Part shown: in pieces, positions 1-64,000 of the stretch | How positions within the stretch are numbered: the first letter of the stretch is position 1 | How the letters are laid out: every line of letters begins with the position of its first letter | Assembly: GCF_012027645.1 (NCBI RefSeq) | Contig: NZ_SNUU01000001.1 | Location: 1,736,001-1,800,000 of the forward strand | Direction: 5' to 3' | Source: Thermococcus sp. 18S1 | GTDB taxonomy: Archaea > Methanobacteriota_B > Thermococci > Thermococcales > Thermococcaceae | Length of the DNA stretch: 64,000 nucleotides | The notes under the pieces: model-generated | Told to the model about the DNA's origin: nothing | The model's input: the letters and a program-made list of their open reading frames with translations, nothing else | The model's database searches: none | Made by a program: the position numbers and the translations under genes

Positions 1-1029
1 ATGCTGAAGGACTACCTGGCCGTTGATGCCAGCGTCCCCAATGTTAAGAGGCCCGTAACGCCGACGACCCACGTTGCAATAACCCGCTCCCTCTCGAACT
101 TCGCCGTCAACTTCGTTCCGAAGATAATTCAAGACGACGGGAGCTACCGGAGGGGAGACTTCCATTACAGCGGCCACAGGGGCGAGCTAATCCTCGCAGG
201 TGGAGACGATGTTTTCGCTCTCCTGCCAGCGGACACGGTAATCGATGCCGCCCACCAGACGCAGGAGGCCTTCAGGAAGGACTGGATGGGCTTCGACTAC
301 CTCCAGGGAAGCACGAGGAGCATGAGTGCGGGAATCCTAGTGCTCCATTACAAGGAGCCCCTTTACCATGCCTACCGGCTCGTTAGCGAGCTCGAGGAGA
401 CGGCGAAGTACATGGGCAGGAACGCCGTGGCCCTGGGCTATTTGACCCACAGCGGCAACTTCTACCGCGTTGTTCTCAATTGGGAGCCCTTCTCGGAAAA
501 CAGCTGTACCTTTGAGGTTTTGAAGCTCCTCGATAGTGAGGGCGGTGTGTCCCTCAGCTCGAAGTTCATCTACGAGCTGTATGAGACCGTTGATATATGG
601 CCGGTCAAGCCCGAGGCCATAGAACAGCTCCTCCGCTTTGAACTGAACAGGCACGTTAGCGGACAGGGGGACGAAAAGAAGAAGGTCGTCGAAAGCACCC
701 TTCAAAACCTCCTCTGGACGGCAAGCCACGTGAGGGTTAAGTTAGGCGAGAAGGAACTGAAGAGCACTGGTCTTGCTGAAAAGGTCAGCGTGGAGGAGCT
801 CAACGAGAAGATTCTTCAGCTTGTTTCCATCGACCCCGAGAAACCTGATGACCTTGGGGAGCACAGGGGAACAACAAAATTCTGGGTTGAGCTGGCAAAG
901 GAGCTCCAGAATTCTCTGCCCCTCGACAAAAAAGAAGCCGAAGCCTTCGCCGGAATCGTCATGAAAAAACAGCTTAAAGGGGCTTCGATGCTCCTGAGGA
1001 TACTCAGTAAGATGGGGGTGGTTGGATGA
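1..1029 (+). CDS. cmr2: Cmr2/Cas10, C-terminal part (5' end outside window)
   Basis: Large subunit of the type III-B (Cmr) CRISPR effector complex. The visible 342 residues carry the second palm (cyclase-type) domain with the GGDD motif at residues 67-70, whose two Asp bind the metals that convert ATP to cyclic oligoadenylate, and a helical C-terminal domain. Whole Cmr2 proteins are roughly 800-900 residues, so the ATG at base 1 is internal and the HD-like and first palm domains lie upstream. The stop overlaps the cmr3 start by 4 bases, showing an operon. Because GGDD is intact, second-messenger signalling to the CARF proteins nearby is expected; this is inference from the family. Confidence 0.93.
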   Translation: MLKDYLAVDASVPNVKRPVTPTTHVAITRSLSNFAVNFVPKIIQDDGSYRRGDFHYSGHRGELILAGGDDVFALLPADTVIDAAHQTQEAFRKDWMGFDYLQGSTRSMSAGILVLHYKEPLYHAYRLVSELEETAKYMGRNAVALGYLTHSGNFYRVVLNWEPFSENSCTFEVLKLLDSEGGVSLSSKFIYELYETVDIWPVKPEAIEQLLRFELNRHVSGQGDEKKKVVESTLQNLLWTASHVRVKLGEKELKSTGLAEKVSVEELNEKILQLVSIDPEKPDDLGEHRGTTKFWVELAKELQNSLPLDKKEAEAFAGIVMKKQLKGASMLLRILSKMGVVG

Positions 1030-2087
1030 GGGTCATTTTTGACCCCTATGACGTCCTCTTTTTCCGAGACAGCAGGAACTTCTCGGCTGGGGAGTCTCAC
1101 ATCGGCACTTCACTTCCCTACGTCCCCCCGAGCACGGCAGTCGGTGCGCTCCGCCACGTCCTTTACAGAAAGAATGAGAAATGCAGGGTTCTCGCGAATC
1201 CTGGGATGGATTGCCCCCACTTTTCGGTTAAGGGGGCTTTCTTCGCTAAGAACGGTGTGGAGGTCTTTCCGCTTCCTAGGGACATAGTCAGGGTAAGAGT
1301 GAACGGTGAGGAGAAGTACACGGTTGCAAAGGTTCACGAGGATGGGGTTGTAACTGCAATGGAGAGCGTACACTTCAGCCCGGCGCATGGATTCCTGAAA
1401 CTCGACAAACTGAAGGGATACCTGGCGGGAAATCTGGCACAAAAGGACGTGGTTCCCTTTGATACCGTTACGGATACGGACAAAATCTTTGAGTTTGAGG
1501 AGAGGATTGGCATAGGCCTGAACAATGGTAAGACAACCGAGGAGGGACTTCTGTACAGGACGAGGAACCTCAGGCCGAAGGAGGACGTTACTGTCTCGGT
1601 TTGGGTTGAGGGGGGTGAGAACGAAAGCAACGCCAAGGTGAGGAACTGTCTGGGCGAAAACGAGGCCGTACGCCTCGGCGGTGAGGGACACTTCGCCTTT
1701 ATTGAGGTGGACGATGGAACGCCCTGGGAGAGATTCAAAGAAATTCACCTAAACTCTGGCAGAATAAAGCTCTACGTTGCAACGCCGCTCATTCCGAGGA
1801 ACGATGGTTACACCTGGGGTATAACGGAGGTTCTCAAAAGCATTGGGATTGAAGCAGTAGTCATCAAGGCCTTCACAGACAAGCCTGTTAGAGTGGAGGG
1901 CTGGGATTACCACTACAAAGCCCCCAAAAAGGTACGCTACGCGATTCCGGCCGGTAGCGTCTACATCCTGGAAGTCAGGTCGGGCGTTGAACATCTCAAA
2001 CCCGTCATGAACCTCGGTGAGCTCTCCTGCCTTGGATACGGTCTGGTTTTCATGGGCAGAGCTTCCTCCCAAGATAGGGGTGATTGA
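1026..2087 (+). CDS. cmr3: Cmr3, type III-B Cas5-like subunit
   Basis: RAMP-superfamily protein that caps the crRNA 5' tag at the base of the Cmr complex and contacts Cmr2. The N-terminus (FDPYDVLFFRDSRNFSAGE) matches the conserved Cmr3 opening in which the FFRD segment follows the first strand. A glycine-rich RAMP-like loop (CLGYGLVFMG) is near the C-terminus. Its 353 residues are normal for the family. It overlaps cmr2 by 4 bases (ATGA) and is followed after one base by the CARF-like gene, so the module is one transcription unit. Confidence 0.93.
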   Translation: MRVIFDPYDVLFFRDSRNFSAGESHIGTSLPYVPPSTAVGALRHVLYRKNEKCRVLANPGMDCPHFSVKGAFFAKNGVEVFPLPRDIVRVRVNGEEKYTVAKVHEDGVVTAMESVHFSPAHGFLKLDKLKGYLAGNLAQKDVVPFDTVTDTDKIFEFEERIGIGLNNGKTTEEGLLYRTRNLRPKEDVTVSVWVEGGENESNAKVRNCLGENEAVRLGGEGHFAFIEVDDGTPWERFKEIHLNSGRIKLYVATPLIPRNDGYTWGITEVLKSIGIEAVVIKAFTDKPVRVEGWDYHYKAPKKVRYAIPAGSVYILEVRSGVEHLKPVMNLGELSCLGYGLVFMGRASSQDRGD

Positions 2088-2088
2088 G

Positions 2089-3081
2089 ATGGGAGTTTAC
2101 CATGTCTCGGGTCTTGGGACGAGCCCGGGAGCGCTAACGATGCCCCTGACCTGCGTGTATATACTGCGGGCGGCGGCAAGGCTTGGCCATAATGGTGCCA
2201 GTAACTTCTTTGCTCTCTCTGGTGAAAGAGAACGCAAGGGAAGTTATGAAAAAAACAGAGGGGAACCTGAGGCCATCATAGCCTTTGACTCGAAGGAAGC
2301 GATAGAGGGGAAGCTGAAACTGAACTATCAATCTAACTGGTTTAGGATGACCGGCGGAAAGCAGGAGGCCATAGGCGAACCCATTAAAAAATACCTCTGC
2401 AAACTACTCGACCACCTCAATAAAATCCTTGAAAGAGAAGGGGCTGGGGGGCTTAATCATCCGGGCTACTTCTACTTAATCGGCGTTGATTACCAGGACT
2501 TTGAAGACGTCCTCGATAAAGCGGGACTAGTCTTCCACGGCCTCAGGAGGAAAGAGGTCTGGGTCAACCTGATAGGCGGGAGCAACCAGATAAACCTCGC
2601 CCTAATGCTCGCTGGAAACTACACGATGGTGCCGAGCAGGTACTACTACGTCTTCCAAAATGAGCTAACGCTTGAACCCTCTTGGGTTAAGGGCCTGCCC
2701 CAGAACGCGAGGGATATTAAGAAAGCTGCTGACAGGATACTGGACGAGTGGAGGGACATACTGCCTATAAACCTAGGCTTTGGTCCAATTTTGAACGAGC
2801 TTGGCAGGAAGTTCTTTGTGGAGAAAAAGAAACTTCTCAGCAAGAGAGAGGTAATCAACATCCTTGCCAAAAACGGCTACACTGAAAAGTTCCTGCCGAA
2901 GCTCATAACTTCTGGATACATCGTTCCTGAGGGAGAGGACGCTTTCAAAGCAGGCCCCACTCTGGAGAGAATAGCCGGGGACTTCTCGAAGTTCCCGGAA
3001 TATCAGAACTCAATAACTGACTTTGGCAAGGTCAGAGAAAATCTGGGAGACTCTATTAAGGAGGTGGAGTTTAAATGCTGA
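2089..3081 (+). CDS. CARF-like CRISPR accessory protein with C-terminal winged-helix-like region
   Basis: Accessory protein of 330 residues inserted between cmr3 and cmr4. Residues 8-16 (GLGTSPGAL) form a first beta-strand/glycine-Ser loop typical of CARF Rossmann folds. Residues 158-190 (VNLIGGSNQINLAL, then YYYVFQ) match the conserved CARF ligand strand. Residues about 260-310 look like a winged helix (KREVINILAKNGY). I see no HEPN R-X4-6-H motif and no PIN acid set, so it may be a sensor or regulator and not a nuclease. ATG 2089 is chosen because it follows the cmr3 stop directly; the longer open frame would bury it in cmr3. It overlaps csx3 by 7 bases, which suggests joint function in ligand sensing and removal. 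The exact family is not recognised. Confidence 0.7.
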   Translation: MGVYHVSGLGTSPGALTMPLTCVYILRAAARLGHNGASNFFALSGERERKGSYEKNRGEPEAIIAFDSKEAIEGKLKLNYQSNWFRMTGGKQEAIGEPIKKYLCKLLDHLNKILEREGAGGLNHPGYFYLIGVDYQDFEDVLDKAGLVFHGLRRKEVWVNLIGGSNQINLALMLAGNYTMVPSRYYYVFQNELTLEPSWVKGLPQNARDIKKAADRILDEWRDILPINLGFGPILNELGRKFFVEKKKLLSKREVINILAKNGYTEKFLPKLITSGYIVPEGEDAFKAGPTLERIAGDFSKFPEYQNSITDFGKVRENLGDSIKEVEFKC

Positions 3082-3377
3082 CATTTAGAACGGTCGAACT
3101 CAAGGACTTCACGCTGGTTCACTTCGAGATCGAGGGGACCCTAAAGCCCGAGGAGCTAAAGTCCCTAAAGCCACCTGAAGTCAAAGGAACCAAGGGAGTC
3201 GTCCTGAGCGGTAGGGGGCCGGTATGGCTCTACGGCTTCCTAGTTCACCACTATCATCCCACCGCATGGGTGGGTACCTACGACCCTAGGGTAGGGGTCG
3301 TCGTCGTTGAATCCCACGTTCCCGGCGTTGAGCCTGGGGACGTTTTTAAGTTCAACCCAGAGGAGGTGTTGGGATGA
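3075..3377 (+). CDS. csx3: Csx3/Crn3-type ring nuclease
   Basis: Small protein of 100 residues of the Csx3 family. The middle segment GRGPVWLYGFLVHHYHPTAW followed by YDPRVGVVVVESH is the family signature as I recall it from Archaeoglobus Csx3. Known members bind and linearise cyclic tetra-adenylate using a tetrameric sandwich and metal-binding His residues; HHYH at about 58-61 are candidates here. It would switch off cyclic oligoadenylate signalling made by Cas10. It overlaps the CARF-like gene upstream by 7 bases and cmr4 downstream by 4 bases, so it is tightly co-translated with the effector complex. There is no fused kinase domain, unlike some bacterial Csx3 proteins. Confidence 0.88.
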   Translation: MLTFRTVELKDFTLVHFEIEGTLKPEELKSLKPPEVKGTKGVVLSGRGPVWLYGFLVHHYHPTAWVGTYDPRVGVVVVESHVPGVEPGDVFKFNPEEVLG

Positions 3378-4315
3378 AGAGCCTTGTCTTAGGTCTCTAC
3401 GCCATAACTCCCCTCCACCCGGGGAGCGGTTCCGAGATAAGCGTTATAGACCTTCCCATACAGAGGGAAAGGCACACGGGCTTTCCGGTGATATGGGGCC
3501 AGAGCCTGAAGGGCGTTCTGAGGAGCGCCTTCGAAAACTCCGGGTTCGAGGAAGGTGTCGTGCACTCGATATTCGGTCCCCTCACTAACAGGGCCAGCGA
3601 CCACGCCGGAGCGATAAGCGTTGGGGACGCGAGGATACTCCTCTTCCCGGTGAGGAGCGTTAAGGGAGTCTTCGCCTACGTCACCAGCCCTTTCGTTCTC
3701 AGAAGGTTCGTGGAGGATCTCAGGAGGGCGTACAAAGAAAACGGGAATCAGTTTGACCCCTCTATCCTGGCCAACATTGAAATTCCAGAAGGGCACGCAA
3801 AGATTGTAGTTGATTCCAATGAACACCTTAACGTGGTCGAGGAGACAGTTGTTCTTGAGGACATTCCGCTGACTGTAGAAACGGTGGAAGAACTTAACGG
3901 CATTGTTGGAAAGATAAGGGAACTCCTTCCGGATGAAATCAAAAATGGCTTCGAAAAGCGCCTCATTATAGTTTCCGACGACCTGTTTTCGATGCTCGTG
4001 AGAACGACAACGGAGATAGTCACGAGAATAAGGATAAACTCTAACACTGGAACGGTCGACACAGGAGCTCTGTGGTACGAGGAGTTCCTCCCGAGTGACA
4101 CACTGATGTATTCGGTTATAGTAATGGGCGATGGGAAAAAGAAGAACGGAAATAGTGAGGAAAATCCGCTTACCGCAGAGAAACTTATGGAAGAGTTCAA
4201 GAACTTCATTGAGAAGAAGGAGTTCCTCCAGATTGGGGGTGACGAAACCGTGGGAAAGGGCTTTGTAAGAATATCACCTCTTGAGGTGGGGAGGAATGAG
4301 GAGCATCGAGCATGA
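3374..4315 (+). CDS. cmr4: Cmr4, type III-B Cas7 backbone nuclease
   Basis: Backbone subunit of the Cmr complex, present in several copies along the crRNA; it cuts target RNA at 6-nt steps. The N-terminus runs through TPLHPGSGSEISVIDLPIQR, placing Asp at residue 26, the position shown to be catalytic in Pyrococcus furiosus Cmr4. Residues near GFPVIWGQSLKGVLRSA form the conserved RAMP helix. A glycine-rich loop (GGDETVGKGFV) lies near the C-terminus. The length of 313 residues is normal. The gene overlaps csx3 by 4 bases and cmr5 by 20 bases. Confidence 0.95.
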   Translation: MKSLVLGLYAITPLHPGSGSEISVIDLPIQRERHTGFPVIWGQSLKGVLRSAFENSGFEEGVVHSIFGPLTNRASDHAGAISVGDARILLFPVRSVKGVFAYVTSPFVLRRFVEDLRRAYKENGNQFDPSILANIEIPEGHAKIVVDSNEHLNVVEETVVLEDIPLTVETVEELNGIVGKIRELLPDEIKNGFEKRLIIVSDDLFSMLVRTTTEIVTRIRINSNTGTVDTGALWYEEFLPSDTLMYSVIVMGDGKKKNGNSEENPLTAEKLMEEFKNFIEKKEFLQIGGDETVGKGFVRISPLEVGRNEEHRA

Positions 4316-4685
4316 GCGGGGCGCATTTGCATACTCCAAAATTTCAGAGGTTAAGGACAAGGGATGGGCCGGCGACTACAAAGGCTACGTGAAGCGTGCT
4401 CCGGCAATGATAATGACTAACGGGCTGGCACAGACACTTGCCTTTTACCGTTCAAAGCAGAAGCCGGCTTACAATGCCCTTTTCAATCATATAAACGAGT
4501 GGCTTAAACGCAGGGAATACCTCGAAGGAAACTGCGAGCGCAATCCATCGGATATCCTTGAATGGCTAGTCTACTGCGCCAGCGACTTTGAGGCGTACCA
4601 GGCAACTGTTGAGGTTCTTGCTCTCCTTAACTGGATGAGGCGCTTTGCCGATGCGATGATTGAAAAGAAAGAGAGCGATGAGTAG
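4296..4685 (+). CDS. cmr5: Cmr5, type III-B small subunit
   Basis: All-helical small subunit (129 residues) that stacks along the Cmr4 filament and contacts target RNA. The sequence pattern (KDKGWAGDYKGYVKRAPAMI, then NGLAQTLAFYRSK) is typical for Cmr5. ATG 4296 is used because GAGGTGGGG lies just upstream; the TTG at 4281 in the same frame has no ribosome site. The start sits within the last codons of cmr4, and the stop TAG is just before the cmr6 start region. Confidence 0.92.
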   Translation: MRSIEHERGAFAYSKISEVKDKGWAGDYKGYVKRAPAMIMTNGLAQTLAFYRSKQKPAYNALFNHINEWLKRREYLEGNCERNPSDILEWLVYCASDFEAYQATVEVLALLNWMRRFADAMIEKKESDE

Positions 4686-4698
4686 CGGGGGTAACACG

Positions 4699-5775
4699 AT
4701 GGGCCTTTACTTTCACAGAAAGGGAGAGACGGGACAAAAACTGTGGAACTCAATTGTAACCGGAGTCAGGGAAGGCAGTCTTAACTTGGACCTCTATCTG
4801 AACAAATACCTTCTCATGGACGGGACGAAAATACACACGGGGAGCCCGTCCCAGGCAAAGGTAGCAGCAATGGAGCTTCTCCGGAACATTAGAAGATTCG
4901 GTATAAATACCCGCCTTACCAAAGGGGAGGGTGCCCCTCAAGTTCCAATAGGCCAAAAGGTCATCGAAGAGTATCGCCGTTATCACAAACTGCACTCAAA
5001 GCTGGCGGAGATTACGTTTGACCTTAAGACAACCTCAAGACTCGTTGTGGGCCTCGACGAGGGTGGGACGTACGAGACGGGCATAACCCTGCTCAGGAAC
5101 TACGGGGTCCCGTACATTCCGGGAACAGCCCTGAAGGGCGTTGCCAAGCACTATGCTGTTGAGAAGCTCGTGAAGAGCCACTGGTTCAAAAACGGGAAGT
5201 TTCGGGAGGAACTCTTTGATGGCATTTTTGAGGAGGAAACCGAAAGGCTGGCCGGCAAATACAGAAAGGATGGAAAGAAGTTCAACGAGGACGTCTACGG
5301 AGCTATGGAGGTTACGATGCTGGCACTTGAAGAGGAATCGAACGAAGAAAAAGGAGAACCACCAAAGGAATTTCTCAACTGGGAGATATCCTTGAACGGT
5401 GAGACCATAACGGTTTCAGAGCTGAGGAAAATCTTCGGAACCAAGGCTAAAGAGGGAAGCGTCGTGTTCCTCGATGCTCTCCCAGACCCCAATAACCTAG
5501 AGAACATCCTCGAATGGGACATAATGAATCCCCATTACAGCCCGTACTACCAGAGGAACGAGGTTCCCGGGGACTGGCACAACCCCACCCCGATAAAGTT
5601 CCTTGTCGTGAAGCCCGACGTTAGGTTTCTCTTCAGACTGAGGAAAGCCAAGACCTGCACTGGAAACTGTGATGGCCTTTTAACGAAGGCAGAGGCACTC
5701 CTGATGGAGGCACTTAAAAACCACGGCGTTGGGGCCAAGACTGCCCTCGGCTACGGGCGCTTCGACGTTCCTTGA
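4699..5775 (+). CDS. cmr6: Cmr6, type III-B Cas7-like head subunit
   Basis: RAMP protein at the head of the Cmr complex near the crRNA 3' end. It shows the family segments SRLVVGLDEGGTYETGITL and VPYIPGTALKGVAKHYA, and the C-terminal glycine loop GVGAKTALGYGRF. The start at ATG 4699 has GGGGGT seven bases upstream; ATG 4678 in the same frame overlaps cmr5 and is the alternative (7 more residues). Length 358. It is the last gene of the cmr operon; an AT-rich leader and the CRISPR array follow. Confidence 0.93.
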   Translation: MGLYFHRKGETGQKLWNSIVTGVREGSLNLDLYLNKYLLMDGTKIHTGSPSQAKVAAMELLRNIRRFGINTRLTKGEGAPQVPIGQKVIEEYRRYHKLHSKLAEITFDLKTTSRLVVGLDEGGTYETGITLLRNYGVPYIPGTALKGVAKHYAVEKLVKSHWFKNGKFREELFDGIFEEETERLAGKYRKDGKKFNEDVYGAMEVTMLALEEESNEEKGEPPKEFLNWEISLNGETITVSELRKIFGTKAKEGSVVFLDALPDPNNLENILEWDIMNPHYSPYYQRNEVPGDWHNPTPIKFLVVKPDVRFLFRLRKAKTCTGNCDGLLTKAEALLMEALKNHGVGAKTALGYGRFDVP

Positions 5776-6448
5776 GGTTTTCCATCAATTTTTCCATAAT
5801 GCTCGCATCGACGAAACCTCAGCGTTGTTGCTTTGCCCTTTGTAACTTTTTCTGGTTGTAACTATTTTAGTTGGATCCCGATTATGGATATTTAAGTTTG
5901 GGCCCGTTTTTGAATTTTGAGGTTCTCTTGGTTTAGACTTTTTTATAAAGTAAAGCGCTGGCTCTCCAGAGATTGTAAAATTTTGGGAATTTTGAAAAAC
6001 GCTTTTAAGAACTGTTTTAAAGCAAAAAAGAGCTTTAAGGGCGTTTTTAGTCTCGTTAATCTTTTTTCTTCGAGTTTTAAAATCCAAGCGTTGGGGTTCC
6101 TTTTTCAGGTTTTTAAAGGCTTTTCCGGGAATCCCGATTACGGATTCTTGATATTCAAGCTGTTTTTGAAGTTTGGAGTTGCTCCCCTCTGAACTTTTGT
6201 TCGTCGTAAGGCGCTTGACTAAAGGCGATGTTAACACCTGCGGGAGGACTTCTTCCAGCGGTTTGAGGGATTTAACGGGTGTTATAGAGCGGAGGGGCAG
6301 TTGTTTTTCTCTGTTTTTTCTGGCGCGTTTCTTTCTTTCGGCATGGCTGTTTCAACGTCTCCTGGATTGAATTCGTCTCTCGTGAGCGCAACGTTTTTAA
6401 GGGGTTGTTTCCTATTTCTATTTGCCTCGGAAAGCTTCCTGAGGTATG
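5776..6448 (+). promoter_or_regulatory. AT-rich CRISPR leader, about 670 bp
   Basis: Non-coding stretch between cmr6 and the first repeat. It is far poorer in GC than its surroundings (19 of 60 bases at 5941-6000) and full of TTTTAA and AAAA runs. Its position upstream of the intact end of the array, opposite the decayed terminal repeat, identifies it as the leader. It contains an imperfect internal duplication: 5875-5925 and 6131-6183 share ATCCCGATTAYGGAT followed by GTTTTTGAA-type text. A 150-codon Lys-rich open frame on the minus strand here is low complexity and not accepted as a gene. Confidence 0.75.
6388..6405 (+). promoter_or_regulatory. Probable array promoter (TATA)
   Basis: GTTTTTAA at 6393-6400 is a Thermococcales-type TATA box. 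A start site about 25 bases downstream (near 6424) would place the precursor crRNA start about 25 bases before the first repeat. This is inferred from spacing only. Confidence 0.5.
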
Positions 6449-7122
6449 GTTTACGCAGAACATAGTTGTCTAGAAACCAATCTGAATATTATAAACTTCA
6501 ACGTCCTCCACCGTTTACGCAGAACATAGTTGTCTAGAAACATCACCCTCACCGTCAAAGCCCTCGAAGGGAACAAAACAAAGTTTACGCAGAACATAGT
6601 TGTCTAGAAACTTCTGACTTCCTTGAGGATCCTCCCACGACCCCCTTTTCCTAGGTTTACGCAGAACATAGTTGTCTAGAAACCCGCAACTCCTCCAAAA
6701 CCTTCCGCTCATAATACCTCCTATCAAAGTTTACGCAGAACATAGTTGTCTAGAAACGCGTACCGGTGCCACCTCACTATCTGCCACACGATGTTCATAG
6801 TTTACGCAGAACATAGTTGTCTAGAAACTTCTTGAGCGATCTTCAAAGTGCTTAGTGCGGTCAGAGCTGTAGCGTTTACGCAGAACATAGTTGTCTAGAA
6901 ACGTCCCCTGAGTTAGAGGTGGCCTTTATCTCAAAGCTTCTTCCAGAGGGTTTACGCAGAACATAGTTGTCTAGAAACTTGGAATCGCGGCTTTGAGGAT
7001 CTTCTCCCGAAGGCTAGCTTTCGTTTACGCAGAACATAGTTGTCTAGAAACTGAGGAGCATGTGGAATCTATTCCTGAACCCTTCCCCCTCTCGTTTACG
7101 CAGAACATAGTTGTCCGGGGTT
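6449..7122 (+). CRISPR. CRISPR array, 29-bp repeat, 9 spacers
   Basis: Repeats start at 6449, 6513, 6583, 6655, 6729, 6800, 6874, 6950, 7023 and 7094. The first nine are identical 29-mers (GTTTACGCAGAACATAG then TTGTCTAGAAAC). The tenth keeps only the first 22 bases (7094-7115) and then diverges, marking the leader-distal end. Spacer lengths are 35, 41, 43, 45, 42, 45, 47, 44 and 42 bases. The repeat ends in GAAAC, so transcription on the + strand would give crRNAs with the usual 8-nt repeat-derived 5' tag after Cas6 cutting. No cas6, cas1 or cas2 is in the window. Confidence 0.98.
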
Positions 7123-7138
7123 ATGGTTTTACCCGTAC

Positions 7139-7161
7139 GCGCTGGTTAGCGCACCCTTTTT
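7139..7161 (+). terminator. Hairpin plus T-run after the CRISPR array
   Basis: GCGCT-GGTT-AGCGC (7139-7152) forms a perfect 5-bp stem with a 4-base loop, followed by ACCCTTTTT. It sits 17 bases past the decayed repeat and would end the array transcript before the next gene. Confidence 0.5.
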
Positions 7162-7231
7162 GATACTTAGAGTATTGAAAACCGAAAACCTTTTCTTTGG
7201 TGGGGGAAATTCCCAAATTCGCGGGGGTGGA

Positions 7232-8458
7232 ATGTTGAAGTTGGAGAAGCTCAGGAGAACCCTCGGCTTTGTCATCCTCCTGCTCTCGAGCCTCACCTAC
7301 CTCTCCCTCACCGACACGGCGGATCTGAACTTTGCAACTGCCATCGGCCTTCTCCTGCTGGCCTTCGCCTGGACCGACTACTTCTCATTCATAATCTACG
7401 TCTTCCTGGCCTTCGGGGCCATAGCCGGCTTCTTCATCGGGAACCTCGACGGCGTCCTCTACGGCATCCCCACGGGCCTGGCCTTCGTGCTCTTCGCGGC
7501 CCTGGTGAGCCACAACCGGGAGAGGCTCGCGACGCTCGTCTTCCTCCTCTCCCTCCCCCTTGCCCTGGCCAACTCCTACCTCTACCCAGTGTCAAGCCCC
7601 ATAAACTGGGCGCTCGTGGGCCTGATGGTCGGCATCATCGAGAACGCCGTCGTCGAGGAGATGGCGGAGGGCGACGTCTTCATAATAGCGCTCTACTTCA
7701 TGGCCCTTGGCCCCCTGGCCTTCATTCCAACCGCACTCCAGGCCTTCACCGGAAAGGCCTTCTTCGAAAAGAGGTTCTACGGGGGCGCGTATTACCCTGT
7801 CGGCCCCGCGATGTTCGTCGTGGCGGTTCCGCTTCTCCTCCTGGTCCCGTCCCTCGTGGGCGGAAACGTCCTCCCCGAGTGGCTCTTCTACGCCCACTTC
7901 CACGGCGTCCAGAGTCCCGGCTGGGCGGTCTTTGCGGGCCTCGTCGGAACCTTCGGGCTCCCCCACCTCCTCAAGGACGCGGACGTTGAGAACGTTGCGG
8001 GGGGCACTATGGGGGCCATAGCGGGCCTTATAACCGGCCTCCTCACCCTGGTCGTCGTTGGCCTTGGTGCCATGTACGTTGAAGACCTCGGAAGGGGGAA
8101 CCTGGCGGGGGTCGTTGCGCTGGCGGCTCTGTTGGGGGCGTTCATGGTGGGCCTGGGAACGTGGGCATACTTCTCCGAACTCCACTACGAGGGGGAAAGC
8201 TCCATACCGTACTTCCTCTGGTTCTGGGGCCTCAACGCCCTGGCCTTGTTCCTCTCGCTCCCGCTCCTAAGGGAGGCCTGGCGGGAGCTTCCGGCGGAGC
8301 TGGCCCTCCCTACCGGCGTTCTGACGGCCCTGCTGTTCCTCATCTCAGCCTGGGAGGAGAGGGAGTACCTGGGCTACCCCTGGCTGGCCGCCCTCACTGC
8401 ACTGGCTTTCATCTCCGGCCTCTGGGCCGGTTTTGGACTGCTCTGGATACTCCTGTGA
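7232..8458 (+). CDS. Polytopic membrane protein paired with CARF-PIN gene
   Basis: Protein of 408 residues made almost wholly of hydrophobic helices (about 10-12 predicted spans, starting with RRTLGFVILLLSSLTYLSL). There is no enzyme motif, no CARF pattern and no transporter signature I recognise. ATG 7232 is chosen because GGGGGTGGA lies just upstream; the longer frame from 7160 starts in the intergenic region. The gene ends 9 bases before the CARF-PIN gene, so the two are very probably co-transcribed and translationally coupled. The context suggests a membrane partner or target of a type III CRISPR response, but nothing in the sequence proves that. It could also be an unrelated Thermococcales membrane protein. 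Confidence 0.75.
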   Translation: MLKLEKLRRTLGFVILLLSSLTYLSLTDTADLNFATAIGLLLLAFAWTDYFSFIIYVFLAFGAIAGFFIGNLDGVLYGIPTGLAFVLFAALVSHNRERLATLVFLLSLPLALANSYLYPVSSPINWALVGLMVGIIENAVVEEMAEGDVFIIALYFMALGPLAFIPTALQAFTGKAFFEKRFYGGAYYPVGPAMFVVAVPLLLLVPSLVGGNVLPEWLFYAHFHGVQSPGWAVFAGLVGTFGLPHLLKDADVENVAGGTMGAIAGLITGLLTLVVVGLGAMYVEDLGRGNLAGVVALAALLGAFMVGLGTWAYFSELHYEGESSIPYFLWFWGLNALALFLSLPLLREAWRELPAELALPTGVLTALLFLISAWEEREYLGYPWLAALTALAFISGLWAGFGLLWILL

Positions 8459-8467
8459 GGTGGTGGT

Positions 8468-9913
8468 ATGAGGGCCTACGTCACCGCGGTCGGAACCTCT
8501 CCCGAAGCCGTCTTCAACCCCCTCTGGTACCTGGCCGAGGTCCACTCCTGGGTTCCGGACAGGGTTTACCTCCTCTGGAACGACGGGGTAACAGGACACC
8601 TGGAGAGGGTGAGGGAACTCATCGGGAGGCTCTCCGAGGCCTACGGGAAGGAGATTGAGGTCGTCGCTGGCGAGGAGCTGAGGTTCAGCGAGGAGAACCC
8701 GGTGGAGTTCAGGGAGAAGGTGGGGAAGGTCATAGCGGACCTCAAGGCAGAAAGCCACGAGGTGGTCGTGGACATAACCCCCGGCAGGAAGTTCATGAGC
8801 GCGCTCCTGCTCGGCGCGGCAATCTCAGCCAGCGCAGACGAGGTGACCTACCTCCACCTGCGGGACTTCAGGAGGTACGCCGGAAAACTGCTCTTCGAGG
8901 TTCCGATGGTGGAGCAGAGGCTCTTCCGGAGGGAGGAACTCACCGGGAGGAGGGGGACACTGGAGCTCGGCCGGAGGAAGAGGGGCTCCCCCGGGAGCCT
9001 CACCGTGAGCAGGGAGCAACTGATGGCCCTCCTGGATTCCCTCTACCTCGACGGGGTGAAGCGCTTTAGGCTGGCGGTGAGGAGCGAGGAGATAGCGTCC
9101 GTGAAGCTGGGGGAGCGGGCGAGGATAAGGGTGGGGGAGTACGTAACCCTCGACCGGGAACTCCACGGCGGCCACTCGATGGTCAAGGAAGCTGTAATAG
9201 CGGGAATGGGCAGCTTCAGGAACTGGGATGGGCTGAAGGAGGAAGTTAAAGCCCTGCTCCACTCGGGAAGGCCGCTCTACATCGGCTTCGACACCAACGC
9301 CCTGCTCCTCCGCGTCCCGTCGAGGGTCCTGGCGGAGAATGACTTCTACCGCAACGGCAACCTGGTGTTCGACTTCGTGTACTCCGACGAGGTCCAGGTC
9401 GAGATAGGGCGGCAGGTGAACGAGAAACTGCCCTTCGACCGGGGGCTTGGCGTTTACTCCAACCAGCCGACGCCGAGGGCGAGGCTCGCGTCGCTGGGCA
9501 GGGTGGAGCTTGAGAGGCTGAGGGAGATGGGCGCGGAGAGGGCCAACAGCCGGAGGGACGAGAGGGGCGACACGAAGATAGCCCTAGACTACAAGGCCTT
9601 CGCCGAGGAGAAGGACGCGAACGTCCTCGTAATCACGCTCGACGACAGGGCCTACGCGGAGATGGACGCGCTCAGGGGGAGCGGGCTGGTTCCCTTCAGG
9701 CTGGAGTGGGAGTTCTCCTTCGGGGGGAGCATCGAGGGGACGTGGGAGGGGCTGAGGGACACCCTCTACACGCTGGCGGTGACCCTGGGGGAGCTGAACG
9801 TCCACACATACAAGCTCTACGGCATCTGGCACGGCAAGAACTCGGGGGACTGGAAGGGGGAGAGGGTGAGGCTGAACGGCTTCGAGTACGGCAGGATTTT
9901 CAGGATTCTCTGA
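8468..9913 (+). CDS. CARF-PIN fusion, predicted cyclic-oligoadenylate-activated nuclease
   Basis: Protein of 481 residues. Residues 1-150 are a CARF Rossmann domain: AVGTSPEAV at 7-15 and VVVDITPGRKFMSA near 99-112 are the two ligand-facing motifs. A linker of about 110 residues (approximately 155-265, wHTH-like in part) follows. Residues about 270-410 are a PIN domain with acids D275 (GFDTNALL), E312 (VEIGRQ), D368 (DTKIALDY) and D392/D393 (VITLDDRAY), the expected metal-binding set. CARF domains bind cyclic oligoadenylate made by Cas10; PIN domains cut RNA. The inferred role is a ligand-activated ribonuclease, as with Csx1/Csm6 but with PIN in place of HEPN. Start ATG 8468 follows GAGGTGGT. 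The stop region overlaps the convergent gene by 14 bases. Confidence 0.85.
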   Translation: MRAYVTAVGTSPEAVFNPLWYLAEVHSWVPDRVYLLWNDGVTGHLERVRELIGRLSEAYGKEIEVVAGEELRFSEENPVEFREKVGKVIADLKAESHEVVVDITPGRKFMSALLLGAAISASADEVTYLHLRDFRRYAGKLLFEVPMVEQRLFRREELTGRRGTLELGRRKRGSPGSLTVSREQLMALLDSLYLDGVKRFRLAVRSEEIASVKLGERARIRVGEYVTLDRELHGGHSMVKEAVIAGMGSFRNWDGLKEEVKALLHSGRPLYIGFDTNALLLRVPSRVLAENDFYRNGNLVFDFVYSDEVQVEIGRQVNEKLPFDRGLGVYSNQPTPRARLASLGRVELERLREMGAERANSRRDERGDTKIALDYKAFAEEKDANVLVITLDDRAYAEMDALRGSGLVPFRLEWEFSFGGSIEGTWEGLRDTLYTLAVTLGELNVHTYKLYGIWHGKNSGDWKGERVRLNGFEYGRIFRIL

Positions 9914-10388
9914 GCCTCCTCAGCCTCTCGTTTACCATCTCCACGTGGAGGTAGCCGTCTATCACCTCCGGCGCGGTCTGGAACTCCCTGCACTTTTCCC
10001 TGGGGAGGAGGGCCGAGAGGGATATCAGCTTGATGCGGAGGACCTTGAGCTGGAGCCGAAGCTCCTTGGGGAGTTCCTCTGTGTCATCGATTCTCTCGAT
10101 TCCCATCTCCATCGCCCTTCTCGAGGTCTCACTGAGGTGCTTCTCGAACTCGTCGAACCACCGGATGGTTCTCAGCACGAGCTTTCCCGCCTCCTCCTCG
10201 GACAGGAGGCAGAGGAAGCAGAGGCCCCGGAACTCCCTCAGCCCCCGGAGGTAATCAATCGCCTCCCTGCCGAAGAAGGTTCTGGTCGCGGGATAATCGG
10301 TTAAGGAGAACACCATAACCGAGTGCCTGAAGACGAAGAAGATATCACCACCGACCGATTTCCTCCGGCAGTGGCCCACGAGGGGCAA
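9900..10388 (-). CDS. Unknown 162-residue protein in the effector cluster
   Basis: Not recognised. The protein is soluble-looking and mostly helical in its C-terminal two thirds (EEEAGKLVLRTIRWFDEFEK, then LRLQLKVLRIKLISLSALL), with Cys at four places, two of them in GLCFLC. No HEPN R-X4-6-H or other nuclease motif is visible. The TTG start at 10388 is supported by GGAGGT six bases upstream on the minus strand; ATG codons lie further in. It follows the membrane CARF gene and a 42-codon frame on the same strand, so it may belong with them. It overlaps the CARF-PIN 3' end tail-to-tail. Confidence 0.7.
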   Translation of the reverse strand: MPLVGHCRRKSVGGDIFFVFRHSVMVFSLTDYPATRTFFGREAIDYLRGLREFRGLCFLCLLSEEEAGKLVLRTIRWFDEFEKHLSETSRRAMEMGIERIDDTEELPKELRLQLKVLRIKLISLSALLPREKCREFQTAPEVIDGYLHVEMVNERLRRLRES

Positions 10389-10425
10389 GGCACCACCTCC
10401 AGGGGTTTTGATTGGAGCGGGTGAT

Positions 10426-10554
10426 TTAAGAAAAGAAAGGGTCAGCGCCTGCGGAGCCAGCGGAGCAGTAGAAGGTCCCTGGTGGAATCGGCCTCGCTGA
10501 GGGGGAGCCGGTGAAGAACCGCAGTAGCCGTAGGAGCCTCTCGATCAGACCCAT
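10426..10554 (-). CDS. Possible 42-residue small protein
   Basis: Short open frame beginning MGLIERLLRLLRFFTG, which would form a basic amphipathic helix, preceded directly by GGAGGTG. It lies between the membrane CARF gene and the 162-residue gene on the same strand. The second half in frame is Pro/Ser/Gly rich. A different frame over the same bases reads STRDLLLLRWLRRR then stop, so the gene may be frameshifted or it may not be real. No known relative is recognised. Confidence 0.35.
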   Translation of the reverse strand: MGLIERLLRLLRFFTGSPSARPIPPGTFYCSAGSAGADPFFS

Positions 10555-10645
10555 CACCTCCGGGCGGTTGTCTCACACTTCGCCCGGAGGCGAGTCAATT
10601 CTAAAGACGGATTTGTTTATAAATTTTTCGGCGAGGGAGTGAGAA

Positions 10646-11890
10646 CTACCCCCTCTCGTATCTCCTCTCGAAGTACTCCCTCAGCTCCCTGACGAGGTCC
10701 TCCAGGTCGAAGACGTCCATATCAACCGGGAGGAGAAGTTTCTCCGGCTCGACGTCGAAGACCCTCTGCCTGGCGTACTCCGCGTGGGTGTCGCCCTTGA
10801 TGGCGTGGAGCATCATAGCTATGCTCATCGGCGCGGTTCCACCGGTGAGGTGGAACGTTATGTCCCCGCTGTTTTCATCTATAAGCTGGGCCACCCTGGA
10901 ATTGCCTATGTCCTTGAATATCTCCCTGACGTTGTTGGAGTCCCTTATTGGAACGAACTCAACTTGGACTTTTCTTTCAGGGGTTACGTTTCCTGCACTG
11001 ATTTCCTCGGGAGTTTCACCTGGCCATCTGACGACAAAGCTGACCTTCAGGCACTCGGAGGCTTTCCCAAAGAACGTCCTGAGGAGTTCTTTCACGTTCT
11101 TCCGGAGCTTTGGCGGGTCAATGCTCTCTAGGTGGGCCTCCCTCGTCACGAGGAGATGGAGGTGCTCGAGCGGACCACCGGTTAAGTGGTAGTGCATCGA
11201 GACGTAGAGGGGGAGCAGGGAAACCTGTACCTCTTTCCCGTCCGCGTTCACCTTCCTGTTGCGCCGCATTGTCTCGCAGTCAGCCCCTTCGATGAGGCCC
11301 CAGCTGCCGGGATAGCTCAGCCCGTACACCAGGTGCCTGGTCTTCGGGTGCTCCTCCCTTCCCACCTCCTTCGGCGCGGGGTAAGCGAAGGCCGTGGCGA
11401 AGATTATCGACAGGAAGTAGAGGATCGTTCCCGAGATGAACCACGGGTTGCCCATCTCGAGCGCATCTGGAAGCCACGCGGTCAGGATTATGGCGAAGAG
11501 GACGAAGATGAAGAGGCCATAGCCCGAGACCGCCAGCTCGCCGATGAAGTACCTGGACAGGAAGGTGCTGAAGAAAACTCCAAGCGAGTTCCTGCCGCTC
11601 CCCCTGAGCCTCCAGCCCGCTAGCAGAGCCAGTATGAATGAGATTATGAACACTCCCAGGGAAGCAATCGAGAAGACCGCATAATTGAGGGGCGAGAACA
11701 TGAGGGGTCTTATGTGGCCCTCAACCCAGTTCTGAACCTCCAGGACGTGATATGCCACGTCGTTCGGAAGCCAGTTGAAGGTCCCCGTCACCTCCATTAT
11801 GGAGGCGTTTTCCAGAAACATCACAATGGCCGGAATCGATAGAAGCACCGCGGAGATGGCCTTCCTGCCCGTCCTCCCGAGCACAGGCAT
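10646..11890 (-). CDS. Membrane-anchored CARF protein (4 helices + CARF)
   Basis: Protein of 414 residues. Four hydrophobic spans lie in the first half, near residues 11-29, 68-93, 112-140 and 148-167. A soluble C-terminal region of about 240 residues follows. It contains HYHLTGG and LEHLHLLVTREAH, then ITFHLTGGTAPMS (H347 to S356), a close match to the CARF ligand-binding T/S-G-G motif. The architecture resembles membrane CARF effectors such as Cam1, which act on the membrane when cyclic oligoadenylate binds; here there are four spans where Cam1 has one. A TATA box at 11915-11921 puts the start site at about 11890-11893, so ATG 11890 is taken as a leaderless start; TTG 11911 is the alternative. 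It is divergent from the Rli1 gene. Confidence 0.8.
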   Translation of the reverse strand: MPVLGRTGRKAISAVLLSIPAIVMFLENASIMEVTGTFNWLPNDVAYHVLEVQNWVEGHIRPLMFSPLNYAVFSIASLGVFIISFILALLAGWRLRGSGRNSLGVFFSTFLSRYFIGELAVSGYGLFIFVLFAIILTAWLPDALEMGNPWFISGTILYFLSIIFATAFAYPAPKEVGREEHPKTRHLVYGLSYPGSWGLIEGADCETMRRNRKVNADGKEVQVSLLPLYVSMHYHLTGGPLEHLHLLVTREAHLESIDPPKLRKNVKELLRTFFGKASECLKVSFVVRWPGETPEEISAGNVTPERKVQVEFVPIRDSNNVREIFKDIGNSRVAQLIDENSGDITFHLTGGTAPMSIAMMLHAIKGDTHAEYARQRVFDVEPEKLLLPVDMDVFDLEDLVRELREYFERRYERG

Positions 11891-11914
11891 CACCGCGTTA
11901 AGTTCCCGCAACCC

Positions 11915-11921
11915 TTTAAAA
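11915..11921 (-). promoter_or_regulatory. TATA box of the membrane CARF gene
   Basis: TTTTAAA on the minus strand, centred about 26 bases before ATG 11890, indicates a leaderless transcript. The short divergent space is shared with the Rli1 gene. Confidence 0.55.
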
Positions 11922-11953
11922 CCCTCTCCCTCAGCCTAACCCGGTGGTGAGTG

Positions 11954-13729
11954 ATGAGGATAGCGGTCATCGATTACGACAGGTGTAATCCGGACAAGTG
12001 CGGCAACTTCCTGTGCGAGCGTGTCTGCCCGGTCAATCGAATGGGCGGAGAGGCGATAATCATAGACGAGGAGAACTACCGCCCGGTGATTCAGGAGGCG
12101 AGCTGTACCGGTTGCGGAATCTGTGTCCACAAATGTCCATTCAACGCGATAACCATAGTGAACCTCCCGGAGGAGCTTGAGGAGGGCTGTGTGCATCGCT
12201 ATGGAGTAAACGCTTTCGTCCTGTACCGCCTCCCGGTCGTCAAGGACGGCATGGTCGTCGGTATCCTCGGACCGAACGGAACCGGTAAGACCACCGCGGT
12301 TAAGATACTCGCCGGCCAGCTCCTGCCGAACCTCTGCGGCGACAACGAGGACTGGGACAACGTCATCAGGGCATTCCGCGGCAACGAGCTCCAGAACTAC
12401 TTCGAGAAGCTCAAGAACCGGCAGATTAAACCTGTAGTCAAGCCCCAGTACGTGGACTTAATCCCCAAGGCTGTTAAGGGCAAAGTTCGGGACCTGCTCA
12501 AGAGGGCCGACGAGGCGGGCAAGTTCGAGGAGGTCGTAAGGGAGCTCGAGCTGGAGAACGTCCTCGACAGGGACATAAAACACCTCTCCGGCGGTGAGCT
12601 TCAGCGCGTGGCCATAGCCGCGGCGATACTCAGGGACGCGCACTTCTACTTCTTCGATGAGCCGTCCAGTTACCTCGACATAAAGCAGAGGCTCAAGGTG
12701 GCCAGGATAATCCGCCACCTGGCCGATTCGGGCAAGGCGGTTCTCACCGTCGAGCACGACCTGGCGGTTCTGGATTACCTCAGCGATGTTATCCACGTCG
12801 TCTACGGTAAGCCCGGCGCCTACGGTATATTCTCCCAGCCGAAGGGCACGCGCAACGGAATAAACGAGTTCCTGCGCGGCTACCTGAAGGACGAGAACGT
12901 CCGCTTCAGGCCCCAGGAGATAAGGTTCACCAAATCCAGCGAGAGGAAGAGCCAGGAGGGCGAGATACTGGTCGAGTACCCGAGGCTGGTGAAGGACTAC
13001 GGCGGCTTCAGGCTCGAGGCCGAGCCCGGAACGCTCTACATGGGCGAAGTCGTGAGCATCGTCGGCCCCAACGGAATCGGTAAGACCACCTTCGTGAAGA
13101 TGCTCGCAGGCGTCGAAAAGCCCACCGAGGGGGAGGTCGACTGGGAGCTGAAGGTTTCCTACAAGCCGCAGTACATCAAGGTCGACTACGAGGGGACCGT
13201 CTACGATCTCCTGAGCAAGATAAACGCCGGGAAGCTCCTCAACAGCTTCTACAAGACCGAACTCCTGAACCCGCTCGGCGTTCCGGACCTCTACGACAAG
13301 CAGGTGAACGAGCTGTCGGGCGGTGAGCTTCAGAGGGTTGCAATAACCGCGGCCCTCATCCGCGACGCGGACCTGTACCTGCTCGACGAGCCCTCCGCCT
13401 ACCTCGACGTCGAGCAGAGGCTGGCGGTTTCGAGGGCGATAAGGCACCTGATGGAGAAGGAGGGCAAGACCGCCCTCGTCGTCGAGCACGATGTTCTCAT
13501 GATAGACTACATCAGCGACAGGCTTATGGTCTTCGAGGGTGAACCTGGAAAGCACGGTAAGGCACTGCCGCCCACCGGGATGCGCGAGGGAATGAACCGC
13601 TTCCTCGCGGGGGTCGGCATAACCTTCAGACGCGACCCGGACACTGGCAGACCCAGGGCCAACAAGGAGAACAGCGTCAAGGACAGGGAGCAGAAGGAGA
13701 TGGGTGAGTACTACTACGTCGCCCCGTGA
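11954..13729 (+). CDS. Rli1/ABCE1 ribosome-recycling ATPase
   Basis: Soluble twin-ATPase that splits ribosomal subunits after termination, working with aRF1/Pelota. The N-terminal region holds two 4Fe-4S cluster motifs (CNPDKCGNFLCERVCP and CTGCGICVHKCP). Two nucleotide-binding domains follow, with Walker A GPNGTGKTT and GPNGIGKTT and signatures LSGGELQRVAI in both halves. The length of 591 residues is normal. ATG 11954 is chosen because GGTGGTGA precedes it; the GTG one codon earlier is less likely. Single gene; the strand changes upstream and a 220-base gap follows. Confidence 0.97.
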   Translation: MRIAVIDYDRCNPDKCGNFLCERVCPVNRMGGEAIIIDEENYRPVIQEASCTGCGICVHKCPFNAITIVNLPEELEEGCVHRYGVNAFVLYRLPVVKDGMVVGILGPNGTGKTTAVKILAGQLLPNLCGDNEDWDNVIRAFRGNELQNYFEKLKNRQIKPVVKPQYVDLIPKAVKGKVRDLLKRADEAGKFEEVVRELELENVLDRDIKHLSGGELQRVAIAAAILRDAHFYFFDEPSSYLDIKQRLKVARIIRHLADSGKAVLTVEHDLAVLDYLSDVIHVVYGKPGAYGIFSQPKGTRNGINEFLRGYLKDENVRFRPQEIRFTKSSERKSQEGEILVEYPRLVKDYGGFRLEAEPGTLYMGEVVSIVGPNGIGKTTFVKMLAGVEKPTEGEVDWELKVSYKPQYIKVDYEGTVYDLLSKINAGKLLNSFYKTELLNPLGVPDLYDKQVNELSGGELQRVAITAALIRDADLYLLDEPSAYLDVEQRLAVSRAIRHLMEKEGKTALVVEHDVLMIDYISDRLMVFEGEPGKHGKALPPTGMREGMNRFLAGVGITFRRDPDTGRPRANKENSVKDREQKEMGEYYYVAP

Positions 13730-13951
13730 TTCTTTTTTCTGTTTATTCTCTCCCACGCCCTCCACAGCCAAAACCACCGGTTTTTGTACCCCTGTAAACT
13801 TAAATAAACGTTGGCTAACGTTGTTTAACGATAAGCTATGAAAAAGCCCGTAAAGAGGGACTATGCTGAACAAACATGAATCTAAGACTACGATTTCGTG
13901 AAAAAAGCTTAAATATGACAGTCTTCAAAAAGAAAAGCGAGGTGAAGCGCC

Positions 13952-15139
13952 ATGGTGTGGAAAAAAGCTATTGCATTGCTCTTTGGTTTGATGATGGTGG
14001 CGACGACCGCCTCCTTCGGCCAGGTCTTCGCGGCCGATACCAGCGTGACCGTCATACTCGTCAGCGACAACGAGGCTGACTGCACACTGGCCCAGTACCT
14101 CGCCAACATGACCGGCGCGGTGGTCGTGACGACTCCCTGGGGGGTCTATGACCCGAACGTCACGGCGAGCGTGATGAGCTACGGCCCGGATAATGTTATA
14201 ATAATTGGAGGGCCCGATGCCGTCGTAGACAGGTACCTGGATGACCTCGAGGAGCTCAACATCACCGTCGAGCGCTGGTGGGGCAGGAACAGGTACGAGA
14301 CCAACCTGGCGGTCATAGGAAACGCAACCGCCAAGCTCAGGATAAAGTTTGAGAACCGCATGATAGTGGTTCCCGGCAACGACACCGCCGCGATCAAGGT
14401 CGCCCTCAGGAAGGCCGTGAAGGTTCACGGGGTGATAATCTTCGCCAACGACACCACCAACATAACCAGAGTCATGATGAAGATAGAGGCCCACCCCAAG
14501 AACATGACCATCATCAGGAGCCAGGTCATGGTGAGAATGACCGAGAGGCTCAGGGAGAGGTTCGAGAACCGCGTCGGGGCCAACGTCACCGAGGTCGATG
14601 TTAACATAACCCCCGAGATGGCGATGGAGGCCATCAACATGAGCGAAGAGCGCATTGCCTCCGCCGAGGAGCTGCTCGCGAACGTTACCCTGCCGCCCCA
14701 GATGGACCGGGTTGCGGAGAAGATGCTGGACCTCTCTAAGAGGGAGCTTGAGAGAGCAAGGGAAGCCTATGACGACGGTGAGTACGGAAGGGCCTACGGG
14801 CAGGCGACGGCCGCAAAGGCGCACGCCGAGTTCGTCATAAGGGTGGCCTCGAAGGAGTGGCAGAACAGGGTGAGGATCGACACCGCTGTGATGGCGAGGG
14901 TATTCCTGCACCGCGTGGAGATACAGCTCAGGATCATGGAAAAGTCGGGAATGAACGTCACCAAGATAGAGACCCTCACTGACCAGCTCAAGACTGCCAT
15001 TGAGAACAAGGACTACGACGCTATAGATGCCCTGATGGCACAGATCAGGCAGGAGCTGCTCCAGATGTACGCCCACGGAAAGGGCAAGTTCAGGGAGCAC
15101 ATCCTTCTCCCTGACCGCGCAGGACACTGGCAGCCGTGA
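13952..15139 (+). CDS. Secreted protein with cell-wall-binding-repeat-like N-terminal domain
   Basis: Exported protein of 395 residues. A signal peptide is clear (KKAIALLFGLMMVATTASFG, cleavage likely after QVFA). Residues about 32-180 resemble the CWB2 fold: VILVSDNEADCTLAQYLA, then NVIIIGGPDAVV and RWWGRNRYETNLAVI. The second half is helical and charged (residues about 230-390) with many N-X-S/T sites suited to N-glycosylation by the AglB encoded later in the window. TATA-like CTTAAATATG near 13908 and GAGGTGA at 13939 support the start. It is probably an envelope protein that binds the S-layer or cell surface; function is otherwise unknown. Confidence 0.85.
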   Translation: MVWKKAIALLFGLMMVATTASFGQVFAADTSVTVILVSDNEADCTLAQYLANMTGAVVVTTPWGVYDPNVTASVMSYGPDNVIIIGGPDAVVDRYLDDLEELNITVERWWGRNRYETNLAVIGNATAKLRIKFENRMIVVPGNDTAAIKVALRKAVKVHGVIIFANDTTNITRVMMKIEAHPKNMTIIRSQVMVRMTERLRERFENRVGANVTEVDVNITPEMAMEAINMSEERIASAEELLANVTLPPQMDRVAEKMLDLSKRELERAREAYDDGEYGRAYGQATAAKAHAEFVIRVASKEWQNRVRIDTAVMARVFLHRVEIQLRIMEKSGMNVTKIETLTDQLKTAIENKDYDAIDALMAQIRQELLQMYAHGKGKFREHILLPDRAGHWQP

Positions 15140-15279
15140 GGGCTGCCTCCCCTGTTCTTTCATATTCTCACTGCTTCACCCGACAATCCGCGTGTTCTGA
15201 AACCACACATCCCCGGGCAAAGTCTTTAAGCATTCACCTGTTATGTCGTACAGACACAGAGGAATTCAGGGGGATCAAG

Positions 15280-16272
15280 ATGCTGCCTGCGGGTAAAATT
15301 CCACCGGAAAAGCTCAGAGAGCTTGTTTTTAACCGCCTCGGGGCCGAGGGAGAGAGGGTGATAATCGGGGCCGACCTCGGGATGGATGCGGCCGCGATAG
15401 ACTTCGGAGAGACGGTTCTGGTTGCATCGACCGACCCCATAACCGGTGCCGGGGAGGGGATAGGCTTCTACGCTGTTCACGTCAACGCCAACGACGTGGC
15501 CACCTTCGGGGCCAGACCGAAGTGGTTCCTCGTTTCAATCCTCCTTCCTGAGAACTCCGACGAGGCCATACTCTCCGGAATAATGGAGGAGCTCCACAGG
15601 AGCGCCGCAAAACTCGGCGTCGCCATAGTGGGCGGCCACACGGAGGTGACGCCGGGCCTCGACAGGCCCATAGTCGTCGGAACGATGCTCGGAGAGGTGC
15701 CGAGGGAAAAGCTCGTGACGTCGAACGGCTCGAAGCCAGGGGACGCGATAATACTCACCAAGTGGGCCGGCCTTGAGGGAACGTCGATAATAGCGAGCGA
15801 GAGGGCTGAAGAGCTTGAGAGGGCCTTCGGAAGGGAGTTTGTCGAGAGGGCGAAGGGGTTCATCGAGATGATAAGCGTCGTGGAGGATGCCCTCGCGGCC
15901 AACGAGGTCGGCGTTCACGCCATGCACGACCCGACGGAGGGGGGAATAGCGAACGGCCTTCACGAGATGGCAGACGCAGCCGGCCTGGGCTTCAGGGTGC
16001 ACCTCGAGAGGATACCCATCAGAGAGGAGACGCTCGAGATATGCCGCTTCTACGGCCTAAACCCCCTAGCCCTGATAAGCTCCGGGGCCCTGATGATAGC
16101 CGCCCATAGGGATGGCGTGGATAAGATCCTGAACGCCCTCGGAGAGAAGGGCATAAACGCCTCAGTCATAGGGGAGTTCGTGGAAGACCCCGGCGTCAGG
16201 GTCATCGTTGAGAACGGGGAAGAGAGGCCCCTCGAGAGACCTGAGAGCGACGAGCTCTGGAAGGTGGTCTGA
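15280..16272 (+). CDS. HypE-like / AIR synthase-related protein
   Basis: ATP-binding enzyme of the PurM/HypE/SelD superfamily, 330 residues. Family marks are GADLGMDAAAID at the N-terminus, the Asp-rich STDPITG strand and IVGGHTEVTPGL in the middle, and DPTEGGIANGLHE. True HypE ends with PRIC, whose Cys carries the thiocarboxamide/thiocyanate; this protein ends ELWKVV with no Cys, so it is a paralogue with another substrate. ATG 15280 follows AGGGGGA; longer frames upstream run through the intergenic region. It converges with the nuclease gene 5 bases downstream. Confidence 0.85.
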   Translation: MLPAGKIPPEKLRELVFNRLGAEGERVIIGADLGMDAAAIDFGETVLVASTDPITGAGEGIGFYAVHVNANDVATFGARPKWFLVSILLPENSDEAILSGIMEELHRSAAKLGVAIVGGHTEVTPGLDRPIVVGTMLGEVPREKLVTSNGSKPGDAIILTKWAGLEGTSIIASERAEELERAFGREFVERAKGFIEMISVVEDALAANEVGVHAMHDPTEGGIANGLHEMADAAGLGFRVHLERIPIREETLEICRFYGLNPLALISSGALMIAAHRDGVDKILNALGEKGINASVIGEFVEDPGVRVIVENGEERPLERPESDELWKVV

Positions 16273-16277
16273 GTCCA

Positions 16278-17150
16278 TCAAATCTCAACCGATATCCTCA
16301 GTTTTTCCTCTTCCTCCAGCTTTTTGAGCACACCCAGGGCGGTCTCGGGGCTGAGGGACATTCTCCTGATGTGCTCGTAGGCCCTCTGTATCTCCTCCCG
16401 CTCGTACCCCTGGGCGCGCTTCTCCAAATACAGCAGGACGGAGAGAAGAACCCCCTTGATGCTCCTCTCCTGGAGGGGAAGGAGCTTCCATCCACCGTCA
16501 TAGACATAGGCTGCCTTGGGCGTCTCGTCCCCCTTCAGCTCCCCAACGGGAATCGTGTTCATGCCCTCCCGCGACGTCAGGTACTCGATCAGCATATCCT
16601 CGGAGTAGCCTTCCTGCCTGAGTCCCAGAAAGCTCAGCTCAAGCGCCCTCAGAAGGGAGGCCACCCTCTCCATCTCGGTTATCCTGGACTTCGAGAGAAT
16701 GGACAGCTTCAGCACGGCCTTCTCAAGGGGCTCCTCCTCGATGTTGACGGTAACGAGAACCCTGTCCCTCAGACGGGAGCCCTCTTCAAAGGCCTTCACC
16801 GCTATCCACACGGCACCGTTCGTGAGGATGCCGTATTTAACACCGGAGTTGAAGCAGTAGCGCGCCAGCTGGCGTAGGGGCTCATCCCGCTTGATTATGT
16901 TGACCCCGAGGTTCTTGGCCTCAACGTAGGCAAAGACCTCTCCGTTGAGGATGAGCGCGTAGTCCGCCCTCCCGTCCTCCGTCCGCTCCTCCGGCCTGAC
17001 CTCCTCCGGGTTGTTCCAGTCCCATCCCAGTGCCTGAAAGACCTCCCCGATGAGGTGCTGCTTCACAGCCTCCTCGTTCTTGGCGTAGAGTTCCCTGTGT
17101 GAACGGATTTTCCTCCTGACGCTGGCCACGGCCTTGGTAAGCCCGTCCAT
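16278..17150 (-). CDS. Orphan PD-(D/E)XK nuclease, type I restriction HsdR-N-like
   Basis: Protein of 290 residues. Residues about 25-150 match the N-terminal nuclease domain of type I restriction enzymes: EAVKQHLIGEVFQALGWDW, then GRADYALILNGEVFAYVEAK. This gives the catalytic set D63, E77, K79. The rest is helical, perhaps with a winged helix near the C-terminus (YEHIRRMSLSPETALGVLKK). No HsdS, HsdM or helicase gene is near, so it acts alone or serves defence or repair in an unknown way. ATG 17150 has GGGGGT six bases upstream; ATG 17156 is too close to that site. Confidence 0.8.
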   Translation of the reverse strand: MDGLTKAVASVRRKIRSHRELYAKNEEAVKQHLIGEVFQALGWDWNNPEEVRPEERTEDGRADYALILNGEVFAYVEAKNLGVNIIKRDEPLRQLARYCFNSGVKYGILTNGAVWIAVKAFEEGSRLRDRVLVTVNIEEEPLEKAVLKLSILSKSRITEMERVASLLRALELSFLGLRQEGYSEDMLIEYLTSREGMNTIPVGELKGDETPKAAYVYDGGWKLLPLQERSIKGVLLSVLLYLEKRAQGYEREEIQRAYEHIRRMSLSPETALGVLKKLEEEEKLRISVEI

Positions 17151-17233
17151 GCCCATACCCCCGACCTCTTTAGTGCTCTTCTCCCGGACCTAAAAGCTTT
17201 TGGGCGGTGGGTTCAAGTTGCTCCGGTGGGACT

Positions 17234-18025
17234 ATGTGCCGCGTAATGTTTGCAGCAGGTGACGGAAAGCGGATTCGTCCGCTGCTGGATGCCCTGGTCA
17301 AGTCTTCGGAGCATGACCCGTACAAGGAGCGGAGGGGAAGGGGAAGACAGCACAGGGACGGATGGGGGTACGTCCTCCTGAAGGACGGTTCGGTGAAGCA
17401 CTACCGCTCGCTGAGGCCTATATTTGAGGACGCCGCCGCCCTCGGCTCCCTCAGAGAGGAGCTTGAGGGCTTCACCGTGCTGATGGCCCACACGAGGGCG
17501 GCCAGTCAGGGGGCCAGGAACCTTTTCAACGTCCACCCGTTTGCATTCTCGTCCAGACACGGCTTCACGTTCTGGCTGCTTCACAACGGCGACCTTGACA
17601 AGGAGAGAATTATGGAGCTCGCCGAACTGGACGGGGAGGAGCTGGGGAACGTTTCCGACACCTACGCCTTCGCCACCTACCTGTGCAGGAGGCTCCCCAG
17701 CCCATCGCTCGAGGACGTTCTGGAGCAGTACCGGATTATCAACGGGACGATGAAGTCCCTCTTCAACACCGTCACCCTGTTCCAGGATTCCAGGGGAAGC
17801 TTCTCCGCTTTCATAACAGCCAGCATGAGTGAGAGATACGCCGAGAACCCGCTGAACTACGACTACGGAAGGCTGCTCCTCATCGAAGGTGATGACCTCT
17901 TCGCGGTGACGTCGTCAACCTTCGAGCTGTACCACCCCGCGGACTACCGGGTAATCCCAAACGGAACCGCGTTCTACGTCCGGCTTGGTGAAGACGGTTT
18001 CGACGTTGAGACCGTTCTCCTGTGA
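17234..18025 (+). CDS. Class II glutamine amidotransferase family protein
   Basis: Ntn-hydrolase fold protein of 263 residues. The start at ATG 17234 gives Met-Cys-Arg, so Cys2 becomes the N-terminal nucleophile after Met removal; earlier in-frame ATG codons would bury it. HTRAASQG and WLLHNGDL are the other conserved active-site segments. It has no synthase or sugar-isomerase domain, so it resembles EgtC-type stand-alone amidohydrolases; the substrate is unknown. GGTGGGA precedes the start. A separate promoter with TATA (GTTATATACG) follows for the CBS gene. Confidence 0.88.
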   Translation: MCRVMFAAGDGKRIRPLLDALVKSSEHDPYKERRGRGRQHRDGWGYVLLKDGSVKHYRSLRPIFEDAAALGSLREELEGFTVLMAHTRAASQGARNLFNVHPFAFSSRHGFTFWLLHNGDLDKERIMELAELDGEELGNVSDTYAFATYLCRRLPSPSLEDVLEQYRIINGTMKSLFNTVTLFQDSRGSFSAFITASMSERYAENPLNYDYGRLLLIEGDDLFAVTSSTFELYHPADYRVIPNGTAFYVRLGEDGFDVETVLL

Positions 18026-18069
18026 AACGTTATATACGATGCCGCCCCACTTTTATTTTGGGTGGGAAT

Positions 18070-18477
18070 ATGGAGGGGGATGCCCCGATTAAGGTTTACA
18101 TGACGAGGAAACTGATAGGTGTTTCTCCGGACGACAGCGTAAAGCGTGCCTGCGAGGTTATGGTGGAGTTTGACATCGGCTCTCTAGTTGTCGTCGAAGA
18201 AAACAGGGTGGTGGGGTTCTTCACGAAGAGCGACATAATCCGGCGTGTTGTCATCCCGGGGCTGTTAAACAGCACCCCAGTCCGGGAGATCATGAGCGGG
18301 GAGCTGATAACCGTTGATGCGAACACACCCGTGAGGGACGTTCTCGATCTGATGGCCAAGAAAGGAGTCAAACACATGCTCATCGAAGAGGACGGCGAGA
18401 TAGTAGGTATATTCAGCCTGAGCGACCTCCTCACCGCCAGCAGGAGAAGACTTGAGACAGCAATAGCGGCCGAGTGA
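18070..18477 (+). CDS. CBS-domain pair protein
   Basis: Small protein of 135 residues made of two CBS motifs (residues about 10-65 and 72-125; FTKSDIIRRV and FSLSDLLTASRR end each). Such Bateman modules bind adenosine nucleotides and regulate partners. No partner domain is fused. ATG 18070 has GGTGGGA upstream and a TATA box GTTATATACG at 18029-18038. The stop overlaps the next gene's possible start region (GTGATG), suggesting coupling to the metallophosphoesterase. Confidence 0.9.
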   Translation: MEGDAPIKVYMTRKLIGVSPDDSVKRACEVMVEFDIGSLVVVEENRVVGFFTKSDIIRRVVIPGLLNSTPVREIMSGELITVDANTPVRDVLDLMAKKGVKHMLIEEDGEIVGIFSLSDLLTASRRRLETAIAAE

Positions 18478-18482
18478 TGGTT

Positions 18483-19994
18483 ATGATACGGATAGCGCAC
18501 ATAAGCGACACACACATAACCGGCGAGAGCGCCTACAAGGGCTACGCCTACGACCTCATAGTCAACGACGTGAACCGCGGGGACTTCGACTTCGTGATAC
18601 ACACCGGCGACGTGACCAACCAGGGCCTCCGCGAGGAGTATGAGCGGGCCTCGTACGAGCTTGGAAAAATAAAGAAGCCGCTCGTCGTCATCCCCGGCAA
18701 CCACGATGTCAGAAACGTTGGCTATGAACTGTTCGAGAAGTTCATAGGGCCGCTGAACGGCGTTTACGAGTTCCGCGACGGGGTCGTCATCTGGGTTGAC
18801 TCGACCATACCCGACCTGAGCGACGGCAGGGTGGGCGGCCACAAGTTCCGGTGGCTCAAGGCGAGGCTCGAGGAGTACTCCGAAAAGAAGTTCAAAATCG
18901 TCGCCGCGCACCATCACCTCGTTCCGCTGCCCGACACAGGGAGGGAGAGAAACGTTCTGTACAACGCCGGCGACGTCCTCGACCTCCTCCTCAGGCATGA
19001 GGTCAGCCTCTACACCTGTGGCCACAAGCACGTGCCCAACGTCTACCGCATCGAGGATATGGTGGTTGACAACGCGGGCTGCACATCCTGCAGGAAGACG
19101 AGGAAGGGGGACGTGAACAGCTACAACATCATCACCATCCACGACGACGGCAGGATTGAGGTTACGATAAAACGCGTGACCGGAGACGAGGTGAGGAAGG
19201 AGCACAGGCCCATAAAGCCGAAGATATTCGTGCCCCGCGGGGAGCGCCTGCTCCGGATAGTCCAGATGAGCGAGAGCAACGTCTCGGACAGGATGTACTT
19301 CAGGAGAAAGGTACTCGAAAACGCGGTGCGTACAATAAACGAAAAGCTGAGGCCGGATATAGTGATTCACAACGGCGACGTCGTGGATATGGGGATAGAG
19401 CGCTACTACGAGAAGGCCTACGAGTTCTACGGGAAGATTAAGGCGGAAAAGCTCATAGTTCCCGGTCACAACGACATAACCTACCTCGGCTACGACCTGT
19501 TCCTGGAGTACTTCGGCGAACCGGAGATCGTGGAGATAAAGGACTTCACGTTCCTTCCCGTGATAAGCGCCCAGTACGAGACCCCCATAGGGGTCGTCGG
19601 GCGGATAGGCCAGCGGAAAGTAGCGAGGCACCTCGAGGAGTATCGTGAGAGCTTTACTGTGGTCGTTCTGCACCACAACATCATCCCGATTCCGCGGAGC
19701 AGGGAGGTGGGATTCCTCGAAGACGCCGGCGACGTGCTGAGAACCTTAACTCACGGAGAGGCCAACCTCGTGCTGACCGGCCATGGGGGCAACTCCTTCG
19801 CGGTCAAGGTTGAGAAAACACCCGTGGTCAACGCGGGCTCAATAAGCTGGGAGCTCCACAGGAACCCCTTCGGAAACAGCTTCAACCTTATAGACATATA
19901 CCCCGGAATGATAGTCGTCTTTGAGGTTCAGGCCACGTGGGGGAGCGGAAGGCTCCTTGGAATATGGAAGATAAAGGGCCCGTTCACCCGCTGA
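18483..19994 (+). CDS. Tandem metallophosphoesterase, second copy degenerate
   Basis: Protein of 503 residues with two calcineurin-like phosphoesterase repeats. The first (residues about 1-245) has every metal motif: HISDTH, HTGDVTN, PGNHD, AHHHL, CGHKH. The second (about 250-500) keeps HNGDVVD and LHHNII but reads MSESNVSD where D-X-H is expected, GHND where GNHD is expected, and TGHGGN, so it has probably lost catalysis and serves a structural or binding role. ATG 18483 ([11 protein letters not shown]) is preferred; ATG 18477 is possible. Substrate unknown. It converges with the 2-phosphoglycerate kinase gene with an 11-base overlap. Confidence 0.88.
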
Positions 19995-20874
19995 CGTCCC
20001 TTCCCACCTTTTTCATCAGCCGCTCCATTATGTCCTCCATTATAACGTCCACAGTGTGCTCCAGCTCGACGTTGTTTATCACCCGAACCCTGTGCTCCCT
20101 CGCCATCTCCACGATGAAGTCCTGTATTTCCATAATGGAATCTATGTGTTCGAGATAGTACTCGGCGGGCCTCTTGCTGTAGCGCGCCCTTTCGTAGAAC
20201 CTGGCCTCCAGGTCCCGCTTGCTGCCCACAGTTATCACGTACATGAAGTCCCTATCGTTGAGCTCAACGTAGCCTGGAACAAGGTGTATACCCTCGATGA
20301 CCGTGTTGAAGCCCTCTTTGTGGGCCCTCTCAAGGACCGCCTTGAGGCCAACGGACACGTGGCGAACCTGCTCCTCGAAGCCCCTGATCAGAGGGGAGTC
20401 CTTTCCCTTCACCCTACCAGCGGCCTTCCAGGCAAGGAAAGACGACGTGTGTAGATCCGGGAGAAGTTCAGGCGCTATTATCTTCCTCATGACCTCCCTT
20501 ATCGTGTCCGTTCCTATAACGCTCCTTATGCCGAGGCGGAACGCCAGTTCGGTCGCTATCGTTGACTTCCCGACGCCCGTTGCTCCACCGAGGAGAATGG
20601 TTATCGGCACCTTCAGGCGGCGGAGCTGGCGCCAGAACAGGTAGCGCTTCGCCGCTTCTTTAAGGCCGTGGTCAATGAGCCTCCTGTACGTCAGTTCCCG
20701 TATCTCCTCAGTGGTGACGAACTTGGCGTTCCTGGAATTCAGCTCCTTCTGGACCTCCGTGGCTATGATGTAAGCTATACCCACATCAACGCCCGCGAGG
20801 GTGATGGAGCGCGTGAGGATTCCCCTTGAGAACGGGAGCCTGGCCCTGCTCTCGGGGTCGGTTACGATTATCAT
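19984..20874 (-). CDS. pgk2: 2-phosphoglycerate kinase
   Basis: Makes 2,3-diphosphoglycerate from 2-phosphoglycerate and ATP, the first step to the thermoprotectant cyclic 2,3-diphosphoglycerate. Residues about 5-90 form an ATP-cone-like regulatory domain ([20 protein letters not shown]). The kinase domain follows with Walker [11 protein letters not shown] and the conserved [10 protein letters not shown]. The length of 296 residues fits archaeal members. The start overlaps the stop of the synthetase gene upstream (TGATG), so both steps of the pathway are one operon. Confidence 0.93.
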
Positions 20875-22178
20875 CCTCTCCCCTCCAGTACCGAGCGGCC
20901 CAACCTCAAGACTGCCGTCCGCAGATCCTTCCCATCGACGTTGACCGGCTCGTTGTCCAGGTAGATAACCTCGATTCCTCTCTCAAGTGCCCACTTGGTA
21001 ACAACGTCCACGGCGGCGGCCTTGAGCTCGACGGCCACCGCGTCGATGCCCCCGAATCCCTCCAGGTCTTTTCTCAGTGCCGGCCTCCTCGACAGGTTGT
21101 CAGAGGTGTGAACGACGTCCGCGCCCATGTCCTCGATGTACCTCCCCGCCCCTTCGAGGGCCAGCGCGGATGTCATCACGAGGGCCAGCCTCTTCCCGGA
21201 AACGTCCCCCAGGGGCCTCGGTCTGAATGCGGTCAAATGCACGTCCGCATCGGGGTTCGTCTCCCTGATGATTCCCTCAAGCTTCCTCAGCCGCTCCGGG
21301 GGTACCGAGTCGGCCATCGTGACAACGATTATGTCCGCCAGGGAGAGCCTGAAGGGGCCGAAGTAGCCGCCTATGAAGTCGGGCTTCTGGGCGGCGCTGA
21401 CCATGAGAACGTACCCATCCGCACGGTAGGCGGGAAACGTTGCCCCGCTGCCCTCGAGGATTATGAGGTCGTTCGGCAGACTCTCCGCCAGCTTAACGCC
21501 CTCGTCCACAACATCGAAGAAGGAAAACCCCGCCATGCCTCCGCCGCAACGGCGGCATCCGATGGTCACCACGCGTGATGTGAGCGCGTTCTCAAAGTGG
21601 TCCGAGGCGGCGTGCTTTCCCTCCCCCGCCAGCTTGACCAGGAACTCGGGGGTTATCTCAAACTTGTCCCCCTCTATAAGCTCCGGCTCCTCGGGACCCC
21701 CGCGGCCCATCGTGACTATGACGGGGTTGGCTATCTCCTTGAGGGTCCTGGCTATGAAGCCGCTGACCGCGGTCTTGCCGACTCTCTTCCCCGTCCCTAT
21801 GACGGCAAGGCTCGGCTTTCTGGTCCTCTTCAGCGGTCTGGGGGTGAACGTGAAGTCGGCCCCCCTGTAGGTCACCCCGTGGAGTATGCACAGGGATGCA
21901 ATCCTGAACCTGTTCTCGTAGTTCAGAACGGGCTCGTCGCTCAGGTCAACGACCTCGCAAACGTCGTTCTCCTGGAGGGCCCTCTCGAGGGCGGTAAGGT
22001 AGTCCTCCGCATAATACACGGGGATCCCGAGCCTCTCCTCGATGTCCCGAATGTCCCCAATCTTCTCGCTTCCGCCCAGAAAGACGGCGCAGCAGACGCC
22101 GCCGAGCCGTTCCACAGCCCACGCGGTAACGTCTGGATAGTGCTCGCCGTCGATGAGGACGAGCCTTCGATTTTTCAT
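20871..22178 (-). CDS. cpgS: Cyclic 2,3-diphosphoglycerate synthetase
   Basis: Closes 2,3-diphosphoglycerate to the cyclic form using ATP; the product stabilises proteins at high temperature. Length 435. The P-loop [13 protein letters not shown] and the segments DGEHYPDVT near the N-terminus and [14 protein letters not shown] in the middle are family marks. ATG 22178 ([13 protein letters not shown]) follows GGTGGTGGC; upstream in-frame ATG codons lack a site. First gene of a two-gene operon with the kinase. Confidence 0.92.
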
Positions 22179-22358
22179 GCCACCACCGTAACCATTATCT
22201 CCATGGAGCATTTAACATTTTGGAGTGTGCCCCCGGTGGCACCTCTCCGGAGGGGATAGGTACACCACCCTGGGAACCGCAGGAAGGGTTATAAACCCCA
22301 AGGAGGTATGATTATTGGCGGCCGCCCAAAGCGGCCCCGCTGAAAGGAGGTGTATGAA

Positions 22359-22538
22359 ATGGCTGAGATGATTGTTAAGAGCAAGGTTAAGGAGGCCATT
22401 AAGGCCATTGACCCCGAGATGAGGGTCAACCCGGAGTTCTACGAGGCCCTTGAGGCCGAGATCAAGACCCTCGTTGAGAAGGCCGTCAAGAGGGCCAAGG
22501 ACGAGGGCAAGAAGACCCTCTACCCGAGGCACGTCTGA
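22359..22538 (+). CDS. Small histone-fold protein (DUF1931-like)
   Basis: Protein of 59 residues starting MAEMIVKSKVKEAIKAI and ending GKKTLYPRHV. It matches a short archaeal family with a histone-type helix-strand-helix fold, distinct from the HMf-like histones of Thermococcales. The start has a strong AGGAGGTG. TATA-like GGTTATAAACC lies near 22288. A GC hairpin (GGCGGCCGCC with GCGGCC) sits in the leader just before the ribosome site. Expected to be abundant; DNA binding is inference. Confidence 0.8.
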   Translation: MAEMIVKSKVKEAIKAIDPEMRVNPEFYEALEAEIKTLVEKAVKRAKDEGKKTLYPRHV

Positions 22539-22615
22539 GGCCTCTCCCTTTTCCTGCTTTTTCCATTCCATCGATGGCCTTTTATTCTCCTTTTCCTAAC
22601 TTTCGCGGTGGTAAC

Positions 22616-23497
22616 ATGGCGCTGAGAAAGCTCGGAGATTCCCTCTACCTGTACCCGGGCAGCCCCTCCACCCTGATAAAGGTTCTCGAGGAGGGGGCCC
22701 TTCTGATCGACCCCGGCCACGGCAGCGGGCGGCACAAGGACCTGAAAAGAGAAGCCCGAAAGCTCGGGGTCGAAATAAAGGCCCAGCTTGCGACGCACGG
22801 CCACGCGGACCACGTAGCGGTTGCGCCGAGGATCGACGCTCCCCTGTTCATGCACCGCTTCGAGTTCTCGATAGCCGAGAGTCCACTGAACAGGGAACTG
22901 CTCACCTTCGGCTCAAAGGCGCCGAACGGATTCCTCGTCTTCCAGTTCCCCGATGAGGTCAAGGTTCACGCGGTTTTCGAGTGGGGTGACGAACCCTTCG
23001 GTCTCAAGTCGGTGAAGCTGAACGGACATTCCCCCGGCATGACGGGTTTTGTGGACGAAGCGGGCGGTGTCCTCTACGCGGGGGACGCCTTCTTCGGAGA
23101 GCGGGTCATAACCTCGGTCGGCCTGCCCTACCTGATCGACCCGGACCTATTTAAAGCTTCAATTACAGAATTAAAGAATTATGCAGAAAGGGGCTTCCTC
23201 CTGATACCCTCCCACGGCAGGCCGGTGGAGGGGGAGGAGGCGCTCGAACTGCTCGACTTCAACCTCAACCGTGTCGAGGAGACAGAGAACCTCATCCTGG
23301 ACATCCTGAGGGAGGGCCCGATGGGCATCGACGGCATCGCCTTCCGCATAATGAGGCACTACGGGGTTGAGGTCACGCCCCAGAAGCTCGCCCTCAATCT
23401 CGTCCCCGCCAGGGCCTTCATCGCGAAGCTCTACAACGAGGGAAAGGTGAGCACGGTCGTTGATAAAGGACTCAAATGGCGGACTGAGAAGGGTTAG
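22616..23497 (+). CDS. Metallo-beta-lactamase-fold hydrolase
   Basis: Protein of 293 residues. HGHADH at 61-66 is the metal-binding HxHxDH motif; NGHSPGMTGF, AGDAFFG and PSHGRPV supply the remaining metal ligands of the fold. A C-terminal helical extension (about 215-293) with a winged-helix look is common in the glyoxalase II-like archaeal group. ATG 22616 follows GGTGGTAAC. Substrate unknown; it stands alone between the histone-fold gene and the convergent Cas4-like gene. Confidence 0.9.
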   Translation: MALRKLGDSLYLYPGSPSTLIKVLEEGALLIDPGHGSGRHKDLKREARKLGVEIKAQLATHGHADHVAVAPRIDAPLFMHRFEFSIAESPLNRELLTFGSKAPNGFLVFQFPDEVKVHAVFEWGDEPFGLKSVKLNGHSPGMTGFVDEAGGVLYAGDAFFGERVITSVGLPYLIDPDLFKASITELKNYAERGFLLIPSHGRPVEGEEALELLDFNLNRVEETENLILDILREGPMGIDGIAFRIMRHYGVEVTPQKLALNLVPARAFIAKLYNEGKVSTVVDKGLKWRTEKG

Positions 23498-23503
23498 GAG
23501 CGC

Positions 23504-24145
23504 TCACTCCTCGTCCGGATAGCACAGGTAGCGGTAGGGGCAGAACCGGCACAGATAGGAGTACTCCCCCTTAGGGGGCTTTCCTCTTTCGTAGGCCTTC
23601 TTGACGGAGTAGAAGTGCCTGAGGGTCTCGCGGAAGAGCTTGCCATCGTAGGGAACTTCAAAGGCCCTGAAGTTCGGCCCTTTTACTATGGGGAAGCGCG
23701 AAAAGTCGATCTTGCTTATCACCTTCATGGGCTCCTCGTGGAGCTTTATGTAGTAGAGGTAGCCGTACTCCGCCTCCGCCCAGCGCATGTAGATGTTGAG
23801 CTGGGCCATGTGGTAGTCGTAGGGTTTGCTGGGAAGGCTGGTCTTGCCCTTTATCTCAATCGGAAAGTCGCCTATGGCGTCTATCCTGCCGTGTATCTCG
23901 AAACCGAGCCTCCTGGACCTGAGAATGAGGTGCTTCTCAAGCTCAAAGCCGAAGCGTTTCTGCAGAATCTCACCGAGGACGTTGTGGGTGTTTATGCCCT
24001 GGTTCAGCCTAACCTTTACGAACTCCGGCCACCTCTCGGGGTAGCCCTTGAGCCTGAAGTATATCCTCCTCGGGCAGGTTAAGGCCTCGCTGGCGTAGAA
24101 CTCGATGAGACCATCGTTCCCGTTGCTTCCGTCATTTCCGGCCAT
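23504..24145 (-). CDS. Solitary Cas4-like Fe-S nuclease
   Basis: Protein of 213 residues of the Cas4/RecB-nuclease family. Four Cys expected to hold a 4Fe-4S cluster are present: C24 (LTCPRR), C199, C202 and C208 (CRFCPYRYLC). The nuclease set is H54, D89, E97, K99 (HGRIDAIGDFPIEIKGK), followed by the QLNIYMRW helix. Such enzymes trim single-stranded DNA ends; Cas4 proper shapes new spacers. Here no cas1 or cas2 is adjacent and the array is 16 kb away, so a repair role is equally likely. ATG 24145 is chosen because GGAGGGAACGG precedes it. Confidence 0.85.
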   Translation of the reverse strand: MAGNDGSNGNDGLIEFYASEALTCPRRIYFRLKGYPERWPEFVKVRLNQGINTHNVLGEILQKRFGFELEKHLILRSRRLGFEIHGRIDAIGDFPIEIKGKTSLPSKPYDYHMAQLNIYMRWAEAEYGYLYYIKLHEEPMKVISKIDFSRFPIVKGPNFRAFEVPYDGKLFRETLRHFYSVKKAYERGKPPKGEYSYLCRFCPYRYLCYPDEE

Positions 24146-24324
24146 TCCGTTCCCTCCAGGAAGGGGGCGGGTCATCGGCCCGCGAACCTCTCCGCCCCTG
24201 CGTCAGCTAATACCGACGTCATCACCCATCAGACTGGGCAAGGGTCGTCATCCGCTTGGAGAGTTAAGACTAACCCACCATTTAAATCTTTGGGGAAAGA
24301 AGGTCGAATGAAGGGAGAAGGAAA

Positions 24325-24669
24325 TCAGAGTATGGTACCCTTCTTCCTCTTGAGCGAGTAGCTCAGGCCGTAAGCAGGCCAGATGCTCGGCGGCTGCTCG
24401 TAGTGGTGGAGGTTCCTCAGTATCTTCTCCGCGGTCTTTTTGTTCCTGGCCTTCACCCTCAGAACGCCGTCCTCGAGCTCAACCGTCCCGTTGGACAGCC
24501 TCAGGGTGAGCTTCGAGCCGTTCACTTCGGGCCTGGCCTTCATCAAAAGCTCCCTGTAGTTCTCGTATGCCTCCCTGCTGAGCTTCTGCTCAAGAAATAC
24601 GGGTTTCTCACGTGACTTAAACAGGCGGGAGAACCAACTACTTGAAGGTTCTTCATCCATACTCCTCAT
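24325..24669 (-). CDS. Conserved-looking small hypothetical protein
   Basis: Not recognised. A 114-residue basic protein with no signal or membrane span: a Ser-rich N-terminus, a helical middle (EAYENYRELLMKARPE), then short strands (KLTLRLSNGTVELEDGVLRV) and a basic tail (SLKRKKGTIL). GGAGGTAG overlaps the ATG at 24669; ATG 24660 in the same frame has better spacing. Upstream it diverges from taw2. Confidence 0.6.
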   Translation of the reverse strand: MRSMDEEPSSSWFSRLFKSREKPVFLEQKLSREAYENYRELLMKARPEVNGSKLTLRLSNGTVELEDGVLRVKARNKKTAEKILRNLHHYEQPPSIWPAYGLSYSLKRKKGTIL

Positions 24670-24787
24670 CTACCTCCGGAGGATTTCTCGTGTTAAATTC
24701 GTCGTTCCGCTTTTTAAGGCTTTCTCCTCGCTTTTTGCCGAAATGACGGGAGAAGGCTTTTTAAGGTTTCCCGGCTGAGTAAGGCCG

Positions 24788-25627
24788 ATGAGAAGCACCA
24801 GACTCATAAAACCCCGCATCAGGGAGATACTGTCCCGCGAACTCCCGGAGGAGTTAGTCCAGATGCTCCCCAAGCACTGGGTTCAGATAGGCGATGTACT
24901 GATTCTGCCGCTCAGGGGGGAGCTTGAGCCCTACAAGCACCGCGTCGCCGAGGTCTATGCCCAGGTAATCGGGGTCAAGACCGTTCTGAGGAAGGGCAGG
25001 ATAGGGGGCGAGTTCCGCGAGACGAACTACGAGATTCTCTACGGGAGCGATACCGTAACAGTGCACGTTGAGAACGGAATCAGGTACAAGCTGGACGTTG
25101 CCAAGGTCATGTTCTCCCCGGCCAACGTCAAGGAGCGCGTTAGGATGGCGAAGGTCGCGAAACCCGGCGAGCTGGTCGTCGATATGTTCGCCGGAATCGG
25201 ACACCTAAGCCTTCCGATGGCAGTCCACGGAAAGGCCCGGGTGATAGCCATAGAGAAGAGCCCGTACACGTTCCAGTTTCTCGTCGATAACATCGAGCTG
25301 AACAAAGTCCAGGACAGGATGACGGCATACAACATCGACAACCGCGACTTTCCTGGGGAGAACATAGCGGACAGGATTCTGATGGGCTACGTCGTCACGA
25401 CCCACGAGTTCATCCCCAAGGCCCTGAGCATAGCTAAGGATGAAGCGATAATACACTACCACAACACGGTGCCCGAGAGGCTGATGCCGGAAGAGCCCTT
25501 CAGAACGTTCCAGGAAATCGCGAGGGAGTACGGCTACGAGACCGAGAAGCTCAACGAACTGATAATCAAGCGCTACGCTCCGGGGGTCTGGCACGTCGTC
25601 GTTGACGTGAGGGTCTTCAAGAGATGA
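24788..25627 (+). CDS. taw2: Taw2-type tRNA wybutosine aminocarboxypropyltransferase
   Basis: Transfers the 3-amino-3-carboxypropyl group of S-adenosylmethionine to the wyosine precursor at G37 of tRNA-Phe. Length 279, as in Pyrococcus. The SAM motif is VVDMFAGIGHLSLPMA, followed by VIAIEKSPYTFQFL. The segment ADRILMGYVVTTHEF replaces the Asn-Pro-type motif of the related methyltransferase Trm5, which favours Taw2. TATA (CTTTTTAAGG at about 24753) is about 30 bases before the ATG, so the mRNA is nearly leaderless. A hairpin terminator follows. Confidence 0.87.
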   Translation: MRSTRLIKPRIREILSRELPEELVQMLPKHWVQIGDVLILPLRGELEPYKHRVAEVYAQVIGVKTVLRKGRIGGEFRETNYEILYGSDTVTVHVENGIRYKLDVAKVMFSPANVKERVRMAKVAKPGELVVDMFAGIGHLSLPMAVHGKARVIAIEKSPYTFQFLVDNIELNKVQDRMTAYNIDNRDFPGENIADRILMGYVVTTHEFIPKALSIAKDEAIIHYHNTVPERLMPEEPFRTFQEIAREYGYETEKLNELIIKRYAPGVWHVVVDVRVFKR

Positions 25628-25667
25628 TCGATTCTTCTATCTGCCCACCGAGATGATTATCCAGCCG

Positions 25668-25690
25668 AACGGCGGTGTTTCAGCGCCGTT
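25668..25690 (+). terminator. Hairpin after taw2
   Basis: AACGGCG (25668-25674) pairs with CGCCGTT (25684-25690) about 40 bases past the taw2 stop. There is no long T-run, so terminator function is only likely. Confidence 0.4.
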
Positions 25691-25875
25691 TAGACCTTCC
25701 CCTCTGGTTCATCCATGGAACTTTCTGTCCCACCGGACAGGCTTTTGGTCGGCTGTGTCGAAGGTGGTTCGCCGGTGGTTAACAGTTGAACTTAACTTAA
25801 CATATGCTGTGAAACGCTTCCTTTTGCGAAGACCTTATATCCTCCAACCCGAAAATCTTTCGAGGTGATTCTGAA

Positions 25876-27777
25876 ATGGAGGCAAAAGGCGGCTACTGGG
25901 GCAAGATTCTGAGAGTTAATCTGACCACCAAGGAGGTCAAGGTTGAGCCCCTCCCAGAGGAGTTCCCGAGGAAGTACCTCGGCGGCGTTGGCTTTGGAAC
26001 CAGGCTTCTCTATGACGAGGTTCCAGCCGAGGCCGACCCGCTCGGGCCCGAGAACAAGATGATAATAACACCCGGTCTGTTCGTCGGAACCGGAATCGGA
26101 ACCGGTTCAAAGACCGCCTTCAACTTCAAGAGCCCGCTTACCAACGCGTATGGCCGTTCGATGGCCGGAGCCAAGATGGGCGAGGAGCTCAAGAAGGCCG
26201 GCTACGACGTTCTCATCATCGAAGGCCAGAGTGATGAGCCAGTTCTCCTCATCGTCCAGGACGATGACGTTAAGCTCGTTCCCGCCAACGGGTACTGGGG
26301 CCTCACCACGGGCGAGGCCAGGAAGAAGGCGAAGGAGGAGTATCCGGGCTTCGCTACCGCCTTCATCGGCCCGGCCGGTGAGAACCTCAGCAGGATAGCA
26401 ACGATAGAGACCGACGACAGGCAGGCCGGTAGGGGCGGTCCGGGTGCAGTCCTCGGAAGCAAGAAGCTCAAGGGAATCCTCGTCAAGGGAACCAAGAAGG
26501 TCCCCGTTGCCGAGCCGGAGAAGCTCCGCGAGCTGATCAAGGAGTGGGCGCTCGTCTTCAAGGACCACCCGGCCACCAAGGCGGACATGGACTACGGAAG
26601 CGGTGAGTTCCTTGACTGGATGAACAGGGAGCGCGGAACCTTCCCGGTCAGGAACTGGCAGATGGGCTTCTTCAAGAAGGCCTACGAGAAGGCCAAGGAG
26701 GAGGGAAGGGAGCACATCGGAATCGACCCGTACTTCTGGGCCCCGAAGTACCGCGCCGGCAGAAGGGCCTGCCCGATGTGTAACAAGCCGTGCAGCCAGT
26801 ACATCAAGGTCGAGAGCGAGCGCTGGGGCACCTTCATGACCGACGGTCCGGAGTATGAGACCCTCTACTCCTTCGGCGGTGTGCTCGAGCTCGACGACTT
26901 CGAGACGGTGGCTTACCTCAACTACCTCGCCGACGAGCTCGGTCTCGATACCATCTCAGCCGGTGTCACCATAGCCTGGGCCATGGAGGCCTACGAGAGG
27001 GGCCTTCTCACCAAGGAGGAAGCGGACGGCCTTGAGCTGACCTTCGGAAACGGTAAAGCCGCCGTTGAGGCCCTCAAGAAGATGGCCCACCGCGAGGGCA
27101 ACCTCGGAAAGCTCCTCGCCGACGGTGTCAAGAGGGCCAGCGAGAGGCTCGGCAGGGGCAGCGAGAAGTTCGCCATGCACGTCAAGGGCATGGAACCGCC
27201 TGCCTACGACGTCCGCGGCATAAAGGGAATGGCTTTGGCTTTCGCGGTCAACGTCCGCGGTGCAGACCACCTCACCAGCGGCGCCTACGGAACCGAACTG
27301 GTCGGCAAGTGGTGGAAGTTCGAGGGAGTTGACAGAACCAGGGGCGAGAACAAGGGATTCGAAATAGCGTTCCACGAGAACCTCATGGCGGTCTACGACG
27401 CCACCGGTGTCTGTAAGTTCTCGAGGCACATGTACTTCCTCGAGGGCTTCCCGCCGCTCATCGAGGCCCTGACCGGAATGAACATCGGCGAGGCGGAGCT
27501 GATGGTCATCGGCGAGAGGATAATGAACATCGCTCGCGCCTTCAACGTCCGCGAGGGCTTCAGCAGGAAGGACGACACGCTCCCGTACAGGATTATGTGG
27601 GAGCCAATTCCGGAGGGCGTCAGCAAGGGCATGCACGTCCCGCCGTGGGAGCTCGACAGGATGCTCGACGAGTACTACCAGGCCCGTGGATGGAGCAGGG
27701 ACGGAATCCCGACCAGGGCTAAGCTCATCGCCCTCGACCTCCCGGACATCGCGGAGGACATCGGGGCTGGGGTTTGA
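25876..27777 (+). CDS. Tungsten aldehyde ferredoxin oxidoreductase family enzyme
   Basis: Oxidises an aldehyde to the acid with ferredoxin as acceptor, using a tungsten bis-pterin centre and one 4Fe-4S cluster. Length 633. Cluster ligands are C299, C302, C306 (ACPMCNKPC) and C513 (TGVCKFS), matching the pattern of P. furiosus AOR. Pterin-binding segments include GENLSRIATIETDDRQAGRG and AYDVRGIKGMALAFAVN. The sequence differs clearly from AOR, FOR and GAPOR as I remember them, so it may be a WOR-type paralogue; the substrate is open. TATA CTTATATCC near 25834 and GAGGTGATT support ATG 25876. Confidence 0.92.
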   Translation: MEAKGGYWGKILRVNLTTKEVKVEPLPEEFPRKYLGGVGFGTRLLYDEVPAEADPLGPENKMIITPGLFVGTGIGTGSKTAFNFKSPLTNAYGRSMAGAKMGEELKKAGYDVLIIEGQSDEPVLLIVQDDDVKLVPANGYWGLTTGEARKKAKEEYPGFATAFIGPAGENLSRIATIETDDRQAGRGGPGAVLGSKKLKGILVKGTKKVPVAEPEKLRELIKEWALVFKDHPATKADMDYGSGEFLDWMNRERGTFPVRNWQMGFFKKAYEKAKEEGREHIGIDPYFWAPKYRAGRRACPMCNKPCSQYIKVESERWGTFMTDGPEYETLYSFGGVLELDDFETVAYLNYLADELGLDTISAGVTIAWAMEAYERGLLTKEEADGLELTFGNGKAAVEALKKMAHREGNLGKLLADGVKRASERLGRGSEKFAMHVKGMEPPAYDVRGIKGMALAFAVNVRGADHLTSGAYGTELVGKWWKFEGVDRTRGENKGFEIAFHENLMAVYDATGVCKFSRHMYFLEGFPPLIEALTGMNIGEAELMVIGERIMNIARAFNVREGFSRKDDTLPYRIMWEPIPEGVSKGMHVPPWELDRMLDEYYQARGWSRDGIPTRAKLIALDLPDIAEDIGAGV

Positions 27778-27894
27778 AGCCCCTTTCCCACTTTTCTGTT
27801 TGTTCCAGTTTGCCAAAAAGAATTCTTCTCCTGAACCGCGAGGGAACCCTTAGCGTGCATCAAGCCCGAATACCATGTAGGTTCAGGTAGGGTT

Positions 27895-27916
27895 AAAACA
27901 CTTCGAGAGGTGTTTT
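27895..27916 (+). terminator. Hairpin terminator candidate after the AOR-family gene
   Basis: AAAACAC (27895-27901) and GTGTTTT (27910-27916) form a 7-bp stem with the text TTCGAGAG between them, followed by CATTTTC. It lies between the AOR-family gene and the convergent tRNA gene and could act for both strands. Confidence 0.45.
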
Positions 27917-27965
27917 CATTTTCAGGAAGGATTTAGAAAAGCACGCCGCCTTTCAAAGGGTTGTA

Positions 27966-28051
27966 TGGCGCCGGGGCAGGGATTTGAACCCTGGTGGGCA
28001 GAGCCCACTGGCTCTCCAGGCCAGCGCCTTCCCAGGCTAGGCTACCCCGGC
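27966..28051 (-). tRNA. tRNA-Ser (GGA)
   Basis: Full cloverleaf on the minus strand. The acceptor stem GCCGGGG pairs with CCCCGGC. The D stem is GCCT/AGGC, and the anticodon stem is CTGGC/GCCAG with loop CTGGAGA (anticodon GGA, codons UCC and UCU). A long variable arm (GTGGGCTCTGCCCAC type) marks it as class II, as Ser requires. The T arm is CAGGG-TTCAAAT-CCCTG. The discriminator is G and CCA is encoded (27966-27968). It follows rpsJ closely, so it is probably transcribed with the EF-1A/uS10 unit. Confidence 0.96.
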
Positions 28052-28067
28052 GCATAAAGGAGAGGAA

Positions 28068-28376
28068 TCAGGAGATGAGCTCGATCTCGATGGTGACGTC
28101 CTCAGGGACGCGGATGCGCATGATCTGGCGCATGGCCCTTTCGTCGGCCTCAATGTCAACGAGCCTCTTGTGAACGCGGAGCTCGAACCTGTCAAAGGTG
28201 GCGGTGCCCTCTCCGTCCGGGCTCTTCCTGGTGGTGATCCTTATCCTCTTGGTCGGGAGCGGGATGGGTCCGCTCATCCTGACGCCGGTCCTCTCGGCGA
28301 TCTGCTTGATCTGGTCGGTGACCTCGTTGAGGGCCTTAATGTCCGTGCTCGCAAGCTTAATCCTTGCCTTCTGCAT
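28068..28376 (-). CDS. rpsJ: Ribosomal protein uS10
   Basis: Small-subunit head protein of 102 residues, normal length. Family segments are [20 protein letters not shown] (the long loop) and [18 protein letters not shown]. The gene is 51 bases after EF-1A on the same strand, the usual archaeal pairing, and is followed by tRNA-Ser. GGAGGGAC precedes the ATG. Confidence 0.97.
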
Positions 28377-28427
28377 TTCCGTCCCTCCTAAGGCTTAAGG
28401 AAGTAAAGGAAAGGTCAGAGAAGGCCT

Positions 28428-29714
28428 TCACTCGGCCTTCTGAACGGAGATGACCATACCGGCAGCGACGGTCTGGCCCATGTCACGGATGGCGAACCTG
28501 CCCATCTGCGGGATCTCCTTGACCGGCTCGATGACCATCGGCTTGGTCGGCCTGAGGACGACGATGGCGGAGTCACCGGTCTTGATGAACTGCGGGTTCT
28601 CCTCGACGATGTTACCGGTCCTCGGGTCGAGCTTGGCGAGGAGCTGCTCGAACCTGACGGCGACCTGGAGGGTGTGGGCGTGGAGGACCGGGGTGTAACC
28701 GACGGTGATGGCGGTCGGGTGGTTGAGGACGATGATCTGGGCCTTGAAGGTGTCCTTCGGCCTGACGACGGTCGGCGGGTTGTTGCTGTGTCCGGCAACG
28801 TCACCGCGCTTTATGTCGTTCTTACCAACGCCACGGACGTTGAATCCGATGTTGTCACCCGGAAGGGCCTCGGACATGGACTCGTGGTGCATCTCGATGC
28901 TCTTGACCTCACCCTGGATCGGCTTGTGGAAGATGGTGCTGGCCGGCTCGAAGATGACGACGTCACCGACCTTGAGGACACCGGTCTCGACACGGCCGAC
29001 CGGGACGGTACCGACACCCTTAATGGAGTAGACGTCCTGGATCGGGATGCGGAGCGGCTTGTCGGTCGGCTTCGGCGGCTCCGGTATCTGGTCGAGGGCC
29101 TCGAAGAGGGTCGGGCCGTTGTACCAGGGCATCTTGTCGCTCTTCTTGACGATGTTGTCGCCCTCCCAAGCGCTGGTCGGGATGACCTGGACGTCCTTGT
29201 AGCCGAGCATCATGAGGAGCTTCTTAACCTGCTCGGCGACCTGCTTGAACTTCTTCTCGTCGTAGTTGACCATGTCCATCTTGTTGAGGGAGACGATGAT
29301 GTGGTTGATACCGAGGGTCTTGGCGAGGAAGGCGTGCTCCTTGGTCTGCGGCATGACACCGTCGGTGACGGCGACGACGAGAACGGCGGCGTCAGCCTGG
29401 CTGGCACCGGTGATCATGTTCTTAACGAAGTCCCTGTGGCCCGGAGCGTCGATGATGGTGATGTACCTGTGCGGGGTCTCGAACTTGGTGTGGGCGACGT
29501 CGATGGTGATACCCCTCTCGCGCTCCTCCTTGAGCCTGTCCATGACCCAAGCGAACTTGAAGGACTTACCCTTCTCACCCATCTGCTCGAACTTCTGGAT
29601 GATGTTCTCCGGAATGTTCTGGCTGTCGAACAGGAGCCTTCCAACGGTGGTGCTCTTTCCGTGGTCGACGTGTCCGATAAAGACAATGTTAATGTGCGGC
29701 TTCTCCTTAGCCAT
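28428..29714 (-). CDS. tuf: Translation elongation factor 1A (aEF1A)
   Basis: GTPase that brings aminoacyl-tRNA to the ribosome. G motifs: [21 protein letters not shown] and TSAWEGDN; domains 2 and 3 follow. Length 428. ATG 29714 is chosen (MAKEKPHIN) because GGAGGTG lies eight bases before it, whereas the ATG two codons upstream nearly touches the site. Codon use is strongly biased, as for a highly expressed gene; this keeps the antisense strand open for long stretches that are not genes. Confidence 0.98.
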
Positions 29715-29758
29715 TTCCATACACCTCCAAACTTTGGTCTAGTCCGATTGACTAGGAT

Positions 29759-29776
29759 GGCTTTTTAAATCTTTCG
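29759..29776 (-). promoter_or_regulatory. EF-1A promoter (BRE + TATA)
   Basis: On the minus strand CGAAAG (29776-29771) followed by ATTTAAAAAG (29770-29761) is a strong BRE/TATA pair. Start is expected near 29740, giving a short leader. That leader holds CTAGTC-CGATT-GACTAG (about 29739-29755), an inverted repeat at the start-site region. Confidence 0.7.
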
Positions 29777-30195
29777 AACCTCGGCCCCCTCGGGCGGGAA
29801 ACCCGCCGTTTATCGGGGAGGCCTCACGAGTTCCGTGCTTAACTTACGAAGCGGGTTTAAAAACTTAACTAATGGATTTTGGACGGGAATTTGTTAATTT
29901 TCGGGAATGGACTTCAAAATCACCCAAATCCCAAATCCGCCAGCCTTCGGCGTTCAACCTTCCTTTCCTTCAACTTTCTTGGCAACTAGTCCATAGTGCT
30001 TTTTCCAGCCTTCGAGGCCAACCAACCCGCTTTAACGTGAGAAAGTGGAGCTGGCTGTCGTCTATTGAATAAAGCCCTCTCCTACCAAGCTTCCCTTCCT
30101 GTCCACGGAGAGTTTGTCTACTCATGAGTATAATACTCACGCTTCAACTATTTAAGAAGGCAAGACAAGAGAAAAGTTCAGAGGGCGGAAAGCCC
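29777..30195. other. 420-bp gap between EF-2 and EF-1A
   Basis: No convincing gene. A GC hairpin lies at about 29788-29805 (GGGCGGG-AAA-CCCGCC). Overlapping palindromes lie at 30119-30138: TACTCATGAGTA is perfect, and GAGTATAATACTC continues it. A 66-codon + strand frame at 29872 has no ribosome site and an unlikely composition. The space may hold a terminator for EF-2, upstream control of EF-1A, or an unrecognised RNA. Confidence 0.5.
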
Positions 30196-32394
30196 TCACT
30201 GCTGCGGGCAGACGTCCTGCTCCCTCGGCGGGTTCGGGTCGAGACCCTTCCTCTGCCTGATCTGCCTGATGATGTTGGTGGCCAGCTCTCCCGGAACCCT
30301 CTTGAAGCCGGCGTGCTCGGTGCTCCAGAGGGCCCTTCCGCTGGTGGCGCCACGGATGGCTCCGGCGAATCCGAACATCTCGGCGACCGGGGCCTCCGAG
30401 ATGATGATCATGACCTCGCCCTCCTGCCTCATGTCGATGAGCTGGCCGCGCCTCTGGTTGATCTCCCTGCTGACGGCACCCATGTACTCGTAGGGCACGT
30501 TGATGATGACCTTCTGGTAGGGCTCGTAGAGGATCGGCTGGGCCTTCATCATGGCGCACTGGATGGCACTCCTGATGGCCGGGTATATCTGGGCCGGACC
30601 GCGGTGGACGTTGTCCTCGTGGATCTTGGCGTCGTGGAGCCTGACCATAACCTTCATGACCGGCTCCTTGGCGAGCGGACCCTCGTCCATAGCCTGGTGG
30701 AATCCGTCGACGAGGAGGTCCATGACCTCGTTGAGGTACTGGATACCCTTGGTGTTGTCGAGGAATATGTTGCCGTGGTATATGTCAACTATACCCTTGG
30801 CAACCTCGTAGTCCATGCCGAGCTCGGCGAGCTTCTTGGCGACGGCCTTCGGATCCTTCGGCCTGCCCTCGGGGATGAGTCCCTCGTGGATGGCCTCGTA
30901 TATCTGGTCCGGAAGCGGCTCCACGGTGATGTAGAACCTGTTGTGCTTGTTCGGGGACTTTCCTTCGACTATCGGGCTGATCTTGCTGACGCTCTCGCGG
31001 TAGACAACGATCGGCGGGCTGACATCAACGTCGAGCTTCCAGTCCTCCTTGAGCTTGACGAGCTTGACCTCGAGGTGGAGCTCACCCATACCGCTGAGGA
31101 GGTGCTGGCCGGTCTCCTCGTCGATCTTGACGTGGAGCGTCGGGTCCTCCTTGGCGAGCTGCCTGAGCGCCTCGATGAGCTTCGGAAGGTCCTTAACGTT
31201 CTTGGCCTCGATGGCGACGGTAACGACCGGCTCGCTGGCGTAGTGGAGGGCCTCGAACGGCTCGATCTGCTCCTGGGAGACGGTCTCACCGGCCATGGCG
31301 TCGCGCAGTCCGGTGACGGCGACGATGTTACCGGCCGGAACGGCCTCCATGTTGACCCTCTCGGGACCCATGTAAATACCGACCTGCTGGATCCTGGCCT
31401 TCCTCTTGGCGTTGATGAGGTGAACCTCCTGACCAGTCTTAACCGTACCGCTCCAGACACGGCCGGTTGAAACCTCGCCGGCGTGCTTGTCGAGGATGAT
31501 CTTGGTGACGACCATGACCATCTTGCCCTTCGGGTCGCAGTTCATCATAGCCTGGCCGACCTCGCTCTCGACGTCGCCCCTCCAGAGGTGCGGGATCCTG
31601 TACTTCTGGGCCTCGAGCGGGTTCGGCAGGTGCTTAACGACCATATCGAGGACGACGACGTGGAGCGGGGCCTTCTGCCTGAGGGTCTTGAGGTCGCCCG
31701 CGTTGGTGAGCTCGACGATGTCCTTGAAGGAAACACCGGTCTTCTTCATGTACGGGACGCTGAGGGCCCAGTTGTAGTAGGCTGAACCGAAGGCAACGCT
31801 ACCGTCCTCGACCTTGACGAACCACTGGTTCTTGAACTCGTCCGGGGCGTACTTCTTGATGAGCCTGTTGACATCGGTGATGATCTTGGCGAACCTCTGG
31901 AGAATGTCGTTCGGACCGAGCTTGAGCTCCTTGATGAGACGGTCAACCTTGTTGATGAAGAGAACCGGCTTGACGTACTCCCTCAGGGCCTGCCTGAGAA
32001 CGGTCTCGGTCTGGGGCATGACACCCTCAACGGCGTCAACGACGATGATGGCACCGTCGATGGCACGCATGGCCCTGGTAACGTCACCACCGAAGTCAAC
32101 GTGACCCGGGGTGTCGATGAGGTTGATGAGGTAGTCCTGGCCCTCGTAGGTGTGAACCATCGAAACGTTGGCCGCGTTGATGGTGATTCCTCTCGCCTGC
32201 TCCTGCTCGTCGAAGTCGAGGACGAGCTGCTTTCCGGCAAGCTCCTCGCTTATCATTCCGGCACCGGCGAGCAGGTTGTCGCTCAGCGTCGTCTTACCGT
32301 GGTCAATGTGAGCAGCAATACCCATGTTCCTGATCCTCTCGGGCTGGGTCATGAGCTCTTTAATCTTCGCAACCATCTCTTCCCTTCTTCCCAT
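30196..32394 (-). CDS. fusA: Translation elongation factor 2 (aEF2)
   Basis: Translocase GTPase, 732 residues as in other Thermococcales. G motifs: [27 protein letters not shown]. The diphthamide acceptor is His597 in [12 protein letters not shown], so the diphthamide pathway is expected. The C-terminal domain V contains [18 protein letters not shown] precedes ATG 32394. Confidence 0.98.
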
Positions 32395-32447
32395 TTACAC
32401 CACCTTCTAACCTGATGAGCTTGTTCACCTCTCACTTAAAAGGTGCG

Positions 32448-32462
32448 GTTATAAAGCTTTTC
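32448..32462 (-). promoter_or_regulatory. EF-2 promoter (TATA)
   Basis: GAAAAGCTTTATAACC on the minus strand is a BRE/TATA pair; the start is expected near 32427, about 33 bases before the ATG. Confidence 0.6.
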
Positions 32463-32529
32463 CCGGTTGAGAAGCGGCGGCTCGGGGATACGTTCAAACT
32501 ACTTAAGGGTTTTGGATGAAAAAATCCCC

Positions 32530-33606
32530 TCAATCAAAGAAGGTCTCCAGAAACCTTTCAACCCTCTCCCTCACGTCGGCCCTCGCGTAGACTCCCCAGC
32601 GCCAGTGGGTGTCCTTCAATTCAACGAGGGAACGGACGAGCGGCGAGACCTCACTGAGGCGCTTCAGTCCCCTTTCGGTCTCCACGAAGGCGTTCTTCTC
32701 TTCAAACTTGGGTTTGGGAGGATAGTCAACGATGGCGAGGTGTCCAAACTCGGCCTCAAGCTCCCTCCGGAGTTCGGCGACAGAGTCCACCCCGGGGTCG
32801 CTGGCGCTGTAGAGAACGCGCTTGTAGAGCCTCCTGTCGTCCACCGCCCGAACGAGCTCCCGAACCTCCGCCCTCTCACTGGCCCTGAGCCGTGCTATCA
32901 GATCAACCTCGTCCATGGTGCGTATTTCATCGGAGGGAATCCCTTCGAGCTCAACGGCCGTTACGAGCATGGCACTCGCTATCTTCGAGACGTGGTGCTG
33001 GTAAACGGTGGGATACATCATGCTCCTCGCCAGGAGCAGGTTCTGGGCGGCCATTACTCCCTTCTCCCCAACGACGAGCATGCCGTCCCTCCACAGCAGG
33101 TTCCTCACGAGCCTGTCGAGGTCAACCAGGCCGTAGGCCACGCCGGTGTAGTAGGCGTCACGCACCAGGTAATCCATCCTGTCGGCGTCTATATCTCCGC
33201 TCACGAGGGGGTGCTTGAGGAGCTTGAGGAACTCCCCCACGGAATAACGCTCCCCGATCACGTCCCCGATTTCGCCGTGCCTTATGAACCACTTCGTGTT
33301 CTCCTCGTGCCGCGGGTAGAGGGCCTCGAGCGTGTGGCTGAAGGGATAGTGGCCGAGGTCGTGGAGCAGAGCCGCGTAAACGGCGCCTTCTTCGATTTCA
33401 GGGTTGTGCTCGGCTATCCTCTTCGCAAGATAGAACGTTCCCAGCGAGTGTTCGAAGCGCGTGTGCCTGGCCGAGGGGTATGCGAGGAAGGCCGGACCGA
33501 GCTGGGTTATTCTCCGGAGTCTCTGGAACTCGGGGGTATCGACGAGCCTCAGTGTGAAACCATCCAGTGATATGTCTCCATGAATCGTGTCCCGTATTAC
33601 TTTCAT
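32530..33606 (-). CDS. HD-superfamily phosphohydrolase
   Basis: Metal-dependent phosphohydrolase of 358 residues, related to dGTPase/SAMHD1-like proteins. Metal ligands lie in RHTRFEHSLG, LLHDLGHYPFSHTLE and DIDADRMDYLVRDA. The N-terminus (VIRDTIHGDISL) is typical of this archaeal group. Expected to hydrolyse nucleotides; the exact substrate is unknown. ATG 33606 follows CCGTGGTC; a GTG three codons upstream is less likely. Confidence 0.9.
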   Translation of the reverse strand: MKVIRDTIHGDISLDGFTLRLVDTPEFQRLRRITQLGPAFLAYPSARHTRFEHSLGTFYLAKRIAEHNPEIEEGAVYAALLHDLGHYPFSHTLEALYPRHEENTKWFIRHGEIGDVIGERYSVGEFLKLLKHPLVSGDIDADRMDYLVRDAYYTGVAYGLVDLDRLVRNLLWRDGMLVVGEKGVMAAQNLLLARSMMYPTVYQHHVSKIASAMLVTAVELEGIPSDEIRTMDEVDLIARLRASERAEVRELVRAVDDRRLYKRVLYSASDPGVDSVAELRRELEAEFGHLAIVDYPPKPKFEEKNAFVETERGLKRLSEVSPLVRSLVELKDTHWRWGVYARADVRERVERFLETFFD

Positions 33607-33654
33607 TTTGACCACGGAGGCTATAAAATCGAAAGATTAATAAACGTGGCGGCG

Positions 33655-33740
33655 ATACGCACCCTGCCGGCCGATACGGGCCGGCCTCTATCCCGGGCCG
33701 GGGGGTAGCCCTCAGGGGTTACCCCCCACTAAAACCTGTT
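33655..33740. other. GC-rich hairpin cluster of unknown role
   Basis: Two strong inverted repeats stand in a 200-base gap. GCCGGCC-GATAC-GGGCCGGC lies at about 33668-33687. A nearly perfect stem GGGGGGTAGCCC / GGGGTTACCCCCC lies at about 33701-33729. They are upstream of the HD gene and past the end of the ABC operon. I see no ACA box, C/D boxes or T arm. The cluster could be a double terminator, a structured leader of the HD gene, or a small RNA. Confidence 0.5.
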
Positions 33741-33806
33741 CTGTCCCGTTATGGACCGATGTACTCCAAGAAGAAGCGCAAAAATTTTAAGGGGCGGTTA
33801 TCAAAA

Positions 33807-34559
33807 TTATCCTGCGGCAGGGGTTTGCCGACCCTCCTGCCCTGGAGAGGGGGCATCTTCGCCCCCTCTCCTCTTCGAACGTCCAACCTTGGGTTTAAAG
33901 AGCTTCTCGACCTCTTCTTGAACTTCCTCGGCTTTCCCGGCCAGAACAAGTTTCCCGTTGCCTATTACAACCACCCAGTCCACGATCGGCATCATTGGCT
34001 CCCAGATGTGGCTTATGACCACGAAGTTCGTCTTCCCCCGCATCTCGTCTATTATCTCTATCACCCTCTCCATGCTGTCAAAGTCTATGTTTGCCAGCGG
34101 CTCATCCAAGAATATCAGCTCAGGGCTTCCGATGAAGGCCTGGGCGAGCGAGAGGCGCTTGAGCATTCCGGAGGAGTAGCCGTTTATCCTCTTGTTGAGG
34201 AAGGGCTTTGCATCGAAAAGCTCCGCCACTCTCTCGACTTCCTCGTCGCCAAAGCCCTTGCTCTCGGCGAAAAGGCTCAGCCACTCCCTGCCGGTCGTGA
34301 ACTGCGGAAAAGCCGGCGGGTCGTAGGCGACGCCGAAGCGGGCCTTCACGCGGGAGTTGTTCCAGGGGGTTTCCCCGAACACATTTATCTCCCCGGAGCT
34401 GGGGCGGTAGACGCCGGTGGCGAGCTTTAGGAATGTGCTTTTTCCTCCGCCGTTGGGGCCGAGGATTAGCGTGACTCCCTCCGGAATGCTCACGGTAACA
34501 CCGTCAAGCGCTTTTATGCTTCCGAAGTGTTTTTTGAGGTTCTTGGCTTCGATTATCAT
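33807..34559 (-). CDS. ABC transporter ATPase
   Basis: Nucleotide-binding subunit of an ABC-2-type exporter, 250 residues. Walker A GPNGGGKST, signature YSSGMLKRLSLAQA (S-S-G-M in place of LSGG), Walker B ELIFLDEPLANID, and H-loop VISHIWEP. The tail after about residue 225 is basic and Gly/Pro rich. Last gene of a minus-strand operon whose earlier members are a permease, a small membrane protein and three ectodomain paralogues. The 4-base overlap with the gene upstream shows coupling. Confidence 0.93.
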   Translation of the reverse strand: MIIEAKNLKKHFGSIKALDGVTVSIPEGVTLILGPNGGGKSTFLKLATGVYRPSSGEINVFGETPWNNSRVKARFGVAYDPPAFPQFTTGREWLSLFAESKGFGDEEVERVAELFDAKPFLNKRINGYSSGMLKRLSLAQAFIGSPELIFLDEPLANIDFDSMERVIEIIDEMRGKTNFVVISHIWEPMMPIVDWVVVIGNGKLVLAGKAEEVQEEVEKLFKPKVGRSKRRGGEDAPSPGQEGRQTPAAG

Positions 34560-35017
34560 CTACCCCACCTCCACACCACGAGCGCTAGGAGAACCGCGAA
34601 GACGGAGCCGCTGATGTACAGGGCGTTCTGAACTGGCCTCGTCGGGTAGTTCTTGACGAAGCGGAAGGAGCAGGTTAGCTTGTCCGTGCCGTTGTTGATT
34701 ATCAGGTAGTCCCCCTCCCTGGGAAGGACGAACTGGTACCTGGCATGGCCGTAGACGGCGTGTCTATCCACCATCTCGCCGGTTATGACGTCGTAGACCT
34801 CAATGACCCCGTTGCCGTTGCAGGAAGCCTCGACGAGGGAGCTGGTGGGGGTGTGCGCCGTTACTGTGCTGAGGCTGGTGACGTTTCCCTGTCTCTCGAC
34901 GGGCTGGAGAAACACTGGGCCTATTGAACCCACTTGATCCTCGTAGGTGCCGTAAACCCACAGGGAGCCGATGGTGAGCAGGAGCATCGCGGACAGCAGG
35001 GCACCCCAGAACCTCAT
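34556..35017 (-). CDS. Small membrane protein with extracytoplasmic domain, in ABC operon
   Basis: Protein of 153 residues with one N-terminal span (RFWGALLSAMLLLTIGSLWV), a domain of about 95 residues rich in strands with two Cys (ASCNGNG, KLTCSFRF), and a C-terminal span (ISGSVFAVLLALVVW) ending WRWGR. No family is recognised. ATG 35017 follows GGAGGGACGTGGT; the longer frame starts inside the permease gene. It overlaps both neighbours by 4 bases, so it is probably a subunit or accessory of the transporter. Confidence 0.8.
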   Translation of the reverse strand: MRFWGALLSAMLLLTIGSLWVYGTYEDQVGSIGPVFLQPVERQGNVTSLSTVTAHTPTSSLVEASCNGNGVIEVYDVITGEMVDRHAVYGHARYQFVLPREGDYLIINNGTDKLTCSFRFVKNYPTRPVQNALYISGSVFAVLLALVVWRWGR

Positions 35018-35781
35018 ACCACGTCCCTCCTCCTGATGAGAACCCACGAGAGTGCAAAGAGCGCCAGCGGAACCAGCAGGCCCCAGCCGAGGTACTGGGC
35101 CGTGAAGGGCGTGAAGTCGGTGCTACCGCTCCGGGATATGGCGCTGATGAAGAGCTGTGGGGGCAGGTTAGAGGCCCCTGTCACGCGGGGCGCGTATATG
35201 GCCGCGAAGCCGACCATGAAGGCAAGGAACGCATTTGGAGAGGCCAGTGAAGTCAGCGTGGCGACCGCTATCATGTAGAGCACCAGGAAGACCACCAGCA
35301 CCAGCGCGTCGCCGATGAAACCTGACGTTATCTCCGGAAGATGGCCTGCTATGCTCGCGTAGGTGGTCACGCTGACGTAGGCGAAGGGCAGCAGTATCAT
35401 GGCGAACCCGTAGATGAGGAGGGAGAGTAGCTTGACCCCGAAGATTTCGGTGTTGGAGTACGGAAGGGAGTAAATCGAGCGGGCGACTCCGCTGTCCCTG
35501 TCGTAGCGAAAAGATAAAGCGCCGAGAAGGAGTATCAGGAAGCTCAGCAGGGTCCAGACGTCGTCGAGTGAGAGGAGGGTTTGAACGCTCAACGCGACCC
35601 CCGCGGCCTTGGAAGGCCCGAAAAGTTCAATTTCAGTGCCCGAGACAAACCCCATGCTCGAATTGATGCCCATAATGGACTGCCTCATCGCCATTCCTGC
35701 CAGGAGGATTCCGAACAGCAGGAGGACGTTCTTCACGACGTCGTTCATTTCCCAGCGGAAGAGGGTATAGAGGCGTCCCAT
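35014..35781 (-). CDS. ABC-2-type permease
   Basis: Membrane subunit of 255 residues with six hydrophobic spans (for instance VKNVLLLFGILLAGMA, VWTLLSFLILLLGAL and LVLVVFLVLYMIAVATL). YDRDSGVARSIYSLPYSN lies in the cytoplasmic loop typical of ABC-2 permeases. It sits between the third ectodomain gene (4-base gap) and the small membrane protein gene. Probably forms an exporter with the ATPase two genes downstream; the cargo is unknown. Confidence 0.87.
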   Translation of the reverse strand: MGRLYTLFRWEMNDVVKNVLLLFGILLAGMAMRQSIMGINSSMGFVSGTEIELFGPSKAAGVALSVQTLLSLDDVWTLLSFLILLLGALSFRYDRDSGVARSIYSLPYSNTEIFGVKLLSLLIYGFAMILLPFAYVSVTTYASIAGHLPEITSGFIGDALVLVVFLVLYMIAVATLTSLASPNAFLAFMVGFAAIYAPRVTGASNLPPQLFISAISRSGSTDFTPFTAQYLGWGLLVPLALFALSWVLIRRRDVV

Positions 35782-35785
35782 GAGG

Positions 35786-36814
35786 TCACCTCCGCCTTTT
35801 TAGGAATAACGCAAGCAGGGTCACCGCTACTATTCCAACAATGCCGTAGAAGACGTAGCCAGCGGAACTTTCCTGGCCCGAGTATTCCAAGGTTTCTACC
35901 TCTCCAAAATCCGCGTTAGTATCGTAGAAGCCGATTCCGTAGGTGTAAAGAACGCCCTCTTTCTTGTGGTTGCGGCTCATGTACATTCCCCATTGGTCCA
36001 TGAAATACACCATCTTTATCCCACAGGCCGCCAGGTCGGGGGTTGTGGGGAAGAATCCGGTGACGAACATTCCGGAGGAGCCATCGAAGTACATCACGGC
36101 GTCCGTCCCGGAGAACGAAACCTCACCTACGGGGGTCTTTATCGCCCCGCCCCCGCCTGTTCTGACGTAGACGATGGGCTTTGAGAAGTTGGCGGTGCTG
36201 GTTACCACGCTCAGGTCCAAATCAGTAACGTTCACCACCTTGGAGACCGAATTACCGGAAAACCCGATCAGCTGAAAAGGCTCACCAACCGCTATCGGGT
36301 CGTTCCCCAAGTCGTCCCAGAGGAAGGTATGCCCGTAGTTCACTCCCTCCGTGTCGAACACTGCATTGTCGCTTTTCCTAATTCTGTAGGTGCATGAATA
36401 GTCAATCCGAGAAAGCGTGAATACCGTTTCGTTTTCAAGTTTCGTCTGATTTATGACCGCCGAGTCCCGCCATATCCTCACAATCTTCGGGCCGAACTCT
36501 TTCAGGGTGACGTTGAATGCCCGAAGGGTCATTCTGACCACAAGGTATTCCCTGGTCTCTGACGTTATGTTGAAGGTCAGGAAGGTGTCTCCGTAGGCGG
36601 AGATTACCGCGTAGGTGCCGTTAAGGTCGATTGTTATATCCGCAGTGGAGATGGTCATGTTCCTGGCCGCGTACTGGCGTGCAATCTCCTCGTTTCTCAG
36701 GGAAGCGTACTCCATGTACACACCTGGCTTGGCCCAGTACGGAGTTGCGGCAGTCAGGGGAAGCTCCAGCAGCACTAACACAACGAGGACGGCAGTTTTT
36801 AACGCCCGTCTCAT
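35786..36814 (-). CDS. Ectodomain paralogue C (YWAKPGVY family)
   Basis: Third of three tandem paralogues, 342 residues. Signal peptide (KTAVLVVLVLLELPLTAA) followed at once by TPYWAKPGVYMEYAS, then an extracytoplasmic domain with about eight N-X-S/T sites, the shared GHTFLWDD and FYDTNADFGEVE segments, a C-terminal span (VFYGIVGIVAVTLLALFL) and a KRRR stop-transfer tail. No family name recognised. ATG 36814 overlaps the previous gene's stop (ATGA) and follows GGGGTG; the longer frame runs into that gene. Confidence 0.82.
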   Translation of the reverse strand: MRRALKTAVLVVLVLLELPLTAATPYWAKPGVYMEYASLRNEEIARQYAARNMTISTADITIDLNGTYAVISAYGDTFLTFNITSETREYLVVRMTLRAFNVTLKEFGPKIVRIWRDSAVINQTKLENETVFTLSRIDYSCTYRIRKSDNAVFDTEGVNYGHTFLWDDLGNDPIAVGEPFQLIGFSGNSVSKVVNVTDLDLSVVTSTANFSKPIVYVRTGGGGAIKTPVGEVSFSGTDAVMYFDGSSGMFVTGFFPTTPDLAACGIKMVYFMDQWGMYMSRNHKKEGVLYTYGIGFYDTNADFGEVETLEYSGQESSAGYVFYGIVGIVAVTLLALFLKRRR

Positions 36815-37899
36815 TGCCTGTGCACCCCCATAAAGGCGTTCATCAAGGCGATTCCCAGGATGACTAACAGCACGTAGAACGCGTACTCCCAAGGGGTACG
36901 TTCCCGGTTGAATTGAACTTCCTCGACGGTTCCAAGGTCCGCGTTTGTATCGTAGAGCTGGAGGACGGGATACACGGAGTAGTCCGCCTTCACCTCGTTG
37001 AGGTAGCACCCCTTGAGGTCGCTGAAGAGCGCGTAGACTATGCCGGCGGTCCTGATGTCCGCGGGGGGTATCAGCATGTCGCCGGCGAGGGTTATCCCGC
37101 TGGCGGGGTCGTAAGTGAATCCACCGACGATTTCATCGCCGCCCGTTCCAAAGGGACACACCTTCCGGTCGCCGGCAAAAAAGCACACCTGAATTGGGCC
37201 GGGATTCCTCTGAACCAGCACGACCCTGCCGATTGGAGGGCCAAAGGTATCGTGGTACGTCACGAGCTTCTTGTCTATCCCGACGGTTCCGTTGAGGTAG
37301 AGGGACGGCGCGACGGGGGTGAGGTTCACGTAGGGGATATCGCCAATGTCTTCGGTGGGGTCGTACCAGAGGAACGTGTGCCCGTAAGTCCTCCCGTCCA
37401 GTCCGATGACCGCACCGTCCCGCTTTCTTATGTGGTAGCTCCCCGTGATTTCCAGCGATTTCATGGCAATCTTGTACTCCACGACCCCAGACCACCCTGC
37501 CCTCCTCGTGCTGAATGAAACCACCTCTGACTCGTCCCAGAATGCCGGCAGGTCGGTACCGTTCTCCAGAATGACATCAACGGTAACGTTGTGGGCCGTT
37601 AGCCGGAAGGCCACTTCCAGATGGGTTCCGTTGTCGCTATCTATCCGGAAGGCGAGAAACACGTCCCCTGTCGCGTGAATGTTGAACAGGGCCCCGCTGT
37701 GGTTGTAGAACAGTATCATTGTCATAGGGCGCTCCTTAACTCCCAGGGACTCCTTGTACTGCACGTACGGCTCATACGTAAGGGCGGCGTACTCAACGTA
37801 AACCCCGGGCTTGGCCCAATATGGAGCCGCGAGCGCTGAATGGAGGCCTCCGATGAGGACGAACACTGCCACTAACATTGAGGGAATGACGTTCCTCAT
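36811..37899 (-). CDS. Ectodomain paralogue B (YWAKPGVY family)
   Basis: Second paralogue, 362 residues, same layout: signal peptide, APYWAKPGVYVEYAALTYEP, a strand-rich glycosylatable domain with YGHTFLWYDPTED, LYDTNADLGTVEEV near the end, then one membrane span (YAFYVLLVILGIALM) with a short tail. It adds a Cys pair (VCFFAGDRKVC) and a single Cys (KGCYLNE) that the others lack. ATG 37899 overlaps the stop of paralogue A by 4 bases; frames further upstream lie inside A. Confidence 0.82.
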   Translation of the reverse strand: MRNVIPSMLVAVFVLIGGLHSALAAPYWAKPGVYVEYAALTYEPYVQYKESLGVKERPMTMILFYNHSGALFNIHATGDVFLAFRIDSDNGTHLEVAFRLTAHNVTVDVILENGTDLPAFWDESEVVSFSTRRAGWSGVVEYKIAMKSLEITGSYHIRKRDGAVIGLDGRTYGHTFLWYDPTEDIGDIPYVNLTPVAPSLYLNGTVGIDKKLVTYHDTFGPPIGRVVLVQRNPGPIQVCFFAGDRKVCPFGTGGDEIVGGFTYDPASGITLAGDMLIPPADIRTAGIVYALFSDLKGCYLNEVKADYSVYPVLQLYDTNADLGTVEEVQFNRERTPWEYAFYVLLVILGIALMNAFMGVHRQ

Positions 37900-38969
37900 T
37901 TTGATTTCCTCCCGCCTCTTGCCGCCACGATAGAGCCTAGGAAAATCAAAGACCCCCAGAACGCGTACTTCCACGGCGTTTTAGCCTTTGAGAACGGCAC
38001 CTCTCCCACTCCCTGAAACTCAGCGTTGGTATCGTAGAGCGGTAGCAAACCGGCCCATGAAAGGTCCTTCTCCACCATCTGGTCGTAGGCAACACGTTCG
38101 TCCATGAAAGATGCAAAGGGGATTCCTATGGCGGCAAAGTCAGGGGATATCAGTATTGAGATAGTAGTGGGAGATAATACCACTCCCGTGGTGGGGTCAT
38201 AGCACAAGTCCCCCGGAGTCTGGGTGGTGAACTCCACAAGACCCTCCATGACAAGTGGTGGTCCCAGGAGAGACAGCATGGCAGTGGGCGGCCCAAATTC
38301 TCCGTAGTATGTTTTCGTGGGTTTATCCCTCACGGACACCTTCTCGACTTTCATCGTCCAGTTCTGGGTGGGAAAAACCACGAAGGTCTCGTTCTCCTGC
38401 GGGACCAGACCGGGATCGGTATCAATCCAGAGGAAAGTGTGACCATAGTGGGTTCCGTTCGGGCTGAAAACGGCACCATCGCTCTCACGTATTCTGTAAA
38501 CACCCTCAATCCTGAGGGAACGGAGGTACACCTTGTATTCACGGGTACCGGAATTGCTCGGGGTTGGTATGGTTTCAACTTTTATGACCTCGTTTTGTTC
38601 CCAAATCGGGCTTAGGTTCTCTCCAGTTGGGACGGTGACTTTAACCGTTACGTTGCTCATGTCAATACGGACGCCGACTGTTAGATAACCGTCAGTCTCC
38701 TCCAGAATAGTGAACTTGAGGTAAGTGTCGTTGTACGCGTAGATTTTGTAGGAAGCGTTGTGGAAAAGGTAAACAAGAAACGCAGTCCTTTGCTCGGTTG
38801 AGTACTCCTGGGAGAGCTGATACTGGATATATGGGTCGTACCTCATAGCCGCGTACTCAACGTAGACTCCAGGCTTGGCCCAGTAAGGCTTCGCACTTGA
38901 GAAGGGGAGGGACGTAATCATCAACAACGTGATTACAAGCACAATAAATTTGGCACCATTTAGTTTCAT
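37896..38969 (-). CDS. Ectodomain paralogue A (YWAKPGVY family)
   Basis: First paralogue, 357 residues. Signal peptide (KFIVLVITLLMITSLPFS), KPYWAKPGVYVEYAAMRYDP, the shared HYGHTFLWIDTD and LYDTNAEFQGVGEV, a C-terminal span (YAFWGSLIFLGSIVAA) and a basic RGGRKSK tail. The three copies arose by tandem duplication but have diverged widely between the common motifs. GGAGGGTATTACA precedes the ATG. It lies 16 bases after the interrupted small secreted gene and heads the run of overlapping genes that ends with the ABC ATPase. Confidence 0.82.
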   Translation of the reverse strand: MKLNGAKFIVLVITLLMITSLPFSSAKPYWAKPGVYVEYAAMRYDPYIQYQLSQEYSTEQRTAFLVYLFHNASYKIYAYNDTYLKFTILEETDGYLTVGVRIDMSNVTVKVTVPTGENLSPIWEQNEVIKVETIPTPSNSGTREYKVYLRSLRIEGVYRIRESDGAVFSPNGTHYGHTFLWIDTDPGLVPQENETFVVFPTQNWTMKVEKVSVRDKPTKTYYGEFGPPTAMLSLLGPPLVMEGLVEFTTQTPGDLCYDPTTGVVLSPTTISILISPDFAAIGIPFASFMDERVAYDQMVEKDLSWAGLLPLYDTNAEFQGVGEVPFSKAKTPWKYAFWGSLIFLGSIVAARGGRKSK

Positions 38970-38985
38970 TGTAATACCCTCCGTG

Positions 38986-39195
38986 TTATGTGAGTCCTCC
39001 TGTTCCTATCCTGTAGGTTATCTCATAGTTGGTTCTGGGATTCTGGACGTCGTACTTGACTCCGACCTCCGCATAGGCCTAGCCGTACTTTATGGAGGTG
39101 TAGTCATGCACCTCTGTAACAGCCCAAGTCGTCGCTGCCGCGAATCCTGCCGCCACTACCAGCAGGCCGAACAACACGGCAACCAGCTTCTTCAT
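38986..39195 (-). pseudogene. Small secreted protein with in-frame TAG
   Basis: A 69-codon frame encodes a signal peptide (MKKLVAVLFGLLVVAAGFAA) and then TTWAVTEVHDYTSIKYG. TAG follows at codon 39 (39081-39079), and the frame continues AYAEVGVKYDVQNP to TAA at 38986. The part after TAG is open for 30 codons and ends just before the ribosome site of the next gene, so a single nonsense change (for example TAC to TAG) is the simplest reading. Either a 38-residue secreted peptide or an interrupted 69-residue one results. There is no sign of pyrrolysine genes in the window. Likely the first gene of the ABC operon. Confidence 0.6.
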
Positions 39196-39468
39196 GGTGC
39201 CGACCCTCCTGCCCGAGGGGCAGTCAATACGCCCAACCGGGCGATCGATAATACCTTTAACTAATATTTAACTTTTACTTCGAAGTTAAGGTGCAGATTT
39301 CAAAAAAAAATCGACCATGCTGAACATAGAAGAGGCATGGTGCAAATAAGGGAGCGAATTACTTCAAGTTAATAACCAGGTTATGCTAGAATTGCCGAAG
39401 TTATTTAACAAAATGTTTCACCCTTATGGAAAAATTTCGGCCTCCAAAAATGATGAATGGGTATCGAA
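39196..39468. other. Intergenic region with promoter and inverted repeats
   Basis: AT-rich stretch upstream of the small secreted gene. On the minus strand GTTAAATATTAGTT (near 39255-39268) is a possible TATA region, and ACTTCGAAGT (near 39275-39290) is a palindrome beside it, placed like an operator. Further right, ACCATGC and GCATGGT (about 39313-39341) form a stem with a 15-base loop. No gene seen. Confidence 0.45.
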
Positions 39469-39492
39469 TTTCGAACCTTCAGCTCCACGTCT
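39469..39492. repeat. Left 24-bp direct repeat (att-like)
   Basis: Identical to 39990-40013. Read on the minus strand it carries the last codons and stop of mptA plus 10 bases beyond. It lies just past the toxin gene. Together the two copies enclose about 500 bp that holds only a toxin-antitoxin pair. Confidence 0.85.
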
Positions 39493-39496
39493 TCTT

Positions 39497-39772
39497 CTAT
39501 AGGTCATCCCCGTAAACGTTCTCCCTCTTGCCGACTTTTAGGATTTTGACAACTCTATCTTCCTTCAGGTACTCGAAGATTACTCGATACTGTCCAACGC
39601 GTAGGCGGTAAACGTTCCCATATCCCTTGAGCTTTTGGACGTCTAGGTGGGCCAGAGGAAAGAAGACAAGCTTTGAGATCCTGTCCTTTATCATGTTTCT
39701 CTCGTTTTGAGGGATTCCTCGAAGTTCTTTCAGGGCTTTTTTGCTTATCAGAACCCTGTTCTCAAAGCTCAT
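39497..39772 (-). CDS. RelE/ParE-type toxin
   Basis: Toxin of 91 residues with the RelE fold: ALKELRGIPQNERNMIKDRI helix, then LKGYGNVYRLRVGQYRVIFE and RVVKILKVGKRENVY. The R-X-R/Y pattern in the last strands fits a ribosome-dependent mRNA interferase. The ATG lies within the antitoxin 3' end (11-base overlap), the usual antitoxin-first order. It ends 4 bases before the left direct repeat. Confidence 0.9.
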   Translation of the reverse strand: MSFENRVLISKKALKELRGIPQNERNMIKDRISKLVFFPLAHLDVQKLKGYGNVYRLRVGQYRVIFEYLKEDRVVKILKVGKRENVYGDDL

Positions 39773-39947
39773 CTTTCACCACGTCCCATTCGAGGAACTC
39801 GTCAGTTCTGCGCTCCTCGATGGCTTCTCTCTCCCACTTTTCCGGTTCAGACTCCTCAATGAGCTGAAGGTTAACATCCACGAGCTCCTTCAGAAACCGT
39901 TCTATCTCCTCTATCCGGTGGATAATCTCGCTGAGAGTGGCCTCCAT
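39762..39947 (-). CDS. Antitoxin partner of the RelE-type toxin
   Basis: Acidic helical protein of 61 residues (IIHRIEEIERFLKELVDVNL, then EREAIEERRTDEFLEWDV). No DNA-binding domain is obvious, as in several archaeal RelB-type antitoxins. GAGGTGAGAGA precedes the ATG. It overlaps the toxin start by 11 bases. Confidence 0.85.
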   Translation of the reverse strand: MEATLSEIIHRIEEIERFLKELVDVNLQLIEESEPEKWEREAIEERRTDEFLEWDVVKDEL

Positions 39948-39989
39948 TCTCTCACCTCGGGTATTGTTAGGGATTCAAATAATTAAAAT

Positions 39990-40013
39990 TTTCGAACCTT
40001 CAGCTCCACGTCT
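39990..40013. repeat. Right 24-bp direct repeat (mptA 3' end)
   Basis: Exact copy of 39469-39492 (T-run, then CGAACCTTCAGCTCCACG, then TCT). Here it overlaps the end of mptA: codons for the last four residues, stop TGA at 40002-40000, and 10 bases downstream. This is the intact gene-associated copy. Confidence 0.85.
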
Positions 40014-40806
40014 CCGCTATGACGTCGTGCTTGTGGATGCTCTCGTTGCTGATCACCCTCACGTGTATCTTCCCGTTGAAGCGCTCCTTCGCCCTGGCGA
40101 ATATCTCACGCGCGACGTCCTCGACGAACTTGGGATTCGCGAACATCCCCTGAACCACGGCGTTCTCGTCTATCGTCTTCAGCAGGGTGTAGGTCGGATG
40201 GCTGAACGAACTCTCGACTACGTCGATCATATCCTCCAGCGCTATCTCCTCATCAAAAGCAGTCCTGACCTCAAGCTCGCCTATAGCTCTCTGTATGTGA
40301 GTCTTCCCGTCGTTGTTGGCCATCGCGTGCGGGCAGGCGGTGTTTCCGATGACCTTGACACGGAGAACCTTCTCAAAGCTTCCGTCGTAGTGCTTTATAA
40401 CGCCCACTTCGACGTCGTAGGGCTCGTAGGTGGTCCTTCCGCTCGCAGGGGTTTCCCGCGGGATGATGAGGTGGGTTCTTATCCAGACCTCGGCGCGCTT
40501 GTGCGGGTGCTTGCCCTCCAGGCGGCCGATTATCGCCTTCCCGAGCTCCTCGAGCGAGGAATGGGCCTCCATGACCTCCTCCTCAACGGCCTCGCTCATG
40601 GCCTCGGTTATGCTCTCCACCAGCCGGCTCATGTGGATTCCCTTCTTCTCCTCCGGGACGTCGATGGTTATCTCGAAGAGCGGGAGGAACGTGTAAACCT
40701 TTCCCTTCCAGTTTATCTTCGCAACGCTCCGCAGGTTGGTAATCCCGACGCGGTGAAGGCGCTCCTTTATCTTTGGGGTCTCCTCCTGGGTCTCAAATAT
40801 CGGCAT
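40000..40806 (-). CDS. mptA: GTP cyclohydrolase MptA (GCYH-IB/FolE2 family)
   Basis: Opens GTP to a 7,8-dihydroneopterin cyclic phosphate, the first step of archaeal pterin cofactor synthesis. Length 268. Conserved segments are [24 protein letters not shown] (active-site Cys and His) and [23 protein letters not shown] 40806 (MPIFET) is preferred, as GAGGGTGATG lies just before it; GTG 40821 and ATG 40812 are alternatives. Its 3' end is the site of the direct repeat. Confidence 0.93.
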
Positions 40807-40867
40807 CAGCATCACCCTCACTTTTCAGTTAGGTGGTTCTAACCGCGGCCCCTTTTAAAGCTACCCG

Positions 40868-41638
40868 CTACCTGAGGAACTCCATGAGTCTGTCGTAGCT
40901 CTCGCGGGCGGCAACGACGTCCCCATCACTCAATCTTTCGGCGTATCTGGCTTTCTCGAAGAGCCGGGTAAGAACGTCTAGGTCCTTGAGGTCGGGGAAT
41001 ATCTCCCTCAGCTTCTCCTCGTGCTCCCAGTGGGTCCAGCTCTTCCGGTAGGGATATCCCTTTTCCACGAGGCCCGCGACAACGTTCTTGTACATCCGAA
41101 TGACCTTCTCGGCGGGCGTTCCCTCGATGGCGTCGTAGGTAAGTTCCGGCTCGAACCTGACCTCAGGCATGGGCCGTGATTTCCTCCGTCTCCTGGCGGT
41201 GAGCACGATGACGATGAAGATGATGAACGGAATCAGGTAGGCCCAGCCCGGGAACTGCCTCCACACCACCACAAAATCGCCCGATGTGACGTTGTACCAG
41301 ACCCCCTCGAGGGTCCTGCCCACCTCTTTGCCCTCCACCAGCTTCTCGGGCCTCCTGTTGAAGAAGAGCAGATAAATCGCGACCATCAGCGCCAGGAACG
41401 TTATCATGTCTGCGAAGATGTTTCTCTTCCCTTTCCTCGCGCTGCGGGTGTTGAGACGGCCCTCGATGGCCAGCTTGACGACGTAACCGGCGGCACCGAA
41501 GAGGAAGAGTGAGGACAGGAAGAAGTACCACTCAAAGTTAAGGGCCGTAGTGCCGCCGTGGACGGTTGAGGACTGAATGAGGGCGAAGGTAACCACTATG
41601 GTCAGCATGACGAGTGCCGTGGTTTTTCGCGCCTCCAT
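40868..41638 (-). CDS. Membrane protein with DUF4129-like C-terminal domain
   Basis: Protein of 256 residues with four spans (TALVMLTIVVTFALI, EWYFFLSSLFLFGAAGYVV, ADMITFLALMVAIYLLFF and GWAYLIPFIIFIVIVL). A cytoplasmic C-terminal domain follows (VIRMYKNVVAGLVEKGYPY, SWTHWEHEEKL), matching the helical domain found beside transglutaminase-like and MoxR/DUF58 genes. Those partners are not present here. Function unknown. Separate from its neighbours by short gaps. Confidence 0.75.
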   Translation of the reverse strand: MEARKTTALVMLTIVVTFALIQSSTVHGGTTALNFEWYFFLSSLFLFGAAGYVVKLAIEGRLNTRSARKGKRNIFADMITFLALMVAIYLLFFNRRPEKLVEGKEVGRTLEGVWYNVTSGDFVVVWRQFPGWAYLIPFIIFIVIVLTARRRRKSRPMPEVRFEPELTYDAIEGTPAEKVIRMYKNVVAGLVEKGYPYRKSWTHWEHEEKLREIFPDLKDLDVLTRLFEKARYAERLSDGDVVAARESYDRLMEFLR

Positions 41639-41717
41639 CGCTCCTCGTGCATGTAATCGACGTTGGTCTTAAAGGCTTTTGTGGATTTCACGGGGCCGAA
41701 AATCAAACATCGGCCCC

Positions 41718-42125
41718 TCATGTGCGGTCGGCCTTGGAGGTGCGCTCTATCATGTAGTAAACCGTCCTCAGGGGGATGCCCATGCGGGTGCTTATCTCCT
41801 TTGCCGGCACCCCCTTCATCAGGAGGCTCTGAACCTCCCGGATGGTGCGTTCGTTGTACTTCCGCGGCCTTCCGCGGGGGTAGCCCTCGGGGACGAGTTC
41901 TATGCCCATCTGGGCGAGCGCGGCGATGACCCTCTTGGAGACCTTGGGGTAGAGGCTTGGTGGACAGGAGATTTTGCGCACGTTGGGGGCCCGCTCGAGT
42001 ATCCTGACGAGTATCTCCTTCGTCGGGCGGAGGTTGATGTAGACCTCGGTAACCTCCTCGTTCAGGGCCTCCTGGAGCTTTGCTATCAGCTCCGAGTTGT
42101 TGCGCGCTTTTATCTCCACCCTCAT
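41718..42125 (-). CDS. DUF1699-like protein with C-terminal helix-turn-helix
   Basis: Protein of 135 residues. The N-terminal domain (EIKARNNSELIAKLQEAL and YINLRPTKEILVRILERAPN) fits DUF1699. The C-terminus (GRPRKYNERTIREVQSLL then GVPAKEISTRMGIPLRTVYY) is a resolvase-type HTH. A DNA-binding regulatory role is inferred. The start is 4 bases after the DUF530 gene stop, so it may be co-transcribed with the top6 operon upstream. Confidence 0.85.
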   Translation of the reverse strand: MRVEIKARNNSELIAKLQEALNEEVTEVYINLRPTKEILVRILERAPNVRKISCPPSLYPKVSKRVIAALAQMGIELVPEGYPRGRPRKYNERTIREVQSLLMKGVPAKEISTRMGIPLRTVYYMIERTSKADRT

Positions 42126-42129
42126 ACCC

Positions 42130-43377
42130 TCACCCCTGGAGGAGGGCCAGGAACTGTTTGGCCTTGTCGCTCTTGGGCATGAACTTCTCGAACTTCTTCG
42201 TGTCGGCGAAGAGCCTCTTGTGCAGGCCGGAGATGACGAACTTCTTCACGGCCTCAACCAGCTCGTCGGCTTGAATGCCGAGAAGCTCCGCGACTTTGTC
42301 CTCGCTGTACTCGCTCATTCCGTAGAGGAGCACTCCCCCAAGGAGGTGGTTGGGAACGTTGGCTATGTCCTTCCTCCTCCCCACGAGGGCCTTTTCCATC
42401 TCACACTTCCTTATGAGGAGCATGCTGCCGTGGCCCGTTCTGAATCCCTTCTCGTCGGCGAAGGGAAGGTCAAATATCGAATAGTGGCAGTCGATGCAGA
42501 GCCTTATGTCAGGATAGAGGCCCAGGCTCTCCCTGTCGTTCTCGGAGGTCAGGAAGTAGTAGCGGAAGAGGTCGAGGCCGAGCTTCCTGGCGCCGTTTTC
42601 AGGATCAAGGATGGAGTATGCCAGGGCCAGGTTGTCCACCGTGTAGTGGTTGTTTATGAGCACTCCACGCGTCTTGACGAAGCTCAGAACGCGCCAGCGG
42701 AAGCGCCTCCCGTACCTCTGGCGGAGTTCGGCCTCTATGTCCGCATCCGTGGGCAGGTCGAGGCGGGCCTTCTTCAGCCGGTTGTTCTCCCAGTACTCAA
42801 CCTCTATCCTGATCCCCCGGTTCCTGACGGTTCCTTTCTCGCGGAGCTTGCCCTTTATGAACTTGAACGACTCCCTGACGTCCACGCTCTCCCTGGCGAG
42901 CAGACGGAGGACGTCGCCGGAGTATGCGAGGTGGGGAAGAACCTCAACGCGCCCGAGTTGAACGGGGTTGGGAACTGCCTTGATCCGCTCGACGTTCTCC
43001 CTCGTGAGCTCCCTGAGGGTCATGAGTTTCTTCCCCATGAAGAAGGTATAGTTGGCGGAGATGAGTGCAAGGGCCATCTTGTGGGCGGTTATCGCCGCGC
43101 GGAGCCTCTCAAGGGCAAGAACGCGGTTGCGCTTCTTCTTGTATATCCACTGGATGTGGGGGTCCTTGTTCTTTTTGTCCGAGAATCCGGCCGAGGGTGT
43201 GGTCTCACCCACGCGCCTTGAGAGGTCGTCCTCAAGCTCCTGAAGGAGCGAGAGGTTCTCCTTTAAACGGAAGGAGATGGACGGGATGTCGAAAGTCTCA
43301 AATAACCCGTCCATGTCTATCCCGATATCGTCCAGTATCTTGTTAACCTGTGCGACGAGCTCTTCAGTCGTCGTCAT
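42130..43377 (-). CDS. DUF530-like protein
   Basis: Protein of 415 residues with no membrane span, matching an archaeal family of unknown function. It has a helical N-terminal part ([17 protein letters not shown]), a central basic region, [19 protein letters not shown] (C-X2-C that might bind metal), and a helical C-terminus with a winged-helix-like turn ([20 protein letters not shown]). It overlaps top6A by 4 bases (ATGA), which hints at a role in DNA topology or repair; this is only context. Confidence 0.8.
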
Positions 43378-44534
43378 GGCAGGAGCTCACCGTTGTTTAT
43401 CTTTTCGGGGAGGTACTTCTTCGCGACGAACTCGAGGCTCTTGTTGGCGAGGGCCTGCTGCTCTATCCTGACCCCCATCTTGATCGCCATCTTGAGCTGC
43501 CTCTGCCACTCCTTGTTCTGGAACCACGGGTACTCCATTTCCTCAAGGATTCTCTTGTAATCCGCAGTCGGGCCGCCCTTCTTGTTCGGCGGGATTCCCT
43601 TGAGCTTCTCGGTGACGTTCTTAAGGCCGTAGCGCTCTATGTCGTCCATGGTCATTCCAACGAACTTCGCCTCAGGTGTTGCGAGCTTGTCGCTGAGGTA
43701 GGCGAGGTTGATGGAGCCCTGCTTTATGGTGGAGTAGATGTACCAACCGTAGGGGTCGCCATCGGTGAAGACTATTATCGGAAGACCCTCCTCGTAGTGG
43801 AGCCTGTGGATGAGCCTTCTAACTCCACGCGAGGCCTGTCCCTGGGTGGCTATGATGAGGGCGTTCTCCTTCTTCGGGAACTTTTCCTCGATCAGCCTGT
43901 CGGCCATAGCTGCGGTCTCGACGACGAGGGCGTAGTCAACGTTGACCTCAACGAACTGGAGGTGTTCGACGGTTCCGGGGACGGCCCAGCCGCCCATACC
44001 GAGCTTGCTGGTGTTGAACTCATCCTCGCCGTCGCGAATGACTATGTCGCCGTAGATGTAGCCGCGCCTGTCGGCGGTGAGGTGCATCTCCTCACGAAGG
44101 ACGCCCATCATCCTCTCCAGGTCCTCTATGATGGGGTCACTCTCGCGCTGGTCCTCGAAGGTGTTCTCCTTCGTTCCCGGGATGGTGTGCTTGTTGGCGT
44201 AGTAGGCTTCACGAAGGCTCGCGTGCTTGTTCTCGCTTACAAGGCGCTTGATGTAGGCCATTATGAGGAGAGTCTGCATGAACTTCCTCGCGTGGGCAAC
44301 GTTGAGGAAGTACCTCCTGGAGAGCTTGTCGCCCATCCTGATGACGCGCCTCTTCTCGTCGAAGTAAACGTTGCCAATGCCGCGCATGGGGATGTCAAAG
44401 TAGGGGTTCTTTCCGATCTTTATGTCCTCAAGGATTTTCTTTCCGTACTCCTCGAGCCTGGTGAGCACTTTGGTCGGGTCGTAGCTGAAGCGCTCCCTCG
44501 GCTTCTCGCGCCTGACTGCTTTGGATTTAGGCAT
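43374..44534 (-). CDS. top6A: DNA topoisomerase VI subunit A
   Basis: Spo11-like cleaving subunit, 386 residues. The 5Y-CAP domain has tandem Tyr at 111-112 in [11 protein letters not shown]; the second is the expected nucleophile. The Toprim domain follows with VETAAMAD (Glu) and [11 protein letters not shown] (DxD). Together with Top6B it relaxes and decatenates DNA by double-strand passage. It overlaps top6B by 8 bases. Confidence 0.97.
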
Positions 44535-46224
44535 TCTCGCTCACCTCCTCCGCTCCACCTGCCTCCTTGGCCGCAAAGTGGCCCTCTATGTAGGACAGGA
44601 AGTAGTTCTTAACCTCCTCCTCGGGCTCCCCGGTGAGTACGCTCAGGGCCCTTGCTATCTCGGGCACGTACTTTTCGAAGGTCCTCCTCCTCTTGGCCTG
44701 GTGGAGCCTGCGGTGCTTTCCGCTGAGGTAGGTCTGAAGTCTCCTGGCCGCGTCCATTATCGCCAGCCTTATCTCGTTCTGAATCTCCTCCACGTTGGCT
44801 ATGCTCTGCTTTCCTGTGCCGGTATACGGCACGTGAACGCTGATGACGTTTATCATGAGCACGAGGGGGGCGCGGTCGAGGTCATCAACCTTGTAGCGCC
44901 TCCAATCAACGGAGCGCGCCGCCAGCGTCGTTACACAGGAACCGGCATCGAAGAGCAGCGGCACGCGGTTGGCGTAGCGGAGGAGCTCGAAACCTCCGGG
45001 AATCTCACCGCCGTAAGCGAGGCCGACCTCGACCTGGAACGGTATACCTCCGGAGTAGACCTTCGGCGACCTGGTGACCGCGGTGACGAACTCCGGCTTG
45101 AGGATGTTGGTGAGGCCCTTCTCTATGTTCTCCTCGCCTATGGGCCTGAGGCCGTGGGTCGGCGGGGCCAGGAACTTCATGTATTTGAAGGCCTCGACTA
45201 TCTCCTCAGCCTCGTGCCAGCTCAGCTTCTCGGGCGGCTTCTCCATGAGCTTCGCAACCTGCTTGACGACCTTAGTATAGCCCTTGAACGAGCGCAGGAC
45301 GGCCTTTACCTCGCCCTTCATGAGCCTCTCGTAGAGCTGTTCCTGGACGTTCTTGTCGTCCTCCGTCTTTATGAGCCTCAGCGCCGCGATGTACTCTATC
45401 AGCTCGTCGATTTTCTTGTCGCTTATCCTCGAGAACTCCCCAACGAGGAAGCGCTTGACGGAACTCCTCCTCGTCTTCTTGGCCATTCTGTAAACGTCGT
45501 CGGTGAGGACACCGCGCGGATGGGGCTTCATCTCCACCGGGGGCTCGGGGACGTCCTCACTGGAGCGCGGGAACACTATGAGCTTCCCGTCCGGCTCAAT
45601 GAGCTCTATGTGGGCGTGCGGGTTGGCTATCGCGGTGAGCTTGAGGTACCAGTAGATGCCCTGCTTCGAGCGCACGTAGCGGACGTTCTTCACTTCCAGC
45701 TCTATCCTGGTGCCGCGCCAGCCCTTCGGGTTGGGGTGCTTCTCCTTCTTCACAATCTTGCCCTCGTTCCTGTCAACGTCTATCTTAACCCATGCCTCGA
45801 TGATCTTGTCGTCGCCCGTGGATGTGATGACGCGCGTTGCCTTTCCGCTCGTTATCTGGGCGAACATCACGGCACCGCTTATACCGATACCCTGCTGGCC
45901 GCGGCTCTGTATGTTCCTGTGGGCCTTAGTACCGGCCAGCATCTTACCGAAGACGTGGGTTATGTACTTCTCGGGGATTCCCGGTCCGTTGTCCTCGATT
46001 ATGACCTTGTAGTGCTCCCTTCCGAGCTCCTCTATCTCAACACGGACGTAGGGAAGTATGCCCGCCTCCTCACAGGCGTCGAGTGAGTTGGTCACGGCCT
46101 CATGGATCACCGTGGTGAGGGAGCGTATCTTGCCCGTGTAGCCGAGCATTGCCGCGTTCCGTCTGAAGAACTCACTGACGCTCTGGATTTTGAACTCCTT
46201 AAACAGCTGATTCGCCTCGGCCAT
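44527..46224 (-). CDS. top6B: DNA topoisomerase VI subunit B
   Basis: ATPase subunit of 565 residues. GHKL/Bergerat motifs: [24 protein letters not shown] and [15 protein letters not shown]. The H2TH and transducer domains follow, with the conserved switch lysine region ([20 protein letters not shown] lies in the transducer). ATG 46224 has GGGAGGACTGAAT upstream; an ATG five codons earlier is less well placed. The order KH protein, top6B, top6A is common in Thermococcales. Confidence 0.97.
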
Positions 46225-46226
46225 AT

Positions 46227-46952
46227 TCAGTCCTCCCAAAAGTCTTCGTCATCGTAGTCCTCCCCGAACTCGCCCGGCTCCCCTTCAAGGGCCTCGTAGT
46301 AGGTCGTGCTCTCGAGTTCGAGGTCCTTCTTTCTGCGCTCGAGGTACTTGTAAACGACGCCGTGCGGGGAGCCCCTGGCGAGCTTCTCTATGGCGGTCTT
46401 GGCAACCTCGACCTGGATCGGGTTGCCGATTATCGCGACGGTTTTTCCGTAAACGCTCACATCCGCTCCGCTCATCTCCTCGATTATCTCGCGCGTCCTT
46501 CCTCTCCTTCCGATTATCCTTCCCCTGACGCGGGGGAGGGCGTTCTTATCGTTGCCGATTATCACGTCCGTCAGGTTGACGACCTCAAGGACCTCTCCCT
46601 CGTTGAAGAGCCGGAACGCCCGCTTGGGGGAAAAGCCCCTTCCTATGGCCATTATCACGTCACGCGCCTTCCAGACGGCCAGGGGGTCGCTGGTCTCCTC
46701 AGTGGAGGTTATGAAGACCTCGCCGGTCTCGCTGTCCACCTCTATCTTGGTCTTGGTTCTCTCCTCTATCTCCCTCTTGGTCTGTCCCTTTCTGCCTATG
46801 ACGACCGCAACCCTGTCGCGGGGGATTCTTATGAACTCCTCCTGCTCGCCCTCCGCGGCGTAGGTTATCTCCTCATCGCGACCGCCCCTGGCGGGCCGGC
46901 CGTCCTTGTCTATCCGCTCATACTTCTTCAGCAGTCTCTCAAACTCGTCCAT
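46227..46952 (-). CDS. KH-domain protein, Dim2/Pno1-like
   Basis: Ribosome-assembly protein of 241 residues with two KH domains. The first holds VAVVIGRKGQTKREIEERT and the second GRIIGRRGRTREIIEEMSG. In eukaryotes Dim2 binds pre-18S rRNA near its 3' end and works with Nob1 and Rio1. The tail is very acidic (EFGEDYDDEDFWED). It is followed 2 bases later by top6B and preceded by rio1, matching its expected partner. Confidence 0.92.
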   Translation of the reverse strand: MDEFERLLKKYERIDKDGRPARGGRDEEITYAAEGEQEEFIRIPRDRVAVVIGRKGQTKREIEERTKTKIEVDSETGEVFITSTEETSDPLAVWKARDVIMAIGRGFSPKRAFRLFNEGEVLEVVNLTDVIIGNDKNALPRVRGRIIGRRGRTREIIEEMSGADVSVYGKTVAIIGNPIQVEVAKTAIEKLARGSPHGVVYKYLERRKKDLELESTTYYEALEGEPGEFGEDYDDEDFWED

Positions 46953-46963
46953 GCTCTCACCCT

Positions 46964-47740
46964 CTAAATCCCAACCAGCTCACGGAACTTATCGTTGAAA
47001 TCATCAACATCAACGCCTTTCCTTCCAAAGTAGTTTATGACGTTCCTCAGATCCCTTCTGAGCAGCTCCACGCTCATCCTGTTCCTCTTCACCGTCGCCT
47101 GCGACCAGTCTATCACAACGGGCCTGTCGTGGAGCAGTATGTTGTACTCGCTCAGGTCGCCGTGCACCATGTCCCCGCGCTTCCAGAGCCTCTCAATGAC
47201 GCCCATAGTGAAGTCGTAAAGTTCCTCAAAGTCCGAAGGTTCGAGCGAACGCTCGACGTCTTTGATGCGGGGTGCGGGGAGCTCGTCCCCGATGAACTCC
47301 ATCACAAGGACGTTGTTGCGGAAGATAACCGGCTCGGGAACGCGAACCGCATATTTTATCGCCCGCTGGAGGTTCTTAAACTCCCGCCGGGTCCAAACAA
47401 AGACCAGCTTGCGCATATCCTTTGGCAGGTAGCCGACGCGGGGGTCTGCCGCGAGGTACTCCCATATGCGCCGGAACTCGGTAGTGTAAGTGCGGTATAT
47501 CTTCACGGCTATCCTGTTCCCCTCGGCGTCCACGCCGGCGAAGACGTTCGCCTCTTTGCCCGTGCTGATGACGCCGTAGAGGGCCTCGACCTTTCCCCTC
47601 CTGTGGAGGTAGGCGAGGGTCTCCTTCGTCGTTCTGTCGAATACCTCATTGGCTATCTTGTAGAGGTCACTGTCCTTCTCGCGCCTCTCCCTGAGGCCGA
47701 GCATATCCTCGATTTCACGCTCTATTACATCCTCGCGCAT
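46964..47740 (-). CDS. rio1: Rio1 serine protein kinase
   Basis: Atypical kinase/ATPase for small-subunit maturation, 258 residues. P-loop STGKEANVFAG, catalytic loop HGDLSEYNILL and metal-binding IDWSQA are intact. The N-terminal helical region is typical of Rio1 rather than Rio2 (no winged helix). Order: aIF1A, rio1, KH protein, top6B, top6A, all minus strand. Confidence 0.96.
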   Translation of the reverse strand: MREDVIEREIEDMLGLRERREKDSDLYKIANEVFDRTTKETLAYLHRRGKVEALYGVISTGKEANVFAGVDAEGNRIAVKIYRTYTTEFRRIWEYLAADPRVGYLPKDMRKLVFVWTRREFKNLQRAIKYAVRVPEPVIFRNNVLVMEFIGDELPAPRIKDVERSLEPSDFEELYDFTMGVIERLWKRGDMVHGDLSEYNILLHDRPVVIDWSQATVKRNRMSVELLRRDLRNVINYFGRKGVDVDDFNDKFRELVGI

Positions 47741-47783
47741 TCCCCATCACTCGCTGATAGCTGGAATTTTAGAAGAAGCGGGC

Positions 47784-48158
47784 TCAGAACAGGAGCTCGC
47801 CGCCGCTGAGGAATTCCTGGCTTATCTTGCCCCTCCTCAGGAGCCAGTCCACCTGAGTCCTGGTGTAGCGGTAGACTATGTCTCCGCGCTCCTCGGTCTG
47901 GACCTCCCACGGCTGGACTATGACGACGTCGCCCACGCGCATCCACATGCGCCTCTTGAGCTTGCCCGGTATCCTGCACCTTCTGATCTTCCCGTCGGAG
48001 CACCTCACGTCCATCCATCCGGAACCCAGGGCCTGCTCGATTACACCAAACAGCTGTCCTTCCTTCGGGAGGGGAACGCGAATGACCTCGTCACCCTGAA
48101 CCTGCCTGTTCTTTTTCTTCCCTCCACTTTTTCCGCCTCTTCCTCTGTGGTACGCCAT
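47784..48158 (-). CDS. eif1A: Translation initiation factor 1A
   Basis: OB-fold factor of 124 residues that binds the small-subunit A site. The basic tail ([18 protein letters not shown]) is followed by [20 protein letters not shown] and [19 protein letters not shown] 48158 follows GGAGGTGATGATC; upstream in-frame ATG codons lie in the AT-rich promoter region and would add a foreign-looking tail. Confidence 0.95.
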
Positions 48159-48368
48159 GATCATCACCTCCAGCGAATAGGCTCGAGCCCTTATAAACCT
48201 GAGCCTTGCAAAAATTTTCCAATGAGAGTACAGACATGTGCTTTTAAAATTTTTGCACAAATCCAGGGCAGAGGAAAAAAATCCTGCCCTTCCATTACCC
48301 ACGTCTGTCCCGCGGAGACACATCAAGGTTTAAAAACGCACCGCTCAAACTGGATTCCGGAGATTACC

Positions 48369-49163
48369 ATGGAGGCAATAGCGGCAGAAGGCCTCACGAT
48401 ACTCTACAGCGGAAAGCCTGCTGTGGAGGAAGTGAGCTTCACCTTAGAGGATGGCGAGACCCTCCTCCTGCTCGGCCCCAACGGGGCGGGTAAGACGACC
48501 CTGCTCAAGACAATCGCCTGCTTCCACAGGGACTACACGGGACAACTGGAGGTCTTCGGTAAACCTCCCTGCGAGGCGAAGAAGTTCATAGGCTACGTCC
48601 CCCAGAGCCACAGCCTCAATGAGAGAGTCCCCCTAACAGCCCTCGAGGTCGTTGCGATGGGCGGTGTCTACCGCCGCGGCTTCGTCCACTTCAAGCTCCC
48701 CCCCGAGACGATGGAAAAGGCGAGGGAGGTTCTCGGCTTCGTCGGGCTCGCGGAAGTGGGCGACAGACTTTTCAGCGAGCTGAGCGGCGGTCAGAAGCAG
48801 CGCGTCCTCCTCGCGAGGGCTCTGATGAGCGACCCCAAACTGCTCCTCCTCGACGAACCCCTCTCAGCCCTGGACCCCAGCGCAAGGGTCGATGTTGCCA
48901 GCGTTCTGGCCAAGATAAAGCGCGAGAGACGGGTAACTATGGTCATCACAACCCACGACATCAACCCCCTAATCGAGATTGGGGACAGAATCATGCTCCT
49001 TAACAAGCGCCTTATAGCCTTCGGAAGGCCGGAGGACGTACTTCAGGACAGGATAATCAAATCCGTATACGGCCCGCTGGCAAGGGTCATACCCATTGAG
49101 GGCAGGCTCTTCTGCATAACCGGCGACGCCCATCTGCACAGACACGGAGGTGGAGGGCTGTGA
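48369..49163 (+). CDS. Metal-ion ABC transporter ATPase (ZnuC/MntB-like)
   Basis: Cytoplasmic ATPase of 264 residues. Walker A GPNGAGKTT, Q-loop YVPQSHSLNERVPL, signature LSGGQKQRVLLARA, Walker B LLLLDEPLSALD and H-loop VITTHDINPL. The family takes up Zn or Mn with an ABC-3 permease, which follows with a 4-base overlap. The C-terminus is His-rich (GDAHLHRHGGGGL), suggesting metal sensing. TATA TTTAAAAAC (near 48330) and GGAG support ATG 48369. No binding-protein gene is adjacent. Confidence 0.93.
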   Translation: MEAIAAEGLTILYSGKPAVEEVSFTLEDGETLLLLGPNGAGKTTLLKTIACFHRDYTGQLEVFGKPPCEAKKFIGYVPQSHSLNERVPLTALEVVAMGGVYRRGFVHFKLPPETMEKAREVLGFVGLAEVGDRLFSELSGGQKQRVLLARALMSDPKLLLLDEPLSALDPSARVDVASVLAKIKRERRVTMVITTHDINPLIEIGDRIMLLNKRLIAFGRPEDVLQDRIIKSVYGPLARVIPIEGRLFCITGDAHLHRHGGGGL

Positions 49164-49981
49164 TTCCGGAGTATCTGATCAGGGCCCTCCTTGCCAGCGT
49201 CATGGTAAGCGTCCTGCTCGGCATGCTCAGCCCGCTCATCAACACGAAAGGCCTGGCCTTTCTAACCCACGCCCTCTTCCACTCCCTGCTCTTCGGTGCG
49301 GTTCTCGGAATGATACTCGGCCTGCTGTTCGAGAACCTCTCACTGGTCATGCTCGTTGCACTCATCGTTACCGTCATCGTTGTGCTCACGATAGCGGAGC
49401 TCGAGAAGCTCGGGTTCTCCCCGGATTCCGCGGTTGGGATAGTGGCCAGCTTTGTCGCAGGCCTAACAGTCCTCAGCTTTGGCGTGCTCTACAAGGTGAT
49501 GGCTACCAGGCCCTACTTCCCGCTCGGCGAGAGCATAGTCTCCTACCTCACGGGGGACATCTTCCTGATAACCCTCGACGACCTTACCGTCCTCGTCCTC
49601 GGAGGTGCCCTTCTTTTCTTCGTCATCCTCTTCCTGTACCGCGATTTCCTCTACCTCAGCTTCGACCCGGAGGGCATGGAGAGCTACGGGGGCAACGCGA
49701 GGGCTTACCTCATGATCCTCTACGTCCTCGTCGGTGCCATCGGTGCCCTCATAGTCCAGACCGTCGGCCTCATAACCCTCCAGGTGGTGGCAGTTCTTCC
49801 AGGAGCGATAGCGCTGATGGTTAGCAGCGACCTGCGCAAGGTCATCGGAACCAGCCTGTTACTCACCCTGGGTGTCCAGGTGTCCTCCGTGATCCTCGCC
49901 TACTTTACGGACATACCACCCAGCGGCCTGGCGACGATAATGCTCGGCGTCATCTACGGCGCCCTGCTCTTCAGGAGGTGA
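49160..49981 (+). CDS. ABC-3 metal permease
   Basis: Membrane subunit of 273 residues with eight or nine spans (IRALLASVMVSVLLGMLSPL, VMLVALIVTVIVVLTIAEL, ALIVQTVGLITLQVVAVLPG). The GLITLQVVAVLPGAIAL helix is typical for Zn/Mn permeases of the ZnuB/MntC type. GTG start at 49160 overlaps the ATPase stop and has GGAGGTGGAGGG before it. Confidence 0.93.
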   Translation: MIPEYLIRALLASVMVSVLLGMLSPLINTKGLAFLTHALFHSLLFGAVLGMILGLLFENLSLVMLVALIVTVIVVLTIAELEKLGFSPDSAVGIVASFVAGLTVLSFGVLYKVMATRPYFPLGESIVSYLTGDIFLITLDDLTVLVLGGALLFFVILFLYRDFLYLSFDPEGMESYGGNARAYLMILYVLVGAIGALIVQTVGLITLQVVAVLPGAIALMVSSDLRKVIGTSLLLTLGVQVSSVILAYFTDIPPSGLATIMLGVIYGALLFRR

Positions 49982-49985
49982 AACC

Positions 49986-50681
49986 GTGAAGCTCGCTGGA
50001 ATCGACGAAGCCGGCAGGGGCCCCGTAATCGGCCCCATGGTCATAGCGGCGGTTGTTGTGGATGAACGGAACGTTCCAAAGCTTGAGGAGCTTGGAGTTA
50101 AGGATTCGAAGAGGCTCACCCCCAGGCGGCGTGAGAGGCTGTTCGATGAGATAATTTCCCTGCTGGATGATTACGTGGTTCTGGAGCTTTGGCCCGAGGA
50201 GATAGACTCCCGCGAGGGAACCTTAAACGAGTTCGAGGTGGAGAACTTCGTTAAAGCCCTCAACTCGCTCAAGGTGAAGCCCGACGTGATATACATCGAC
50301 GCCGCCGACGTGAAGGAGGCCCGCTTCGGCGAGGACATTCGAAAGAGGCTGAACTTTGAGGCTGAGATAGTGGCCGAGCACAAGGCCGACGACAAGTTCG
50401 TACCTGTCTCGGCGGCCTCGATAATAGCGAAGGTAACCCGTGACAGGGCGATAGAGAAGCTGAAGGAGGAGTACGGCGAGATTGGAAGTGGCTATCCCAG
50501 TGACCCGAGGACGAGGGCGTTCCTGGAGAACTACTACCTCGAGCACGGCGAGTTCCCTCCGATAGTCAGGAGGAGCTGGAAGACGCTGAGGAAGATCGAG
50601 GAGAAGCTGAGGGCAGAGATGGAAGCCAAGAAATCGAAGAATAAAGGGCAGGTCAGTCTGGACGAGTTTTTGAAGAAGTGA
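49986..50681 (+). CDS. rnhB: Ribonuclease HII
   Basis: Cuts RNA in RNA-DNA hybrids and starts ribonucleotide excision. Length 231. Catalytic set D7, E8 (GIDEAGRGPVIG), D105 (YIDAAD) and D135 (EHKADDK) are all present at the positions known from T. kodakarensis. The C-terminal GQVSLDEFLKK resembles a PCNA-binding (PIP) motif. GTG start follows AGGAGGTGAAACC and lies 4 bases after the permease stop. Confidence 0.96.
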   Translation: MKLAGIDEAGRGPVIGPMVIAAVVVDERNVPKLEELGVKDSKRLTPRRRERLFDEIISLLDDYVVLELWPEEIDSREGTLNEFEVENFVKALNSLKVKPDVIYIDAADVKEARFGEDIRKRLNFEAEIVAEHKADDKFVPVSAASIIAKVTRDRAIEKLKEEYGEIGSGYPSDPRTRAFLENYYLEHGEFPPIVRRSWKTLRKIEEKLRAEMEAKKSKNKGQVSLDEFLKK

Positions 50682-50704
50682 GATAACTCAATCAGCAACC
50701 CCTT

Positions 50705-50815
50705 TCAGGAACTCCCCGGTTCCCCAAATTTCTCTCCCCAGTAGCGGAATTCTACCAAGAACTGCCGGAACTCTTCGAGTTCTGGCTCTATGTCGATGCC
50801 GTTTCTCCTAAACAT
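50705..50815 (-). CDS. Possible 36-residue protein or gene remnant
   Basis: MFRRNGIDIEPELEEFRQF then LVEFRYWGEKFGEPGSS and stop. The amino-acid make-up looks coding (acidic helix with aromatic residues). No strong ribosome site is seen. Overlapping palindromes lie directly upstream. It may be the first part of a decayed antitoxin-like gene. Not recognised. Confidence 0.4.
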   Translation of the reverse strand: MFRRNGIDIEPELEEFRQFLVEFRYWGEKFGEPGSS

Positions 50816-50816
50816 G

Positions 50817-50837
50817 ATTAGTACTAATCTAGATTAG
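50817..50837. promoter_or_regulatory. Overlapping palindromes, operator-like
   Basis: ATTAGTACTAAT (50817-50828) and CTAATCTAGATTAG (50824-50837) are both perfect palindromes sharing a half site. They lie directly before the 36-codon frame and just past the end of the glycosyltransferase gene. Probably a protein-binding site, or the promoter of the small gene. Confidence 0.5.
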
Positions 50838-50849
50838 TATTGGGAGTCC

Positions 50850-52235
50850 TCACCTCCCCAGCCTCAGCCTTATCCTGTCCTTTATCTCCAGCAGCCACTC
50901 CAGGTAGAGCCAGATTGACTCCCTGAAGGCCTCCCAGCGGAGGAGCTCGTTGAGGGCCACGCCCATGACCACCGCAGCGGGGGGAACCAGGGCGGTTGCG
51001 TAGAAGCTGAACTGTGTCGTGCCCCCGAGTGCGTACTGGAGGAGGAATACAGCCACCGTGCTCCAGAACACCCCGAAAGATGCGAGGATCCCGGATTTTT
51101 TCCTATAGAGCCACGGGAGGGCGAGGATGAAGAGCACCATCGCCAGGAGAAGGAAGGGATCAGTCTGGGCGAAGATGTCCGGGTTGTAGTGCAGGGCGAA
51201 GGCCTTCTTGTTTATGAACCACTCCCAGACGGGAGAGGCGGCGGGATGGCCGCCTTTGTTGGAGAGATGCCACCTGAAGCTTCCGAGGAATTCGTCAAAC
51301 CACTTCTTCGGTCCGATCGCCGCCATCGCAGGAACGTTCGGCAGGAGAAATCCGACCGCCGGAAGAACCGCTATCGTCACGAGAAAGCTGATGAGGCTCT
51401 TCTCCCTTTTGAGGGCCCTCCCAAGAAGGATGGGCCACCCGAAGGCGCCGCTGAGCTTGGTGGAGCCGGCGAGTCCGATGGCAAAGGCTGCAGGGTGGTC
51501 CCTGTCGTAGGCCAGGAAAAACACGAACAGGGCGACGAACAGGGCGACGTGGATGTCAAGCATGGCCACCACAGACATCGCCTGGAGGGTGGGGTCGGCT
51601 ACGGTGAAGGCTAGGGCTATGAGGGCCGCCAGATAGCTCCCGCTCACCCGGTAAGTCGCGAGGACGACGAGGATTTCGATGAGGGCGAAGGCGATGATGC
51701 CGGGGACGCGCCAGTTTATCGGCTTATCCTCCAGGAGCATGCCGAGCATTATGAGGTCCTTCCCGAGGAAAGGATGCTCCGTGTTGAGGTAGTTCTGGAT
51801 GTTGTCCTTGTCGGGATACCAGTAGCCGGGAACCGTGTAGTAAGCCCCCTCGGGTATTTCCCTCCCGACTTCCTCAAGGAAGGGCTCGAACTCGTCGGGG
51901 GGAAGCTCAAAGTAAACGCCCGGGAACTTGAGGTACTCCCTCTCGTAGGTCGCCCCGTGCCTCATGGCGATTTTCTCCACCTGGTATTGGTATTTTATCC
52001 GCATGCTCTGGTTGGAGAAGATGACGTTTACCCCCCTGGAGCCCGTGGTCTCGTTCACGTAGGTCAGGTCAACGCCGAGCCTGTGGAGGATGTTCCTGGC
52101 CGCGGGGACGTACCAGACCTCATCCCCCACGTAGTCACGAAAAACGGGCTGAGAGGCAAAATCGTAGAGATACCACATGGAGCCGATGATAGTGACGGCA
52201 ACTATCAGAATGAAGGCTATCCTTCGCCACTGCAT
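50850..52235 (-). CDS. Membrane glycosyltransferase, PMT/GT39-like
   Basis: Polytopic protein of 461 residues with about nine to eleven spans. The first loop has the acidic YVGDEVWYVPAARNIL, matching the Asp-Glu of dolichyl-phosphate-mannose protein mannosyltransferases; EHPFLGKDLIMLGML fits the second conserved loop. Expected to transfer a sugar from a lipid-phosphate donor on the outer face. ATG 52235 follows GGTGGTATA; the longer frame overlaps the divergent gene's promoter. Confidence 0.85.
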   Translation of the reverse strand: MQWRRIAFILIVAVTIIGSMWYLYDFASQPVFRDYVGDEVWYVPAARNILHRLGVDLTYVNETTGSRGVNVIFSNQSMRIKYQYQVEKIAMRHGATYEREYLKFPGVYFELPPDEFEPFLEEVGREIPEGAYYTVPGYWYPDKDNIQNYLNTEHPFLGKDLIMLGMLLEDKPINWRVPGIIAFALIEILVVLATYRVSGSYLAALIALAFTVADPTLQAMSVVAMLDIHVALFVALFVFFLAYDRDHPAAFAIGLAGSTKLSGAFGWPILLGRALKREKSLISFLVTIAVLPAVGFLLPNVPAMAAIGPKKWFDEFLGSFRWHLSNKGGHPAASPVWEWFINKKAFALHYNPDIFAQTDPFLLLAMVLFILALPWLYRKKSGILASFGVFWSTVAVFLLQYALGGTTQFSFYATALVPPAAVVMGVALNELLRWEAFRESIWLYLEWLLEIKDRIRLRLGR

Positions 52236-52296
52236 TATACCACCAGGCAGGAATATCGCGGGCAACGTTTTTAAGCCTCTCCCCTTAGGCGAAAAC

Positions 52297-53448
52297 ATGT
52301 TCGAAGGGATAAGCGAGGAGAAGGTCAGGGAAGCTGTGGAGCTGATTAGAAAGGGCTACGACGAGAGGAAGCTCCGCGCAAGACTCGGCAGTGACTGGGA
52401 AGTCATCGCTGAGATAGCTAGGGCGCGGATCAAGGCAAAGGACAAGTTCTCGCGCGACGACCTCTGGATGGACCTCGAGGGCCTGCGCTACTCAACCCAC
52501 GAGATAGTCGCGAGATACCGCTCGGAGCGTCTTGAGAAGGCCGGCGTGAGAAGCATAGCGGACGTCTCCTGCGGTATCGGAATCCAGCTCATATTCTACG
52601 CCATGAAGGTTGAGAGGGCCTACGGGATCGACATAGACCCCGCAAAGGTTGAGTTCGCCAGGAGAAACGCCGAAAAGTACGGAGTCTCGAACATCGAGTT
52701 CATCAACGCCGACTCGCTCGCCCCCGAGACGGTCGGGAGGATCGACGCCGAGGTCATCTTCTCAGACCCCGCCAGGCCCCCGGAAATGCCCGAAAGGCGG
52801 CTGGAAGACCTCCTGCCCAGCCCGCTGAGAATCTACGAAACGTACAAATCCCGGGCCGATGCGTTCATCTTCGACCTCCCGCCGCAGATAAGGCGCGAGA
52901 GGATACCCTGGAAGGGGGAGTTTGAGTACATAGACCTCTTTGGGGCCCTCAACAGGCTGACCTTCTACACCGAACCCCTCGCCAGTGCGGAGAGGAGCGC
53001 GGTTGTTCTTCCTGCAGGGGCGAGGCTGGAGAGCAATCCGGACCTTGAGAACATCCTCGAATGGACGGACGAGCCCGGCGAGTACCTCTACGAGGTCCCG
53101 CAGGCCGTTGACTACGCCGACCTGCTGAACGAGCTGTTCCACGTTCTAAACGGGGAAGCCAAAATGCTCCTCCGCGAAAAGAGACGCGTTCTCGCAACGG
53201 GCGACGCGCCCCTGAAAAGCCCGTACCTCAAGAGAACCTACGCCGTGGTCGGCGTTGTCCCGTTCCACCCGGTGAGGATAAACGACTTCCTCAGGAGGGA
53301 GGGCTTCGGAAGGGCCACGCTCAAGCTCAGCGTCCCCCAGGAGGAGTACTGGCGGGTTAGGAAGAGGATAGAGGCCAACCTGAGCGGGGACAGAAGGGCC
53401 TTCGTCTTCAGGGTCGGCGGGAAGGCCGTGGTAGCGGAGGCGCTATAG
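52297..53448 (+). CDS. SAM-dependent methyltransferase with THUMP-like C-terminal domain
   Basis: Protein of 383 residues. Motif I is [17 protein letters not shown], motif [18 protein letters not shown], and motif IV reads SDPARPPE, as in a little-studied class I group. The C-terminal [20 protein letters not shown] and [16 protein letters not shown] resemble the THUMP-like domain of the same group, so an RNA substrate is plausible. TATA GTTTTTAAG (about 52266) is 27 bases before ATG 52297, a leaderless start. Confidence 0.85.
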
Positions 53449-53646
53449 CTCTTCCACCCGGGCGTTCCTTATTTTCTTCGACCCTATGCGGAGCCCCTTG
53501 AAGTAGTCCACGTATTCCTGTGGAAGAAAAGACTCCAGGCTGGTTGATTTCAGCCGCTTCTTTTTTCTCCTCCGCTCCCCACCATCCCCGTTCCCAGGAA
53601 CCTTCGGGGGAGCCGCCTCAAGGAACTCATCGAGCGTCCTGTTCAT
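53443..53646 (-). CDS. Small basic hypothetical protein
   Basis: Protein of 67 residues: [17 protein letters not shown], then a very basic stretch ([20 protein letters not shown]) and [18 protein letters not shown]. Not recognised. ATG 53646 follows GGGTGGCCGG, and TTTATAG on the minus strand (near 53678) could be its TATA box. It overlaps the methyltransferase 3' end by 6 bases. Confidence 0.65.
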
Positions 53647-53805
53647 CCGGCCACCCGGAGTAGATAGCCCAACAACTATAAAGACTTTTTCCCAATCGAT
53701 GGATGAACCAAAGGGCATATTAATGCCTGAAAACAGGCCCCCTGAGAAAGGCTTTTAACTCTCGACGGTTTATCAGGGAAGAGAGTAATAAAGCGGGTGG
53801 TTGCC

Positions 53806-55614
53806 GTGTGTGGAATAATAGGCTACATCGGAGATAGGGCCGCGTGCGAGGTAATAGTCAAGGGGCTCAAGAGGCTCGAATACAGGGGATACGACTCCGC
53901 CGGCGTTGTAACGGAGGATGGAGGGAAGCTCTTCATAAAGAAGGGGGCCGGCGCCATAGACGAGCTCACCGAAAAGCTCGACCTCCTTGAGATGCCGGGG
54001 AAGAGGGGCATAGGACACACCCGCTGGGCCACCCACGGCGTTCCTAACGAGATTAACGCTCATCCCCACACCGACTGCACCGGGAAGATCGCACTCGTTC
54101 ACAACGGTATAATCGAGAACTTCGCCGAGATTCGCGAGTACCTGCTCTCCAGGGGGCACACCTTCAAAAGCGATACCGACACGGAGGTTATAGCCCACCT
54201 GATAGAGGAGGAGCTTAAGAGTGCCCCCAGCTTCGAAGACGCCATGAGGAATGCCCTTCTGAAGCTCAGGGGTTCCTTCGCGCTTGGCATAATCTACGCC
54301 GAAGAACCGGACCGGCTCTATTTCGTGAGGAACGAAAGTCCCCTCGTCCTTGGAATAGGGGACGGCGAGAATTTCGCGGCCAGCGACGTGCCGGCCTTCC
54401 TCGAGTACACAAACAGGGCCATCTTCCTCGACGACGGGGAGTACGCGGTCATAGGAAAGGACTTCTACGTTATCAAAAAGCTCGCAACCGGTGAGGTCGT
54501 TGAAAAGCCAGTCCAGGAGATTGAATGGACGCTGGAAATGGCCGAGAAGTCCGGCTATCCACACTTCATGCTCAAGGAGATCTACGAACAGCCGAGGGCG
54601 ATAAAGGACGCAATTCACGGTAACATCGACGCCGTGAAGAGGGCGGCGGAGGAGATAGCCCGCTATGAGAAGATATTCATAATCGCAATGGGCACCTCCT
54701 ACCACGCCGGTCTCGTGGGCAGGTATCTCTTCCAAAGGCTCGCGAAGAGGGTTCCGATCGTTGAAGACGCAAGCGAGTTCCGCTACGAGTTCGAGGACCT
54801 GATAGACGAGGACACCCTCGTGATAGCGATAACTCAGAGCGGGGAAACCGCCGACACCCTCGCGGCGATGAAGCTGGCGAAGAAGAGGGGCGCTAAGGTT
54901 CTCGCGATAGTCAACGTCGTCGGCAGCATGGCCACCCGCGTGGCGGACATGACCCTCTACACCCACGCCGGACCGGAGATCGGCGTGGCGGCGACCAAGA
55001 CCTACACCACCCAGCTCACCGTCCTGACCATGCTCGCTATCGAACTCGCGAGGGTTCTCGGAACGGCGGATGAGGCGTACCTCTCCTCCCTGGAGGACGG
55101 CCTCAAGAGGGTTCCCGACCTCGTGGAGGGCGTCCTTAAGCACGACGCTGCCCTCAGGGAACTCGCCGAGAATCTCGCGGACAGGAGGGACTTCTTCTAC
55201 ATTGGAAGGGGCATAAACGTGCCAACCGCCCTCGAGGGGGCCCTTAAGCTCAAGGAGATAAGCTACATCCACGCGGAGGGTCTCAGCGCCGGCGAGCTGA
55301 AGCACGGCCCGCTTGCCCTCCTCGAGGAGGGCGTCCCGGTCGTCGCGGTGGCCCCGAGCGGAAAGACCTTCGACAAGATGGTGGGCAACGTGGAGGAGTC
55401 AAGGGCGAGGGGAGCATTCATAATCGGTCTGGGGGACAGGGAGGAGCTGAGGCGCGTCTCCAGCGCCTTTATCGAGATGCCCGGTATCGACGAACTGCTA
55501 ACCCCCATCGTATACACCATACCGCTCCAGCTCATCGCATACCACTTGGCGGTTTTGAGGGGCAACGACCCCGACAAGCCGAGGAACTTGGCAAAGTCCG
55601 TTACCGTTGAATGA
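53806..55614 (+). CDS. glmS: Glucosamine-6-phosphate synthase
   Basis: Makes glucosamine 6-phosphate from fructose 6-phosphate and glutamine, supplying amino sugars for N-glycans. Length 602. GTG 53806 gives Met-Cys-Gly-Ile-Ile-Gly, so Cys2 is the nucleophile; GTG 53797 would extend past it and is rejected. GGGTGG precedes. Glutaminase segments include HTRWATHG and HNGIIEN. Two SIS isomerase domains follow ([18 protein letters not shown]). The stop is 10 bases before aglB, a natural pairing. Confidence 0.97.
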
Positions 55615-55624
55615 GGTGATCCGG

Positions 55625-58510
55625 ATGGTGAAAACAGAGATTAAGGAAAAGCGGAAGAAGAAAAAGGAGGAAAAGACCTCCTCCTTTGGAAAATACTACC
55701 CGATGTTTAAGAGCTACGGCCTTCCGCTGATAGCACTCCTGCTCGCGTATCTGGGCTTCAAACTGAGGAACATAACCTCGAACTACAAGACCTTCCTCGA
55801 CCCGGATACGTTCTTTCACTACGAAATGTACAGACAGGCCATAACCGAGTGGATTCCCCAGTATTTCGCCTACGCCGATCCACCCGCGGGAATAAAGGCC
55901 ACTGGCTACCTGGGACTCTACACAGTCCAGGCCGCTTTCTACAAGATAGTCCACGCCATCTCCGGCACCGACGTGCTTGGGGCTTTCAAGCTCTGGCCTC
56001 CGTTCGTTGGAGCAATGACCATTATAGCGGTCTATTTCCTCGGAAAGAAGCTCCACTCCAACTGGGCGGGCATCTGGGGAGCAGCCTTTATGATGTTCTC
56101 CTACGCCAACTTCACCAAGACCATGTCAGGAAACAACCGTGGTGAAGGCCCGTTCATGATGTTCTTCCTCTACGCGGTGCTTTTCCTCCTGATGTACCTC
56201 GATGAGAAGGAGTGGAACTGGAAGAAGGTAGCGGGAGGGGTCCTCTTCCTCATAACGAGCGTCCTCTACATGGGAGTCTGGACGGGTAGTGTATTCGGTA
56301 TTGAGATCTTGCTTGCATTTGCATTCCTTACTGTAACAGTGGCATTTATCGCTGGGCTCGAGAAGTTTACAATAAAGTTCATCAAGGAATTCGTGCCAAT
56401 ACAGGGACTTGCTATAGTCTTAGGGATCATTATTGCCAGAACCGGCTTTATTGGCATCGGAACATTTCTCCTTAAAAGACCATTTGGATTAATGGGGATA
56501 TTTGCGGTTTTAGTTTATGCAGGGCTACTCATAGGGCTAAAGCGCCTCTTGCATTTTGATTATTCAAGACTAGATCACCGGATTGGGGCACTTCTAATAT
56601 CTGGAGGAGTACTTGTCCTATTTGCTGGGGCATGGGGCCTACTTAATATTTCGACCTTAATAAGAGGCGCTTATCAATCCACTCCCCTCTATCAAACCGT
56701 CGCAGAGCTGGCAAGGACGGATATAAACACTATCAAGGCATACTACAGCATAAAGAGCAAGGACATGTTACTGTTCCTCTTATCGATCGCAGGTTTTCTG
56801 ATAGTACTAGCCAAATTCATCAGCAACCTCCTGAAAGGGAATGTTTCAGGCTACAAAAATGCATTCCTCGTATCATACTACATCAGTTCAGTGGTCCTCC
56901 TATCTTTGGCTGTTCGTTTCGTGTTCCAGGCTTCGGGAGCCATACTCCTCCTGGCGGGCGTTGCAATTGGTGAGGCGTTCCTCTTCGTGGAGAACATGAA
57001 GGAGAGCACCACGACCAAGGCCCTCTATGCAATCCTGCTGATAATCATGTTCCTCCCGCTCCCAATAATCGGTGCACAGTACAGCAAGGCCCTCGCGACG
57101 AACACCGCCAAGGCTCAGGGTTCTGTGCCCGCGGACTGGATAAACACCCTCAACTGGCTCAACGAGAACACCAACGAGCTCGACAGCGCCACGAGCTGGT
57201 GGGACTACGGCTACTGGATCGAGTCGAGCCTGCTCGGTAACAGACGTTCCGCCACGGACGGCGGTCACGCATACGACAGGCGCTACATAGTCGCGGACTT
57301 CTTCTCACACTACGGCAACGAGAGCGAGCAGGACTTCGAGGCCTGGGAGCTTAACTACATGATAGTCTGGCAGCAGGACATATACAAGTTCAACGCCATA
57401 AGCTACCTCGGCGGTGCGATAAACTACTACGAATACAGTCACATCCCAATGTTCCAGGTCGTGCCAATGCAGTACGTTAAGTACACCAACGAGAGCGGAA
57501 AAACGGTTGTCTACCTTAAGACAGCCGAGGGCGACAGGCAACCGGTGATGACAGTTGATCTGGCCAGAGGGCAGGTTATCCAGGGCAGGGGGGACATTCC
57601 GTACGTCCTCTACCTCTTCGGCAACTACGGCATTCTGGCGTACCACAAGATAGCCTTCAGCAACTTCGTCAGGCTCGCGTTCCACATCCCGTACTCCTTC
57701 GAGCCGTGGGACGCTCAGAAGCTCTTCGCCAACTTCAAGCCGGTCCACAATGACGGTGGTGTCTCAACCTACGAGTTCAGGCCGTTCGCCGTGTACAGGA
57801 TCGATAAGTACGAGAACGGCACCTGGAAGGCCTTTTACAGCACCACGGGAGGAGGAAATCTCCCGCTCGGAGAGCAGAAGCTCAGGCTCTGGATTTCTGC
57901 CTTCGGCAGGGACGTCAAGGACGCGACCCTGATCTTCGAGGCCTACAACGGAACAGAGCTCATCAAGAGGGAGACCCTCGCAGAGGGCCTCAGCATAAAC
58001 CACCTCAACGAGACCCCCGTGGAGGTCAGCCTCTTTGTCCCGAACGCTACCAGCTACCGCTTCGTCCTTATTCAGGACGGCCCGGTTGGAGTGCTCAACG
58101 GCGAGCCGAGGGTAAACGGAGAGGTCGCCAATCCAAGCTACCTCCTGGATGAGGGTCAGAGCGGTAACCTCGAACTTGTGGCGGCCTTTAGGAAGGACTA
58201 CAGCAATGTGCAGCTTGCACTCAGGGCGAGCATAGTTTACTACGTTGCTCCCAACGGCAAGGACATAGAAAAGGACAACTTCTACCTCGAGCCCCACCAG
58301 GATATCATAACCTACGTCCCGGTCAAGGAACTGAGCGTCAAGGCCGGCGACAACGTGATAACGGCGCAGGCATCGATGCCGTCCGATGTGTTCAGTGCGT
58401 ACATCGAGAAGCTCTACCAGAAGTACGGCGAGGACAAGGTCGTTATAGTCAAGAAGCGTGTGGAGCCGGTGTTCATAACGAAGAAGGAGTACGTAATCTG
58501 GGAGGGCTGA
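55625..58510 (+). CDS. aglB: Oligosaccharyltransferase AglB
   Basis: Transfers lipid-linked glycan to Asn in N-X-S/T sites on the outer membrane face. Length 961. A basic cytoplasmic start (KRKKKKEEK) precedes the first span. DPDTFFHYEMYR holds the first metal-binding DxD-type motif, and GNNRGEGPF follows in the next loop. WWDYGYW starts the soluble domain, which contains the sequon-binding site. Bases about 56285-56920 (residues about 221-432, membrane helices) are much richer in AT than the rest, 33-52% GC per 60-base line against 63% at 57181-57240. This suggests replacement by recombination. ATG 55625 follows GAGGTGATCCGG. Confidence 0.96.
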   Translation: MVKTEIKEKRKKKKEEKTSSFGKYYPMFKSYGLPLIALLLAYLGFKLRNITSNYKTFLDPDTFFHYEMYRQAITEWIPQYFAYADPPAGIKATGYLGLYTVQAAFYKIVHAISGTDVLGAFKLWPPFVGAMTIIAVYFLGKKLHSNWAGIWGAAFMMFSYANFTKTMSGNNRGEGPFMMFFLYAVLFLLMYLDEKEWNWKKVAGGVLFLITSVLYMGVWTGSVFGIEILLAFAFLTVTVAFIAGLEKFTIKFIKEFVPIQGLAIVLGIIIARTGFIGIGTFLLKRPFGLMGIFAVLVYAGLLIGLKRLLHFDYSRLDHRIGALLISGGVLVLFAGAWGLLNISTLIRGAYQSTPLYQTVAELARTDINTIKAYYSIKSKDMLLFLLSIAGFLIVLAKFISNLLKGNVSGYKNAFLVSYYISSVVLLSLAVRFVFQASGAILLLAGVAIGEAFLFVENMKESTTTKALYAILLIIMFLPLPIIGAQYSKALATNTAKAQGSVPADWINTLNWLNENTNELDSATSWWDYGYWIESSLLGNRRSATDGGHAYDRRYIVADFFSHYGNESEQDFEAWELNYMIVWQQDIYKFNAISYLGGAINYYEYSHIPMFQVVPMQYVKYTNESGKTVVYLKTAEGDRQPVMTVDLARGQVIQGRGDIPYVLYLFGNYGILAYHKIAFSNFVRLAFHIPYSFEPWDAQKLFANFKPVHNDGGVSTYEFRPFAVYRIDKYENGTWKAFYSTTGGGNLPLGEQKLRLWISAFGRDVKDATLIFEAYNGTELIKRETLAEGLSINHLNETPVEVSLFVPNATSYRFVLIQDGPVGVLNGEPRVNGEVANPSYLLDEGQSGNLELVAAFRKDYSNVQLALRASIVYYVAPNGKDIEKDNFYLEPHQDIITYVPVKELSVKAGDNVITAQASMPSDVFSAYIEKLYQKYGEDKVVIVKKRVEPVFITKKEYVIWEG

Positions 58511-58516
58511 GCCCTC

Positions 58517-58921
58517 CTAATCCCTGACTATTTTTACATCTCCAAGGTCCCTGAGTCCGCTCTTCTCCGCGGTCCTCACGACCCCCGGCAGGAACCTGAC
58601 CTTCGGCCGCAGCACGAGCGCCTCCGCCTCCCTGAAGCCCAGCTTCCAGAGGGCAAAGGCCCTGTGGTGGCCGTCGAGGATATAGTAGCGTCCCCCGTAG
58701 GGTATGACCGTTATCGGGGCATCATACCCGTGTTTTATCTCCTCAAGCACCACGAGAAGCTTCACCTCACTGAGCTCAGCCTGTGTTGGGACGAGAAGCT
58801 CCACAGGCAGGAAGGAATGCTCTATCTCAAAATCGATACCGTAGGCCGCCCTGTATTCGTTCATTATGTGCTCCGCGCGCTTAAACGCCTCCTCCCGGGT
58901 TATGAGCCGTATCCTCCTCAA
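58517..58921 (-). CDS. ParB/sulfiredoxin-like domain protein
   Basis: Protein of 134 residues. YYILDGHHRAFALWKLGF is the ParB-type nuclease/ATPase motif (D-G-H-H-R), which in stand-alone archaeal members may work as a kinase or nuclease. N-terminal helix REEAFKRAEHIMNEY. The start is taken as TTG 58921, which overlaps the methyltransferase stop (TTGA) and has GGGGGAGGAAGG before it. Substrate unknown. Confidence 0.8.
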   Translation of the reverse strand: MRRIRLITREEAFKRAEHIMNEYRAAYGIDFEIEHSFLPVELLVPTQAELSEVKLLVVLEEIKHGYDAPITVIPYGGRYYILDGHHRAFALWKLGFREAEALVLRPKVRFLPGVVRTAEKSGLRDLGDVKIVRD

Positions 58922-59589
58922 ACCTTCCTCCCCCTGACCGCCACGAACGCCGCAAGGTTTCTGCATTTCCCGTAGCACTTCCTGTCCACTCCCTCGGCCA
59001 GCCCCGTGAAGGGCCAGAACGAGAGGAAGAATATTACCCCAGCACTCTCAACCTCCCCGAATCCCGCCTCCAGGAGGAGCCCCTCAAGCTCTCCAGGAGT
59101 GTAAAAACGGGCGTAACGATAGGCTGTTTCAACGAAGAGGCTCTTAAGTCGTTTGAAGAGGAACCACGCGCTGCGTCCGTTCATGGTGCCGATGACCGCC
59201 TCGCCCCCAGGCCTCAGGACGCGGTGGATTTCGGAGATGACTTTTTCCGGCTCGTGAATAAACTCGAACATCGTGACGCTCAGAACGAGGTCAAAGCTCC
59301 CATCCGGAAACGGCAGGCTGTAGGCGTCCCCCCTGACGCAGTGCAGGCCCTTCGAGCGCGCTACCCTCAGCATCCCCTCGCTGGCGTCGAGGCCGACGAC
59401 GTCAAAGCCCCTCCTTTTGAGCTCCAGGGTGTAGTTCCCTGTCCCGCAGCCGAGGTCGAGGGCCCTTCCCCTCCTGGTCCGCAGCATGGAGAATACCAGC
59501 CATTTCTCCGTCCTGTCCACGTAGCGGCCCGTTTTCGTCCGGTACCATGCATCGTAGCGTTCGGCTATCCTGTCAAAGTACTCGACCAT
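58918..59589 (-). CDS. Class I SAM-dependent methyltransferase (UbiE-like)
   Basis: Protein of 223 residues. Motif I ALDLGCGTGNYTLELKRRG, acidic loop VVGLDASEGML, motif III VLRPGGEAVIGTM. No substrate domain fused. It overlaps the ParB-like gene and directly follows the YkoF-like gene with no gap, so these are one minus-strand operon with moaD-like and YkoF-like genes. Confidence 0.9.
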   Translation of the reverse strand: MVEYFDRIAERYDAWYRTKTGRYVDRTEKWLVFSMLRTRRGRALDLGCGTGNYTLELKRRGFDVVGLDASEGMLRVARSKGLHCVRGDAYSLPFPDGSFDLVLSVTMFEFIHEPEKVISEIHRVLRPGGEAVIGTMNGRSAWFLFKRLKSLFVETAYRYARFYTPGELEGLLLEAGFGEVESAGVIFFLSFWPFTGLAEGVDRKCYGKCRNLAAFVAVRGRKV

Positions 59590-59871
59590 TCAGACGCCCA
59601 CCTTACCCTCGATCGTCAGCGGCTTATCAACGCGGTCGTCGATTTTGAGGCTTATAACGACGCGCTTTGCCCCCGCCTCCAGAATCGCCCTGTGGCATCT
59701 CTTAACCAGTTCAAGGATCTCATCCACCGGGCCCTCCACCACCGTCCCCATCGGACAGACCCGGTACTTCAGCCCGCTGGATGCTATAACGTCGATAACC
59801 GGACGCAGGTACTCCCCAACGCTGGGACTCTCCGTGCCGAGAGGGAAGAGGCAGAGCTCCGCGACCGCCAT
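59590..59871 (-). CDS. YkoF/MTH1187-family thiamine-binding-like protein
   Basis: Protein of 93 residues with ferredoxin-like fold segments: ELCLFPLGTESPSVGEYL, YRVCPMGTVVEG and RVVISLKIDDRVDKPLT. The family binds thiamine or related small molecules in tetramers. It lies directly between the MoaD-like and methyltransferase genes with no intergenic bases. Role inferred only from the family. Confidence 0.88.
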   Translation of the reverse strand: MAVAELCLFPLGTESPSVGEYLRPVIDVIASSGLKYRVCPMGTVVEGPVDEILELVKRCHRAILEAGAKRVVISLKIDDRVDKPLTIEGKVGV

Positions 59872-60153
59872 TCAGCCACCCCCGGCAGGGGGGAATATGT
59901 GAACCACATCCTCCTCCTTCAGCTCAGTATCGAGGCCTTTGAGGTGAAGAACGTTGTGGCCGTTGACGAGAACCATACCGTCTAGGGGTTTATCTGGACC
60001 AACGCGGGGTGTTCCAAGGAGCTGCTTCTTTATCTCCGGAGTATAGTGTTCGGCGAGGTAATCTATGAGTTCACGGACGGTCTTCACTCCGTGAACCTCG
60101 ACCTCCCGCCTGCCGATTATCTCGCGGAACGTGGCATAGAACATGACCTTCAT
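59872..60153 (-). CDS. MoaD/ThiS-like sulfur carrier
   Basis: Ubiquitin-fold protein of 93 residues ending FPPAGGG; the C-terminal Gly-Gly is the site of adenylation and thiocarboxylation. KVMFYATFREIIGRREVEV is the first hairpin. It could serve molybdopterin/tungstopterin synthesis, needed by the AOR-family enzyme, or act as a SAMP-like modifier. ATG 60153 follows CAGGTGACC; upstream starts run into the divergent promoter. Confidence 0.9.
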   Translation of the reverse strand: MKVMFYATFREIIGRREVEVHGVKTVRELIDYLAEHYTPEIKKQLLGTPRVGPDKPLDGMVLVNGHNVLHLKGLDTELKEEDVVHIFPPAGGG

Positions 60154-60213
60154 CAGGGTCACCTGAGAAAGTTGAACAAAACCCTTAAAGTGATTTCGCC
60201 GTAGAACTATCAA

Positions 60214-60963
60214 ATGACAGTACTAACCGTTGAACCCCCCGAGTACTATCCCGTGGTCGAGAAGCTCTTCGCCGGAAACATCCGGGATGCCCTCGAAACC
60301 CTAGGCGTGGAGCTCGTTGGCATGAAAGTCGGTGTGAAGCCTGTAGGAAGGGTAATAAAGCTGGCATTCCTCTTCGAAATCCGTAGGCCCGAGACGTTTC
60401 TCCCCGGCGAGCTGGACTCGATAATATCGGGCCTCCTTGAGAAGCTGGCCGAGGACGCCACCCGCACGTTTGGGCGACTGTACGATGCCAGGTTTCAGGT
60501 GGCGGGATTCAGAACCATAGAGGCGGCCAGAAAGCCGCGGAAGGAAGAAGTCAGCCTCGTGGTAAACTGCCCAGATGACATCAGAAGAACAATAGAACGG
60601 CTGGGGAAGGGACTTGTAATCTACCTGAAGGACAAGAGAATCGACTTTTCAACCATCGTCCTCAACATGCCCCCTGACGGCAGACCACAGCTTACCATCA
60701 CCCTGCTGCTCCCAGAGGAGAAGCCATCGAGCATAAAGGAAAACCTCGCGAAGGACCTCACCCACAAGGCATCCTCCTACCTAAGAACCCTCAATGCGGA
60801 GTACATATCCGTCAGGGCAAGGGTGCTTGATCCGGGGGACAAGACTGTCGGGATCATCATGAAACGCCTGGATCAGATAGAGAAAGAAGCAGAGGAACTG
60901 GCGGAGATGGATGAAATACGGGACCTCATGAGCGTCCTGGGGAAAGAGACTCCCGAGAGCTGA
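60214..60963 (+). CDS. Hypothetical protein, 249 residues
   Basis: Not recognised. Soluble mixed alpha/beta protein with a repeated-looking layout: two halves each with a strand-rich core (VGMKVGVKPVGRVIKLAFLF; LVIYLKDKRIDFSTIVLNMP) and a helix. The last 35 residues are an acidic coiled helix (MKRLDQIEKEAEELAEMDEI). CTTAAAG near 60183 gives a leaderless or nearly leaderless start at ATG 60214. It overlaps adk tail-to-tail by 38 bases. Confidence 0.75.
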   Translation: MTVLTVEPPEYYPVVEKLFAGNIRDALETLGVELVGMKVGVKPVGRVIKLAFLFEIRRPETFLPGELDSIISGLLEKLAEDATRTFGRLYDARFQVAGFRTIEAARKPRKEEVSLVVNCPDDIRRTIERLGKGLVIYLKDKRIDFSTIVLNMPPDGRPQLTITLLLPEEKPSSIKENLAKDLTHKASSYLRTLNAEYISVRARVLDPGDKTVGIIMKRLDQIEKEAEELAEMDEIRDLMSVLGKETPES

Positions 60964-61600
60964 TATAGTCGAGGAGGGGCCTTATGCGTTCCCAGACCTG
61001 AGGTATCCCATCGTGCCCATCCACCTTGACATATATTCCCTGTTTACGGTAGAACTTGATTATTGGCCCCATGTTCTTTATGTACAGGTCGTAGCGGCTG
61101 TCGACGATCTCGGGTCTGTCGTCTTCACGCTGAACCAGCTCAGCGCCGCAGACGTCACACTTTCCAGGAACCTTCGGAGGCCGGTACTTAACGTGGTAAA
61201 CGGCACCGCACTTCGGGCATATTCTCCTGCCGGATATCCTCTCTATGCTTTCCTCCTTCTCGATGAAGATCTCCAGGGCCACGTCTATGGTCATACCGTG
61301 GTCGTAGAGGTAGTCCTCGAGCGTCAGAACCTGTTCCGCTGTTCTGGGGTATCCGTCGATGATGAAGTTTTTCCGGTTCCGTCTGAGCCGCGAGATCACA
61401 AGGGTGTTGACAACGGTGTCCGGAATGAGTTCTCCCCTTGCAAGGTACCTCTCCAGCTCTCTCCCCAGTTCACTGCCCCGCTCTATCTCAGCCCGTATCA
61501 TGTCACCAGAAGAGACGTAGACCAGACCATAGCGCTCGGTTATCGTCCTTGAATGGGTGGACTTTCCGCTCCCAGGCGGACCAAAAATGAGAATGTTCAT
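60926..61600 (-). CDS. adk: Adenylate kinase with zinc-binding LID
   Basis: Interconverts ATP, ADP and AMP. Length 224. P-loop GPPGSGKST, AMP site SSGDMIRAEIERG and GYPRTAEQ. The LID carries four Cys, CPKCG and CDVCG separated by 18 residues, for structural zinc, as in bacterial-type adenylate kinases. ATG 61600 (MNILIFG) follows GGGTGAGAAAA; an ATG three codons upstream is less likely. Confidence 0.95.
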   Translation of the reverse strand: MNILIFGPPGSGKSTHSRTITERYGLVYVSSGDMIRAEIERGSELGRELERYLARGELIPDTVVNTLVISRLRRNRKNFIIDGYPRTAEQVLTLEDYLYDHGMTIDVALEIFIEKEESIERISGRRICPKCGAVYHVKYRPPKVPGKCDVCGAELVQREDDRPEIVDSRYDLYIKNMGPIIKFYRKQGIYVKVDGHDGIPQVWERIRPLLDYISSRESLSPGRS

Positions 61601-61756
61601 TTTTCTCACCCGGGTTAGTTATTCGCGGGAGGCTAAAAGGATTGCGGTAAACCCGAAGTCCCACCCATCTGCACTCCCAGAAGCCCGCCCAGCGGGTGAA
61701 GGCCTAAAGCGTCCGTCGTGCGGCGAGGCGGCCCAAAATCGGCTTGAATAAAAAAG

Positions 61757-63193
61757 TCAAACGGTGAAAATCCTTATCGTGTTCGTCCCCACGGTCTTCC
61801 CTATCGGGGTTCCCTTCGTTAGCAGGATAGTGTCGTTCTCCTTAACGAGGCCGAGACCGCTTATCAGGCGCAGTATCTCATCCTCGCTGGTCTCCTCCAC
61901 GACGAATGGATAGACGCCATAGGAGAACATCAGCGTGTTGCCAACCCATTCGTCCCGCACGAAGGCGAGAACCCACTGCTTCGGCTTGAATCGCGAGATG
62001 AGCCTCGCGGTCTCGCCCGTCCTCGTCGGGGTCAGGATGTGCTTGATGTCCATCGAGTTCAGGGCCTCAATGATGCTCCTCGCTATCGTGTCCTTTATGG
62101 TGCCTTTCCTGGGCATCCTGCCCTTCCACTCGCTCATCTTCCACTCCACTATGCGCGCGGACCAGAGGGAATCCCTGTACGCCTCGATCGTCTTGGCTAT
62201 CCTGGCCATCATCCTCACGGCATCGACGGGGTATCTGCCGACCGCCGTTTCCTCCGAGAGCATCACCGCGTCCGTACCGTCAAGGATGGCGTTGGCAACG
62301 TCGGTGACTTCCGCCCTCGTGGGGAGCTTCTCCTCGGTCATGCTCTCGAGCATCTGCGTCGCGGTAATTGCCGGCTTGCCGGCGACGTTGGCTTTGTGGA
62401 TGAGCTTCTTCTGGAGGATGGGCAGCTTCTCTATGGGCATCTCAACTCCGAGGTCGCCGCGCGCTATCATTATACCATCTGCGGCGCGGAGAATCTCGTC
62501 GAAGTTTCTGACGGCATCCGGCCGCTCTATCTTTGCAATGATAAACATCCTGCTGCCCTTTTCCTCAACAAAGCGCCTGACCTTGAGGACGTCATACGCC
62601 GAGCCGACGAAGCTTATGCCTATCGCATCGACGCCGTGTTCAATGGCGAACTCTATGAACCTGAGGTCACTCTCGGTCACCGCGTCTATCGCTATCCTTG
62701 CCTTCGGAACGTTTATGCCCTTGTGGGAAAAGAGGGTTCCCCCAACGAGGACTTTACATGCCACGTCGGTACCGCGGACTTCCTCCACGCGGAGGGCGAT
62801 GAAACCGTCGCTCAGGTAGATGACGTCTCCCTTGGAGACCATCTTAGGAAAGTCCTTGAACTGGACGGGGATGAGGCCCTCGTTGCCGACCACGTCCCTG
62901 GTGGTGAGCGTTACCGTCTGCCACCTCCTGAGGGCCACTGAACCGCCGGCAATCTCGCCAACGCGGATTTTTACCCCTGGAAGATCGCCGAGGATCGCCA
63001 CGGGGCGGTTCAGCCTCCGAGCCGCCTTCCTCACCAGCTCAATGGTGCGGGCGTGCTGCTCCAGGTCCCCGTGGGCGAAGTTTATACGCGCCACACCCAT
63101 TCCTGCCTTTATCATTGCCTCGATCGTTTCGCTCTTGAGGGACGCAGGCCCAATAGTGGCCACGATCTTTGTCTTGTGAGCGGGAAGCCTCAT
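61757..63193 (-). CDS. pyk: Pyruvate kinase
   Basis: Last step of the modified Embden-Meyerhof pathway: phosphoenolpyruvate and ADP to pyruvate and ATP. Length 478. KTKIVATIGPAS at the N-terminus, metal and substrate residues in IIAKIERPDAVRNFDEI and MIARGDLGVEMP, TATQMLESM, and SEETAVGRYPVDAV. C-terminal domain complete (ILLTKGTPIGKTVGTNTI). A palindrome (TTAGGATGTCCTAA) lies in the upstream region. Confidence 0.97.
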   Translation of the reverse strand: MRLPAHKTKIVATIGPASLKSETIEAMIKAGMGVARINFAHGDLEQHARTIELVRKAARRLNRPVAILGDLPGVKIRVGEIAGGSVALRRWQTVTLTTRDVVGNEGLIPVQFKDFPKMVSKGDVIYLSDGFIALRVEEVRGTDVACKVLVGGTLFSHKGINVPKARIAIDAVTESDLRFIEFAIEHGVDAIGISFVGSAYDVLKVRRFVEEKGSRMFIIAKIERPDAVRNFDEILRAADGIMIARGDLGVEMPIEKLPILQKKLIHKANVAGKPAITATQMLESMTEEKLPTRAEVTDVANAILDGTDAVMLSEETAVGRYPVDAVRMMARIAKTIEAYRDSLWSARIVEWKMSEWKGRMPRKGTIKDTIARSIIEALNSMDIKHILTPTRTGETARLISRFKPKQWVLAFVRDEWVGNTLMFSYGVYPFVVEETSEDEILRLISGLGLVKENDTILLTKGTPIGKTVGTNTIRIFTV

Positions 63194-63501
63194 GTTCTCT
63201 CACCTATTCGTGTAGTTACCGCAGTTCCTAATAACCTTTGCCAAGAGGATTAAGAGTTAGGATGTCCTAATATCCGTGGGGGTACGAACCCCTCGAATCC
63301 GGGTTTTCGACGGGAACGGAGCGAAGGGATTTGTCCAGTTCCTTTGGGGTTTGGAAGGCTGAGCTTCCCTGCTGTCGGCGTATCAAATGACCCGGTCAGG
63401 GTTATCTGAGCTCCAGGGAAAAGCACGGTTAAGATACTGGAAGCGCAATGAGGGGTGAGTGGAGGGTAATAATGAAGAAGCCGGACATTTGGAGTTGGAC
63501 T
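63194..63501. other. 308-bp gap between pyk and the archaemetzincin gene
   Basis: No gene seen. TTAGGATGTCCTAA (about 63256-63269) is a perfect palindrome near the expected pyk promoter. GGGGGTACGAACCCCTC (about 63278-63294) reads on the minus strand as a T-arm-like stem-loop, but no cloverleaf surrounds it. The region nearer the metalloprotease gene is unstructured to my eye. Confidence 0.45.
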
Positions 63502-64000
63502 TCACCGTCGATGGTCCGGAGACAGGTTCGATTTCAAATTGATGAGGCATGTTCTGCAGTAGCCGGGTACCCTTGAATCCCATTCCTCCATACTGGCGGG
63601 CGGGTTCATGACACACTGGTTGGTGCAGTGCTCCAGCCCGAAACCGTGACCCACCTCGTGGAGAACCCCTTTAAGAAGCCTCGCCTTGAAGAGCTCCAGC
63701 GAAGCCCTCAGGCGGCCCTGCGACTCCTTCTCCGGGCCGTCTTCTCCACCCGCCTTTCTCAGCAGCTCGGAAAATTCAGGTGGCTCGAAGGGGTTCATTG
63801 AAAGCACCATTATCCTGAGGCCGAGCCTCGTTTCATGGATGCCGAGGAACTTCTCGTAGAAGTCGAAGTACGGATTGCGGGAAACCAGGGGAAAAGTCGT
63901 GAGGGCGAACATCTTGTCCATCTTAATATCCGGCCGCTCCTCAATCTCGTGGATGAGCTTGGCATGGAGCACATCGACAAGAGCTTCAAGGGGATATGCC
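63502..64000 (-). CDS. amzA: Archaemetzincin (AmzA), N-terminus outside window
   Basis: Zinc metalloprotease. GVLHEVGHGFGLEHC followed by TNQCVM and, 17 residues on, CRTC is the archaemetzincin signature: HEXXHXXGXXH binds catalytic zinc and four Cys bind a second zinc. The frame stays open to the window edge (it reads AYPLEALVDVLHAKLIH), so the GTG at 63972 is probably internal and the gene starts beyond base 64000. The visible 165 residues compare with about 180-200 for the family. The protein ends SNLSPDHRR. Confidence 0.9.
   Translation of the reverse strand, partial: AYPLEALVDVLHAKLIHEIEERPDIKMDKMFALTTFPLVSRNPYFDFYEKFLGIHETRLGLRIMVLSMNPFEPPEFSELLRKAGGEDGPEKESQGRLRASLELFKARLLKGVLHEVGHGFGLEHCTNQCVMNPPASMEEWDSRVPGYCRTCLINLKSNLSPDHRR

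Follow-up and report, generated by a model that had tools for sequence, protein, structure and literature searches.

Two identical 24-bp sequences flank a toxin-antitoxin (TA) pair behind the gene mptA in the 64-kb stretch of Thermococcus DNA analysed here (the window), and this repeat is most likely the scar of recombination at a gene end, not the mark of an integrase. We consider it probable that the TA pair is an allelic cassette that genomes acquire, lose and swap by recombining through the end of mptA. Empty sites, mosaic breakpoints, exchange between species and scars of varying length were all observed.

Organization of the Locus

The features of the locus are the following, with positions in the window:

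37896..38969, minus strand: first of three paralogous secreted-type proteins of block X, carrying the PYWAKPGVYVEYAA motif; no known family
39200..39468, minus strand: leader of block X, non-coding and conserved; aligns at about 80% with that of G044
39469..39492, minus strand: left repeat copy, a displaced duplicate of the mptA 3′ end
39493..39511, minus strand: toxin junction, with the stop codon TAG and the last four codons (GDDL)
39497..39772, minus strand: toxin of the RelE/ParE superfamily, 91 aa (PF05016, E = 7e-11; 1wmi_A, E = 2e-8)
39762..39947, minus strand: presumed antitoxin, 61 aa, from its open reading frame and position
39990..40013, minus strand: right repeat copy, with the final mptA codons, the TGA stop and 10 bases past the stop
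40000..40821, minus strand: mptA, GTP cyclohydrolase IV/MptA (NF010204, E = 7.6e-164), the anchor gene whose 3′ end is duplicated

The two copies are spaced by 521 bp. A first-pass annotation of the window had placed them at these coordinates and had taken the right copy for the true end of mptA including its stop, and on both points it was exact. Read on the minus strand, the right copy is AGACGTGGAGC TGA AGGTTCGAAA, the same sequence which terminates mptA in relatives. Read away from mptA, the left copy is followed directly by the block X leader, as in relatives with an empty site. With up to three mismatches allowed, the 24-bp sequence occurred twice in the 64 kb and never in 100 dinucleotide shuffles. 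Apart from a CRISPR-like array, no other direct repeat of at least 18 bp within 3 kb was found in the window, and none appeared in 20 mononucleotide shuffles. The array lies at positions 6449–7115 and is made of about ten 29-bp repeats (GTTTACGCAGAACATAGTTGTCTAGAAAC).

The enclosed DNA carries the 61-aa open reading frame and the toxin gene and nothing else, in agreement with the earlier description of a RelE-type pair alone with no integrase inside. The toxin scored 43 bits against PF05016 (cut-off 23), which places it in the RelE/ParE superfamily of type II toxins. It also matched 3bpq, E. coli RelE and the closest solved structure, 1wmi (PHS013 of Pyrococcus horikoshii). The 61-aa open reading frame overlaps the toxin start by 11 bp and accompanies every well-preserved toxin of the subfamily in relatives. 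It had no match in Pfam, NCBIfam or PDB, and from its co-inheritance and place it is presumed to encode the antitoxin partner.

Block X extends on the other side of the left copy. In the window (35786–38969, minus strand) it holds three tandem PYWAKPGVYVEYAA paralogs of secreted type beside a membrane-protein gene; those of them that were searched matched no Pfam or NCBIfam family, and the number of paralogs ranges from one to four across species. In the small secreted-type gene at 39079–39195 on the minus strand (MKKLVAVLFG...), codon 39 is an in-frame TAG where the close relative of this gene in G066 has tryptophan, and the gene looks like a pseudogene in the window genome. About 250 nt of the leader are conserved across many species of Thermococcus, and the leader has a block of T-runs. 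It had no match in Rfam, and an RNA element at the site, considered as a candidate, was rejected on the absence of a credible Rfam match.

Alleles Found behind mptA

The DNA behind mptA was compared in about 60 Thermococcus genomes. One genome represented each species, so that gain and loss within a species are indistinguishable in this comparison. Empty sites, which would be expected of an insertion such as the first-pass annotation proposed, were present in related species. In G044, mptA ends with GACGTGGAGC TGAAGGTTCGAAATTCGATA, the same sequence as stands behind the toxin in the window, and the DNA past this end is a leader alignable to the window sequence beyond the left copy. In the empty sites of G047, G066 and G070 the repeat differs by one or two bases, and the empty sites of G014, G071, G054 and G053 carry variant repeats, for example TGAGGTTTGAAACTCGATA. 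Since mptA of these relatives runs through one repeat into the left-flank sequence, the left copy and the DNA beyond it correspond to the mptA-end context of block X. The view of the left copy as a displaced mptA fragment was borne out.

The interval from mptA to an HD-domain gene can hold two blocks, each of them optional. One is the TA pair (about 0.5 kb). The other is block X, made up of the conserved leader, the small secreted-type protein, one to four PYWAKPGVYVEYAA paralogs and further genes. Neither block was present in, for example, G031, G040, G013, G027 and G062. The TA pair alone was found in G023, G042 and G060, and block X alone in, for example, G044, G070, G047, G014 and G071. 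Both blocks were found in G000, G018, G051, G022, G037, G016 and G032, as well as in G052 as far as its contig reaches and in G034, which has only the leader of X. A recognizable displaced mptA end, between TA and X, was seen only in genomes with both blocks or with remnants of both. Decayed TA copies occurred in G022, G060, G029 and G056.

Among the 14 toxins with at least 72% identity, 12 lay directly behind mptA. The other two (G019 and G033) precede the same HD gene. In these genomes (loci L128 and L129) a rearrangement has parted mptA from the TA pair and broken up the neighbourhood from mptA to the HD gene, and transposition of the toxins away from mptA was rejected on this ground. In G057, a displaced fragment of 41 mptA residues had the appearance of a second attachment site; it was rejected as well, the gene being split over two contigs.

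The short join between the toxin and the HD gene (TACTGAGGG..CC..TGAAGCTC) is similar in G023, G019 and G033, which suggests that the arrangement mptA-TA-HD is older than mptA-TA-scar-X. An ancestral pair at this place was what the first-pass annotation had named as speaking against its own reading, and this was found in part. The pair is old at the locus, since G023, G042 and G060 show mptA-TA-HD with no recognizable left repeat and G019 and G033 show TA-HD.

Exchange of the TA Pair between Species

The identity of the TA pair was uncoupled from the relationship of the species. In G018 and G051 the TA pair was 99.3% identical, compared to 85.0% for rpoB, and in G000 and G018 it was 94.5% identical, compared to 86.5% for rpoB and 80.0% for the 5′ part of mptA. 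The close relatives G000 and G034 showed the opposite situation, with 97.1% identity in rpoB but 83.9% in the TA pair. On the rpoB tree, at least 11 changes in presence or absence of the TA pair were counted over 36 genomes; this species tree was built from rpoB alone, and support is weak at many of its deep forks.

A triplet test located the points where the relationship changes. From −900 to −100 in mptA, G000 sided with G034 at 149 informative sites against 6. From −100 to +230 it sided with G018 (2:68 against G034; Fisher p ~1e-47). G000 and G018 hardly differ over the stretch that begins in the last 70–100 bp of mptA and ends at the left copy; beyond it their leaders differ. In G018 and G051 the shared block continues into the leader, which shows that the ends of the exchanged blocks are not fixed. 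The mosaic breakpoints fall in the last 100 bp of mptA. When the TA pair passed from one species to another, part of the end of mptA went with it.

Variable Length of the Displaced mptA End

The scar was longest in G052 and G037, where it contains 28–33 nt of mptA coding sequence followed by the 3′-UTR; its score was reached by none of 2000 shuffles. In the window, G018, G051 and G034, 11 exact coding nucleotides occur together with a plausible decayed extension (p from 0.0025 to 0.0175). The G000-type scar comprises 11–25 nt of mptA. In G022 only 11 nt aligned (p 0.08), and in G016, G032 and G042 no coding scar rose above the chance level when one was looked for. G000, G018, G034 and G022 retain an exact left copy.

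In the window, the extension into the last codons of the toxin rests on a weak local alignment (p = 0.01), and the duplication may plausibly have been longer than 24 bp, with a decayed part reaching into these codons. Toxins ending in GD(D/N)L were found only with the junction type of the window, and the others end in VY or VYS. In view of this pattern and of the weak alignment, the last four residues of the window toxin and its stop may derive from out-of-frame mptA sequence.

The 24-bp identity mixes two parts. The post-stop half is conserved beside the X leader across X genomes generally. The coding half may be recent, gene-converted or undecayed by luck, and the exact left copies could reflect recent events or gene conversion just as readily as the old join which we propose below.

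Origin of the Repeats

The first-pass annotation had read the locus as an insertion at a gene end, made either at a site-specific attachment site or by a staggered break. This reading was supported in part, by the displaced end, the empty sites and the movement between species; a recombinase-type site and a staggered-cut duplication of fixed length were not supported. Site-specific integration at the end of mptA, by an integrase acting in trans on the cassette or on a larger element since lost, would have left attL and attR, and would explain why identical repeats lie at a gene end, why the element side restores this end and why empty sites exist. However, the cassette has two genes only, neither of them for an integrase or other recombinase, and no inverted arms were found at its ends. 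The repeat, which had been expected to recur beside integrases or other cassettes, was seen with no other cargo and at no other locus in the 94 Thermococcales genomes searched, nor in viral contigs. Two-mismatch matches away from mptA in G007, G010, G011 and G027 were taken as chance; that in G056 is a real partial left copy. No close relative of the toxin was present on the plasmid, phage and viral records and viral contigs searched, and no second mptA end was seen on the far side of block X within the 6 kb read. A constant crossover core was not found across hosts either, as scar length varies and the exchanged blocks reach into mptA or into the leader. The tests applied here spoke against an integrase-type element and against a transposon, and we regard integration of this kind as quite improbable.

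A single insertion of the TA pair, in which a staggered break caused the duplication of 24 bp or more at the end of mptA, with later spread by homologous recombination, would agree with the 521-bp spacing common to the window, G018 and G051 and with the TA side starting exactly after TGAAGGTTCGAAA. The pattern has a precedent in restriction-modification genes of Helicobacter (PMC1643837). It is nevertheless an unlikely origin here: the displaced piece varies in length, being longer in G052 and G037, where the 3′-UTR alleles on its two sides differ, and the limits of the exchanged blocks change from one pair of genomes to another. Moreover, G023 lacks the left copy although it has the TA pair with almost the same right flank, and the TA pair precedes the HD gene in genomes without block X. 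It could also be imagined that the left copy was retained for a task of block X, for example as a regulatory site, its likeness to mptA being inherited from an X block directly behind mptA. The post-stop half (GGTTCGAAATTCGATA or close variants) is indeed kept beside the X leader, displaced or not. The coding half, for which there would be no such reason, is decayed or absent in G052, G056, G016 and G032, and the proposal would account for retention and not for origin. We give it very little credence.

We propose instead that the 24-bp repeat is what gene-end recombination left. In this model, the alleles behind mptA in Thermococcus would be interchangeable and consist of nothing, the TA pair, block X or both, and the window would represent a combined allele resulting from the joining of a TA-type and an X-type allele. 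One side of the join would have been made by homologous recombination in mptA, of which mosaics of this kind were seen above. On the other side, we infer an end-joining type junction at the 3′ end of the toxin gene, after which the toxin would have been followed by some 10–35 bp from the end of the mptA gene that belonged to the X allele. With repeats on both flanks and conserved mptA sequence adjacent, general recombination could then gain, lose and exchange the 0.5-kb cassette, and mptA would be left intact every time. Some of the empty sites were probably made by deletion between the repeats. Exchange and loss by general recombination are plausible because a homology of 40 bp is already enough for recombination in Pyrococcus furiosus COM1 (PMC5099854) and because members of the Thermococcales are polyploid (PMC12713403); taken by itself, the 24-bp repeat does not reach the 40 bp tried in P. 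furiosus.

Comparison with Known Systems

It is possible, and we suggest it tentatively, that the locus illustrates a recombinase-free mobility of a minimal TA pair, in which the end of a near-universal gene lies on both flanks, host recombination inserts or removes the pair and the gene is restored. If this is true, in highly recombinogenic archaea a cassette enters and leaves genomes at one place by means of host recombination. The value of the locus is that filled, empty, decayed and mosaic states occur together in one genus, with breakpoints readable within tens of bases.

Integrated elements at gene or tRNA ends bear attL and attR. They resemble the Thermococcus locus in the gene-end repeat and in the restoration of the gene end by the element side, and differ from it in that the Thermococcus locus is without integrase and without a second site and shows scars of variable length. 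The toxin itself shares its superfamily with aRelBE of P. horikoshii (PHS013/PHS014, PDB 1wmi; E = 2e-8). Arginines 58, 60, 65 and 85 of the 1wmi chain align with arginines in the window toxin, whereas the 61-aa partner has no sequence match to the solved antitoxin.

In the way it works, the locus resembles the TA pairs that lie between cistrons in E. coli and the insertions with long target duplication of Helicobacter. The ccd pair on the chromosome of E. coli O157, which lies between folA and apaH, and further intercistronic E. coli pairs (reviewed in PMC7167474) are likewise small TA pairs confined to one intergenic site, where a strain may have the pair, lack it or keep a decaying copy, and where other cargo can lie instead. 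Compared to ccd, the Thermococcus locus is archaeal, is flanked by a duplicated host-gene end and has visible breakpoints in the host gene. The restriction-modification genes of Helicobacter pylori, inserted with long target duplication (Nobusato et al. 2000, as recounted in PMC1643837), are according to that account also mobile addiction-type units lying between direct repeats which are single-copy in empty genomes. The pattern that marks such insertions, direct repeats when the site is filled and one copy when it is empty, was found here as well. In contrast to H. pylori, the unit is a TA pair of 0.5 kb and the repeat varies in length, always at the same gene end.

Follow-up and report, generated by a model that had tools for sequence, protein, structure and literature searches.

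The aglB gene of Thermococcus sp. 18S1, as it stands in the 64,000-nucleotide stretch of DNA analysed here (the window), is in all probability a mosaic assembled by homologous recombination between Thermococcus lineages, and within it one block would represent one of several segment types that cross species borders and would correspond to the part of the enzyme that admits its lipid-linked donor. The block has sharp edges, gives trees discordant with those of its flanks, is low in GC3 in both genomes that carry it, and leaves the reading frame intact and the catalytic TVAE motif in place. The first-pass annotation had proposed recombination with a divergent aglB; recombination as such is strongly supported by the sharp edges, by reciprocal rejection in AU tests and by the occurrence of the same segment in G017, which is not the sister genome, while the view of the segment as foreign to this gene is only half borne out. 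Throughout, G000 denotes the genome carrying the window and G034 its sister genome. The features are collected in the table.

Table. Features of aglB in the window (positions are those of the window; aa and codon numbers are those of the encoded protein)
Feature	Position	Strand	Basis
Predicted aglB-L, oligosaccharyltransferase, 961 aa, intact frame	55625..58510	+	Pfam, Pyrococcus AglB domains, fold matches, ORF list
Milder second discordant block in EL1, codons 61-100	55805..55924	+	Two 20-codon windows at 72 and 63% nt identity to G034; median 95
Left anchor, codons 171-219	56135..56281	+	10-codon windows at 93-100% nt identity to G034; codons 205-219 identical as displayed
Probable recombinant block, codons 220-430, low GC3, predicted TM6-TM11 and EL5	56282..56914	+	Identity edges, trees, GC3 and codons, background rank
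Predicted TM6, aa 224-242	56294..56350	+	AlphaFold2 model, helix counting
Predicted TM8 (aa 289-308) and TM9 (aa 316-336), expected donor entry gate	56489..56632	+	Model; role by analogy with A. fulgidus AglB (passages of PMC8342417)
Predicted EL5 loop, aa 337-381	56633..56767	+	AlphaFold2 model; A. fulgidus EL5 is 331-374 (passages of PMC8342417)
TVAE, TIXE-type catalytic motif, aa 358-361, kept inside the block	56696..56707	+	Alignment; T358, V359 and E361 do not vary among 46 sequences
Predicted TM11, aa 409-428, the block's final helix	56849..56908	+	AlphaFold2 model
Right anchor, codons 431-460	56915..57004	+	97-100% nt identity to G034; starts at invariant Arg431-Phe432

Sequence and model both suggest that the frame encodes an oligosaccharyltransferase of the AglB-L type. 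Pfam OST_P1, OST_P2 and OST_IS all match it, the first two far above cut-off, as do the solved domains of Pyrococcus AglB, and its named relatives in public collections are Thermococcus. An AlphaFold2 model (mean pLDDT 82.3, pTM 0.77) can be superposed on A. fulgidus AglB as well as on the STT3 proteins of yeast and human, and the 13 membrane helices of the STT3/AglB fold are present in the model and in its alignments to 7e9s, 3waj and 8agb. Compared to A. fulgidus AglB with dolichol-phosphate (PDB 7e9s), the fold is the same (Z 28.8, rmsd 4.9, 604 residues aligned), although only 14% of residues are identical in the structural alignment. The active-site signatures can be assigned as WWDYG at W525-W526-D527-Y528-G529, invariant in the alignment; the DXD motif of EL1 at D59-P60-D61, with D59 and D61 invariant in 46 sequences; and the TIXE/SVSE-type motif of EL5 as TVAE, with V replacing I. 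In the passages of PMC8342417 that we draw upon, A. fulgidus has TIAE in place of TVAE, with its EL5 motif at nearly equal residue numbers, and DGGK in place of the DGGH found here at 545-548. TVAE has the same letters in the displayed 10-genus relatives, the exception being the g4/g5-type sequences with TVQE. Matches to aglB were present in 91 of the 94 family genomes, and 70 of those 91 were aligned; the remainder were mostly split or partial genes, together with some genomes of genera g3/g4, and the segment itself was scored in all genomes.

An AT-rich segment at 56285-56920 with codons unlike its neighbours, lying within one intact frame, had been recognized at first pass, and each part of that description proved sound. 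GC over these positions is 272/636 (0.428), as compared to 0.523 upstream (55625-56284) and 0.565 downstream (56921-58507); the four hand counts of GC (20/60, 25/60, 24/60 and 38/60) were exact on recount; synonymous codon usage differs (chi-square 147.7, df 32, p = 8.6e-17); the ORF list confirms the frame; and the edges fall within 6 bases of those defined by alignment. GC1 and GC2 are nearly level across segment and flanks while GC3 drops to 0.440 in the segment from 0.745 and 0.800 on either side; the dip is therefore synonymous. Seventeen codons of the segment are TTA, TTG or CTA, and the flanks have none of these.

Two other readings could be suggested by the hydrophobicity of the segment (mean Kyte-Doolittle 1.08) and by the presence of two short aglB genes in the genome: that membrane helices bias its composition, or that it was converted from these paralogues. 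However, 52 equally hydrophobic 209-codon windows elsewhere in 400 kb of the genome hold a GC3 near 0.75 (0.748 +/- 0.054, minimum 0.627), so membrane helices are not the cause of the dip, and the short aglB genes match the segment at chance level only (E 3.7 or worse). Both ideas are refuted by these comparisons, and the chance that either is correct is negligible. A GC3 of 0.43 or less was seen in 5/896 windows of any kind outside aglB; low-GC3 stretches in this genome are rare, not unique. Elsewhere in the window, 5501-7000 and 38501-40000 are also AT-rich (GC about 0.44 and 0.46 per kb), the former having no dominating long clean frame.

In the three core 40-codon windows the nearest relatives are without the dip (GC3 82, 77 and 80 in G034; 85, 83 and 82 in G014; 67, 66 and 77 in G016), G017 has it (50, 35 and 32), and G070/G071 show a milder one (47-52). 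Identity to the sister genome breaks at the same place: G000 and G034 share 92.8% of nucleotides upstream, 49.8% in the block and 93.0% downstream, and 84% of 4-fold sites in the flanks versus 32% in the block. As displayed, G034 is also identical to the window over codons 430-442 at the right edge, and between the two identical stretches mismatch is immediate. The block of G017, in contrast, is 92% identical to that of G000 in amino acids; next come G058 at 59% and the rest at 48% or below, except for a partial match of 54% in G036. Relatives of the segment were sought in viral contigs and in plasmids, and none were found in either. An assembly chimera is unlikely because G017, an independent genome, has the same segment.

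This distribution is at odds with the genomes' descent. Core genes are 89.5% identical in nucleotides between G000 and G017 versus 97.5% between G000 and G034, and the core tree, built from rpoB and EF-2 for 15 genomes (EF-2 missing for G061), places G000 beside G034 with G017 outside their group; these two genes replaced three first-choice genes present in only 6, 14 and 11 of the 15 genomes. Fast divergence in place, through relaxed constraint on membrane helices in this lineage, would find some encouragement in the observation that mean identity across the block stays lower than average when G000, G017, G058 and G018 are set aside (61-77% in 40-codon windows). It is nevertheless very improbable: the G000-G017 split is older than that between G000 and G034, yet the two are 92% identical in the block, the edges are abrupt and synonymous composition is shifted too. 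We consider it refuted by the G017 comparison.

The trees of the gene itself tell a similar story of discordance. Among 32 sequences, AU tests rejected the flank tree for the block (p-AU 1.7e-8) and, conversely, the tree of the block for the flanks (9.6e-38), and in the block tree G000, G017 and G058 group together on a long branch. The first-pass annotation would have been contradicted by a single shared tree or by the same GC dip in all relatives, and neither was found. We note that among 133 orthologous genes compared between 400 kb of G000 and 400 kb of G034, aglB ranks first both for its internal identity dip (0.45, the next being 0.26) and for a dip in GC3 that lies inside the gene with flanks to either side (0.28, the next being 0.21).

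Where the block came from is a separate matter. A search for a donor lineage with a near-identical segment gave G017 as its best match (92% in amino acids, 88% in nucleotides) and yielded no donor: divergence between G000 and G017 is about the same in the block as in core genes (88.0 and 89.5% of nucleotides; 64.6 and 64.9% of 4-fold sites), so that a recent acquisition of the block directly from G017 is rejected. Instead, the block appears to be an old segment type that is shared between species. At 65% identity, the blocks of the tight group formed by G000, G034, G014, G016, G023 and G040 sort into three types: that of the window; one in G034/G014, clustering with G039, G026, G041 and G029; and one in G016/G023/G040, clustering with a large group. 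Three types inside one tight group indicate that block types cross species borders. At a looser cut of 55% the G034/G014 and G016/G023/G040 types merge and that of the window stays apart. Similar conflicts between segment and flanks recur elsewhere: G038 and G047 are 94% identical in codons 241-350 versus 78% in the flanks, G039 and G041 are 100% identical in the segment and 94% in the flanks, and G039 and G026 are 88% identical in the segment and 98% in the flanks.

The low GC3 of the block in both of its carriers points to a low-GC origin. Alternatively, the low-GC3 segment might be ancestral to G000 and G017, with G034, G014 and G016/G023/G040 having replaced theirs, so that the block in the window would be an old resident and G034 and its kin may be the changed parties instead of G000. 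The equal divergence of block and core genes and the two further block types among close kin are as this would predict; it requires several replacements in the close kin of G000, however, and the low GC3 should meanwhile have relaxed in two high-GC3 hosts. We give it a real but somewhat less than even chance. The description of the segment as foreign therefore needs qualification: it is discordant and of a divergent type, but the G000-G017 divergence within it is close to that of core genes, and it may be the older state of the clade.

The mosaic reading extends beyond the block. N-flank and C-flank trees also reject each other in AU tests, so the whole of aglB is mosaic and the block its extreme case. 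Dips in identity of more than 15 points among 27 close pairs, which share history so that the counts are descriptive, occur in 39/297 windows of codons 221-440, 29/918 of the rest and 8/81 of EL1 (G051, cut at one end, was excluded from pair counts and trees). In 15/27 close pairs one or more dips lie outside both the block and EL1, and together with the conflict between the two flanks this shows that mosaicism is not confined to the block. Leaving out G000, G017, G058 and G018, agreement with the rest of the gene is poorest in EL1 (r of 0.30 and 0.46) and across codons 221-360 (r of 0.42-0.60), and the C-terminal codons 821-860 (r 0.43) are as discordant as the block.

Several local observations may be added here. 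EL1, the site of the second discordant block, is the other loop that builds the active site and is also the least congruent stretch across the genus. Between G000 and G034 there is a third dip at codons 621-660 (57485-57604; 63 and 68% of nucleotides), and over codons 601-680 G000 is nearer to G016 (92-95% in amino acids) than to G034 (75%), which makes this another mosaic block, in the C-terminal domain. In G018 (L126), aglB has about 60 extra residues in frame at reference codon 375, at the end of EL5, with two hydrophobic stretches and a GC3 of 15-35% per 20 codons, a second and different low-GC anomaly at the donor loop. Extra residues relative to the gene in the window also lie in EL5 before TM10 in G014 (L088), G058 (L096) and G020 (L122), so the length of this loop varies.

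As predicted by the model, in which TM7 (246-271) and TM10 (382-403) complete the set when helices are counted from the total of 13, the block would comprise TM6 to TM11 together with EL5. The first-pass annotation had it covering membrane helices after the first catalytic loops, which is right as to the helices and too narrow, since EL5 with the catalytic TVAE is included as well. By analogy with published structures, the block would hold nearly all of the donor-side membrane elements while the EL1 motif and the acceptor domain lie outside it. In the passages of PMC8342417 considered here, the dolichol end in A. fulgidus AglB lies in a TM8/TM9 tunnel that is proposed as the donor entry, the first half of EL5 becomes ordered upon donor binding, and Arg426 is near the phosphate; Arg431, just past the right edge of the block, is by position the likely counterpart of the latter. 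According to the part of PMC7226087 consulted, the donor pocket of yeast Stt3 is lined by helices 6, 8 and 11. That exchange of the block alters the choice of lipid donor would fit these structures.

On the other hand, such exchange may not matter for donor choice. No critical residue emerged when the donor-side half of A. fulgidus EL5 was scanned with alanine, as far as described in the passages of PMC8342417, and AglB is described in parts of PMC5131992 and PMC5867893 as complementing across species with different glycans, so the donor specificity of AglB may be loose. Recombination might then be neutral and proceed all along aglB, the block being visible only through a distant donor and donor recognition being unaffected. 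The mosaic flanks agree with this, as does the cross-species complementation; the greater density of dips in codons 221-440 and the coincidence of the block with the donor-side helices argue against it, and we hold it to be possible, although doubtful.

With regard to the glycans themselves, two short aglB genes flank a variable glycan region (L265-L267, G000 C1 827-870 kb), in which most genes at 858-868 kb have a GC3 of 0.35-0.42. The island beside one of these genes (G000 C1 857-870 kb) is mostly low in GC3 (0.35-0.42 over its core) and encodes a flippase, a GT4, a UDP-sugar dehydrogenase, a GT2, a Gfo/Idh protein, a DegT protein and an acyltransferase. The nearest match to the GT2 is in G017 (62%), followed by G075 and G019 (54%) and G063 (51%, partial), with 41% or less elsewhere and 33% in G034; for the GT4 it is in G037 (67%) and then G017 (62%). 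Gfo/Idh was found in 35/94 genomes, best in G038 (77%) and G017 (76%); it is below threshold in G034, G014, G016 and G023, and G040 has it at 69%. In a comparison that covered 54 kb of G017 but just 20 kb per genome for nine others, the neighbouring genes for Gfo/Idh (75%), DegT (91%) and the acyltransferase (89%) were found in G017 and in 0/9 of the others. Because G037 and G038 have a block of another type and G058 has none of the three island genes GT2, GT4 and Gfo/Idh at the thresholds used, the association between island and segment type is suggestive only.

Recombination within aglB is known from Haloferax, where the passages of PMC5867893 consulted describe two RDP events in one clade, one of them with an outside lineage, and where the authors tie it to surface variety. 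The gene is the same and the recombination is likewise internal, but these passages are without positions or structural meaning, whereas the block in the window is sharply bounded, belongs to a distant type, contrasts in GC3 and coincides with the donor-side helices. In Halorubrum lacusprofundi strains aglB lies in a variable glycosylation region of raised divergence that is read as surface variation in the part of PMC6011602 seen; there a region of about 37 kb differs as a whole, as compared to a block of 0.6 kb inside a gene with conserved flanks. The open-access literature searched yielded no account of aglB mosaics in Thermococcales, nor of any exchange of a donor gate.

We propose that the conserved stretches up to codon 219 and from codon 430 would give the crossover sites. 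The block between them would provide the lipid-linked oligosaccharide with its pocket, tunnel and entry gate, as in known oligosaccharyltransferases, and the metal-binding motif in EL1 and the C-terminal domain that binds the acceptor would remain native. A swap would then alter the enzyme's choice among lipid-linked glycans, or its efficiency with them. We speculate that swaps might be favoured when surface-glycan genes are exchanged, and that the low-GC glycan island by the second aglB, partly common to G017, might belong to the same history. A bolder form of this proposal, which we offer tentatively and think unlikely, is that TM6-TM11/EL5 forms an exchangeable donor-gate cassette whose types predate the species, are kept under diversifying selection on surface glycans and, reshuffled along with glycan islands by homologous recombination, refit the conserved enzyme body to new lipid-linked glycans.

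If the block sets donor choice, it would represent a natural version of the glycoengineers' domain swap, in which the gate for the lipid-linked glycan is replaced while the catalytic and acceptor parts are kept, and a case of archaeal membrane-enzyme segment types that predate the species carrying them. It would likewise provide a single-gene marker of surface-glycan type in Thermococcales. The natural chimeras make the location of AglB donor specificity directly testable, and by swapping this block cells may retune their surface sugars.
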